A DNA stretch of 64,000 nt from Zea mays (Eukaryota; Streptophyta; Magnoliopsida; Poales; Poaceae), in NCBI RefSeq assembly GCF_902167145.1, contig NW_023366912.1:1-64000 (forward strand), read 5' to 3'. How positions within the stretch are numbered: position 1 is the stretch's first letter; each line of letters begins with the position of its first letter. Below the pieces are notes generated by a model that did not search any database, had not been told where the DNA came from, and saw only the letters and a list, made by a program, of their open reading frames with translations. Shown here in pieces: positions 1 to 64,000 of this stretch. The position numbers were made by a program, and so were the translations under genes.

Positions 1-770
1 AAGGAAACATATGTGGGGTGAGGTGTATGAGCGTCTGGTCGATGATCAATGGCCACACAACCCCCATTTTTCTCGAAAATAGCCATGAACGACCATTTTC
101 AATAATACCGAAGGCTAACACCTACGGATTTTTGACCAAGAAATGGTATCCACCAGAAATCCAAGAATGTGATCTATGGCAAGGAAACATATGTGGGGTG
201 AGGTGTATGAGCCTCTGGTCGACGATCAATGGCCACACAACCCTAATTTTTGTCGAAAATAGCCATGAACGACCATTTTCAATGACACTGAAGGCTAACA
301 CCTACGGATTTTTGACCAAGAAATGGTCTCCACCATGAATCCAAGAATGTGATCTATGGCAAGGAAACATATGTGTAGTGAGGTGTATGAGCCTCTGGTC
401 GAAGATCAATGGCCACACAACCCCCATTTTTGTCGAAAATAGCCATGAATGACCATTTTCAAAAATACCAAAGGCTAACACGTACGGATTTTTGACCAAG
501 AAATGGTCTCCACCAGAAATCCAAGAATGTGATCTATGGCAAGGAAACATATGTGGGGTGAGGTGTACGAGCCTCTGGTCGATAATGAATGGTCACACAA
601 CCCCCATTTTGCCGAAAATAGCCATGAACGACCATTTTCAATAATACAGAAGGCTAACACGTACGAGTTTTTAACCAAGAAATGGTCTCCACCAGAAATC
701 CAAGAATGTGATCTATGGCAAGGTAAACATATGTGGGGCGAGGTTTATGAGCCTCTAGTCGATGATAAAT

Positions 771-972
771 GGCCACACAACCCCCATTTTTTATGAAAAT
801 AGCCATGAGCGACCTTGAAAATAGCCCTGAGCGACCATTTTCAATAATACTAGAGGCTAACACCTATGGATTTTAGACCAAGAAATGGCCTCCACCAGAA
901 ATCCAAGAATGTGATCTATGACAAGGAAACATATGTGGGGTGAGGTGTATGAGCGTCTGGTCGATGATCAAT
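771..972 (+). repeat. Example of the 202-bp long knob unit
   Basis: This unit is 202 bp because a 22-bp piece (CTTGAAAATAGCC plus the following nine bases) is tandemly duplicated. It also carries the TTTTTTATG end and the GATTTTAGACC variant. The same class recurs about once per higher-order repeat, for example near 1871, 2792, 4613, 7119 and 8260, and on the opposite strand in the other blocks. It is a useful phase marker for the array. Both retrotransposons inserted into units of this class. Confidence 0.85.
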
Positions 973-3900
973 GGCCACACAACCCCCATTTTTGTCGAAA
1001 ATAGCCATGAACGACCATTCTCAATAATACCAAAGGCTAACACCTACGGATTTTTGACCAAGAAATGGTCTCCACCAGAAATCCAAGAATGTGATCTATG
1101 GCAAGGAAACATATGTGGGGTGAGGTGTATGAGCCTCTGGTCGATGATCAATGGCCACACAACCCCCATTTTTGTCGAAAATAGCCATGAACGACCATTT
1201 TCAATAATACCGAAGGCTAACACCTACGGATTTTTGACCAAGAAATGGTCTCCACCAGAAATCCAAGAATGTGATCTATGGCAAGGAAACATATGTGGGG
1301 TGAGGTGTATGAGCGTCTGGTCGATGATCAATGGACACACAACCCCCATTTTTGTCGAAAATAGCCATGAATGACCATTTACAATAATACCGAAGGCTAA
1401 CACCTACGGATTTTTGACCAAGAAATGGTCTCCACCAGAAATCCAAGAATGTGATCTATGGAAAGGAAACATATGTGGGGTGAGGTGTACGAGCCTTTGG
1501 TCGATGATCAATGGCCACAGAACCCCCATTTTGCCGAAAATAGCCATGAACGACCATTTTCAATAATACCGAAGGCTAACACGTACGAGTTTTTGACCAA
1601 GAAATGGTCTCCACCAAAAATCCAAGAATGTGATCTATGGCAAGGAAACATATGTGGGGTGAGGTGTACGAGCCTCTGGTTGATGATCAATGGCCACACA
1701 ACCCCCATTTTGCCGAAAATAGCCATGAATGACCATTTTCAATAATACCGAAGGCTAACACGTACGAGTTTTTAACCAAGAAATGGTTTCCACCAGAAAT
1801 CCAAGAATGTAATCTATGGCAAGGAAACATATGTGGGGTGAGGTTTATGAGCCTCTAGTCGATGATAAATGGCCACACAACCCCCATTTTTTATGAAAAT
1901 AGCCATGAGCGACCTTGAAAATAGCCATGAGCGACCATTTTCAATAATACTAGAGGATAACACCTACGGATTTTAGACCAAGAAATGGTCTCCACCAGAA
2001 ATCCAAGAATGTGATCTATGGCAAGGAAACATATGTGGGGTGAGGTGTATGAGCGTCTGGTCGATGATCAATGGCCACACAACCCCCATTTTTGTCGAAA
2101 ATAACCATGAACGACCATTTTCAATAATACCGAAGGCTAACACCTACGGATTTTTGACCAAGAAATGGTCTCCACCAGAAATCCAAGAATGTGATCTATG
2201 GCAAGGAAACATATGTGGGGTGAGGTGTATGAGCCTCTGGTCGACGATCAATGGCCACACAACCCTAATTTTTGTCGAAAATAGCCATGAACGACCATTT
2301 TCAATGACACTGAAGGCTAACACCTACGGATTTTTGACCAAGAAATGGTCTCCACCATAAATCCAAGAATGTGATCTATGGCAAGGAAACATATGTGTAG
2401 TGAGGTGTATGAGCCTCTGGTCGAAGATCAATGGCCACACAACCCCCATTTTTGTCGAAAATAGCCATGAATGATCATTTTCAAAAATACCAAAGGCTAA
2501 CACGTACGGATTTTTGACCAAGAAATGGTCTCCACCAGAAATCCAAGAATGTGATCTATGGCAAGGAAACATATGTGGGGTGAGGTGTACGAGCCTCTGG
2601 TCGATAATGAATGGCCACACAACCCCCATTTTGCCGAAAATAGCCATGAACGACCATTTTCAATAATACCGAAGGCTAACACGTACGAGTTTTTAACCAA
2701 GAAATGGTCTCCACCAGAAATCCAAGAATGTGATCATTGGCAAGGAAACATATGTGGGGCGAGGATTATGAGCCTCTAGTCGATGATAAATGGCCACACA
2801 ACCCCCATTTTTTATGAAAATAGCCATGAGCGACCTTGAAAATAGCCATGAGCGACCATTTTCAATAATACTAGAGGCTAACACCTATGGATTTTAGACC
2901 AAGAAATGGTCTCCACCAGAAATCCAAGAATGTGATCTATGGCAAGGAAACATATGTGGGGTGAGGTGTATGAGCGTCTGGTCGATGATCAATGGCCACA
3001 CAACCCCCATTTTTGTCGAAAATAGCCATGAACGACCATTTTCAATAATACCGAAGGCTAACACCTACGGATTTTTGACCAAGAAATGGTCTCCACCAGA
3101 AATCCAAGAATGTGATCTATGGCAAGGAAACATATGTGGGGTGAGGTGTATGAGCCTCTAGTCGATGATCAATGGCCACACAACCCCCATTTTTGTCGAA
3201 AATAGCCATGAACGACCATTTTCAATAATACCGAAGGCTAACACCTACGGATTTTTGACCAAGAAATGGTCTCCACCAGAAATCCAAGAATGTGATCTAT
3301 GGCAAGGAAACATATGTGGGGTGAGGTGTATGAGCGTCTGGTCGATGATCAATGGCCACACAACCCCCATTTTTGTCGAAAATAGCCATGAATGACCATT
3401 TACAATAATACCGAAGGCTAACACCTACGGATTTTTGACCAAGAAATGGTCTCCACCAGAAATCCAAAAATGTGATCTATGGAAAGGAAACATATGTGGG
3501 GTGGGGTGTACAAGCCTCTGGTCGATGATCAATGGCCACAGAACCCCCATTTTGCCGAAAATAGCCATGAACGACCATTTTCAATAATACCGAAGGCTAA
3601 CACGTACGAGTTTTTGACCAAGAAATGGTCTCCACCAAAAATCCAAGAATGTGATCTATGGCAAGGAAACATATGTGGGGTGAGGTGTATGAGCGTCTGG
3701 TCAATGATCAATGGCCACACAACCCCCATTTTTGTCGAAAATAGCCATGAATGACCATTTACAATAATACCGAAGGCTAACACCTACGGATTTTTGACCA
3801 AGAAATGGTCTCCACCAGAAATCCAAGAATGTGATCTATGGCAAGGAAACATATGTGGGGTGAGGTGTATGAGCCTCTGGTCGACGATCAATGGCCACAC

Positions 3901-6900
3901 AACCCTAATTTTTGTCGAAAATAGCCATGAACGACCATTTTCAATGACACTGAAGGCTAACACCTACAGATTTTTGACCAAGAAATGGTCTCCACCATAA
4001 ATCCAAGAATGTGATCTATGGCAAGGAAACATATGTGGGGTGAGGTGTATGAGCCTCTGGTCGATGATCAATGGCCACACAACCCCCATTTTTGTCGAAA
4101 ATAGCCATGAATGACCATTTACAATAATACCGAAGGCTAACACCTACGGATTTTTGACCAAGAAATGGTCTCCACCAGAAATCCAAGAATGTGATCTATG
4201 GCAAGGAAACATATGTGGGGTGAGGTGTATGAGCCTCTGGTCGATGATCAATGGCCACACAACCCCCATTTTTGTCGAAAATAGCCATGAACGACCATTT
4301 TCAATAATATCGAAGGCTAACACCTACGGATTTTTGACCAAGAAATGGTCTCCACCAGAAATCCAAGAATGTGATCTACGACAAGGAAACATATGTGGGG
4401 TGAGGTGTATGAGCCTCTGGTCGACGATCAATGGCCACACAACCCCTGTTTTGCCGAAAATAGCCATGGATGACCATTTTCAATAATACCGAAGGCTAAC
4501 ACGTACGAGTTTTTAACCAAGAAATGGTTTCCACCAGAAATCCAAGAATGTAATCTATGGCAAGGAAACATATGTGGGGTGAGGTTTATGAGCCTCTAGT
4601 CGATGATAAATGGCCACACAACCCCCATTTTTTATGAAAATAGCCATGAGCGACCTTGAAAATAGCCATGAGCGACCATTTTCAATAATACTAGAGGCTA
4701 ACACCTACGAATTTTAGACCAAGAAATGGTCTCCACCAGAAATCCAAGAATGTGATCTATGGCAAGGAAACATATGTGGGGTGAGGTGTATGAGCGTCTG
4801 GTCGATGATCAATGGCCACACAACCCCCATTTTTGTCGAAAATAGCCATGAACGACCATTTTCAATAATACCGAAGGCTAACACCTACGGATTTTTGACC
4901 AAGAAATGGTCTCCACCAGAAATCCAAGAATGTGATCTATGACAAGGAAACATATGTGGGGTGAGGTGTATGAGCCTCTGGTCGACGATCAATGGCCACA
5001 CAACCCTAATTTTTGTCGAAAATAGCCATGAACGACCATTTTCAATGACACTGAAGGCTAACACCTACGGATTTTTGACCAAGAAATGGTCTCCACCATA
5101 AATCCAAGAATGTGATCTATGGCAAGGAAACATATGTGTAGTGAGGTGTATGAGCCTCTGGTCGAAGATCAATGGCCACACAACCCCCATTTTTGTCGAA
5201 AATAGCCATGAATGACCATTTTCAAAAATACCAAAGGCTAACACATTCGGATTTTTGCCCAAGAAATGGTCTCCACCAGAAATCCAAGAATGTGATCTAT
5301 GGCAAGGAAACATATGTGGGGTGAGGTGTACGAGCCTCTGGTCGATGATCAATGGCCGAACCCCCATTTTGCCGAAAATAGCCATGAATGACCATTTTCA
5401 ATAATACCGAAGGCTAACACGTACGAGTTTTTGACCAAGAAATGGTCTCCACCAAAAATCCAAGAATGTGATCTATGGCAAGGAAACATATGAGGGGTGA
5501 GATTTATGAGCCTCTAGTCGATGATAAATGGCCACACAACCCCCATTTTTTATGAAAATAGCCATGAGCGACCATTTTCAATAATATTAGAGGCTAAGAC
5601 CTACGGATTTTTGACCAAGAAATGGTCTCCACCAGAAATCTAAGATTGTGATCTATGGCAAGGAAACATATGTGGGGTGAGGTGTATGAGCCTCTGGTCG
5701 ATGATCAATGGCCACACAACCCACATTGTTGTCGAAAATAGCCATGAATGACCATTTACAATAATACCGAAGGCTAACACCTACGGATTTTTGACCAAGA
5801 AATGGTCTCCACCAGAAATCCAAGAATGTGATCTATGGCAAGGAAACATATGTGGGGTGAGGTGTATGAGCCTCTCCATTTTTGTCGAAAATGGCCATGA
5901 ACGACCATTTTCAATAATATCGAAGGCTAACACCTACGGATTTTTGACCAAGAAATGGTCTCCACCAGAAATCCAAGAATGTGATCTACGACAAGGAAAC
6001 ATATGTGGGGTGAGGTGTATGAGCCTCTGGTCGACGATCAATGGCCACACAACCCCCATTTTGCCGAAAATAGCCATGAATGACCATTTTCAATAATACC
6101 GAAGGCTAACACGTACGAGTTTTTAACCAAGAAATGGTTTCCACCAGAAATCCAAGAATGTAATCTATGGCAAGGAAACATATGTGGGGTGAGGTGTACG
6201 AGCCTCTGGTCGATGATCAATGGCCACACAACCCCCATTTTGCCGAAAATAGCCATGAACGACCATTTTCAATAATACCGAAGGCTAACACGTACGAGTT
6301 TTTGACCAAGAAATGGTCTCCACCAAAAATCCAAGAATGTGATCTATGGCAAGGAAACATATGTGGGGTGAGATTTATGAGCCTCTAGTCGATGATAAAT
6401 GGCCACACAACCCCCATTTTTTATGAAAATAGCCATGAGCGACCATTTTCAATAATATTAGAGGCTAAGACCTACGGATTTTTGACCAAGAAATGGTCTC
6501 CACCAGAAATCCAAGAATGTGATCTATGGCAAGGAAACATATGTGGGGTGAGGTGTATGAGCCTATGGTCGATGATCAATGGCCACACAACCCCCATTTT
6601 TGTCGAAAATAGCCATGAATGACCATTTACAATAATACCGAAGGCTAACACCTACGGATTTTTAACCAAGAAATGGTCTCCACTAGGAATCCAAGAATGT
6701 GATCTATGGCAAGGAAAAATATGTGGGGTGAGGTGTATGAGCCTCTGGTCGATGATCAATGGCCACACAACCCCCATTTTTGTCGAAAATAGCCATGAAC
6801 GACCATTTTCAATAATATCGAAGGCTAACACCTACGGATTTTTTACCAAGAAATGGTCTCCACCAGAAATCCAAGAATGTGATCTACGACAAGGAAACAT

Positions 6901-6929
6901 TTGTGGGGTGAGGTGTATGAGCCTCTGGT

Positions 6930-8400
6930 CGACGATCAATGGCCACACAACCCCCATTTTGCCGAAAATAGCCATGAATGACCATTTTCAATAATACCGA
7001 AGGCTAACACGTACGAGTTTTTAACCAAGAAATGGCTTCCACCAGAAATCCAAGAATGTAATCTATGGCAAGGAAACATATGTGGGGTGAGGTTTATGAG
7101 CCTCTAGTCGATGATAAATGGCCACACAACCCCCATTTTTTATGAAAATAGCCATGAGCGACCTTGAAAATAGCCATGAGCGACCATTTTCAATAATACT
7201 ACAGGCTAACACCTACGGATTTTAGACCAAGAAATGGTCTCCACCAGAAATCCAAGAATGTGATCTACGACAAGGAAACATATGTGGGGTGAGGTGTATG
7301 AGCCTCTGGTCAACGATCAATGGCCACACAACCCCCATTTTGCCGAAAATAGCCATGAATGACCATTTTCAATAATACCGAAGGCTAACACGTACGAGTT
7401 TTTAACCAAGAAATGGCTTCCACCAGAAATCCAAGAATGTAATCTATGGCAAGGAAACATATGTGGGGTGAGGTTTATGAGCCTCTAGTCGATGATAAAT
7501 GGCCACACAACCCCCATTTTTTATGAAAATAGCCATGAGCGACCTTGAAAATAGCCATGAGCGACCATTTTCAATAATACTACAGGCTAACACCTACGGA
7601 TTTTAGACCAAGAAATGGTCTCCACCAGAAATCCAAGAATGTGATCTACGACAAGGAAACATATGTGGGGTGAGGTGTATGAGCCTCTGGTCAACGATCA
7701 ATGGCCACACAACCCCCATTTTGCCGAAAATAGCCATGAATGACCATTTTCAATAATACCGAAGGCTAACACGTACGAGTTTTTAACCAAGAAATGGCTT
7801 CCACCAGAAATCCAAGAATGTAATCTATGGCAAGGAAACATATGTGGGGTGAGGTTTATGAGCCTCTAGTCGATGATAAATGGCCACACAACCCCCATTT
7901 TTTATGAAAATAGCCATGAGCGACCTTGAAAATAGCCATGAGCGACCATTTTCAATAATACTAGAGGCTAACACCTACGGATTTTAGACCAAGAAATGGT
8001 CTCCACCAGAAATCCAAGAATGTGATCTATGACAAGGAAACATATGTGGGGTGAGGTGTATGAGCCTCTGGTCAACGATCAATGGCCACACAACCCCCAT
8101 TTTGCCGAAAATAGCCATGAATGACCATTTTCAATAATACCGAAGGCTAACACGTACGAGTTTTTAACCAAGAAATGGCTTCCACCAGAAATCCAAGAAT
8201 GTAATCTATGGCAAGGAAACATATGTGGGGTGAGGTTTATGAGCCTCTAGTCGATGATAAATGGCCACACAACCCCCATTTTTTATGAAAATAGCCATGA
8301 GCGACCTTGAAAATAGCCATGAGCGACCATTTTCAATAATACTAGAGGCTAACACCTACGGATTTTAGACCAAGAAATGTTCTCCACCAGAAATCCAAGA
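6930..8400 (+). repeat. Local dimeric higher-order repeat, ~381-bp period
   Basis: A pair made of one ordinary 180-bp unit and one 202-bp unit is repeated almost unchanged about 3.7 times. Private variants GGTCAACGATC (about 7308, 7689 and 8070) and AAATGGCTTCC recur every ~381 bp. This is a recent local amplification inside the older array. Confidence 0.8.
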
Positions 8401-11400
8401 ATGTGATCTATGGCAAGGAAACATATGTGGGGTGAGGTGTATGAGCGTCTGGTCGATGATCAATGGACACACAACCCCCATTTTTGTCGAAAATAGCCAT
8501 GAACGACCATTTTCAATAATACCGAAGGCTAACACCTACGGATTTTTGACCAAGAAATGGTCTCCACCAATAATCCAAGAATGTGATTTATGGCAAAGAA
8601 ACATATGTGGGGTGAGGTGTATGAGCCTCTGGTCGACGATCAATGGCCACACAACCCTAATTTTTGTCGAAAATAGCCATGAACGACCATTTTCAATGAC
8701 ACTGAAGGCTAACACCTACGGATTTTTGACCAAGAAATGGTCTCCACCATAAATCCAAGAATGTGATCTATGGCAAGGAAACATATGTGTAGTGAGGTGT
8801 ATGAGCCTCTGGTCGAAGATCAATGGCCACACAACCCCCATTTTTGTCAAAAATAGCCATGAATGACCATTTTCAAAAATACCAAAGGCTAACACGTACG
8901 GATTTTTGACCAAGAAATGGTCTCCACCAGAAATCCAAGAATGTGATCTATGGCAAGGAAACATATGTGAGGTGAGGTGTACGAGCCTCTGGTCGATGAT
9001 CAATGGCCACACAACCCCCATTTTGCCGAAAATAGCCATGAACGACCATTTTCAATAATACCGAAGGCTAACACGTACGAGTTTTTAACCAAGAAATGGT
9101 CTCCACCAGAAATCCAAGAATGTGATCTATGGCAATGAAACATATGTGGGGTGAGGTTTATGAGCCTCTAGTCGATGATAAATGGCCACACAACCCCCAT
9201 TTTTTTATGAAAATAGCCATGAGCGACCTTGAAAATAGCCATGAGCGACCATTTTCAATAATAATAGAGGCTAACACCTACGGATTTTAGACCAAGAAAT
9301 GGTCTCCACCAGAAATCCAAGAATGTGATCTATGGCAAGGAAACATATGTGGGGTGAGGTGTATGAGCGTCTGGTCGATGATCAATGGCCACACAACCCC
9401 CATTTTTGTCGAAAATAGCCATGAACGACCATTTTCAATAATACCTAAGGCTAACACCTACGGATTTTTGACCAAGAAATGGTCTCCACCAGAAATCCAA
9501 GAATGTGATCTATGGCAAGGAAACATATGTGGGGTGAGGTGTATGAGCCTCTGGTCGACGATCAATGGCCACACAACCCTAATTTTTGTCGAAAATAGCC
9601 ATGAACGACCATTTTCAAGGACACTGAAGGCTAACACCTACGGATTTTTGACCAAGAAATAGTCTCCACCATAAATCCAAGAATGTGATCTATGGCAAGG
9701 AAACATGTGTAGTGAGGTGTATGAGCCTCTGGTCGAAGATCAATGGCCACACAACCCCCATTTTTGTCGAAAATAGCCATGAATGACCATTTTCAAAAAT
9801 ACCAAAGGCTAACACATTCGGATTTTTGCCCAAGAAATGGTCTCCACCAGAAATCCAAGAATGTGATCTATGACAAGGAAACAAATGTGGGGTGTGGTGT
9901 ACGAGCCTCTGGTCGATGATCAATGGCCACAGAACCCCCATTTTGCCGAAAATAGCCATGAACGACCATTTTGAATAATACCGAAGGCTAACACGTACGA
10001 GTTTTTGACCAAGAAATGGTCTCCACCAAAAATCCAAGAATGTGATCTATGGCAAGGAAACATATGTGGGGTGAGATTTATGAGCCTCTAGTCGATGATA
10101 AATGGCCACACAACCCCCATTTTTTTATGAAAATAGCCATGAGCGACCATTTTCAATAATATTAGAGGCTAAGACCTACGGATTTTTTACCAAGAAATGG
10201 TCTCCACCAGAAATCCAAGAATGTGATCTATGGCAAGGAAACATATGTGGGGTGAGGTGTATGAGCCTCTGGTCGATGATCAATGGCCACACAACCCCCA
10301 TTTTTGTCGAAAATAGCCATGAATGACCATTTACAATAATACCGAAGGCTAACACCTACGGATTTTTGACCAAGAAATGGTCTCCACCAGAAATCCAAGA
10401 ATGTGATCTATGGCAAGGAAACATATGTGGGGTGAGGTGTATGAGCCTCTGGTCGATGATCAATGGCCACACAACCCCCATTTTTGTCGAAAATAGCCAT
10501 GAATGACCATTTTCAATAATATCGAAGGCTAACACCTATGGATTTTTGACCAAGAAATGGTCTCCACCAGAAATCCAAGAATGTGATCTACGACAAGGAA
10601 ACATATGTGGGGTGAGGTGTATGAGCCTCTGGTCGACGATCAATGGCCACACAACCCCCATTTTGCCGAAAATAGCCATGAATGACCATTTTCAATAATA
10701 CCGAAGGCTAACACGTACGAGTTTTTAACCAAGAAATGGTTTCCACCAGAAATCCAAGAATGTAATCTATGGCAAGGAAACATATGTGGGGTGAGGTTTA
10801 TGAGCCTCTAGTCGATGATAAATGGCCACACAACCCCCATTTTTTATGAAAATAGCCATGAGCGACCTTGAAAATAGCCATGAGCGACCATTTTCAATAA
10901 TATTAGAGGCTAAGACCTACGGATTTTTGACCAAGAAATGGTCTCCACCAGAAATCCAAGAATGTGATCTATGGCAAGGAAACATATGTGGGGTGAGGTG
11001 TATGAGCCTCTGGTCGATGATCAATGGCCACACAACCCCCCATTTTTGTCGAAAATAGCCATGAATGACCATTTACAATAATACCGAAGGCTAACACCTA
11101 CGAATTTTTGACCAAGAAATGGTCTCCACCAGAAATTCAAGAATGTGATCTATGGCAAGGAAACATATGTGGGGTGAGGTGTATGAGCCTCTGGTCGATA
11201 ATCAATGGCCACACAACCCCCATTTTTGTCGAAAATAGCCATGAACGACCATTTTCAATAATATCGAAGGCTAACACCTATGGATTTTTGACCAAGAAAT
11301 GGTCTCCACCAGAAATCCAAAAATGTGATCTACGACAAGGAAACATATGTGGGGTGAGGTGTATGAGCCTCTGGTCGACGATCATTGGCTACACAACCCC

Positions 11401-11734
11401 CATTTTGCCGAAAATAGCCATGAATGACCATTTTCAATAATACCGAAGGCTAACACGTACGAGTTTTTAACCAAGAAATGGTTTCCACCAGAAATCCAAT
11501 AATGTAATCTATGGCAAGGAAACATATGTGGGGTGAGGTTTATGAACCTCTTGTCGATGATAAATGGCCACACAACCCCCATTTTTTATGAAAATAGCCA
11601 TGAGCGACCTTGAAAATAGCCATGAGCGACCATTTTCAATAATACTAGAGGCTAACACCTACGGATTTTAGACCAAGAAATGGTCTCCACCAGAAATCCA
11701 AGAATGTGATCTATGGCAAGGAAACATATGTGGG

Positions 11735-14700
11735 GTGAGGTGTATGAGCGTCTGGTCGATGATCAATGGCCACACAACCCCCATTTTTGTCGAAAATAGC
11801 CATGAACGACCATTTTCAATAATACCGAAGGCTAACACCTACGGAATTTTGACCAAGAAATGGTCTCCACCAGAAATCCAAGAATGTGATCTATGGCAAG
11901 GAAACATATGTGGGGTGAGGTGTATGAGCCTCTGGTCGACGATCAATGGCCACACAACCCACATTTTTTATGAAAATAGCCATGAGCGACCTTGAAAATA
12001 GCCATGAGCGACAATTTTCAATAATACTAGAGGCTAACACCTACGGATTTTAGACCAAGAAATGGTCTCCACCAGAAATCCAAGAATGTGATCTATGGCA
12101 AGGAAACATATGTGGGGTGAGGTGTATGAGCGTCTGGTCGATGATCAATGGCCACACAACCCCCATTTTTGTCGAAAATAGCCATGAACGACCATTTTCA
12201 ATAATACCGAAGGCTAACACCTACGGATTTTTGACCAAGAAATGGTCTCCACCAGAAATCAAGGAATGTGATCTATGGCAAGGAAACATATGTGGGGTGA
12301 GGTGTATGAGCCTCTGGTCGATGATCAATGGCCACACAACCCCCATTTTTGTCGAAAATAGCCATGAACGACCATTTTCAATAATATCGAAGGCTAACAC
12401 CTACGGATTTTTGACCAAGAAATGGTCTCCACCAGAAATCCAAGAATGTGATCTACGACAAGGAAACATATGTGGGGTGAGGTGTATGAGCCTCTGGTCG
12501 ACGATCAATGGCCACACAACCCCCATTTTGCCGAAAATAGCCATGAATGACCATTTTCAATAATATCGAAGGCTAACACCTACGGATTTTTGACCAAGAA
12601 ATGGACTCCACCAGAAATCCAAGAATGTGATCTACGACAAGGAAACATATGTGGGGTGAGGTGTATGAGCCTCTGGTCGACGATCAATGGCCACACAACC
12701 CCCATTTTGCCGAAAATAGCCATGAATGACCATTTTCAATAATACCGAAGGCTAACACGTACGAGTTTTTAACCAAGAAATGGTTTCCACCAGAAATCCA
12801 AGAATGTAATCTATGGCAAGGAAACATATGTGGGGTGAGGTTTATGAGCCTCTAGTCGATGATAAATGGCCACACAACCCCCATTTTTTATGAAAATAGC
12901 CATGAGCGACCTTGAAAATAGCCATGAGCGACCATTTTAAATAATACTAGAGGCTAACACCTATGGATTTTAGACCAAGAAATGGTCTCCACCAGAAATC
13001 CAAGAATGTGATCTATGGCAAGGAAACATATGTGGGGTGAGGTGTATGAGCGTCTGGTCGATGATCAATGGCCACACAACCCCCATTTTTGTCGAAAATA
13101 GCCATGAACGACCATTTTCAATAATACCGAAGGCTAACACCTACGGATTTTTGACCAAGAAATGGTCTCCACCAGAAATCCAAGAATGTGATCTATGGCA
13201 AGGAAACATATGTGGGGTGAGGTGTATGAGCCTCGGGTCGATGATCAATGGCCACACAACCTCCATTTTTGTCGAAAATAGCCATGAACGACCATTTTCA
13301 ATAATATCGAAGGCTAACACCTACTGATTTTTGACCAAGAAATGGTCTCCACCAGAAATCCAAGAATGTGATCTACGACAAGGAAACATATGTGGGGTGA
13401 GGTGTATGAGCCTCTGGTCGACGATCAATGGCCACACAACCCCCATTTTGCCGAAAATAGCCATGAATGACCATTTTCAATAATATCGAAGGCTAACACC
13501 TACGGATTTTTGACCAAGAAATGGTCTCCACCAGAAATCCAAGAATGTGATCTACGACAAGGAAACATATGTGGGGTGAGGTGTATGAGCCTCTGGTCGA
13601 CGATCAATGGCCACACAACCCCCATTTTGCCGAAAATAGCCATGAATGACCATTTTCAATAATACCGAAGGCTAACACGTACGAGTTTTTAACCAAGAAA
13701 TCGTTTCCACCAGAAATCCAAGAATGTAATCTATGGCAATGAAACATATGTGGGGTGAGGTTTATAAGCCTCTAGTCGATGATAAATGGCCACACAACCC
13801 CCATTTTTTATGAAAATAGCCATGAGCGACCTTGAAAATAGCCATGAGCGACCATTTTCAATAATACTAGAGGCTAACACCTACGGATTTTAGACCAAGA
13901 AATGGTCTCCACCAGAAATCCAAGAATGTGATCTATGGCAAGGAAACATATGTGGGGTGAGGTGTATGAGCGTCTGGTCGATGATCAATGGCCACACAAC
14001 CCCCATTTTTGTCGAAAATAGCCATGAAAGACCATTTTCAATAATACCGAAGGCTAACACCTACGGATTTTTTTACCAAGAAATGGTCTCCACCAGAAAT
14101 CCAAGAATGTGATCTATGGCAAGGAAACATATGTGGGGTGAGGTGTATGAGCGTCTGGTCGATGATCAATGGCCACACAACCCCCATTTTTGTCGAAAAT
14201 AGCCATGAACGACCATTTTCAATAATACCGAAGGCTAACACCTACGGATTTTTGACCAAGAAATGGTCTCCACCAGAAATCCAAGAATGTGATCTATGGC
14301 AAGGAAACATATGTGGGGTGAGGTGTATGAGCCTCTGGTCGATGATCAATGGCCACACAACCTCCATTTTTGTCGAAAATAGCCATGAACGACCATTTTC
14401 AATAATATCAAAGGCTAACACCTACGGATTTTTGACCATGAAATGGTCTCCACCAGAAATCCAAGAATGTGATCTACGACAAGGAAACATATGTGGGGTG
14501 AGGTGTATGAGCCTCTGGTCGACGATCAATGGCCACACAACCCCCATTTTGCCGAAAATAGCCATGAATGACCATTTTTAATAATATCGAAGGCTAACAC
14601 CTACGGATTTTTGACCAAGAAATGGTCTCCACCAGAAATCCAAGAATGTGATCTACGACAAGGAAACATATGTGGGGTGAGGTGTATGAGCCTCTGGTCG

Positions 14701-17700
14701 ACGATCAATGGCCACACAACCCCCATTTTGCCGAAAATAGCCATGAATGACCATTTTCAATAATACCGAAGGCTAACACGTACGAGTTTTTAACCAAGAA
14801 ATGGTTTCCACTAGAAATCCAAGAATGTAATCTATGGCAATGAAACATATGTGGGGTGAGGTTTATGAGCCTCTAATCGATGATAAATGGCCACACAACC
14901 CCCATTTTTTATGAAAATAGCCATGAGCGACCTTGAAAATAGCCATGAGCGACCATTTTCAATAATACTAGAGGCTAACACCTACGGATTTTAGACCAAG
15001 AAATGGTCTCCACCAGAAATCCAAGAATGTGATCTATGGCAAGGAAACATATGTGGGGTGAGGTGTATGAGCGTCTGGTCGATGATCAATGGCCACACAA
15101 CCCCCATTTTTGTCGAAAATAGCCATGAACGACCATTTTCAATAATACCGAAGGCTAACACCTACGGATTTTTGACCAAGAAATGGTCTCCACCAGAAAT
15201 CCAAGAATGTGATCTATGGCAAGGAAACATATGTGGGGTGAGGTGTATGAGCCTCTAGTCGATGATCAATGGCCACACAACCCCCATTTTTGTCGAAAAT
15301 AGCCATGAATGATCATTTTCAAAAATACCAAAGGCTAACGCGTACGGATTTTTGACCAAGAAATGGTCTCCACCAGAAATCGAATAATGTGATCTATGGC
15401 AAGGAAACATATGTGGGGTGAGGTGTACGAGCCTCTGGTCGATGATCAATGGCCACACAACCCCCATTTTGCCAAAAATAGCCATGAATGACCATTTTCA
15501 ATAATACCGAAGGCTAACACGTACGAGTTTTTAACCAAGAAATGGTTTCCACCAGAAATCCAAGAATGTAATCTATGGCAAGGAAACATATGTGGGGTGA
15601 GGTTTATGAGCCTCTAGTCGATGATAAATGGCCACACAACCCCCATTTTTTATGAAAATAGCCATGAGCGACCTTGAAAATAGCCATGAGCGACCATTTT
15701 CAATAATACTAGAGGCTAACACCTACGGATTTTAGACCAAGAAATGGTCTCCACCAGAAATCCAAGAATGTGATCTATGGCAAGGAAACATATGTGGGGT
15801 GAGGTGTATGAGCGTCTGGTCGATGATCAATGGCCACACAACCCCCATTTTTGTCGAAAATAGCCATGAACGACCATTTTCAATAATACCGAAGGCTAAC
15901 ACCTACGGATTTTTGACCAAGAAATGGTCTCCACCAGAAATCCAAGAATGTGATCTATGGCAAGGAAACATATGTGGGGTGAGGTGTATGAGCCTCTAGT
16001 CGATGATCAATGGCCACACAACCCCCATTTTTGTCGAAAATAGCCATGAATGACCATTTTCAAAAATACCAAAGGCTAACACGTATGGATTTTTGACCAA
16101 GAAATGGTCTCCACCAGGAATCCAAGAATGTGATCTACGACAAGGAAACATATGTGGGGTGAGGTGTATGAGCCTCTGGTCGACGATCAATGGCCACACA
16201 ACCCCCATTTTGCCGAAAATAGCCATGAATGACCATTTTCAATAATATCGAAGGCTAACACCTACGGATTTTTGACCAAGAAATGGTCTCCACCAGAAAT
16301 CCAAGAATGTGATCTACGACAAGGAAACATATGTGGGGTGAGGTGTATGAGCCTCTGGTCGACGATCAATGGCCACACAACCCCCATTTTGCCGAAAATA
16401 GCCATGAATGACCATTTTCAATAATACCGAAGGCTAACACGTACGAGTTTTTAACCAAGAAATGGTTTCCACCAGAAATCCAAGAATGTAATCTATGGCA
16501 AGGAAACATATGTGGGGTGAGGTTTATGAGCCTCTAGTCGATGATAAATGGCCACACAACCCCCATTTTTTATGAAAATAGCCATGAGCGACCTTGAAAA
16601 TAGCCATGAGCGACCATTTTCAATAATACTAGAGGCTAACACCTACGGATTTTAGACCAAGAAATGGTCTCCACCAGAAATCCAAGAATGTGATCTATGG
16701 CAAGGAAACATATGTGGGGTGAGGTGTATGAGCGTCTGGTCGATGATCAATGGCCACACAACCCCCATTTTTGTCGAAAATAGCCATGAACGACCATTTT
16801 CAATAATACCGAAGGCTAACACCTACGGATTTTTGACCAAGAAATGGTCTCCACCAGAAATCCAAGAATGTGATCTATGGCAAGGAAACATATGTGGGGT
16901 GAGGTGTATGAGCCTCTGGTCGATGATCAATGGCCACACAACCTCCATTTTTGTCGAAAATAGCCATGAACGACCATTTTCAATAATATCGAAGGCTAAC
17001 ACCTACGGATTTTTGACCAAGAAATGGTCTCCACCAGAAATCCAAGAATGTGATCTACGACAAGGAAACATATGTGGGGTGAGGTGTATGAGCCTCTGGT
17101 CGACGATCAATGGCCACACAACCCCCATTTTGCCGAAAATAGCCATGAATGACCATTTTCAATAATATCGAAGGCTAACACCTACGGATTTTTGACCAAG
17201 AAATGGTCTCCACCAGAAATCCAAGAATGTGATCTACGACAAGGAAACATATGTGGGGTGAGGTGTATGAGCCTCTGGTCGACGATCAATGGCCACACAA
17301 CCCCCATTTTGCCGAAAATAGCCATGAATGACCATTTTCAATAATACCGAAGGCTAACACGTACGAGTTTTTAACCAAGAAATGGTTTCCACTAGAAATC
17401 CAAGAATGTAATCTATGGCAATGAAACATATGTGAGGTGAGGTTTATGAGCCTCTAATCGATGATAAATGGCCACACAACCCCCATTTTTTATGAAAATA
17501 GCCATGAGCGACCTTGAAAATAGCCATGAGCGACCATTTTCAATAATACAAGAGGCTAACACCTACGACTTTTAGACCAAGAAATGGTCTCCACCAGAAA
17601 TCCAAGAATGTGATCTATGGCAAGGAAACATATGTGGGGTGAGGTGTATGAGCGTCTGGTCGATGATCAATGGCCACACAACCCCCATTTTTGTCGAAAA

Positions 17701-18500
17701 TAGCCATGAACGACCATTTTCAATAATACCGAAGGCTAACACCTACGGATTTTTTACCAAGAAATGGTCTCCACCAGAAATCCAAGAATGTGATCTATGG
17801 CATGGAAACATATGTGGGGTGAGGTGTATGAGCCTCTAGTCGATGATCAATGGCCACACAACCCCCATTTTTGTCGAAAATAGCCATGAATGACCATTTT
17901 CCAAAATACCAAAGGCTAACACGTACGGATTTTTAACCAAGAAATGGTCTCCACCAGAAATCCAAGAATGTGATCTATGGCAAGGAAACATATGTGGGGT
18001 GAGGTTTACGAGCCTCTGGTCGATGATCAATGGCCACACAACCCCCATTTTGCCGAAAATAGCAATGAATGACCATTTTCAATAATACCGAAGGCTAACA
18101 CGTACGAGTTTTTAACCAAGAAATGGTCTCCACTAGAAATCCAAGATTGTGATCTATGGCAAGGAAACATATGTGGGGTGAGGTGTATGAGCGTCTGGTC
18201 GATGATCAATGGCCACACAACCCCCATTTTTGTCGAAAATAGCCATGAATGACCATTTTCAATAATACCGAAGGCTAACACCTACGGATTTTTGACCAAG
18301 AAATGGTCTCCACCAGAAATCCAAGAATTTGATCTATGGCAAGGAAACATATGTGGGGTGAGGTGTATGAGCCTTTGGTCGACGATCAATGGCCACACAA
18401 CCCTAATTTTTGTCGAAAATAGCCATGAACGACCATTTTCAATGACACTGAAGGCTAACACCTACGGATTTTTGACCAAGAAATGGTCTCCACCATAAAT
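11735..18500 (+). repeat. Higher-order repeat of ~920 bp (five units)
   Basis: Units carrying the GTCTGG marker (ATGAGCGTCTGG) recur at 12117, 13037, 14138, 15058, 15799, 16719 and 17639. The spacings are 920, 1101, 920, 741, 920 and 920 bp. The basic period is therefore five units, four of about 180 bp plus one 202-bp unit. The 741-bp and 1101-bp spacings are copies with one unit lost or gained. Similar ~920-bp spacing is seen at 2040-2961 and 8432-9354. Confidence 0.8.
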
Positions 18501-20194
18501 CCAAGAATGTGATCTATGGCAAGGAAACATATGTGTAGTGAGGTGTATGAGCCTCTGGTCGATGATCAATGGCCACACAACCCCCATTTTTGTCGAAAAT
18601 AGCCATGACTGACCATTTACAATAATACCGAAGGCTAACACCTACGGATTTTTGACCAAGAAATGGTCTCCACCAGAAATCCAAGAATGTGATCTATGGC
18701 AAGGAAACATATGTGGGGTGAGGTGTATGAGCCTCTGGTCGACGATCAATGGCCACACAACCCCCATTTTGCCGAAAATAGCGATGAATGACCATTTTCA
18801 ATAATACCGAAGGCTAACACGTACGAGTTTTTAACCAAGAAATGGTCTCCACCAGAAATCCAAGAATGTAATCTATGGCAAGGAAACATATGTGGGGTGA
18901 GGTTTATGAGCCTCTAGTCGATGATAAATGGCCACACAACCCCCATTTTTTATGAAAATAGCCATGAGCGATCTTGAGAATAGCCATGAGCGACCATTTT
19001 CAATAATACTAGAGGCTAACACCTACGGATTTTAGACCAAAAAATGGTCTCCACCAGAAATCCAAGAATGTGATCTATGGCAAGGAAACATATGTGGGGT
19101 GAGGTGTATGAGCATCTGGTCGATGATCAATGGCCACACAACCCCCATTTTTGTCGAAAATAGCCATGAATGACCATTTTCAATAATACCGAAGGCTAAC
19201 ACCTACGGATTTTTGACCAAGAAATGGTCTCCACCAGAAATCCAAGAATGTGATCTATGGCAAGGAAACATATGTGGGGTGAGGTGTATGAGCCTCTAGT
19301 CGATGATCAATGGCCACACAACCCCCATTTTTGTCGAAAATAGCCATGAATGACCATTTTCAAAAATACCAAAGGCTAACACGTACGGATTTTTGACCAA
19401 GAAATGGTCTCCACCAGAAATCCAAGAATGTGATCTATGGCAAGGAAACATATGTGGGGTGAGGTGTACGAGCCTCTGGTCGATGATCAATGGCCACACA
19501 ACCCCCATTTTGCCGAAAATAGCCATGAATGACCATTTTCAATAATAGCGAAGGCTAACACGTACGAGTTTTTAACCAAGAAATGGTTTCCACCAGAAAT
19601 CCAAGAATGTAATCTATGGCAAGGAAACATATGTGGGGTGAGGTTTATGAGCCTCTGGTCGATGATGAATGGCCACACAACCCCCATTTTGCCGAAAATA
19701 GCCATGAACGACCATTTTCAATAATACCGAAGGCTAACACGTACGAGTTTTTAACCAAGAAATGGTCTCCACCAGAAATCCAAGAGTGTGATCTATGGCA
19801 AGGAAACATATGTGGGGTGAGGTGTACGAGCCTCTAGTCGATGATCAATGGCCACACAACCACCATTTTGCCGAAAATAGCCATGAACGACCATTTTCAA
19901 TAATACCGAAGGCTAACACGTACGAGTTTTTAACCAAGAAATGGTCTCCACCAGAAATCCAAGAATGTGATCTATGGCAAGGAAACATATGTGGGGTGAG
20001 GTGTATGAGCATCTGGTCGATGATCAATGGCCACACAACCCCCATTTTTGTCGAAAATAGCCATGAATGACCATTTACAATAATACCGAAGGCTAACACC
20101 TACGGATTTTTGACCAAGAAATGGTCTCCACCAGAAATCCAAGAATGTGATCTATGGCAAGGAAACATATGTGGGGTGAGGTGTATGAGCCTCT

Positions 20195-20231
20195 GGTCGA
20201 TGATCAAAGGCCACACCATTGATCATCGACC
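20195..20231. other. Array inversion junction, head-to-head
   Basis: Forward units end in the middle of the unit start, and reverse units begin immediately. The 12-bp arms GGTCGATGATCA (20195-20206) and TGATCATCGACC (20220-20231) are perfect inverted repeats around a 13-bp spacer. Outside the arms the two sides continue as near-perfect reverse complements for whole units, so the site is the centre of a long hairpin-capable palindrome. No foreign sequence lies at the join. Confidence 0.93.
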
Positions 20232-23200
20232 AGACGCTCATACACCTCACCCCACATATGTTTCCTTGCCATAGATCACATTCTTGGATTTCTGGTGGAG
20301 ACCATTTCTTGGTCTAAAATCCGTAGGTCTTAGCCTCTAGTATTATTGAAAATGGTCGCTCATGGCTATTTTCATAAAAAATGGGGGTTGTGTGGCCATT
20401 GATCATCGACCAGAGGCTCGTACACCTCACCCCACATATGTTTCCTTGCCATAGATCACATTCTTGGATTTCTGGTGGAAACCATTTCTTGGTTAAAAAC
20501 TCGTACGTGTTAGCCTTCGGTATTATTGAAAATGGTCATTCATGGCTATTTTCGGCAAAATGGGGGTTGTGTGGCCATTGATCATCGATCAGAGGCTCAT
20601 ACACCTCACCCCACATATGTTTCCTTGCCATAGATCACATTCTTGGATTTCTGGTGGAGACCATTTCTTGGTCAAAAATCAGTAGGTCTTAGCCTCTAGT
20701 ATTATTGAAAATGGTCGCTCATGGCTATTTTCATAAAAAAATGGGGGTTGTGTGGCCATTTATCATCGACTAGAGGCTCATAAATCTCACCCCACATATG
20801 TTTCCTTGCCATAGATCACATTCTTGGATTTTTGGTGGAGACCATTTCTTGGTCAAAAACTCGTACGTGTTAGCCTTCGGTATTATTGAAAATGGTCGTT
20901 CATGGCTATTTTCGACAAAAATGGGGGTTGTGTGGCCATTGATCATCGACCAGAGGCTCATACACCTCACCCCACATATGTTTCCTTGCCATAGATCACA
21001 TTCTTGGATTTCTGGTGGAGACCATTTCTTGGCCTAAAATCCGTAGGTGTTAGCCTTCGGTATTATTGAAAATGGTCGCTCATGGCTATTTTCGACAAAA
21101 ATGCGGGTTGTGTGGCCATTGATCATCGACCAGAGGCTCATACACCTCACCCCACATATGTTTCCTTGCCATAGATTACATTCTTGGATTTCTGGTGGAA
21201 ACCATTTCTTGGTTAAAACCTCGTACGTGTTAGCCTTCGGTATTATTGAAAATGGTCGTTCATGGCTATTTTCGACAAAAATGGGGGTTGTGTGGCCATT
21301 GATCATCGACCAGACGCTCATACACCTCACCCCACATATGTTTCCTTGCCATAGATCACATTCTTGGATTTCTGGTGGAGACCATTTCTTGGTCTAAAAT
21401 CCGTAGGTGTTAGCCTCTAGTATTATTGAAAATGGTCGCTCATGGCTATTTTCAAGGTCGCTCATGGCTATTTTCATAAAAAAATGGGGGTTGTGTGGCC
21501 ATTTATCATCGACTAGAGGCTCATAAACCTCACCCCACATATGTTTCCTTGCCATAGATTACATTCTTGGATTTCTGGTGGAAACCATTTCTTGGTTAAA
21601 AACTCGTACGTGTTAGCCTTCGGTATTATTGAAAATGGTCATTCATGGCTATTTTCGGCAAAATGGGGGTTGTGTGGCCATTGATCGTCGACCAGAGGCT
21701 CATACACCTCACCCCACATATGTTTCCTTGTCGTAGATCACATTCTTGGATTTCTGGTGGAGACCATTTCTTGGACAAAAATCCGTAGGTGTTAGCCTTC
21801 GATATTATTGAAAATGGTCATTCATGGCTATTTTCGGCAAAATGGGGGTTGTGTGGCCATTGATCGTCGACCAGAGGCTCATACACCTCACCCCACATAT
21901 GTTTCCTTGTCGTAGATCACATTCTTGGATTTCTGGTGGAGACCATTTCTTGGTCAAAAATCCGTAGGTGTTAGCCTTCAGTGTCATTGAAAATGGTCGT
22001 TCATGGCTATTTTCGACAAAAATTAGGGTTGTGTGGCCATTGATCGTCGACCAGAGGCTCATACACCTCACCCCACATATGTTTCCTTGCCATAGATCAC
22101 ATTCTTGGATTTCTGGTGGAGACCATTTCTTGGTCAAAAATCCGTAGGTGTTAGCCTTCGGTATTATTGAAAATGGTCGTTCATGGCTATTTTCGACAAA
22201 AATGGGGGTTGTGTGGCCATTGATCATCGACCAGACGCTCATACACCTCACCCCACATATGTTTCCTTGCCATAGATCACATTCTTGGATTTCTGGTGGA
22301 GACCATTTCTTGGTCTAAAATCCGTAGGTGTTAGCCTCTTGTATTATTGAAAATGGTCGCTCATGGCTATTTTCAAGGTCGCTCATGGCTATTTTCATAA
22401 AAAATGGGGGTTGTGTGGCCATTTATCATCGACTAGAGGCTCATAAACCTCACCCCACATATGTTTCCTTGCCATAGATCACATTCTTGGATTTCTGGTG
22501 GAGACCATTTCTTGGTTAAAAACTCGTACGTGTTAGCCTTCGGTATTATTGAAAATGGTCGTTCATGGCTATTTTCGGCAAAATGGGGGTTGTGTGGCCA
22601 TTGATCATCGACCAGAGGCTCGTACACCTCACCCCACATATGTTTCCTTGCCATAGATCACATTCTTGGATTTCTGGTGGAGACCATTTCTTGGTCAAAA
22701 ATCCGTAGGTGTTAGCCTTCGGTATTATTGAAAATGGTCATTCATGGCTATTTTCGACAAAATGGGGGTTGTGTGGCCATTGATCATCAACCAAAGGCTC
22801 GTACACCTCACTACACATATGTTTCCTTGCCATAGATCACATTCTTGGATTTTTGGTGGAGACCATTTCTTGATCAAAAACTCGTACGTGTTAGCCTTCG
22901 GTATTATTGAAAATGGTCGTTCATGGCTATTTTCGGCAAAATGGGGGTTCTGTGGCCATTGATCATCGACCAGAGGCTCGTACACCTCACCCCACATATG
23001 TTTCCTTGCCATAGATCACATTCTTGGATTTCTGGTGGAGACCATTTCTTGGTCAAAAATCCGTAGGTGTTAGCCTTCGGTATTATTGAAAATGGTCATT
23101 CATGGCTATTTTCGACAAAAATGGGGGTTGTGTGGCCATTGATCATCGACCAGAGGCTCGTACACCTCACTACACATATGTTTCCTTGCCATAGATCACA

Positions 23201-26200
23201 TTCTTGGATTTTTGGTGGAGACCATTTCTTGGTCAAAAACTCGTACGTGTTAGCCTTCGGTATTATTGAAAATGGTCGTTCATGGCTATTTTCGACAAAA
23301 ATGGGGGTTGTGTGGCCATTGATCATCGACCAGAGGCTCATACACCTCACCCCACATATGTTTCCTTGCCATAGATCACATTCTTGGATTTCTGGTGGAG
23401 ACCATTTCTTGGTCAAAAATCCGTAGGTGTTAGCCTTCAGTATTATTGTAAATGGTCATTCATGGCTATTTTCGACAAAAATGGGGGTTGTGTGGCCATT
23501 GATCATCGACCAGAGGCTCATACACCTCACCCCACATATGTTTCCTTGCCATAGATCACATTCTTGGATTTCTGGTGGAGACCATTTCTTGGTCAAAAAT
23601 CCGTACGTGTTAGCCTTTGGTATTTTTGAAAATGGTCATTCATGGTTATTTTCGACAAAAATGGGGGTTGTGTGGCCATTGATCGTCGACCAGAGGCTCA
23701 TACACCTCACCCCACATATGTTTCCTTGTCGTAGATCACATTCTTGGATTTCTGGTGGAGACCATTTCTTGGTCAAAAATCCGTAGGTGTTAGCCTTCGA
23801 TATTATTGAAAATGGTCGTTCATGGCTATTTTCGACAAAAATGGGGGTTGTGTGGCCATTGATCATCGACCAGACGCTCATACACCTCACCCCACATATG
23901 TTTCCTTGCCATAGATCACATTCTTGGATTTATGGTGGAGACCATTTCTTGGTCAAAAATTCGTAGGTGTTAGCCTTCAGTGTCATTGAAAATGGTCGTT
24001 CATGGCTATTTTCGACAAAAATTAGGGTTGTGTGGCCATTGATCGTCGACCAGAGGCTCATACACCTCACCCCACATATGTTTCCTTGCCATAGATCACA
24101 TTCTTGGATTTCTGGTGGAGACCATTTCTTGGTCAAAAATCCGTAGGTGTTAGCCTTCGGTATTATTGAAAATGGTCATTCATGGCTATTTTCGGCAAAA
24201 TGGGGGTTGTGTGGCCATTTATCATCGACTAGAGGCTCATAAATCTCACCCCACATATGTTTCCTTGCCATAGATCACATTCTTGGATTTTTGGTGGAGA
24301 CCATTTCTTGGTCAAAAACTCGTACGTGTTAGCCTTCGGTATTATTGAAAATGGTCGTTCATGGCTATTTTCGGCAAAATGGGGGTTGTGTGGCCATTGA
24401 TCGTCGACCAGAGGCTCATACACCTCACCCCACATATGTTTCCTTGTCGTAGATCACATTCTTGGATTTCTGGTGGAGACCATTTCTTGGCCTAAAATCC
24501 GTAGGTGTTAGCCTCTAGTATTATTGAAAATGGTCGCTCATGGCTATTTTCAAGGTCGCTCATGGCTATTTTCATAAAAAATGGGGGTTGTGTGGCCATT
24601 TCTCATCGACTAGAGGCTCATAAACCTCACCCCACATATGTTTTCTTGCCATAGATCACATTCTTGGATTTCTGGTGGAGACCATTTCTTGGTTAAATAC
24701 TCGTACGTGTTAGCCTTCGGTATTATTGAAAATGGTCGTTCATGGCTATTTTCGGCAAAATGGGGGTTGTGTGGCTATTGATCATCGACCAGAGGCTCGT
24801 ACACCTCACCCCACATATGTTTCCTTGCCATAGATCACATTCTTGGATTTCTGGTGGAGACCATTTCTTGGTCAAAAATCCGTAGGTGTTAGCCTTCAGT
24901 GTCATTGAAAATGGTCGTTCATGGCTATTTTCGACAAAAATGGGGGTTGTGTGGCCATTGATGATCGACCAGAGGCTCGTACACCTCACCCCACATATGT
25001 TTCCTTGCCATAGATCACATTCTTGGATTTCTGGTGGAGACCATTTCTTGGTCAAAAATCCATAGGTGTTAGCCTACGGTATTATTGTAAATGGTCATTC
25101 ATGGCTATTTTCGACAAAAATGGGGGTTGTGTGGCCATTGATCTTCGACCAGAGGCTTATACACCTCACTACACATATGTTTCCTTGCCATAGATCACAT
25201 TCTTGGATTTATGGTGGAGACCATTTCTTGGTCAAAAATCCGTAGGTGTTAGCCTTCAGTGTCATTGAAAATGGTTGTTCATGGCTATTTTCGACAAAAA
25301 ATAGGGTTGTGTGGCCATTGATCGTCGACTAGAGGCTCATACACCTCACCCCACATATGTTTCCTTGCCATAGATCACATTCTTGGATTTCTGGTGGAGA
25401 CCATTTCTTGGGCAAAAATCTGTAGGTGTTAGCCTTTGGTATTTTTGAAAATGGTCATTCATGGCTATTTTCGACAAAAATGGGGGTTGTGTGGCCATTG
25501 ATCTTCGACCAGAGGCTCATAAACCTCACCCCACATATGTTTCCTTGCCATATATTACATTCTTGGATTTATGGTGGAGACCATTTCTTGGTCAAAAATC
25601 CGTAGGTGTTAGCCTTCAGTGTCATTGAAAATGGTCGTTCATGGCTATTTTCGACAAAAATTAGGGTTGTGTGGCCATTGATCGTCGACCAGAGGCTCAT
25701 ACACCTCACCCCACATATGTTTCCTTGCCATAGATTACATTCTTGGATTTCTGGTGGAAACCATTTCTTGGTTAAAAACTCGTACGTGTTAGCCTTCGGT
25801 ATTATTGAAAATGGTCGTTCATGGCTATTTTCGACAAAAATTAGGGTTGTGTGGCCATTGATCGTCGACCAGAGGCTCATACACCTCACCCCACATATGT
25901 TTCCTTGCCATAGATCACATTCTTGGATTTCTGGTGGAGACCATTTCTTGGTCAAAAATCCGTAGGTGTTAGCCTTCGATATTATTGAAAATGGTCGTTC
26001 ATGGCTATTTTCGACAAAAATGGGGGTTGTGTGGCCATTGATCATCGACTAGAGGCTCATACACCTCACCCCACATATGTTTCCTTGCCATAGATCACAT
26101 TCTTGGATTTCTGGTGGAGACCATTTCTTGGTCAAAAATCCGTAGGTGTTAGCCTTTGGTATTATTGAAAATGGTCGTTCATGGCTATTTTCCACAAAAA

Positions 26201-28588
26201 TGGGGGTTGTGTGGCCATTCATCATCGACCAGAGGCTCATAAACCTCACCCCACATATGTTTCCTTGCCATAGATTACATTCTTGGATTTCCGGTGGAAA
26301 CCATTTCTTGGTTAAAAACTCGTACGTGTTAGCCTTCGGTATTATTGAAAATGGTCATTCATGGCTATTTTCGGCAAAATGGGGGTTGTGTGGCCATTGA
26401 TCATCGACCAGAGGCTCGTACACCTCACCCCACATATGTTTCCTTGTCGTAGATCACATTCTTGGATTTCTGGTGGAGACCATTTCTTGGTCAAAAATCC
26501 GTAGGTGTTAGCCTTTGGTATTTTTGAAAATGGTCATTCATGGCTATTTTCGACAAAAATGGGGGTTGTGTGGCCATTGATCGTCGACCAGAGGCTCATA
26601 CACCTCACCCCACATATGTTTCCTTGCCATAGATCACATTCTTGGATTTCTGGTGGAGACCATTTCTTGGTCAAAAATCCGTAGGTGTTAGCCTTCAGTG
26701 TCATTGAAAATGGTCGTTCATGGCTATTTTCGACAAAAATTAGGGTTGTGTGGCCATTGATCGTCGACCAGAGGCTCATACACCTCACCTCACATATGTT
26801 TCCTTGCCATAGATCAAATTCTTGGATTTCTGGTGGAGACCATTTCTTGGTCAAAAATCCGTAGGTGTTAGCCTTCGGTATTATTGAAAATGGTCGTTCA
26901 TGGCTATTTTCGACAAAAATGGGGGTTGTGTGGCCATTGATCATCGACCAGACGCTCATACACCTCACCCCACATATGTTTCCTTGCCATAGATCACATT
27001 CTTGGATTTCTGGTGGTGACCATTTCTTGGTCTAAAATCCGTAGGTGTTAGCCTCTAGTATTATTGAAAATGGTCGCTCATGGCTATTTTCAAGGTCGCT
27101 CATGGCTATTTTCATAAAAAATGGGGGTTGTGTGGCCATTTATCATCGACTAGAGGCTCATAAACCTCACCCCACATATGTTTCCTTGCCATAGATTACA
27201 TTCTTGGATTTCTGGAGGAGACCATTTCTTGGTTAAAAACTCGTACGTGTTAGCCTTCGGTATTATTGAAAATGGTCATTCATGGCTATTTTCGGCAAAA
27301 TGGGGGTTGTGTGGCCATTGATCGTCGACCAGAGGCTCATACACCTCACCCCACATATGTTTCCTTGCCATAGATCACATTCTTGGATTTCTGGTGGAGA
27401 CCATTTCTTGGTCAAAAATCCGTAGGTGTTAGCCTTCGGTATTATTGTAAATGGTCATTCAAGGCTATTTTCGACAAAAATGGGGGTTGTGTGGCCATTG
27501 ATCATCGACCAGAGGCTCATACACCTCACTACACATATGTTTCCTTGCCATAGATCACATTCTTGGATTTATGGTGGAGACCATTTCTTGGTCAAAAATC
27601 CGTAGGTGTTAGCCTTCAGTGTCATTGAAAATGGTCGTTCATGGCTATTTTCGACAAAAATTAGGGTTGTGTGGCCATTGATCGTCGACCAGAGGCTCAT
27701 ACACCTCACCCCACATATGTTTCCTTGCCATAGATCAAATTCTTGGATTTCTGGTGGAGACCATTTCTTGGTCAAAAATCCGTAGGTGTTAGCCTTCGGT
27801 ATTATTGAAAATGGTCGTTCATGGCTATTTTCGACAAAAATGGGGGTTGTGTGGCCATTGATCATCGACCAGACGCTCATACACCTCACCCCACATATGT
27901 TTCCTTGCCATAGATCACATTCTTGGATTTCTAGTGGAGACCATTTCTTGGTTAAAAACTCGTACGTGTTAGCCTTCGGTATTATTGAAAATGGTCATTC
28001 ATGGCTATTTTCGGCAAAATGGGGGTTGTGTGGCCATTGATCATCGACCAGAGGCTCGTACACCTCACCCCACATATGTTTCCTTGCCATAGATCACATT
28101 CTTGGATTTCTGGTGGAGACCATTTCTTGGTTAAAAATCCGTACGTGTTAGCCTTTGGTATTTTTGAAAATGGTCATTCATGGCTATTTTCGACAAAAAT
28201 GGGGGTTGTGTGGCCATTCATCATCGACTAGAGGCTCATACACCTCACCCCACATATGTTTCCTTGCCATAGATCACATTCTTGGATTTCTGGTGGAGAC
28301 CATTTCTTGGTAAAAAATCCGTAGGTGTTAGCCTTCGGTATTATTGAAAATGGTCGTTCATGGCTATTTTCGACAAAAATGGGGGTTGTGTGGCCATTGA
28401 TCATCGACCAGACGCTCATACACCTCACCCCACATATGTTTCCTTGCCATAGATCACATTCTTGGATTTCTGGTGGAGACCATTTCTTGGTCTAAAATCC
28501 GTAGGTGTTAGCCTCTAGTATTATTGAAAATGGTCGCTCATGGCTATTTTCAAGGTCGCTCATGGCTATTTTCATAAAAAATGGGGGT
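20217..28588 (-). repeat. Knob180 array, reverse block, part 1
   Basis: These are tandem knob180 units in reverse orientation (the unit reads on the - strand), from the inversion junction to the insertion point of element A. The part from about 27.57 to 28.43 kb mirrors 17.64-18.50 kb with the same order and spacing of variants. The first ~5.6 kb (20.2-25.9 kb) has no clear position-for-position partner in the left block. Confidence 0.95.
28584..28588. repeat. 5-bp target-site duplication, left of element A
   Basis: GGGGT just before the left LTR is repeated at 35608-35612 just after the right LTR. Removing the element plus one copy restores a normal knob unit. Confidence 0.93.
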
Positions 28589-29039
28589 TGTTGGGGGCCT
28601 TCGTCCTCCGAAGGTCCTCAAAAACATGATTTGACAATGTTTTCCAAGTGGATTATGTGAACAGGTACCTTCGGACTCAGAATTACGAACATGAAGTGCG
28701 GTCAGGACGAAGCCTGAACCAGACGAAGGACGGGCTGATTACCAAGCTCCACGAAGGATGGTGCACAGCCGAAGCTGTGCGCAGGGAAGCTTCGTCGCGA
28801 TAGCAGAGAGGGGAACCGACTTAAAGATGAAAAGACTACGTGGACCTTGTCAGATTTCCATAAGTCATTGACAAATGTAATGGACATAAATGTAATTTTA
28901 CGTAGGCTGCGTCCCGCGTCTATAAATAGATGAACAGTACTCCCGTACTGTTCACGCGGACTTGGCATTTGCTTTTGCGTCACGCTTGTACTTTTTATCT
29001 TCTCTCAGGACTGAAGCATTTGAGAACAAGTCCCCAACA
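28589..29039 (+). repeat. 5' LTR of element A
   Basis: The 451-bp LTR starts TGTTGGGGGCC and ends CCCCAACA. It differs from the 3' LTR only at about 28978 (GCGTC here, GTGTC there). It contains a TATA box at 28921-28928 followed at once by a hairpin. It is rich in CTTCG/CGAAG words. Confidence 0.95.
28921..28953 (+). promoter_or_regulatory. LTR TATA box and adjoining hairpin, element A 5' LTR
   Basis: TATAAATA at 28921-28928 is the likely core promoter for the genomic RNA. It is followed by a perfect 9-bp inverted repeat, GAACAGTAC (28932-28940) and GTACTGTTC (28945-28953), with a 4-base TCCC loop. The transcription start expected about 30 bp past the TATA box falls in or just after this hairpin. 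The same arrangement occurs in element B. Confidence 0.75.
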
Positions 29040-29040
29040 T

Positions 29041-29058
29041 TGGCGCCCACCTCCGGTG
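29041..29058 (+). other. Primer-binding site of element A
   Basis: TGGCGCCCACCTCCGGTG starts one base after the 5' LTR. It begins with TGG, as expected for pairing to a tRNA 3' end. The identical sequence is at the same place in element B. I could not assign the primer tRNA with certainty. Confidence 0.8.
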
Positions 29059-29113
29059 AACTCACTTCCACTTCGAGTTTTTTGAACACCTTCGGAAGCT
29101 ATAGACCCTCGCT

Positions 29114-30632
29114 ATGGCGCCGAAGAAAGCTTCAGCGACTGGGGCTGCAGCACTGCAACCGCTGGACCCCAACCAGGAAACCGTCTCTCTCCGGGAGGCC
29201 CGAAACCAGAAGAGGAAGGCTGTCAGCCCGACGATTCAGGAGGATGAACTAGACCAAGAGATCAGGGACATGGAGATGCTACATCAACAGGTGCAGAGGA
29301 AGAAGGAGAAGATGGCCAGGCTAGCTGAGCTGCAGAGGCAGATAGACGAAGCTTCTGAAGAAGTCCGTCATCTTACCCACGATGAGCAGAACCGAAGGCC
29401 TCAACAAAAAGACCTTCATCAGGAGGGCTTCTTCAATGAAGATGACTGGTATGACAATTTTTCATCATGGAAATTTTGTTTTCGACGATGCTTCTCCTCT
29501 GTCCGCTGAGCTGCAGGCTACACCTTGGCCTCCGTCCTATAAGCCACCCCAGCTTCCCATGTTCGATGGCCATTCGGACCCGAAGCAGTTCTTGATGAGT
29601 TACGAAGCAACAGTGTCTTCGTATGGTGGCAATGCTGCAGTAATGGCAAAGTCTTTCGTTATGGCCGTTAGGAGTGTTGCTCAGACCTGGTATTCCTCCC
29701 TTCGACCAGGAACGATCACTTCATGGCAGAAGCTGAAGGATATGTTATTGACCAGCTTTCAAGGATTTCAGACGAAGCCGGTCACTGCTCAGGCCCTTTT
29801 CCAGTGCACCCAGGACCACGAAGAATACCTTCAGGCATATGTCCGAAGGTTTCTGCGTCTAAGGGCACAGGCGCCGACAGTGCCCAATGAGATTGTCATT
29901 GAGGCCATGATCAAGGGGCTTCGGCCAGGGCCATCAGCGCAGTATTTTGCCAGGAAGCCACCACAAACGCTGGAGAAGCTGCTCCAGAAGATGGATGAAT
30001 ATATTCGAGCTGACAATGATTTTCGCCAAAGAAGGGAGGAGGCCTTCAGATTTTCTGAGATGACCAGGGGCTTCGGAGGAAGATTCTATCCGAGGCATGT
30101 CAGATCAATTCATAATTCCAATCAAAATGATGATAAGGGGAGCCAGCAGCAAAGGCCACAGTACTCCTCACAGGCTTCGGGGCAACAGCAAAGCTCCTTC
30201 CGACCACCAGCTCCAAGAGGCAGAGGCGCCAGGGGCTTCGGCGGAAGATTCGGGGATCAACCCAGAAGAATATTTTGCTTATTCTGTGGTGAAAACAAAG
30301 GTCATACTACCAGGATGTGTCATGTTACCATTCAGAAGCAAAAAGAGATAGCCGAAGCTGCCGCGCAACAGGCTCAGCCGAAGCAGGTCATGCACACTGC
30401 TTCGTATCATTCGCCCTACATCCCAGAATATGTGGGCAACCATCCTGCAGTCTCTGCTGCTTCGGCAAGTCAGCCTTCAGCTTCCTGGCAACAGCCCCCG
30501 CCTCCACCTCCGTTGCAACAAGGCCAGCAGCCAGAAGGGAGCCAATATGCTCCACATCAAAGGGACTTCAGAGAACAGTCCGAAGCTCGCACGGTCAACA
30601 GCACCGTGCCAGAGTCAAAACACATCTATTGA
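29114..30632 (+). pseudogene. gag: gag of element A, one-base frameshift
   Basis: This is the capsid/nucleocapsid polyprotein of a Ty3/gypsy element, about 505 aa if read as one protein. It starts at the ATG at 29114, 75 bases after the LTR. Residues ~1-115 are charged and helical (coiled-coil-like, rich in E, K and Q). A retrotransposon gag domain follows from about residue 149 (MFDGHSDPKQF) to ~290. The tail is rich in Q, G and R, with a zinc knuckle of form CX2CX5HX4C at ~388-402, one residue longer than the usual CX2CX4HX4C. The C terminus is proline/glutamine-rich. The reading frame shifts by one at a run of five T (29458-29462); four T would keep one frame. This could be a copy-specific lesion or, less likely, a programmed shift. 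No protease follows. Confidence 0.9.
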
Positions 30633-31471
30633 CAAATATCCTACCTTAATAGGAATCTTTTTCATTCAGTTTTATTTTTTGTAATAAAGGACATTGTTTA
30701 GGTTTCATGTAATTAGTTTCGTTGATTCTTACAAGAAAAATATGTTTTCTTCACAGGTTTGTGATAATAAAAAGGACCTTCGGACTATCGAAAATCCTTC
30801 GAAGCAACAAAAAGTCGTTCTAAGGAACGCAGAGTAAGTCTGACGAAGTCACAAAAAGTCGTTCCGAAGGGAGCGCAGTGTAAGTTTTCTGCTCCAAAGT
30901 CGTTCCAAAAGGAATGCAGAGCATACAGCGAAAAGTCAACGCTGATACCGCCTAAGTAAAAGGCGAAGAAGCTCCAAAGACGTTCCTAAGGGAATGCAGA
31001 GCTTATACCGCCTAAGTAAAAGGCGAAGAAGTTCCAAAGACGTTCCTAAGGGGATGCAGAACTTACAGCGAAAAATAAACGCTGATTCCGCTGAAGTAAA
31101 AGGCGAAGAAGCTCCTAAGGGAGGCTTATAATGAAAAAGTCAGTATTGATACAAAAGATTGTGCCCCATTGCAGGAATGTGCGTATCTTCGGCACAAAAT
31201 ATCATTTTGCATAACATAACATCATCACATCATTTTGCATAGCATAATCATCATACATCATGCTGCATGTGGCACAAGAAGGGGGCATGTTATCGATCTT
31301 CGGAAAATGCTTTGAAAAAGGGCAAATCATGCCAAGTTACAGGGAGAAACAATATTGATTTTCGAGGTATAGCTTCGGAGATTATTTTTACGAAGCTTGG
31401 ATATTTCTTATCAGAACACTATGGATATTGTCGTGATAAATGATAAATTCTTCTTCACGAAGCATGAAAAG
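30633..31471 (+). other. Non-coding spacer after gag, element A
   Basis: I see no protein gene here on the + strand. It holds an AATAAA at 30683-30688 about 50 bp after the gag stop, a possible polyadenylation signal. The minisatellite at 30811-31130 follows, and then an AT-rich stretch with repeated CATCATCAT/TTTGCAT words (31190-31300). The same order of parts, reversed, follows pol in element B. Confidence 0.7.
30811..31130 (+). repeat. Minisatellite (~80-bp unit) of element A
   Basis: There are four to five imperfect units built from CCAAAGACGTTCCTAAGGGA, an AATGCAGAGCTTACAGCG segment and a CCTAAGTAAAAGGCGAAGAAG segment. Full units are about 80 bp, and one is shortened to about 59 bp. 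The first units are more diverged. It matches, in reverse complement, the 80-bp repeat at 46672-46885 in element B. It lies between the convergent ends of gag and the antisense gene. Confidence 0.85.
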
Positions 31472-31490
31472 AAGGGAAGGTGTTTTTTCG
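31472..31490 (+). repeat. Direct repeat bounding antisense module, copy 1 (A)
   Basis: AAGGGAAGGTGTTTTTTCG occurs here, downstream of the antisense gene's end, and again at 35060-35078 upstream of its promoter. The two copies bracket the antisense gene. Element B has the same pair. Confidence 0.85.
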
Positions 31491-31622
31491 TCGAAGACTC
31501 AAAAATGGTACGTGTTTAAAGTTTCATGCATCGTAAAGAATTGAATCATAAAACAAGTATATTACATACAGGATTACAGAATATTACACAAATCATATAT
31601 CAAATGTTTTTTGCAATAGCAC

Positions 31623-34600
31623 TTAGTCTTCCCTAAGTACTATCTCTGCAGCTTCGTTCAGCAGTCGATCGACAACCTGATCCATGATAGCTTCGGCCAT
31701 CTTTTTAATTTCGTCGTCATCTTTAGGCTGAGGGCCCGAAGATGCTTTAGTAGGATCTGAGTGAGGACAGGATACTATTACATCATTATTACAGATCGCG
31801 AACGAACTATAAAATTAAAAGTTATAATGCAATGAAAACTATTCGTTAGTACCTATTTGCCCTTCGGGCTCTGCGTTTTTCTCAGCAGCCTCGGCTACTT
31901 CTCTAGCATCATGGATGCCCTTTTCACTTCTCTGAATAATTTCTCTTGCCATTTCTCGGCCACCGTTATCCCAGATATCAGTAAAAAACTTTCCACCAAT
32001 TATGCTAGCTTCGGCCGAAGGATCTTTTGTATCTTCAAAGGACAAAGCAGCTTCGGACTGTGCTAAAATTTTCACATGCTCACAGCCCTTCTTCTCTAAA
32101 ATGGTGGCAATCCCTCTGGCGCCAGAGAAGGCACATATATCTCCTCGGCTATTTAAAATTTCTTCGAAGGCTTCAGCTTCGTGGTCAATCCATTCAATGA
32201 CACTTTCGGGATTGCCCCTCAAAAAATTTTCTTCACTTGAGAATGCGCCGACTTTGGCGAAGCTAGCCTTTAATTTTTTAACACAATCTACAGATTTATT
32301 GTAGCATTTCTTTTTGGACGAACGAAGCTCTTCAACAGTCACTTCTAGATGATCTGCCCATTGATCGCTGAGTTCACGCTTTGTTTCTTCAAGTATACGT
32401 TCTTCTTTGGCTCTGGCCAGTTGTTTCCGAAGGTTTTCAATTTCGCGTTTCTGAGCTTCAGCTTGACTTTTGAAAGCAGCTTCGTCCTCCTTTATTTTAT
32501 CTATCAATGAGTATAATATTTTGTCTTTTTCGAGACCTTCGTTCCTCAGTTCAATTACTTCGGAACGAAGGTTGCTCAGGGCTATAGTACATCCTTCGTC
32601 CTCAGCATCTTTCTGTGCTCTGAAGGCATTGCTGAGTATCAGGCCCTGCAGACAGGAATATGTCTGTGTCAATAGTTTTAAACAAACGAAAAATTTTGAA
32701 TTCAACAAAAATATAAGAATTCCATTTGTCGCACCTTTAAACTGTTGTAAGCTAGGCTGTCAGCCAGATCGTTCTTTGACAGCACCGAAAGTCCGTCTTC
32801 TAAAGTTGGAAATCCGAAGCTTCTGCTCATCTCCCGACAGACAGAAATTTCCTTGCTGTCGGGCAGGCAATACAAGAAATCTTCTTCTCCACTGCCATTA
32901 AATATCAACGCCCCCTTTGGATATTTCAACTTTTGGGCATAGTGTTGGGCCTCTTGTTCTTCTTTTTCTGTTAATTTTTTCCCCGAAGCATGACGAAAAA
33001 TATAATCACGAATTTTGGATGCTTCGGGGGTAACAACACCAGTTCCTTCAGCAAAAGTTGGCTTTGTTATTTTTTCTGCCTCACTTTCCAAGGTTTTTGC
33101 CTTTGAGGGCTCTGAGGGCCCAGCTTCGGCTTCAGTATCTTGCTCTGGAGCTTTAGAACCCGAAGCTTCGACTGTTGTTTCAGGAGTGACGGCAGCCTTC
33201 TTCGGAGGGGTGCTTGAAGAATTGATCGTTTCCAGCACATCTAGCACATTAGCCATTCTCCTTCTTTTCGGAGTCACTGCTGGCACTTTTTGATTACTTA
33301 CTGTTTCAATGTTTGCCACAGGACTCAAAACTTCTGATGTTTTGGAATCCTCGGTTGCTTCCTTTACCTCTTCCATTTTTTCTGTGAATGGCGCTTCGGC
33401 CTTCTCTTTCGTTTCTGGTAACAAAATTTTTGATTGCTCCAATTTTGTCTTCGTTGGTATTTCGGCTGTTTCTGTGACTTCTGGCAGCAAAGTTGGCTCG
33501 GCTGGTTTTTCAGCTTCGGTGGCCGAAGAAGTCTCTCCGGTAAACTCAGGCACCGAAGCTGGTTCAATATAACGCGGTCGATAAGTAAGAACCTTTATCT
33601 TCTTCCTTTTCGGTTCTGGCTCGCTAGGAGCAGCTGCAGTTTCTTCTTTTGCAGAGGTTGTATTTTTTCTCTTCTGCCTTCGAATGGGGTAGCAATAGTC
33701 AGGGTAGACAAACCCGATGGCATCAAATACCCGATTCAGCCTTTTCTTTTTTCGGCCTCCGAAGGCTGCTGACATTGCAGTATCTTCGGCCTTCGAGTAT
33801 GTCCCAAGCAGCTCATCACTTAAATTGTCAATGCTTTTCAACCACTCATCGTCTGGCTCAATAAATTTATCTTCAAATTTAAAAGTGTACTTAAACCTGA
33901 CAAGTCCACCTTCGTCGGCCTCTTTAACGGTTTCTTGTGGCATTTCCCATTTCTCCGCAAGCGGCCACACCCTGAAGGCAATATGCTCTTGTACTAAGTC
34001 CCTTGTTCCTATAAAAGAGCAGACAACGCCGAAGGCTCTTTGGCACTCTTCGGCGGCTTCGTTCATTTCAACCTTCGGCCTCCGAAGGCCGAAGCTTTGC
34101 CAAATAGGACGCATAATTATACCTTTGATGTCTTCTCGTGCTGATAAGTCATTCTTCACATAAAACCATTCTGTCATCCAATCCCCGGGCCATCTCTTCC
34201 GAAAGGTTGGTACGGGACAGCTTGCCCCGGACCGAGAGACGAAGCTGTAGCAGCCAAAGTTGTTATGGTACTGTTCTTTGCCCCAAGGCTTTGTTTCATA
34301 TAATAATTCATGAACATTACAGAAGCTTCTTGCGTCAGGCTTCAGACCTTGGCTTCTCGTGGCCCACACGAAGATATTTAGCCTTATAATAGCCTCTGGA
34401 GTAAGTTGATGAAGATAGACTTCGAAGATTTTCAACACCTCCACGACGAAGCTGCTCAAGGGGAATCGCAATCCGGCTTTCAAAAAGCTTCGGTACACCA
34501 CAACTTCATTTTCTTCAGGGTGTGGACAAGTTTTTTCCCCTTCGTCCGCCCTCACAATGGACAGATCCCGGAAATACCTTCCTCTCATATTAACAAGATG

Positions 34601-34861
34601 ATTCTCTTTGATAGTTGATTTACCATAAACTGAATGGCTTGGTCGCCAGGGGCGATCTTCGGAGTCTTCGCCACCGCTGTCCACATCATAACTTTCACTG
34701 TCACCAGTATCTTCAGACAGCCCTTCCAGAATTTCCCTGGTGATCTTTTCTGTGTTGGTCTTCGACATTGCTATAAGAAACCCTAAGTTCTTCTCTTCAT
34801 CAAGACTCAGCTTCATCTCAGCAGCAGCCTTCTTAGCAGCTTCAGACATCTTCGGAAACAC
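31623..34861 (-). CDS. Three-exon antisense gene of element A (putative gypsy-type transposase domain, coiled coil)
   Basis: I read this as a spliced gene opposite to gag: exon 1 34861-32735, exon 2 32645-31853, exon 3 31756-31623, about 1017 aa. It starts at the first ATG (34861); a second Met four codons later (34849) is possible. Residues ~120-300 carry the region known in cereal genomes as 'putative gypsy-type transposase', with YRSFLKAGLRFPL, HQLTPEAIIRL, NFGCYSF and EWFYVK. The annotation name is historical and no transposase activity is shown. Residues ~390-660 are low-complexity, with basic patches (KRKKIKV, PKRRRM) that could be nuclear signals. Exon 2 encodes a long coiled coil (~721-853). 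No disabling mutation is seen once the introns are removed. Function is unknown. The gene runs tail-to-tail with gag. Confidence 0.8.
31757..31852 (-). other. Intron 2 of the antisense gene, element A
   Basis: This 96-bp GT-AG intron has donor AATAG|GTACTAAC and acceptor CTCACTCAG|ATCC. It is AT-rich. Without splicing the protein stops 5 codons into it. With splicing a further 44-codon acidic tail ending in RED follows. The phase is 1. Its place differs slightly from intron 2 of element B, so common origin is less sure than for intron 1. Confidence 0.65.
32646..32734 (-). other. Intron 1 of the antisense gene, element A
   Basis: This 89-bp GT-AG intron has donor TTAAAG|GTGCGA and acceptor CTGTCTGCAG|GGCC, with a T-rich body. 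It is phase 0, between a Lys codon and a Gly codon. Element B has an intron at the same aligned position and phase (after NFK there, after SLK here). Both contain in-frame stops, so the downstream coiled-coil exon needs splicing to be joined. Confidence 0.8.
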
Positions 34862-34992
34862 TAAAAAACTGTTTTTAAAAGTCGAAGCTTCAAAGCTAAA
34901 AACTTAGCAGATCACAATGCACAAGAGCTAAAAAATGAGTGAGCAAGAGTGGTTGGCCAGAAAGCGTGCAAAATAAGTTTGCGGTATGGCCG

Positions 34993-35000
34993 TATTTATA
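34993..35000 (-). promoter_or_regulatory. TATA box of the antisense gene, element A
   Basis: TATAAATA on the - strand lies about 132 bp upstream of the antisense ATG at 34861. It is outside both LTRs, so the antisense gene appears to have its own promoter. Element B has TATATAA at the equivalent place. Confidence 0.65.
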
Positions 35001-35059
35001 CGCTTGATGCGTTGAAAGTTGAAAGACCCCACTTGTCATTGAATGTTGCTATTCTAGCA

Positions 35060-35078
35060 AAGGGAAGGTGTTTTTTCG
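35060..35078 (+). repeat. Direct repeat bounding antisense module, copy 2 (A)
   Basis: This is a 19-bp exact copy of 31472-31490. It continues into GGACCTTCGGC, which also follows one of the copies in element B. It lies about 60 bp upstream of the antisense TATA box (antisense direction) and about 80 bp from the 3' LTR. Confidence 0.85.
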
Positions 35079-35144
35079 GACCTTCGGCATAAAGCCTTCG
35101 TTCATATCGCAATCTGAATTTATTATTTCAAACAAATTAATATT

Positions 35145-35156
35145 GCGAGGGGCTAC
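35145..35156 (+). other. Polypurine tract of element A
   Basis: GCGAGGGGCTAC directly abuts the 3' LTR (35157). Element B has GCGAAAGGGGCTAC at its PPT, so the AGGGGCTAC core is shared. Confidence 0.8.
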
Positions 35157-35607
35157 TGTTGGGGGCCTTCGTCCTCCGAAGGTCCTCAAAAACATGATTT
35201 GACAATGTTTTCCAAGTGGATTATGTGAACAGGTACCTTCGGACTCAGAATTACGAACATGAAGTGCGGTCAGGACGAAGCCTGAACCAGACGAAGGACG
35301 GGCTGATTACCAAGCTCCACGAAGGATGGTGCACAGCCGAAGCTGTGCGCAGGGAAGCTTCGTCGCGATAGCAGAGAGGGGAACCGACTTAAAGATGAAA
35401 AGACTACGTGGACCTTGTCAGATTTCCATAAGTCATTGACAAATGTAATGGACATAAATGTAATTTTACGTAGGCTGCGTCCCGCGTCTATAAATAGATG
35501 AACAGTACTCCCGTACTGTTCACGCGGACTTGGCATTTGCTTTTGTGTCACGCTTGTACTTTTTATCTTCTCTCAGGACTGAAGCATTTGAGAACAAGTC
35601 CCCAACA
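35157..35607 (+). repeat. 3' LTR of element A
   Basis: This LTR is 451 bp and identical to the 5' LTR except for one transition. Its TATA box is at 35489-35496 and its hairpin arms are at 35500-35508 and 35513-35521. Right after CCCCAACA the knob repeat resumes with the TSD GGGGT. Confidence 0.95.
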
Positions 35608-35612
35608 GGGGT
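35608..35612. repeat. Target-site duplication, right of element A
   Basis: GGGGT is the second copy of the 5-bp duplication and is continuous with TGTGTGGCC of the knob unit. Confidence 0.93.
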
Positions 35613-38600
35613 TGTGTGGCCATTTATCATCGACTAGAGGCTCATAAACCTCACCCCACATATGTTTCATTGCCATAGATTACATTCTTGGATTTCTAGT
35701 GGAAACCATTTCTTGGTTAAAAACTCGTACGTGTTAGCCTTCGGTATTATTGAAAATGGTCATTCATGGCTATTTTCGGCAAAATGGGGGTTGTGTGGCC
35801 ATTGATCGTCGACCAGAGGCTCATACACCTCACCCCACATATGTTTCCTTGTCGTAGATCACATTCTTGGATTTCTGGTGGAGACCATTTCTTGGTCAAA
35901 AATCCGTAGGTGTTAGCCTTCGATATTATTGAAAATGGTCATTCATGGCTATTTTCGGCAAAATGGGGGTTGTGTGGCCATTGATCGTCGACCAGAGGCT
36001 CATACACCTCACCCCACATATGTTTCCTTGTCGTAGATCACATTCTTGGATTTCTGGTAGAGACCATTTCTTGGTCAAAAATCCGAAGGTGTTAGCCTTC
36101 GATATTATTGAAAATGGTCGTTCATGGCTATTTTCGACAAAAATGGAGGTTGTGCGGCCATTGATCATCGACCAGAGGCTCATACACCTCACCCCACATA
36201 TGTTTCCTTGCCATAGATCACATTCTTGGATTTCTGGTGGAGACTATTTCTTGGTCAAAAATCCGTAGGTGTTAGCCTTCGGTATTATTGAAAATGGTCG
36301 TTCATGGCTATTTTCGACAAAAATGGGGGTTGTGTGGCCATTGATCATCGACCAGACGCTCATACACCTCACCCCACATATGTTTCCTTGCCATAGATCA
36401 CATTCTTGGATTTCTGGTGGAGACCATTTCTTGGTCTAAACTCCGTAGGTGTTAGCCTCTAGTATTATTGAAAATGGTCGCTCATGGCTATTTTCATAAA
36501 AAATGGGGGTTGTGTGGCCATTTATCATCGACTAGAGGCTCATAAACCTCACCCCACATATGTTTCCTTGCCATAGATTACATTCTTGGATTTCTGGTGG
36601 AAACCATTTCTTGGTTAAAAACTCGTACGTGTTAGCCTTCGGTATTATTGAAAATGGTCATTCATGGCTATTTTCGGCAAAATGGGGGTTGTGTGGCCAT
36701 TGATCGTCGACCAGAGGCTCATACACCTCACCCCACATATGTTTCCTTGTCGTAGATCACATTCTTGGATTTCTGGTGGAGACCATTTCTTGGTCAAAAA
36801 TCCGTAGGTGTTAGCCTTCGATATTATTGAAAATGGTCATTCATGGCTATTTTCGGCAAAATGGGGGTTGTGTGGCCATTGATCGTCGACCAGAGGCTCA
36901 TACACCTCAACCCACATATGTTTCCTTGTCGTAGATCACATTCTTGGATTTCTGGTGGAGACCATTTCTTGGTCAAAAATCCGTAGGTGTTAGCCTTCGA
37001 TATTATTGAAAATGGTCGTTCATGGCTATTTTCGACAAAAATGGGGGTTGTGTGGCCATTGATCATCGACCAGAGGCTCATACACCTCACCCCACATATG
37101 TTTCCTTGCCATAGATCACATTCTTGGATTTCTGGTGGAGACCATTTCTTGGTCAAAAATCCGTAGGTGTTAGCCTTCGGTATTATTGAAAATGGTCGTT
37201 CATTGCTATTTTCGACAAAAATGGGGGTTGTGTGGCCATTGATCATCGACCAGACACTCATACACCTCACCCCACATATGTTTCCTTGCCATAGATCACA
37301 TTCTTGGATTTCTGGTGGAGACCATTTCTTGGTCTAAAATCCGTAGGTGTTAGCCTCTAGTATTATTGAAAATGGTCGCTCATGGCTATTTTCAAGGTCG
37401 CTCATGGCTATTTTCATAAAAAATGGGGGTTGTGTGGCCATTGATCGTCGACCAGAGGCTCATACACCTCACCCCACATATGTTTCCTTGCCATAGATCA
37501 CATTCTTGGATTTCTGGTGGAGACCATTTCTTGGTCAAAAATCCGTAGGTGTTAGCCTTCGGTATTATTGAAAATGGTCGTTCATGGCTATTTTCGACAA
37601 AAATGGGGGTTGTGTGGCCATTGATCATCGACCAGACGCTCATACACCTCACCCCACATATGTTTCCTTGCCATAGATCACATTCTTGGATTTCTGGTGG
37701 AGACCATTTCTTGGTCTAAAATCCGTAGGTGTTAGCCTCTAGTATTATTGAAAATGGTCGCTCATGGCTATTTTCAAGGTCGCTCATGGCTATTTTCATA
37801 AAAAATGGGGGTTGTGTGGCCATTTATCATCGACTAGAGGCTCATAAACCTCACCCCACATATGTTTCCTTGCCATAGATTACATTCTTGGATTTCTGGT
37901 GGAAACCATTTCTTGGTTAAAAACTCGTACGTGTTAGCCTTCGGTATTATTGAAAATGGTCATTCATGGCTATTTTTGGCAAAATGGGGGTTGTGTGGCC
38001 ATTGATCATCGACCAGAGGCTCGTACACCTCACCCCACATATGTTTCCTTGCCATAGATCACATTCTTGGATTTTTGGTGGAGACCATTTCTTGGTCAAA
38101 AATCCGTACGTGTTAGCCTTTGGTATTTTTGAAAATGATCATTCATGGCTATTTTCGACAAAAATGGGGGTTGTGTGGCCATTGATCATCGACTAGAGGC
38201 TCATACACCTCACCCCACATATGTTTCCTTGCCATAGATCACATTCTTGGATTTCTGGTGGAGACCATTTCTTGGTCAAAAATCCGTAGGTGTTAGCCTT
38301 CGGTATTATTGAAAATGGTCATTCATGGCTATTTTCGACAAAAATGGGGGTTGTGTGGCCATTGATCATCAACCAGACGCTCATACACCTCACCCCACAT
38401 ATGTTTCCTTGCCATAGATCACATTCTTGGATTTCTGGTGGAGACCATTTCTTGGTCTAAAATCCGTAGGTGTTAGCCTCTAGTATTATTGAAAATGGTC
38501 GCTCATGGTTATTTTCAAGGTCGCTCATGGCTATTTTCATAAAAAATGGAGCTTGTGTGGCCATTTATCATCGACTAGAGGCTCATAAACCTCACCCCAC

Positions 38601-41600
38601 ATATGTTTCCTTGCCATAGATTACATTCTTGGATTTCTGGTGGAGACCATTTCTTGGTTAAAAACTCGTACGTGTTAGCCTTCGGTATTATTGAAAATGG
38701 TCATTCATGGCTATTTTCGGCAAAATGGGGGTTGTGTGGCCATTGATCGTCGACCAGAGGCTCATACACCTCACCCCACATATGTTTCCTTGCCATAGAT
38801 CATATTCTTGGATTTCTGGTGGAGACCATTTCTTGGTCAAAAATCCGTAGGTGTTGGCCTTCGGTATTATTGTAAATGGTCATTCATGGCTATTTTCGAC
38901 AAAAATGGGGGTTGTGTGGCCATTGATCATCGACCAGAGGCTCATACACCTCACTACACATATGTTTCCTTGCCATAGATCACATTCTTGGATTTATGGT
39001 GGAGACCATTTCTTGGTCAAAAATCCGTAGGTGTTAGCCTTCAATGTCATTGAAAATGGTCGTTCATGGCTATTTTCGACAAAAATTAGGGTTGTGTGGC
39101 CATTGATCGTCGACCAGAGGCTCATACACCTCACCCCACATATGTTTCCTTGCCATAGATCACATTCTTGGATTTCTGGTGGAGACCATTTCTTGGTCAA
39201 AAATCCGTAGGTGTTAGCCTTCGGTATTATTGAAAATGGTCGTTCATGGCTATTTTCGACAAAAATGGGGGTTGTGTGGCCATTGATCATCGACCAGACG
39301 CTCATACACCTCACCCCACATATGTTTCCTTGCCATAGATCACATTCTTGGATTTCTGGTGGAGACCATTTCTTGGTTAAAAACTCGTACGTGTTAGCCT
39401 TCGGTATTATTGAAAATGGTCATTCATGGCTATTTTCGGCCAAATGGGGTTGTGTGGCCATTGATCATCGACCAGAGGCTCGTACACCTCACCCCACATA
39501 TGTTTCCTTGCCATAGATCACATTCTTGGATTTCTGGTGGAGACCATTTCTTGGTTAAAAATCCATACGTGTTAGCCTTTGGTATTTTTGAAAATGGTCA
39601 TTCATGGCTATTTTCGACAAAAATGGGGGTTGTGTGGCCATTGATCATCGACTAGAGGCTCATACACCTCACCCCACATATGTTTCCTTGCCATAGATCA
39701 CATTCTTGGATTTCTGGTGGAGACCATTTCTTGGTAAAAAATCCGTAGGTGTTAGCCTTCGGTATTATTGAAAATGGTCGTTCATGGCTATTTTCGACAA
39801 AAATGGGGGTTGTGTGGCCATTGATCATCGACCAGACGCTCATACACCTCACCCCACATATGTTTCCTTGCCATAGATCACATTCTTGGATTTCTGGTGG
39901 AGACCATTTCTTGGTCTAAAATCCGTAGGTGTTAGCCTCTAGTATTATTGAAAATGGTCGCTCATGGCTATTTTCAAGGTCGCTCATGGCTATTTTCATA
40001 AAAAATGGGGGTTGTGTGGCCATTTATCATCGACTAGAGGCTCATAAACCTCACCCCACATATGTTTCATTGCCATAGATTACATTCTTGGATTTCTGGT
40101 GGAAACCATTTCTTGGTTAAAAACTCGTACGTGTTAGCCTTCGGTATTATTGAAAATGGTCATTCATGGCTATTTTCGGCAAAATGGGGGTTGTGTGGCC
40201 ATTGATCGTCGACCAGAGGCTCATACACCTCACCCCACATATGTTTCCTTGTCGTAGATCACATTCTTGGATTTCTGGTGGAGACCATTTCTTGGTCAAA
40301 AATCCGTATGTGTTAGCCTTCGATATTATTGAAAATGGTCATTCATGGCTATTTTCGGCAAAATGGGGGTTGTGTGGCCATTGATCGTCGACCAGAGGCT
40401 CATACACCTCACCCACATATGTTTCCTTGTCGTAGATCACATTCTTGGATTTCTAGTGGAGACCATTTCTTGGTCAAAAATCAGTAGGTGTTAGCCTTCG
40501 ATATTATTGAAAATGGTCGTTCATGGCTATTTTCGACAAAAATGGAGGTTGTGTGGCCATTGATCATCGACTAGAGGCTCATACACCTCACCCCACATAT
40601 GTTTCCTTGCCATAGATCACATTCTTGGATTTCTGGTGGAGACCATTTCTTGGTCAAAAATCCGTAGGTGTTAGCCTTCGGCATTATTGAAAATGGTCGT
40701 TCATGGCTATTTTCGACAAAAATGGGGGTTGTGTGGCCATTGATCATCGACCAGACGCTCATACACCTCACCCCACATATGTTTCCTTGCCATAGATCAC
40801 ATTCTTGGATTTCTGGTGGAGACCATTTCTTGGTCTAAAATCCGTAGGTGTTAGCCTCTAGTATTATTGAAAATGGTCGCTCATGGCTATTTTCAAGGTC
40901 GCTCATGGCTATTTTCATAAAAAATGGGGGTTGTGTGGCCATTTATCATCGACTAGAGGCTCATAAACCTCACCCCACATATGTTTCCTTGCCATAGATT
41001 ACATTCTTGGATTTCTGGTGGAAACCATTTCTTGGTTAAAAACTTGTACGTGTTAGCCTTCGGTATTATTGAAAATGGTCATTCATGGCTATTTTCGGCA
41101 AAATGGGGGTTGTGTGGCCATTGATCATCGACCAGAGGCTCATACACCTCGCCCCACATATGTTTCCTTGTCGTAGATCACATTCTTGGATTTCTGGTGG
41201 AGACCATTTCTTGGTCAAAAATCCGTAGGTGTTAGCCTTCGATATTATTGAAAATGGTCATTCATGGCTATTTTCGGCAAAATGGGGGTTGTGTGGCCAT
41301 TGATCGTCGACCAGAGGCTCATACACCTCACCCCACATATGTTTCCTTGTCGTAGATCACATTCTTGGATTTCTTGTGGAGACCATTTCTTGGTCAAAAA
41401 TCCGTAGGTGTTAGCCTTCGATATTATTGAAAATGGTCGTTCATGGCTATTTTCGACAAAAATGGGGGTTGTGTGGCCATTGATCATCGACCAGAGGCTC
41501 ATACACCTCACCCCACATATGTTTCCTTGCCATAGATCACATTCTTGGATTTCTGGTGGAGACCATTTCTTGGTCAAAAATCCGTAGGTGTTAGCCTTCG

Positions 41601-42227
41601 GTATTATTGAAAATGGTCGTTCATGGCTATTTTCGACAAAAATGGGGGCTGTGTGGCCATTGATCATCGACCAGACGCTCATACACCTCACCCCACATAT
41701 GTTTCCTTGCCATAGATCACATTCTTGGATTTCTGGTGGAGACCATTTCTTGGTCTAAAATCCGTAGGTGTTAGCCTCTAGTATTATTGAAAATGGTCGC
41801 TCATGGCTATTTTCAAGGTCGCTCATGGCTATTTTCATAAAAAATGGGGGTTGTGTGGCCATTGATCGTCGACCAGAGGCTCATACACCTCACCCCACAT
41901 ATGTTTCCTTGCCATAGATCACATTCTTGGATTTCTGGTGGAGACCATTTGTTGGTCAAAATTCCGTAGGTGTTAGCCTTCGGTATTATTGAAAATGGTC
42001 GTTCATGGCTATTTTCGACAAAAATGGGGGTTGTGTGGCCATTGATCATCGACCAGACGCTCATACACCTCACCCCACATATGTTTCCTTGCCATAGATC
42101 ACATTCTTGGATTTCTGGTGGACACCATTTCTTGGTCTAAAATCCGTAGGTGTTAGCCTCTAGTATTATTGAAAATGGTCGCTCATGGCTATTTTCAAGG
42201 TCGCTCATGGCTATTTTCATAAAAAAT

Positions 42228-42232
42228 GGGGG
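42228..42232. repeat. Target-site duplication, left of element B
   Basis: GGGGG is followed by the LTR start TGTTGGGGAC and is repeated at 51667-51671. It lies one base away, within the knob unit, from the element A target. Confidence 0.9.
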
Positions 42233-42835
42233 TGTTGGGGACTTGCTCTCAAATGCTATGAATTAAGAACAAGGCAACATAAAATGTTAAATATCAATGC
42301 CCTTCGTCCGCCGAAACGTTATCTCCAGAAGGATCTAATGAACTTCGGACGAAGGTCACGAATATGATATTACAAAGGTTTCACCTTCGTAATTAAACTT
42401 ATAAAGATAATATAAAGTAAAGTTGAAACATGAAACATTGCAAATAAACATCTTGAAAACAAATGATGTCATTCATATGTCTTATTATATGAATTTAAGA
42501 TGTTTGAATACAACGATTAAATACATTTATACCTTTGCCTTGACAAGCAATCCGAATGATGCGTTAGTGATTACCGGAATGCGTGAACAGTAAAGGAATA
42601 CTGTTCACTATTTATAGGTATAGGACACAGCCTGTGAGGAATTACAATTATGCCCCTCATAGAAGTTTACAACATCGACTCAGATCTTTATGGACTAAAA
42701 GGTCATTCCATCTTTAAGTCGGTTTCCAATACCGAAGCTTCATGAAGAAGAACCTTCGGTCATCTCATACAAACAGCTTCAGCCGAAAGCCGCTTCTTCC
42801 TAGAAGACCTTCGGCGACGAAGCATAGACCCAACA
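42233..42835 (-). repeat. 3' LTR of element B
   Basis: This 603-bp LTR, read on the - strand, starts TGTTGGGTCTATGC and ends AAGTCCCCAACA. It differs from the other LTR at three sites, near 42263 (ATGAATTAAG/ATGAAATAAG), 42455 (CTTGAAA/CTTAAAA) and 42620 (GGTATAGG/GGTACAGG). The last ~25 bases resemble the LTR end of element A. Confidence 0.95.
42583..42616 (-). promoter_or_regulatory. LTR TATA box and hairpin, element B 3' LTR
   Basis: On the - strand TATAAATA (42616-42609) is followed directly by GTGAACAGTA, a 6-base loop and TACTGTTCAC (10-bp perfect stem, 42608-42583). The stem sequence and its position after the TATA box match element A, though the rest of the LTRs are diverged. The copy in the 5' LTR is at 51414-51447. 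Confidence 0.75.
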
Positions 42836-42849
42836 GTAGCCCCTTTCGC
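42836..42849 (-). other. Polypurine tract of element B
   Basis: On the - strand GCGAAAGGGGCTAC abuts the 3' LTR. It shares the AGGGGCTAC core with element A. Confidence 0.8.
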
Positions 42850-43286
42850 GGTGCTAGATCGTTTTTCGTAACGAGCTTGATCCGTGAAAAAAGTCTCTTA
42901 AGCTTCGGGGAGCCGAAGGTCCGAAAAAACACCTTCCCTGAGCTCGTTGTCGAGAAACGATTCAGTTTCCCGGCGCGTAGTGGTCCCACCTTGCAGAGTT
43001 ACTGTGCATTCCTGCGGTCCACCGCGCAGCGAGTGCAAGCGGGCGTCCGCCTAGTGTAAAAATCCTGGCGCTTCGCCTTCTTACCTGCAGTACTATATAA
43101 ACAAACGAGTAGGTGTGAAGTTACCACAGCATTCATTGCTATTTGCACTGTTTCGCTGCCAAATTTTTTAGCCATCGCCGAAGCTCGACTTTCGGAATCG
43201 AACGAAGCTCCAGCTTGAAGCCTGCTTCGTCAGAAGAAAATACTTCGGAAGAAAAAAGTATTAAATTTCTACAAATTCATAATCAA
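42850..43286 (+). promoter_or_regulatory. Upstream region of the antisense gene, element B
   Basis: No protein gene is supported here. It holds one copy of the bounding direct repeat (CGAAAAAACACCTTCCCT, 42922-42939). A TATATAA box at 43094-43100 lies 187 bp before the ATG at 43287. The stretch between the TATA box and the ATG would be a 5' leader. It plays the part of 34862-35059 in element A. Confidence 0.65.
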
Positions 43287-45320
43287 ATGGCCAGAATACG
43301 CTCTACCGCCAGGGTTGAGCATGATGGGGACGAAGCTGAAGGTTCGGAGACTGTTCCCATCTCCGAAGCGATGCAGAGGTCCGGACTGGTAACTTCGGAG
43401 AAGATCCCTAGTGATGATGCAGGACAAGCAGAACAAGCAATTGCTGAAGCAGAAGAAGAAGATAATGGGGAAACTGATCCCGAAGATGATTACCGCATTG
43501 CCATGCCAAGCAAGCCCAGCCACTTGGACTTCGGGAAATCTACTATTTCGAAGGCTGATCTCTCCAAGATGGTGAAGTCGGGCTTTTTTAATGAAAATCA
43601 GAAGAAGCTATTACGCTTCGGAGGAGAAGAGACTACCCCAAAGCCGGAGAAGGACGAAATTGTTATTTTCAAAAGCTTTCTAAAGGCTGGATTAAGATTC
43701 CCTCTACATGGGATTATTGCAGAGGTACTGAAGAGGTTCGGTATCTATTTTCACCAGCTGACCCCTAACGCCATCGTTAGGCTTAGCGTTTATATCTGGG
43801 CACTCCGAAGCCAAGCGGTGGAACCATTTGCGGACAGCTTTTGCCGGGTCCACGAGCTGCATTATTAGACGAAGGCTAGAAAGGATGGACTGCACGACAA
43901 TTTTGGTTGCTATAACTTCGCCTATCGGAAAACCACAAAATTTCCGGTAATCAGCTACCGAAGCAAATGGGCAGCAGGCTGGAAGTCAGAGTGGTTCTAT
44001 GTCAAGGTTGATGACGACAAGGAGAAGCTTGTGCAAAGTCCACTGGAACTAATCTTCGGAGAAACCCGACCTCGCTGCAACATGACACCCGAAGGTCCAA
44101 CACAACAAGCAATGGATGAATTCAGAATTATTGCAGAGCATATCAGTACAAGGGACCTGGTTCAGGAGTTTTTGGCTTTCAAAGTTTTTCCTAGTTTGAA
44201 AGAATGGGAAATGCCGAAGCTAAAGGGGGAGAAGAAAGAAGGTGAACTTGTACGTTTACCTTACTATTTCAAGTTTAAAAAGTACTTTAAAACACCTTGC
44301 CAAGAGTGGCTAGATACAATTGAAGTAATGTGCAATGAAATACTTGGCAATTATTCCAAAAAAGAAGATCAATTGATGACTGCGGCCTTCGGCACCCGTC
44401 CGAAGCGAAGACTAAACCGAGTGTTGGACGCCTTGGGTTTTGAATACCCTGATTATGAAAATCTGAACAAAGGTGCCGGAGGCCAGAAAAGGAAGAGGAT
44501 AACCGAAGCCTCAAATAAAGATGAAGAAGAGACACCAAAGAAGAAGATTCCAAAGAAGAAGAAAGCATCTTCTCCGAAACGAAAAATATCCGACGAAGAA
44601 AAATCCCCCGCATCACCCTCTGCCACTGATGTGGAGGCAATTTTGAAGGTAATGACTGAATCCATGCCTGCGAAGCTAAGTCCACTAGGGCCTCAACTGA
44701 CAAAATTTTTTCAGAAGGAAAAGGAGCCCGAAAGAATGAAGAAAACGACTAAAGTAAAAAGACAGAGGATGATCGGTGTGACAGAGGTAATTGACAAGAC
44801 ACCGCCAAGAGCTTCAGCTCAAAAAACACCAGCGGCTGTGGAAGGGACAAATATTGAAATTACACCTTCGGAGGTCGCGGTTGCCGAAGCTGCCTCAGCT
44901 GAAGATTTGAACCTGGAGAGCACAGTCGAACACATTGACAAAATACTGCTAGATATGGCTGCAGAAGAAGCTACCACCGCCGCCGAAGAGGCCGTGACCG
45001 CAGCGTCGGGGAAAGGAAAGGAAATTGCTGATGAAGTTTCAGAAAACGAAGCCTTCATGTTCCAGAATTTAATTGGAGAAAAACTATCAAAAGCTGAAAT
45101 AGAAGAGCTTAGAGAGTATGCCAAATCCTGCGGATACAAACCTGGAGCACTCCTCTTCGGAGGCATTGATGATGAAAAATTAGATTGTATTCGAGATCAG
45201 ACTGGAGCCAAAGTTATCGGTACTCTGTCAAAGAGTATCGGCTTTCCGAAGCTAGAAACAGACATCAGCCGCTACCGACGACAACATATCGTTGGTAGTT
45301 TATTTTATTCCAATTTCAAG

Positions 45321-45395
45321 GTGAACTACTTTTTCCCTTAACTTTTATTGTTTCTAATAATGGAGACATGCCTGACGAAGGTTATTTTTGTGCAG
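45321..45395 (+). other. Intron 1 of the antisense gene, element B
   Basis: This 75-bp GT-AG intron has donor TTTCAAG|GTGAAC, a branch-point-like TTCTAATA inside, and acceptor TTTTTGTGCAG|AGTA. It is phase 0 and contains an in-frame stop at 45339-45341. The position matches intron 1 of element A exactly in the protein alignment. Confidence 0.8.
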
Positions 45396-46094
45396 AGTAT
45401 GCTGTTGAGCAAGGCCTTGAAAATGCAACAAGATTTTGAAGACAAAAAGCACGAAGTTATAATTGAAAATTTGGAAAACAGAATAAAGGAGCAATCAGAT
45501 GCTATCGAGAAAAAGAACTTTGAGCTCCATGCAACCGAAGGTTTATTGGCGGAAGCCGAAGCAAAAATAACAGAACTGAACACGAAGCTTCTCCGTCAAT
45601 CTGAGCAGTTCGAACGAGAAAAGCAAGATCTTAATGCAAAAATTGAAGCCGAATCTCAACAAAATTCGGATTTGAGAAAACTATTGACAAGCCTTCAAGA
45701 AAAATGTTTGGAATTTAGCAACAAATGCATTCAACGATTAAGAAAAATTTTCTACTCAATTGGAGCTAGTAGTGAAAAATTCACCCCCTCAGCTGAAGAT
45801 CTACCGAAGACCTTTGACCATATTGAGGGTGAGATTGACGAGCTTGACGAAGTCATAGCTGGGCACGGTGATTTCTGTGCCTGGGTGGCTTCTCGAGGCA
45901 CCGCCGCAGCCTTCCTAAAAGCTGGCTGCGATCACGGAAAGATTGTCAATAGACCGAATTTCACTTTATCACCATCAATCTTAGATGACATTCCTGATCT
46001 CGCCCGAAGTATCTCGAATAGATTTGTAAAAATGATATGGACAAAAGGTGGGCGAGAAAAGGCTGGAGACGAAGCTCGGAGTCATCTCGAACCA

Positions 46095-46167
46095 GTAAGG
46101 AATCATACCTTGTGCTTACCTCTTCCTTCAAGCTTGACTTTGACTTACAACAACCTTATTCATGTAG
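46095..46167 (+). other. Intron 2 of the antisense gene, element B
   Basis: This 73-bp GT-AG intron has donor GAACCA|GTAAGG (a near-ideal plant donor) and acceptor TTCATGTAG|GATG. It is phase 0. Unspliced, the frame ends at 46172; spliced, it ends DDEAETDD and stops at 46192-46194. Confidence 0.65.
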
Positions 46168-46398
46168 GATGACGAAGCCGAAACTGATGACTAAAAAATG
46201 ACGCCGAAGCTGAAGCTCCTTGAAGATTAAATAGTACACTGTAGACAGTACTTGAGAAATTTTTGAGATAACTTTGTAAATGTAACTAAAACTTGTCTTT
46301 AATGTATTCTGTTCATACCTTGTAATATGTTCTTACCCTTCCATTGATGTATGAGAAGTGCTTTGATGTGGACGAAATTTCCTTTTTTGAGCCGAAGG

Positions 46399-46417
46399 CG
46401 AAAAAACACCTTCCCTT
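46399..46417 (-). repeat. Direct repeat bounding antisense module (B)
   Basis: CGAAAAAACACCTTCCCTT on + is the reverse complement of the element A repeat. Its partner is at 42922-42939. Both copies in B are preceded on + by AGCCGAAGG, so the shared stretch is nearly 30 bp with a small gap. Confidence 0.82.
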
Positions 46418-46671
46418 CTTTTCGTACGCAGCAAAGCATAAAAAACAGCATTTCCCTTCTTTCCGAAGCTCTCCCTTTTTGTAGACGAAGCTCTTTTTTT
46501 TCTGTTTGCCGAAGCACCTACTTATGCCATGATGATGATTATCCTACATATGCCTGGATGAATGTTTATGAATGCAAATGCTATGATGTAATGTGATGTG
46601 CAAATGAATGTTCAAACGCGTATCCGAAGCCATACTCATGGCTACTATTTCCTTAAAAACAATCACACCTC

Positions 46672-46885
46672 AGCTCTGCATTCCCTTGGGAACGACTTTG
46701 GAGCTTCTTCGCCTTTACTTTTGGCGGAATCAGCGTTGACTTTTCGTTGTAAGCTCTGCATTCCCTTAGGAACGACTTTGGAGCTTCTTCGCCTTTACTT
46801 TTGGCGGAATCAGCGTTGACTTTTCGCTGTAGGCTCTGCATTCACTTAGGAACGACTTTGGAGCTTCTTCGCCTTTACTTTTTGG
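46672..46885 (-). repeat. Minisatellite (80-bp unit) of element B
   Basis: There are about 2.7 tandem units starting at 46672, 46752 and 46832, each 80 bp and with only a few differences. The unit begins AGCTCTGCATTCCCTTAGGA on +. It is homologous to the repeat at 30811-31130 in element A and sits in the same place, between the convergent genes. Confidence 0.9.
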
Positions 46886-47066
46886 CACTCGATGGTGCGT
46901 TCTCAGCTTTTACATTTACAATTTTGGGGGATTTTTCCCTTATAGAACTAAAAAAGGAAATTACATGTGATGGCCCCATTAAAAACCTTTCTCCCCCTTC
47001 AGAAAGGAAAAGGGTGCCATGAAAGAAAAATAAAATAAAATAAAAAATATGAAAAATTACATCGAG

Positions 47067-50000
47067 TTATACATAATATCGCCGAAGCTTATCCGCATTC
47101 CAAGATCTAGGAATGTCGTTGCCGTCCATATCCTTCAATCTGTATGAACCAGGTCTTGACGAAGATGCTACTAAGAAAGGTTCATCCCATTTCAACTGCA
47201 ACTTGCCTACTGTTTCTGGGTTAGCCACTCTCCGAAGCACCAAGTGTCCTGGCTCAATATTCTTTAGCCGAACCTTTCTATCTCGCCACTTGATTGTTTC
47301 AGCTTGATATTTATTGATGTTCTCCACAGCTTGCAGCCTGATCCCTTCTAAAGCATCTTTTTCCACAGAACAAGCAGCTTCGGAACCTGATTCTGCCGAA
47401 GCTACTACTCTTATTGATCCGGTTTTAGCTTCCTCCAGAGTTATTGCTTCGTCACCGAATAATAACTTGAATGGAGTAAAGCCTGTAGACCTTGATGTAG
47501 TTGTATTGTGGCTCCACACCACTTTGGTTAACTGATCTGGCCACTTTCCCCTGGGTTGATTGAAGATTAACTTCATTATTCCTGTCATAATAATGCCATT
47601 GGCTCTTTCAACAAGTCCGTTTGATTCCGGATGCCTGACTGATGCAAAATGGATCTTCGTACCAATTTGATCACAGAAATCCCTGAAAGCTTCGGAATCA
47701 AACTGTGTTCCATTATCCACAGTGATAGCCTTCGGTACCCCGAAACGACAAACAATATTCTGCTAGAAAAACTTTTGAACGGTGGCCGAAGTTATTGTGG
47801 CTAAAGGCTTTGCCTCAATCCATTTAGAAAAATATTCCACCGCAACTACAACATATCTTAGGTTCCCTTGGGCCGGTGGTAACGGACCTAACAAGTCAAG
47901 GCCCCACCTTTGTAATGGCCATATGGGTTGTATGAGTTGTGTTAAGGACGAAGGTTGTTTTTGATCTCTTGCACATTTCTGACAACCTTCACACTTTTGA
48001 ACTAATTCCGCTGCGTCCGAGGCTGCCTTCGGCCAATAAAACCCCTGACGGAAAACCTTTCCAAGTAACGGCCTAGATCCAATGTGAGATCCACACAGGC
48101 CTGCATGTATTTCTTTCATCAACTCTATGCCTTCGGCTCTAGATAAACACTTGAGTAGCGGAGCACAAACTCCATGTTTGTACAACTCCCCTTCTATCAT
48201 GACATATGGACGAGCTCTTGCCTCTATCCTCCTGTTATAAGCTTCGTCATCTGAAAGAAATTTACCCTGTAGGTAAGAGATGATCTCAGTTCTCCAATCT
48301 TCACTATAAACAGGAGATATATTGAGGACTGCTCTTTCAAGAAGTTCCACCGAAGGTGCTTTTATTGTTTCGAAGAACACATCCGAAGGTAAGGGCAGCC
48401 CCTGTGCCGCTGATTTAGCTAGCAAATCGGCATGCTCATTTTGTCCTCGAGGGATATTTTTAACAGAAAATCCTTCGAAGGAAGCTTCAACTCTTCGGAC
48501 CATGTCCAGATATTTTTCAAGCTTCAGATCTTTAGCCTTGCAACTCTTGTCAATATGACCCGAAACAACCTGGGAATCAGTTTTAAGTATGGCCCTTCTG
48601 ATTCCCATTGCTTTTAGCTTCCGAAGACCCAGAAGCAAGGCTTCGTACTCGGCGATGTTATTTGTGCAACTAAAATCAAGCTTTGCCGCATAGCAAGTTT
48701 TAACTTTGGAAGGTGAAACCAACACAGCAGCTGCTCCTGCTCCGAAGGTTCCCCAAGACCCATCGCAAAACACTATCCATGCTTCGGCATCTTTATTTGT
48801 TTCTTCCTCCTGAGCCCCTGGCGTCCAGTCAGCAATGAAATCTGCTAACGCCTGGGACTGAATCGAAGATCTATGAACATATTCAATACAGAATTCGTTG
48901 AGCTCTGCAGCCCATTTTCCAATCCTTCCAGTAGCTTCTCTATTTCTCATAATATCCTTCAACGGCTGTGAAGAAGGAACAACAATATTGTATGCTTGAA
49001 AGTAATGCCGAAGTTTCCTGGATGCCATCAAAACAGCATACAACACCTTCTCCAATTCTGTATAGTTTTTCTTTGATATACTAAGAACTTCAGATACAAA
49101 ATACACTGGGACCTGCTTTTTGACTTGGCCATCAAGCTTCTCCTGGACAAGTGCTGCACTCACCGCTAAGTGCGAAGCTGCCACATATAATAACAAAGGA
49201 GCCCCTGGCGTTGGTGGAGTTAATGTTGTTAAATCTATCAGGTATTGTTTCAATTCCTCGAAGGCTTTTTGTTGGCTTGGTCCCTATTGAAAGACTTCGG
49301 CTGATTTCAGCACTTTGAAGAATGGTAAGTTTCTCTCCGCTGATCTGGATATGAATCTATTGAGAGATGCCAACCTTCCTGTCAATCTTTGAGCCCCCTT
49401 TTTTGTAGTTGGTGGCTCCATCCGAAGTATAGCTTCAATTTTACTTGGATTAGCTTCGATTCCCTTTGTTGAAACCAAACATCCAAGAAATTTCCCCTTC
49501 TTTACTCCAAAAACACATTTTTCTGGATTCAATTTTAAGCCAGCTTGTCTGAAATTGGCGAAGGTCTCCTGTAAATCAGCAATATGATTCTCCTGTTTCG
49601 TGCTTTTTACAATGATGTCATCAACATAAGTTAGCACATTTCTGCCTATCTGAGACTGGAGAACCCTCGCAGTCATTCTGCTGAAACTTCCTCCAGCGTT
49701 TTTGAGCCCCTCAGGCATCCGAAGATAGCAATACGTGCCACTTGGAGTTATGAAGCTAGTCTTCGGCTCATCTTCCTTTTTCATCCAGATTTGGTGGTAG
49801 CCTGAATAACAGTCTAACAGACTCATGAGTTCTGAAGAAGCTGCTGCATCAACTAAAGAGTCTATCCTTGGCAATGGGAATTCATCCTTCGGACAAGCCT
49901 TGTTAAGATCTGTAAAATCGATACACATTCGCCACTTGCCATTGGCCTTTTTTACCATAACAGTGTTAGCTAGCCATTCTGGATACTTTACTTCTCTGAT

Positions 50001-51020
50001 AACTCCTGCACTGAGGAGTCTTTTGACTTCATTACGAGCACCTTCGGCTTTATCATCTGACATTTTCCGAAGCCTCTGCTTTCTGGGTCTGAAGGATGGA
50101 TCAACATTGAGCGAGTGCTCAATAACATCCCTATTAACTCCGCAAAGATCATTGGCTGACCATGCAAAAACATCTTTGTTGTTGAACAAAAACCTTATCA
50201 AGGTTTTCTCTTGTTCTTCGGATAACTGAGAGCCCAACAGCACCTTCTGCTCTGCTATGTCCTCACATAAGAGCATGGGCTTCGGCTGATCTGCTGAAGC
50301 TGCTTTCTCCCTTCTGAATTTGTATTGTTCACAAGCTTCAGCTCCATCTATGTTATGGATTGCTTTTGAGTCAGTCCAGTTTCCTTCGGCCCTTCTGGCA
50401 GCTTCCTGACTTCCATGGATAGCGATGGGTCCTTGATCCGAAGGTATCTTCATGCAGAGATAAGCAGGATGAAGAATTGCTTCGAAAGCATTGAGGGTGC
50501 CACGACCAATGATTGCATTGTAAGGATATTCCATGTCAACAATGTCAAACACAACTTGCTCAGTTCTGGTGTTGTTGATGAACCCGAAGGTCACTGGCAT
50601 GGTGATCTTGCCCAGTGCTACAATCTGTCTTCCTCCGAAGCCACAGAGAGGATGTGTAGCATCATGAATCTTATCTTCTGGCTCTTGCATTTGTCTGAAG
50701 GCCTTAGCAAATATGATATCAGCTGCACTACCTGTGTCAACCAAGACATTGTGGACCAGAAATCCTTTGATAACACAAGAGATAACCATGGCATCGTTGT
50801 GTGGGTAATCCTTGAGCTGAAGATCCTCTTGGGAGAAGGTAATGGGAATGTGAGACCATCTTGACTTGATGAAGGGTCCCTGCACCCCAACATGCTGTAC
50901 CCTTCTCTGTGCTTCTTTTTTCTGCTTCTTATTGGCTGGCTCTAAGGACGAACCACCTGTAATCGGGAGCACCAGCTTCGGGTCCGAAGCAGCTCCAGCT
51001 CGATCATTGAACGAAGCCAT
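47067..51020 (-). pseudogene. pol: pol of element B with two amber stops
   Basis: This is one frame of 1318 codons encoding the replication enzymes. I start at the ATG at 51020 (MASFNDRAG), just after the leader; an upstream Met would lie inside the LTR. Domains in order are an aspartic protease (LVDTGSAAD, Asp ~95) and a reverse transcriptase (LLDCYSGYH; YVDD ~465-468). A connection RNase H (~600-720) follows, then a second RNase H (FCDGSWG Asp ~753, EYEALL ~793, TDSQ Asp ~815) typical of the Tat lineage. The integrase has an HHCC finger (H972, H979, C1010, C1013) and a DDE core (D1041, D1102, E1138; 35 residues between the last two). TAG codons interrupt at 49284-49286 (codon 579) and 47763-47765 (codon 1086). 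Both sit where a Trp (TGG) would fit. There is no gag upstream. Confidence 0.92.
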
Positions 51021-51044
51021 CAGCTCAAAAAGTGGAAGTGAGTT

Positions 51045-51062
51045 CACCGGAGGTGGGCGCCA
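51045..51062 (-). other. Primer-binding site of element B
   Basis: On the - strand TGGCGCCCACCTCCGGTG begins one base after the 5' LTR and is identical to that of element A. The identity runs on through GAACTCACTTCCACTT and then ends, where A enters its longer leader and B goes to the pol start. Confidence 0.8.
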
Positions 51063-51063
51063 A

Positions 51064-51666
51064 TGTTGGGGACTTGCTCTCAAATGCTATGAAATAAGAA
51101 CAAGGCAACATAAAATGTTAAATATCAATGCCCTTCGTCCGCCGAAACGTTATCTCCAGAAGGATCTAATGAACTTCGGACGAAGGTCACGAATATGATA
51201 TTACAAAGGTTTCACCTTCGTAATTAAACTTATAAAGATAATATAAAGTAAAGTTGAAACATGAAACATTGCAAATAAACATCTTAAAAACAAATGATGT
51301 CATTCATATGTCTTATTATATGAATTTAAGATGTTTGAATACAACGATTAAATACATTTATACCTTTGCCTTGACAAGCAATCCGAATGATGCGTTAGTG
51401 ATTACCGGAATGCGTGAACAGTAAAGGAATACTGTTCACTATTTATAGGTACAGGACACAGCCTGTGAGGAATTACAATTATGCCCCTCATAGAAGTTTA
51501 CAACATCGACTCAGATCTTTATGGACTAAAAGGTCATTCCATCTTTAAGTCGGTTTCCAATACCGAAGCTTCATGAAGAAGAACCTTCGGTCATCTCATA
51601 CAAACAGCTTCAGCCGAAAGCCGCTTCTTCCTAGAAGACCTTCGGCGACGAAGCATAGACCCAACA
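51064..51666 (-). repeat. 5' LTR of element B
   Basis: This 603-bp LTR differs from 42233-42835 at three positions. On the - strand the TATA box is at 51447-51440 and the hairpin at 51439-51414. It drives pol transcription toward lower coordinates. Confidence 0.95.
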
Positions 51667-51671
51667 GGGGG
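51667..51671. repeat. Target-site duplication, right of element B
   Basis: GGGGG is the second copy of the duplication and continues into TTGTGTGGCC of the interrupted knob unit. Confidence 0.9.
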
Positions 51672-51699
51672 TTGTGTGGCCATTTATCATCGACTAGAG

Positions 51700-53885
51700 G
51701 CTCATAAACCTCACCCCACATATGTTTCCTTGCCATAGATTACATTCTTGGATTTCTGGTGGAAACCATTTCTTGGTTAAAAACTCGTACGTGTTAGCCT
51801 TCGGTATTATTGAAAATGGTCATTCATGGCTATTTTCGGCAAAATGGGGGTTGTGTGGCCATTGATCATCGACCAGAGGCTCATACACCTCACCCCACAT
51901 ATGTTTCCTTGTCGTAGATCACATTCTTGGATTTCTGGTGGAGACCATTTCTTGGTCAAAAATCCATAGGTGTTAGCCTTCGATATTATTGAAAATGGTC
52001 GTTCATGGCTATTTTCGACAAAAATGGGGGTTGTGTGGCCATTGATTATCGACCAGAGGCTCATACACCTCACCCCACATATGTTTCCTTGCCATAGATC
52101 ACATTCTTGGATTTCTGGTGGAGACCATTTCTTGGTCAAAAATCCGTAGGTGTTAGCCTTCGGTATTATTGTAAATGGTCATTCATGGCTATTTTCGACA
52201 AAAATGGGGGTTGTGTGGCCATTGATCATCGACCAGAGGCTCATACACCTCACCCCACATATGTTTCCTTGCCATAGATCACATTCTTGGATTTCTGGTG
52301 GAGACCATTTCTTGGTCAAAAATCCGTAGGTCTTAGCCTCTAATATTATTGAAAATGGTCGCTCATGGCTATTTTCAAGGTCGCTCATGGCTATTTTCAT
52401 AAAAAATGGGGGTTGTGTGGCCATTTATCATCGACTAGAGGCTCATAAACCTCACCCCACATATGTTTCCTTGCCATAGATTACATTCTTGGATTTCTGG
52501 TGGAAACCATTTCTTGGTTAAAAACTCGTACGTGTTAGCCTTCGGTATTATTGAAAATGGTCATTCATGGCTATTTTCGGCAAAATGGGGGTTGTGTGGC
52601 CATTGATCGTCGACCAGAGGCTCATACACCTCACCCCACATATGTTTCCTTGTCGTAGATCACATTCTTGGATTTCTGGTGGAGACCATTTCTTGGTCAA
52701 AAATCCGTAGGTGTTAGCCTTCGATATTATTGAAAATGGTCGTTCATGGCTATTTTCGACAAAAATGGGGGTTGTGTGGCCATTGATCATCGACCAGAGG
52801 CTCATACACCTCACCCCACATATGTTTCCTTGCCATAGATCACATTCTTGGATTTCTGGTGGAGACCATTTCTTGGTCAAAAATCCGTAGGTGTTAGCCT
52901 TCGGTATTATTGTAAATGGTCATTCATGGCTATTTTCGACAAAAATGTGGGTTGTGTGGCCATTGATCATCGACCAGAGGCTCATACACCTCACCCCACA
53001 TATGTTTCCTTGCCATAGATCACATTCTTGGATTTCTGGTGGAGACCATTTCTTGGTCAAAAATCCGTAGGTCTTAGCCTCTAATATTATTGAAAATGGT
53101 CGCTCATGGCTATTTTCAAGGTCGCTCATGGCTATTTTCATAAAAAATGGGGGTTGTGTGGCCATTTATCATCGACTAGAGGCTCATAAACCTCACCCCA
53201 CATATGTTTCCTTGCCATAGATTACATTCTTGGATTTCTGGTGGAAACCATTTCTTGGTTAAAAACTCGTACGTGTTAGCCTTCGGTATTATTGAAAATG
53301 GTCATTCATGGCTATTTTCGGCAAAATGGGGGTTGTGTGGCCATTGATCGTCGACCAGAGGCTCATACACCTCACCCCACATATGTTTCCTTGTCGTAGA
53401 TCACATTCTTGGATTTCTGGTGGAGACCATTTCTTGGTCAAAAATCTGTAGGTGTTAGCCTTCGATATTATTGAAAATGGTCGTTCATGGCTATTTTCGA
53501 CAAAAATGGGGGTTGTGTGGCCATTGATCATCGACCAGAGGCTCATACACCTCACCCCACATATGTTTCCTTGCCATAGATCACATTCTTGGATTTCTGG
53601 TGGAGACCATTTCTTGGTCAAAAATCCGTAGGTGTTAGCCTTCGGTATTATTGTAAATGGTCATTCATGGCTATTTTCGACAAAAATGTGGGTTGTGTGG
53701 CCATTGATCATCGACCAGAGGCTCATACACCTCACCCCACATATGTTTCCTTGCCATAGATCACATTCTTGGATTTCTGGTGGAGACCATTTCTTGGTCA
53801 AAAATCCGTAGGTCTTAGCCTCTAATATTATTGAAAATGGTCGCTCATGGCTATTTTCATAAAAAAATGGGGGTTGTGTGGCCAT
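51700..53885 (-). repeat. 741-bp higher-order repeat, three copies
   Basis: A four-unit block recurs at exactly 741 bp (51807, 52548, 53289) with the same order of variants. The four units include one 202-bp long unit, which the third copy lacks. The mirrored left arm has fewer copies, so part of this amplification happened after the inversion. Confidence 0.8.
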
Positions 53886-53889
53886 TTAT

Positions 53890-56800
53890 CATCAACTAGA
53901 GGCTCATAAATCTCACCCCACATATGTTTCCTTGCCATAGATCACATTCTTGGATTTTTGGTGGAGACCATTTCTTGGTCAAAAACTCGTACGTGTTAGC
54001 CTTCGGTATTATTGAAAATGGTCGTTCATGGCTATTTTCGGCAAAATGGGGGTTCTGTGGCCATTGATCATCGACCAGAGGCTCGTACACCTCACCCCAC
54101 ATATGTTTCCTTGCCATAGATTACATTCTTGGATTTCTGGTGGAAACCATTTCTTGGTTAAGAACTCGTACGTGTTAGCCTTCGGTATTATTGAAAATGG
54201 TCATTCATGGCTATTTTCGGCAAAATGGGGGTTGTGTGGCCATTGATCGTCGACCAGAGGCTCATACACCTCACCCCACATATGTTTCCTTGTCGTAGAT
54301 CACTTTCTTGGATTTCTGGTGGAGATCATTTCTTGGTCAAAAATCCGTAGGTGTTAGCCTTCGATATTATTGAAAATGGTCGTTCATGGCCATTTTCGAC
54401 AAAAATGGGGGTTGTGTGGCCATTGATCATCGACCAGAGGCTCATACACCTCACCCCACATATGTTTCCTTGCCATAGATCACATTCTTGGATTTCTGGT
54501 GGAGACCATTTCTTGGTCAAAAATCCGTAGGTGTTAGCCTTCGGTATTATTGTAAATGGTCATTCATGGCTATTTTCGACAACAATGTGGGTTGTGTGGC
54601 CATTGATCATCGACCAGAGGCTCATACACCTCACCCCACATATGTTTCCTTGCCATAGATCACATTCTTAGATTTCTGGTGGAGACCATTTCTTGGTCAA
54701 AAATCCGTAGGTCTTAGCCTCTAATATTATTGAAAATGGTCGCTCATGGCTATTTTCATAAAAAATGGGGGTTGTGTGGCCATTTATCATCGACTAGAGG
54801 CTCATAAATCTCACCCCTCATATGTTTCCTTGCCATAGATCACATTCTTGGATTTTTGGTGGAGACCATTTCTTGGTCAAAAACTCGTACGTGTTAGCCT
54901 TCGGTATTATTGAAAATGGTCATTCATGGCTATTTTCGGCAAAATGGGGGTTCTGTGGCCATTGATCATCGACCTGAGGCTCGTACACCTCACCCCACAT
55001 ATGTTTCCTTGCCATAGATCACATTCTTGGATTTCTGGTGGAGACCATTTCTTGGGCAAAAATCCGAATGTGTTAGCCTTTGGTATTTTTGAAAATGGTC
55101 ATTCATGGCTATTTTCGACAAAAATGGGGGTTGTGTGGCCATTGATCTTCGACCAGAGGCTCATACACCTCACTACACATATGTTTCCTTGCCATAGATC
55201 ACATTCATGGATTTATGGTGGAGACCATTTCTTGGTCAAAAATCCGTAGGTGTTAGCCTTAAGTGTCATTGAAAATGGTCGTTCATGGCTATTTTCGACA
55301 AAAAATTAGGGTTGTGTGGCCATTGATCGTCGACCAGAGGCTCATACACCTCACCCCACATATGTTTCCTTGCCATAGATCACATTCTTGGATTTCTGGT
55401 GGAGACCATTTCTTGGTCAAAAATCCGTAGGTGTTAGCCTTCGGTATTATTGTAAATGGTCATTCATGGCTATTTTCGACAAAAATGGGGGTTGTGTGGC
55501 CATTGATCATCGACCAGAGGCTCATAAACCTCACCCCACATATGTTTCCTTGCCATAGATCACATTCTTGGATTTCTGGTGGAGACCATTTCTTGGTAAA
55601 AAATCCGTAGGACTTAGCCTCTAATATTATTGAAAATGGTCGCTCATGGCTATTTTCATAAAAAAATGGGGGTTGTGTGGCCATTTATCATCGACTAGAG
55701 GCTCATAAATCTCACCCCACATATGTTTCCTTGCCATAGATCACATTCTTGGATTTTTGGTGGAGACCATTTCTTGGTCAAAAACTCGTACCTGTTAGCC
55801 TTCGGTATTATTGAAAATGGTCGTTCATGGCTATTTTCGGCAAAATGGGGGTTGTGTGGCCATTGATCATCGACCAGAGGCTCGTACACCTCACCCCACA
55901 TATGTTTCCTTGCCATAGATTACATTCTTGGATTTCTGGTGGAAACCATTTCTTGGTTAAAAACTCGTACGTGTTAGGCTTCGGTATTATTGAAAATGGT
56001 CATTCATGGCTATTTTCGGCAAAATGGGGGTTGTGTGGCCATTGATCGTCGACCAGAGGCTCATACACCTCACCCCACATATGTTTCCTTGTCGTAGATC
56101 ACATTCTTGGATTTTTGGTGGAGACCATTTCTTGGTCAAAAATCCGTAGGTGTTAGCCTTCGATATTATTGAAAATGGTCGTTCATGGCCATTTTCGACA
56201 AAAATGGGGGTTGTGTGGCCATTGATCATCGACCAGAGGCTCATACACCTCACCCCACATATGTTTCCTTGCCATAGATCACATTCTTGGATTTCTGGTG
56301 GAGACCATTTCTTGGTCAAAAATCCGTAGGTGTTAGCCTTCGGTATTATTGTAAATGGTCATTCATGGCTATTTTCGACAACAATGTGGGTTGTGTGGCC
56401 ATTGATCATCGACCAGAGGCTCATACACCTCACCCCACATATGTTTCCTTGCCATAGATCACATTCTTAGATTTCTGGTGGAGACCATTTCTTGGTCAAA
56501 AATCCGTAGGTCTTAGCCTCTAATATTATTGAAAATGGTCGCTCATGGCTATTTTCATAAAAAATGGGGGTTGTGTGGCCATTTATCATCGACTAGAGGC
56601 TCATAAATCTCACCCCTCATATGTTTCCTTGCCATAGATCACATTCTTGGATTTTTGGTGGAGACCATTTCTTGGTCAAAAACTCGTACGTGTTAGCCTT
56701 CGGTATTATTGAAAATGGTCATTCATGGCTATTTTCGGCAAAATGGGGGTTCTGTGGCCATTGATCATCGACCAGAGGCTCGTACACCTCACCCCACATA

Positions 56801-57490
56801 TGTTTCCTTGCCATAGATCACATTCTTGGATTTCTGGTGGAGACCATTTCTTGGGCAAAAATCCGAATGTGTTAGCCTTTGGTATTTTTGAAAATGGTCA
56901 TTCATGGCTATTTTCGACAAAAATGGGGGTTGTGTGGCCATTGATCTTCGACCAGAGGCTCATACACCTCACTACACATATGTTTCCTTGCCATAGATCA
57001 CATTCTTGGATTTATGGTGGAGACCATTTCTAGGTCAAAAATCCGTAGGTGTTAGCCTTCAGTGTCATTGAAAATGGTCGTTCATGCCTATTTTCGACAA
57101 AAAATTAGGGTTGTGTGGCCATTGATCGTCGACCAGAGGCTCATACACCTCACCCCACATATGTTTCCTTGCCATAGATCACATTCTTGGATTTCTGGTG
57201 GAGACCATTTCTTGGTCAAAAATATGTAGGTGTTAGCCTTCGGTATTATTGAAAATGGTCGTTCATGGCTATTTTCGACAAAAATGGGGGTTGTGTGGCC
57301 ATTGATCATCGACCAGACGCTCATACACCTCACCCCACATATGTTTCCTTGCCATAGATCACATTCTTGGATTTCTGGTGGAGACCATTTCTTGGTCTAA
57401 AATCCGTAGGTGTTAGCCTCTAGTATTATTGAAAATGGTCGCTCATGGCTATTTTCAAGGTTGCTCATGGCTATTTTCATAAAACATGGG
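53890..57490 (-). repeat. 1799-bp segmental tandem duplication in the array
   Basis: Two ~1.8-kb blocks share rare variants at a fixed offset of 1799 bp. These are CCCCTCATATG (54816/56615), AACAATGTGG (54581/56380) and TTCTTAGATT (~54668/56467). The left arm shows the matching variants once (5487-5730), so this duplication is private to the right arm. Confidence 0.75.
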
Positions 57491-60400
57491 GGTTGTGTGG
57501 CCATTTATCATCGACTAGAGGCTCATAAACCTCACCCCACATATGTTTCCTTGCCATAGATCACATTCTTGGATTTCTGGTGGAGACCATTTCTTGGTTA
57601 AAAACTCGTACGTGTTAGCCTTCGGTATTATTGAAAATGGTCGTTCATGGCTATTTTTGGCAAAATGGGGGTTGTGTGGCCATTGATCATCGACCAGAGG
57701 CTCGTACACCTCACCCCACATATGTTTCCTTGCCATAGATCACATTCTTGGATTTCTGGTGGAGACCATTTCTTGGTCAAAAATCCGTACGTGTTAGCCT
57801 TTGGTATTTTTTGAAAATGGTCATTCATGGCTATTTTCGACAAAAATGGGGGTTGTGTGGCCATTGATCTTCGACCAGAGGCTCATACACCTCACTACAC
57901 ATATGTTTCCTTGCCATAGATCACATTCTTGGATTTATGGTGGAGACCATTTCTTGGTCAAAAATCCGTAGGTGTTAGCCTTCAGTGTCATTAAAAATGG
58001 TCGTTCATGGCTATTTTCGACAAAAATTAGGGTTGTGTGGCCATTGATCGTCGACCAGAGGCTCATACACCTCACCCCACATATGTTTCCTTGCCATAGA
58101 TCACATTCTTGGATTTCTGGTGGAGACCATTTCTTGGTCAAAAATCCGTAGGTGTTAGCCTTCGGTATTATTGAAAATGGTCGTTCATGGCTATTTTCGA
58201 CAAAAATGGGGGTTGTGTGGCCATTGATCATCGACCAGACGCTCATACACCTCACCCCACATATGTTTCCTTGCCATAGATCACATTCTTGGTTTTCTGG
58301 TGGAGACCATTTCTTGGTCTAAAATCCGTAGGTGTTAGCCTATAGTATTATTGAAAATGGTCGCTCATGGCTATTTTCAAGGTCGCTCATGGCTATTTTC
58401 ATAAAAAATGGGGGTTGTGTGGCCATTTATCATCGACTAGAGGCTCATAAACCTCACCCCACATATGTTTCCTTGCCATAGATTACATTCTTGGATTTCT
58501 GGTGGAAACCATTTCTTGGTTAAAAACTCGTACGTGTTAGCCTTCGGTATTATTGAAAATGGTCATTCATGGCTATTTTCGGCAAAATGGGGGTTGTGTG
58601 GCCATTGATCGTCGACCAGAGGCTCATACACCTCACCCCACATATGTTTCCTTGTCGTAGATCACATTCTTGGATTTCTGGTGGAGACCATTTCTTGGTC
58701 AAAAATCCGTAGGTGTTAGCCTTCGATATTATTGAAAATGGTCGTTCATTGCTATTTTCGACAAAAATGGGGGTTGTGTGGCCATTGATCATCGACCAGA
58801 GGCTCATACACCTCACCCCACATATGTTTCCTTGCCATAGATCACATTCTTGGATTTCTGGTGGAGACCATTTCTTGGTCAAAAATCCGTAGGTGTTAGC
58901 CTTCGGTATTATTGTAAATGGTCATTCATGGCTATTTTCGACAAAAATGGGGGTTGTGTGGCCATTGATCATCGACCAGAGGCTCATACACCTCACCCCA
59001 CATATGTTTCCTTGCCATAGATCACATTCTTGGATTTATGGTGGAGACCATTTCTAGGTCAAAAATCCGTAGGTGTTAGCCTTCAGTGTCATTGAAAATG
59101 GTCGTTCATGGCTATTTTCGACAAAAATTAGGGTTGTGTGGCCATTGATCGTCGACTAGAGGCTCATACACCTCACCCCACATATGTTTCCTTGCCATAG
59201 ATCACATTCTTGGATTTCTGGTGGAGACCATTTCTTGGTCAAAAATCCGTAGGTGTTAGCCTTCGGTATTATTGTAAATGGTCATTCATGGCTATTTTCG
59301 ACAAAAATGGGGGTTGTGTGGCCATTGATCATCGACCAGACGCTCATACACCTCACCCCACATATGTTTCCTTGCCATAGATCACATTCTTGGATTTTTG
59401 GTGGAGACCATTTCTTGGTCAAAAACTCGTACGTGTTAGCCTTCGGTATTATTGAAAATGGTCGTTCATGGCTATTTTCGGCAAAATGGGGGTTCTGTGG
59501 CCATTGATCATCGACCAGAGGCTCGTACACCTCACCCCACATATGTTTCCTTTCCATAGATCACATTTTTGGATTTCTGGTGGAGACCATTTCTTGGTCA
59601 AAAATCTGTAGGTGTTAGCCTTCGGTATTATTGTAAATGGTCATTCATGGCTATTTTCGACAAAAATGGGGGTTGTGTGGCCATTGATCATCGACCAGAC
59701 GCTCATACACCTCACCCCACATATGTTTCCTTGCCATAGATCACATTCTTGGATTTCTGGTGGAGACCATTTCTTGGTCAAAAATCCGTAGGTGTTAGCC
59801 TTAGGTATTATTGAAAATGGTCGTTCATGGCTATTTTCGACAAAAATGGGGGTTGTGTGGCCATTGATCATCGACCAGAGGCTCATACACCTCACCCCAC
59901 ATATGTTTCCTTGCCATAGATCACATTCTTGGATTTCTGGTGGAGACCATTTCTTGGTCAAAAATCCGTAGGTGTTAGCCTTCGGTATTATTGAAAATGG
60001 TCGTTCATGGCTATTTTTGACAAAAATGGGGGTTGTGTGGCCATTGATCATCGACCAGACGCTCATACACCTCACCCCACATATGTTTCCTTGCCATAGA
60101 TCACATTCTTGGATTTCTGGTGGAGACCATTTCTTGGTCTAAAATCCATAGGTGTTAGCCTCTAGTATTATTGAAAATGGTCGCTCATGGCTATTTTCAA
60201 GGTCGCTCATGGCTATTTTCATAAAAAATGGGGGTTGTGTGGCCATTTATCATCGACTAGAGGCTCATAAACCTCGCCCCACATATGTTTCCTTGCCATA
60301 GATCACATTCTTGGATTTCTGGTGGAGACCATTTCTTGGTTAAAAACTCGTACGTGTTAGCCTTCGGTATTATTGAAAATGGTCGTTCATGGCTATTTTC

Positions 60401-63166
60401 GGCAAAATGGGGGTTGTGTGGCCATTCATTATCGACCAGAGGCTCGTACACCTCACCCCACATATGTTTCCTTGCCATAGATCACATTCTTGGATTTCTG
60501 GTGGAGACCATTTCTTGGTCAAATATCCGTACGTGTTAGCCTTTGGTATTTTTGAAAATGGTCATTCATGGCTATTTTCGACAAAAATGGGGGTTGTGTG
60601 GCCATTGATCTTCGACCAGAGGCTCATACACCTCACCACACATATGTTTCCTTGCCATAGATCACATTCTTGGATTTATGGTGGAGACCATTTCTTGGTC
60701 AAAAATCCGTAGGTGTTAGCCTTAAGTGTCATTGAAAATGGTCGTTCATGGCTATTTTCGACAAAAATTAGGGTTGTGTGGCCATTGATCGTCGACCAGA
60801 GGCTCATACACCTCACCCCACATATGTTTCCTTGCCATAGATCACATTCTTGGATTTCTGGTGGAGACCATTTCTTGGTCAAAAATCCGTAGGTGTTAGC
60901 CTTCGGTATTATTGAAAATGGTCGATCATGGCTATTTTCGACAAAAATGGGGGTTGTGTGGCCATTGATCATCGACCAGACGCTCATACACCTCACCCCA
61001 CATATGTTTCCTTGCCATAGATCACATTCTTGGATTTCTGGTGGAGACCATTTCTTGGTCTATAATCCGTAGGTGTTATCCTCTAGTATTATTGAAAATG
61101 GTCGCTCATGGCTATTTTCAAGGTCGCTCATGGCTATTTTCATAAAAAATGGGGGTTGTGTGGCCATTTATCATCGACTAGAGGCTCATAAACCTCACCC
61201 CACATATGTTTCCTTGCCATAGATTACATTCATGGATTTCTGGTGGAAACCATTTCTTGGTTAAAAACTCGTACGTGTTAGCCTTCGGTATTATTGAAAA
61301 TGGTCATTCATGGCTATTTTCGGCAAAATGGGGGTTGTGTGGCCATTGATCATCAACCAGAGGCTCGTACACCTCACCCCACATATGTTTCCTTGCCATA
61401 GATCACATTCTTGGATTTCTGGTGGAGACCATTTCTTGGTTAAAAATCCGTACGTGTTAGCCTTTGGTATTTTTGAAAATGGTCATTCATGGCTATTTTC
61501 GACAAAAATGGGGGTTGTGTGGCCATTGATCATCGACTAGAGGCTCATACACCTCACCCGACATATGTTTCCTTGCCATAGATCACATTCTTGGATTTCT
61601 GGTGCAGACATTTCTTGGTCAAAAATCCGTAGGTGTTAGCCTTCGGTATTATTGAAAATGGTCGTTCATGGCTATTTTCGACAAAAATGGGGGTTGTGTG
61701 GCCATTGATCATCGACCAGACGCTCATACACCTCACCCCACATATGTTTCCTTGCCATAGATCACATTCTTGGATTTCTGGTGGAGACCATTTCTTGGTC
61801 TAAAATCCGTAGGTGTTAGCCTCTAGTATTATTGAAAATGGTCGCTCATGGCTATTTTCAAGGTCGCTCATGGCTATTTTCATAAAAAATGGGGGTTGTG
61901 TGGCCATTTATCATCGACTAGAGGCTCATAAACCTCACCCCACATATGTTTCTTTGCCATAGATTACATTCTTGGATTTCTGGTGGAAACCATTTCTTGG
62001 TTAAAAACTCGTACGTGTTAGCCTTCGGTATTATTGAAAATGGTCATTCATGGCTATTTTCGGCAAAATGGGGGTTGTGTGGCCATTGATCATCGACCAG
62101 AGGCTCATACACCTCACCCCACATATGTTTCCTTGCCATAGATCACATTCTTGGATTTCTGGTGGAGACCATTTCTTGGTCAAAAATCCGTAGGTGTTAG
62201 CCTTCGGTATTATTGAAAATGGTCGTTCATGGCTATTTTCGACAAAAATGGGGGTTGTGTGGCCATTGATCATCGACTAGAGGCTCATACACCTCACCCC
62301 ACATATGTTTTCTTGCCATAGATCACATTCTTGGATTTCTGGTGGAGACCATTTCTTGGTCAAAAATCCGTAGGTGTTAGCCTTCGGTATTATTGAAAAT
62401 GGTCGTTCATGGCTATTTTCGACAAAAATGGGGGTGTGTGGCCATTGATCATCGACCAGATGCTCATACACCTCACCCCACATATGTTTCCTTGCCATAG
62501 ATCACATTCTTGGATTTCTGGTGGAGACCATTTCTTGGTCTAAAATCCGTAGGTCTTAGCCTCTAGTATTATTGAAAATGGTCGCTCATGGCTATTTTCA
62601 TAAAAAATGGGGGTTGTGTGGCCATACCTAGAGGCTCATAAACCTCACCGCACATATGTTTCCTTGCCATAGATCACATTCTTGGATTTCTGGTGGAGAC
62701 CATTTCTTGGTTAAAAACTCGTACGTGTTAGCCTTCGGTATTATTGAAAATGGTCGTTCATGGCTATTTTCGGCAAAATGGGGGTTGTGTGGCCATTGAT
62801 CATCGACCAGAGGATCATACACCTCACCCCACATATGTTTCCTTGCCATAGATCACATTCTTGGATTCCTGGTGGAGACCATTTCTTGGTCAAAAATCCA
62901 TACGTGTTAGCCTTTGGTATTTTTGAAAATGGTCATTCATGGCTATTTTCGACAAAAATGGGGGTTGTGTGGCCATTGATCATCGACTAGAGGCTCATAC
63001 ACCTCACCCCACATATGTTTTCTTGCCATAGATCACATTCTTGGATTTCTGGTGGAGACCATTTCTTGGTCAAAAATCCGTAGGTGTTAGCCTTCGGTAT
63101 TATTGAAAATGGTCGTTCATGGCTATTTTCGACAAAAATGGGGGTTGTGTGGCCATTGATCATCGA

Positions 63167-63243
63167 CAAAAATGGCTCGTACACCTTGAAAATCCGTACA
63201 CCTTGAAAATAGCCATGATCAATGGCTCGTACACCTTGAAAAT
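63167..63243. other. Scrambled inversion junction
   Basis: Reverse units stop at about 63166 and forward units resume at about 63233. Between them lies a patchwork of short knob180 pieces from both strands. GGCTCGTACACC (reverse type) is joined to TTGAAAATAGCC (forward type) more than once. A 23-bp stretch at 63171-63193 is repeated at 63221-63243. The look is that of repeated template switching. Confidence 0.85.
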
Positions 63244-64000
63244 AGCCATGAGCGACCATTTTCAATAATACTAGATGCTAACACCTACGGATTTTAGACC
63301 AAGAAATGGTCTCCACCAGAAATCCAAGAATGTGATCTATGGCAAGGAAACATATGTGGGGTGAGGTGTATGAGCGTCTGGTCGATGATCAATGGCCACA
63401 CAACCCCCATTTTTGTCGAAAATAGCCATGAACGACCATTTTCAATAATATCGAAGGCTAACACCTACGGATTTTTGACCAAGAAATGGTCTCCACCAGA
63501 AATCCATGAATGTGATCTATGGCAAGGAAACATATGTGGGGTGAGGTGTATGAGCCTCTGGTCGATGATCAATGGCCACACAACCCTCATTTTTGTCGAA
63601 AATAGCCATGAATGACCATTTACAATAATACCGAAGGCTAACACCTACGGATTTTTGACCAAGAGATGGTCTCCACCAGAAATCCAAGAATGTGATCTAT
63701 GGCAAGGAAACATATGTGGGGTGAGGTGTATGAGCCTCTAGTCGATGATCAATGGCCACACAACCCCCATTTTTGTCGAAAATAGACATGAATGACCATT
63801 TTCAAAAATACCAAAGGCTAACACATACGGATTTTTGACCAAGAAATGGTCTCCAAGAATGTGATCTATGGCAAGGAAACATATGTGGGGTGAGGTGTAT
63901 GAGCCTCTGGTCGATGATCAATTGCCACACAACCCCCATTTTGTCGAAAATAGCCATGAACGACCATTTTCAATAATACCGAAGGCTAACACCTACGGAT
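63244..64000 (+). repeat. Knob180 array, right edge (forward)
   Basis: About four forward-orientation knob180 units run to the end of the window. The first is of the TAGATGC/GATTTTAGACC class. One unit has lost about 11 bp near 63855 (TGGTCTCCAAGAATG). Confidence 0.95.

Follow-up and report, generated by a model that had tools for sequence, protein, structure and literature searches.

An antisense gene with two conserved predicted introns in a probable Retand/Tat-type LTR retrotransposon of maize

Results

Two LTR retrotransposons in a satellite array

The window, by which we mean the entire 64,000-nucleotide stretch of Zea mays contig NW_023366912.1 (GCF_902167145.1, positions 1 to 64,000), is an array of ~180-bp satellite units with two inserted LTR retrotransposons, A and B. 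We take the array to be maize knob180. Units of 180 and 202 bp both occur, with higher periods of 360 and 382 bp, and the array has two strand switches, one at 20216 and the other between 63167 and 63238. The genome searched below, which contains the window, is 2.18 Gb.

Element A (28589..35607, + strand) is bounded by 451-bp LTRs (28589-29039 and 35157-35607) that differ at one position, with the target-site duplication GGGGT on both sides and a PBS-like sequence, TTGGCGCCCACCTCCGG, beginning at 29040. Its gag (29114..30632, + strand; PF03732) lies in two frames, 29114-29509 and 29382-30632, that overlap at 29382-29509, and includes a zinc-knuckle-like CX2CX5HX4C motif read by eye. The element has no pol-like ORF. 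Ahead of its 3′ LTR it carries a second gene, antisense to gag. Between gag and this antisense gene are 60-bp tandem repeats (30890..31120, + strand) related to 80-bp repeats of element B. Tandem Repeats Finder (TRF) assigns 2.1 copies to the array in A and 2.6 to that in B, and PMC11963269 counts only arrays of at least three. All seven other A copies that we fetched with their flanks are collinear with the window, running from inside gag (30123 or slightly later) through the repeats and the antisense gene to the 3′ LTR.

Element B (42233..51666, − strand) possesses pol, and the interval from its 5′ LTR to pol holds no gag ORF, such that gag and pol are split over the two elements. The 603-bp LTRs of B (42233-42835 and 51064-51666) show three differences, the repeat match that defines them extending one flanking G beyond the LTR, and the target-site duplication is GGGGG. 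Reverse transcriptase (RVT_1), RNase H and an integrase zinc finger were identified by Pfam on the − strand, together with a protease motif, DTGS, read by eye; the rve domain scores under its Pfam cut-off. A and B are neighbors in one array and have the PBS start TTGGCGCCCACCTC in common, but their LTRs differ, sharing only a 76-bp stretch, and the two do not constitute one LTR family. Both are inserted at the same place of the satellite unit to within about one base, AATGGGGG/TT (28584-28593 and 42228-42237). Knobs are described as a preferred location of Cinful-Zeon elements in PMC7238635, and a fixed insertion place within the satellite unit would be a finer preference than this one.

Structure of the antisense gene

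The first-pass annotation of this locus proposed an antisense gene of ~1017 amino acids within element A. The gene is present, although its length is 1013 residues once both introns are removed, since position 34861, taken as the start in the list of open reading frames, is a GTG and the first ATG of the frame lies at 34849. All features of the gene are on the − strand. Exon 1 (32735..34849; 705 codons) encodes a Transposase_28 domain (PF04195) at residues 117-177, matched at 1.8e-10 and 41.4 bits against a cut-off of 26.2. Basic clusters follow at about residues 366-373, 391-396, 414-420 and 527-531, partly within columns that are nearly invariant among relatives. Intron 1 (32646..32734; 89 nt, GTGCGA..CTGCAG, phase 0) separates exon 1 from the 793-nt exon 2 (31853..32645), and intron 2 (31757..31852; 96 nt, GTACTA..CTCAG, phase 1) separates the latter from exon 3 (31623..31756), which comprises 44 codons and a TAA stop (31623-31625). 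Both GT-AG introns thus fall exactly where they had been proposed, their removal joins the three pieces into one open frame, and the third exon has the predicted 44 open codons before its stop. Base composition follows the same partition, with T accounting for 40-41% of the introns and 21-22% of the exons of A.

A putative TATA-box promoter, TATAAATA (34993..35000), lies upstream of the gene and outside the 3′ LTR, and is whole in 39 of 40 young copies of the family (described below). Downstream, an AT-rich flank with repeated TGTAAT (31500..31617) is likely the 3′ UTR and poly(A) region of the antisense gene. AlphaFold2 modeled exon 2 as a single helix spanning its residues 2-131, with mean pLDDT of 91-96 in blocks of residues 21-80, and its model of exon 1 was poor (mean pLDDT 35.9). 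According to this prediction, the coiled coil sits in exon 2, with exon 3 contributing a short tail, which corrects the earlier description of a C-terminal coiled-coil exon.

Open reading frame alone is a poor guide to such introns. At junction 1, 24 GT-AG pairs of 60-180 nt, the proposed intron included, preserve an open frame through the whole of exon 2, and at junction 2, 17 GT-AG choices, again including the proposed one, add at least 20 codons. Because so many choices fit, the frame by itself is not beyond chance and constitutes weak evidence for the introns; relatives decide. One competing acceptor for intron 2, at 31775 (adding six codons), was set aside, since its AG falls inside a branch-like TAATAG when aligned with relatives.

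Intron 1 in relatives

A search with the spliced protein yielded 255 relatives, and the 120 listed among these cover at most 70% of the query, which is the exon 1 share; a query of residues 700-1013 yielded 12. These 120 listed and all 12 afforded 132 relatives for the end of exon 1. The last residues of the exon are mostly LADSLAYNSLK, beyond which the tails vary in sequence and length. Thirty-three of the 132 do not extend to the end of exon 1; in the other 99, the residue that follows it is V in 98 and M in one. A valine at this place corresponds to GTN, and hence to the donor of intron 1. In nine of the 12 relatives found with residues 700-1013, a single ORF runs from the end of exon 1 through an insert of variable sequence into exon 2; in the remaining three, the frame had already changed (two cases) or the region was absent (one). 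The nine ORFs read through intron 1 because the intron happens to be open there, with flanks that agree around an insert that varies.

The acceptor side was assessed with 132 exon 2 relatives, comprising the same 12 and 120 listed of 3958. Fifty-nine of these begin past the start of exon 2 and five begin at it, and the residue preceding exon 2 is Q (CAG) in 62 of the 68 that have one. At the nucleotide level, we compared 12 of 75 matches in the same genome, all of them diverged copies. Their intron 1 measures 60-85 nt, with GT in 11, GC in one and AG in all 12; the sample is biased toward open introns with lengths that are multiples of three because the query read through the intron. Relative to intron 1 of the window, 44% of the aligned bases in these copies differ.

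Intron 2 and a constrained third exon

Among the listed exon 2 relatives, 123 reach the donor of intron 2, and the residue after exon 2 is G, as expected from G|GT, in 117 of them. Forty diverged copies from the same genome, out of 75 matches, were fetched around the end of exon 2. The GT donor is present in 40 of 40. The acceptor place was located in 39, and 35 of these have AG (30 CAG, four TAG and one GAG), as scored with a pattern written after the alignment had been seen; the other four read CAA, and copy L055 carries another sequence at this place. Of these 39 copies, 38 have a branch-like CTAAY or CTGAY motif at −20 to −26. The introns measure 68-76 nt, and in 26 of the 39 the length is not divisible by three, such that the splice sites are kept across relatives while the intron length shifts out of frame.

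Downstream, 26 of the 40 diverged copies keep the exon 3 frame open to a stop near codon 51, and its C-terminal part, …VVDKLLNEAAEKILREE, matches the …VVDRLLNEAAEIVLRED of the window. Conservation of this frame in family copies had been named in advance as one test of the three-exon model. Of the 39 copies, eight with frameshifts or other breaks were dropped, and the remaining 31 were assigned by eye to one group of 21 and another of 10. Between the groups, pN was 0.148 and pS 0.638, affording a dN/dS of 0.12 for these unbroken copies, with differences per codon position of 0.20, 0.11 and 0.46. The two other frames of exon 3 gave pN/pS values of 0.24/0.33 and 0.28/0.16. The frame is therefore conserved at the protein level.

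Selection and variation among copies

Purifying selection extends to the rest of the gene. Over 78 pairs of 13 sequences, exon 2 gave a dN/dS of 0.14; in exon 1, the 3′-terminal 90 codons gave 0.12 and a longer part 0.28. Comparing the window with each diverged copy, we obtained 0.07 for these 90 codons and 0.22 for the longer part; in exon 2 pS reached 0.745 and dN/dS was not computable. Values of 0.07-0.28 in exons 1 and 2 of diverged copies describe an old, selected part of the element rather than the passenger gene of the first-pass annotation.

Young copies behave differently. Element A and 39 further full-length copies at 98-100% identity, taken as the best of 12374 candidates and hence leaning toward intact copies, have no exon indel, retain the GT and AG of both introns in 40 of 40 and keep the spliced frame whole in 35 of 40. 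Purifying selection is not visible within these 40 copies, with pN/pS of 0.77 in exon 1, 0.83 in exon 2 and 3.05 in exon 3, the last on nine changes (seven nonsynonymous, one synonymous and one stop). Such ratios in young copies are expected from drift after insertion. The 40 copies form two subfamilies of 17 and 23, with 85 fixed differences packed largely in two tracts: 44 at 35130-34876, the promoter and 5′ UTR, and 34 at 31896-31748, from the end of exon 2 to the start of exon 3. The pattern looks as it would after exchange with another family. We rejected the idea that subfamily divergence is cut sharply at the intron 2 splice sites, since the changes already set in within exon 2, 44 nt ahead of the donor.

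Intron divergence is one observation that counts against our preferred explanation, since a freely drifting intron would change more. Intron 2 diverges by 0.20 compared with a pS of 0.64 in exon 3, and thus changes less than synonymous sites. Intron 1 diverges by 0.21 among diverged copies (pS about 0.44-0.53, all pairs) and by 0.44 relative to the window (pS 0.67-0.75).

A homologous gene in element B

Element B carries a homologous antisense gene on the + strand. Its exon 1 (43287..45320) encodes PF04195 and is interrupted by an in-frame TAG at 43866-43868, which breaks the gene in this copy. A predicted 75-nt GT-AG intron 1 (45321..45395) has the place and phase of that in A and is followed by exon 2 (45396..46094), and a possible intron 2 donor, CCA|GTAAGG, occurs at 46095. 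Identity between the A and B antisense genes is 29% in exon 2 and 46-49% in parts of exon 1. By codon position it is 0.47-0.59, 0.56-0.67 and 0.305-0.349 for positions 1, 2 and 3, respectively.

Unspliced and joined junctions in the genome

Allowing up to three mismatches, we located the unspliced exon 1-intron 1 junction at 726 places in the genome and the joined exon 1-exon 2 pattern at none. Hence no copy near the A subfamily shows passage via spliced antisense RNA. The absence of joined junctions agrees with a sense-strand genomic RNA, and fits the earlier suggestion that antisense placement lets the introns survive; it says nothing for splicing taking place. Likewise, in none of 252 fetched proteins is exon 1 truly joined to exon 2, or exon 2 to exon 3. 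The lone match to the junction pattern among them, P0176, proved to be an intron whose last codon reads K. No relatives were found in viral and prokaryote contig collections.

Discussion

The exon-intron layout that the first-pass annotation read from the sequence is confirmed and its interpretation is partly supported. Position and PF04195 support the assignment to an antisense gene of a Tat/Retand-type element. At the level of sequence, the gene and its intron sites, their conservation and selection among diverged copies, and the occurrence of the gene in both gag-only and pol-only elements are all evident, and the introns are very probably removed. Overall, we consider it probable that element A bears a Retand/Tat-type accessory antisense gene with its own TATA box, whose mRNA is spliced twice to encode a ~1013-residue protein. 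The TATA promoter next to the 3′ LTR would drive the gene lying between gag and that LTR, and the host would splice the antisense mRNA twice. The resulting ~1013-residue protein would present, in order, the N-terminal Transposase_28 region, a basic linker, a conserved block with the intron 1 junction inside it, the coiled coil and the exon 3 tail. It may then enter the nucleus, pair via its coiled coil, bind DNA or RNA, and assist the element or regulate it; by inference, the likeliest function is that of a nuclear accessory protein that dimerizes and binds nucleic acid. The introns would be retained because the element replicates through a genomic RNA of the other strand, where these sites are no splice sites.

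A simpler gene model, in which intron 1 alone is real, would let the protein terminate a few codons beyond the proposed intron 2 donor and make exon 3 a remnant. Indeed, 123 of 132 exon 2 relatives reach this donor and stop two to five residues later, and protein data alone cannot separate an intron 2 donor from a conserved protein end. However, exon 3 is constrained in precisely the predicted frame (dN/dS 0.12), in contrast to the other two (pN 0.24 with pS 0.33, and 0.28 with 0.16). It is also preceded by a branch-like motif and usually an AG, at the end of introns whose lengths are mostly not multiples of three. We therefore regard the single-intron model as unlikely.

Two further accounts dispense with an accessory protein of the element. 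The locus might work as an antisense RNA that pairs with the genomic RNA to tune or silence it, so that the frames matter little. The antisense position of the gene would suit this role, and double-stranded RNA is raised as a possibility in PMC7264820. Protein-level constraint in all three exons and the codon-position pattern between A and B, where third positions are the least identical (0.305-0.349), make an exclusively RNA-based function very unlikely, although RNA and protein roles may coexist. Still more improbable is a captured host gene carried as cargo by element A. Introns and a TATA box of its own are host-gene-like features, but the gene recurs in 39 other full-length copies, 98-100% identical, that ranked best among 12374 candidates, it is collinear from inside gag into the 3′ LTR in seven of seven copies with flanks, and a homologue occupies the same place in the distant element B. 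PMC11963269 furthermore reports nothing resembling the domain outside transposable elements. A twice-spliced accessory gene belonging to the element itself is the reading that we retain.

Retand-lineage elements, Grande with its gene23 among them, are already known to carry antisense genes of this kind, with the Transposase_28 domain (PF04195). PF04195 antisense ORFs were reported in 97% of Retand clusters (all but two of 63), with predicted DNA binding (PMC11963269), and the Grande antisense gene is reported to have its own promoter and nuclear localization (PMC7264820). Grande gene23 and aORF-3R (RIRE2, Retand) resemble the A gene in their antisense orientation, their location in the interval from the sense genes to the 3′ LTR, PF04195 and promoter-like sequence upstream. 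Tandem repeats before the 3′ LTR, which are frequent though not universal in this group, also lie near the A gene, at 2.1 copies by TRF. In contrast, those genes are described as ORFs, and the A gene has two conserved introns and a third exon. The word "intron" does not occur in the main text of PMC11963269 or PMC7264820, the latter of which calls for a look at spliced antisense transcripts. Our literature search found no introns in these antisense genes; Gomez-Orte 2013, on Grande, lies outside that search and may report them. The conserved introns and the selected third exon thus seem to be a new detail of a known gene type.

Among other systems, maize Cinful (POL only) and Zeon (GAG only) parallel the present pair, with A carrying gag and no pol-like ORF, B carrying pol and no gag ORF, and both in one satellite array; unlike Cinful and Zeon, the 451-bp LTR of A and the LTR of B share only the 76-bp stretch. 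Element B, with an LTR of 603 bp and an internal region of 8.2 kb, is near "Zea mays 1/2" in Table 1 of PMC11963269 (LTR 585-587, internal region 8.2-8.4 kb, no GAG). HBZ of HTLV-1 offers a likeness in layout as an antisense, spliced, protein-coding gene on the 3′ side of a retroelement, but HBZ transcripts start in the 3′ LTR (PMC1459196), and the TATA box of A lies outside it. Ogre and EVADE are likewise LTR retrotransposons that use host splicing. Their introns give subgenomic RNAs by alternative splicing (PMC12786077), presumably of the sense transcript, whereas those of A are antisense.

The function of Retand antisense genes is called open in both PMC11963269 and PMC7264820. Retention of the gene in a gag-only as well as a pol-only element suggests a direct service to whichever element carries it, whereas gag and pol can come from others. 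This suggestion draws on two elements, with the B gene broken in this copy, and on the Cinful/Zeon case (PMC8547701). A protein deduced from the unspliced ORF would end at intron 1 and forgo the coiled coil and tail, about 30% of its length. Studies of domains and conservation that start from ORFs may therefore cover an incomplete protein. The three-exon model provides a better protein for localization and binding studies and exact junctions for long-read RNA data, and it would add an antisense case to the few intron-bearing plant LTR retrotransposons named in PMC12786077. More tentatively, and with somewhat less than even confidence, a large class of plant LTR elements may carry an antisense gene in which both introns and the third exon predate the divergence of its families, selected even after the loss of gag or pol, and encoding a spliced nuclear accessory protein that each type of element would need for itself.
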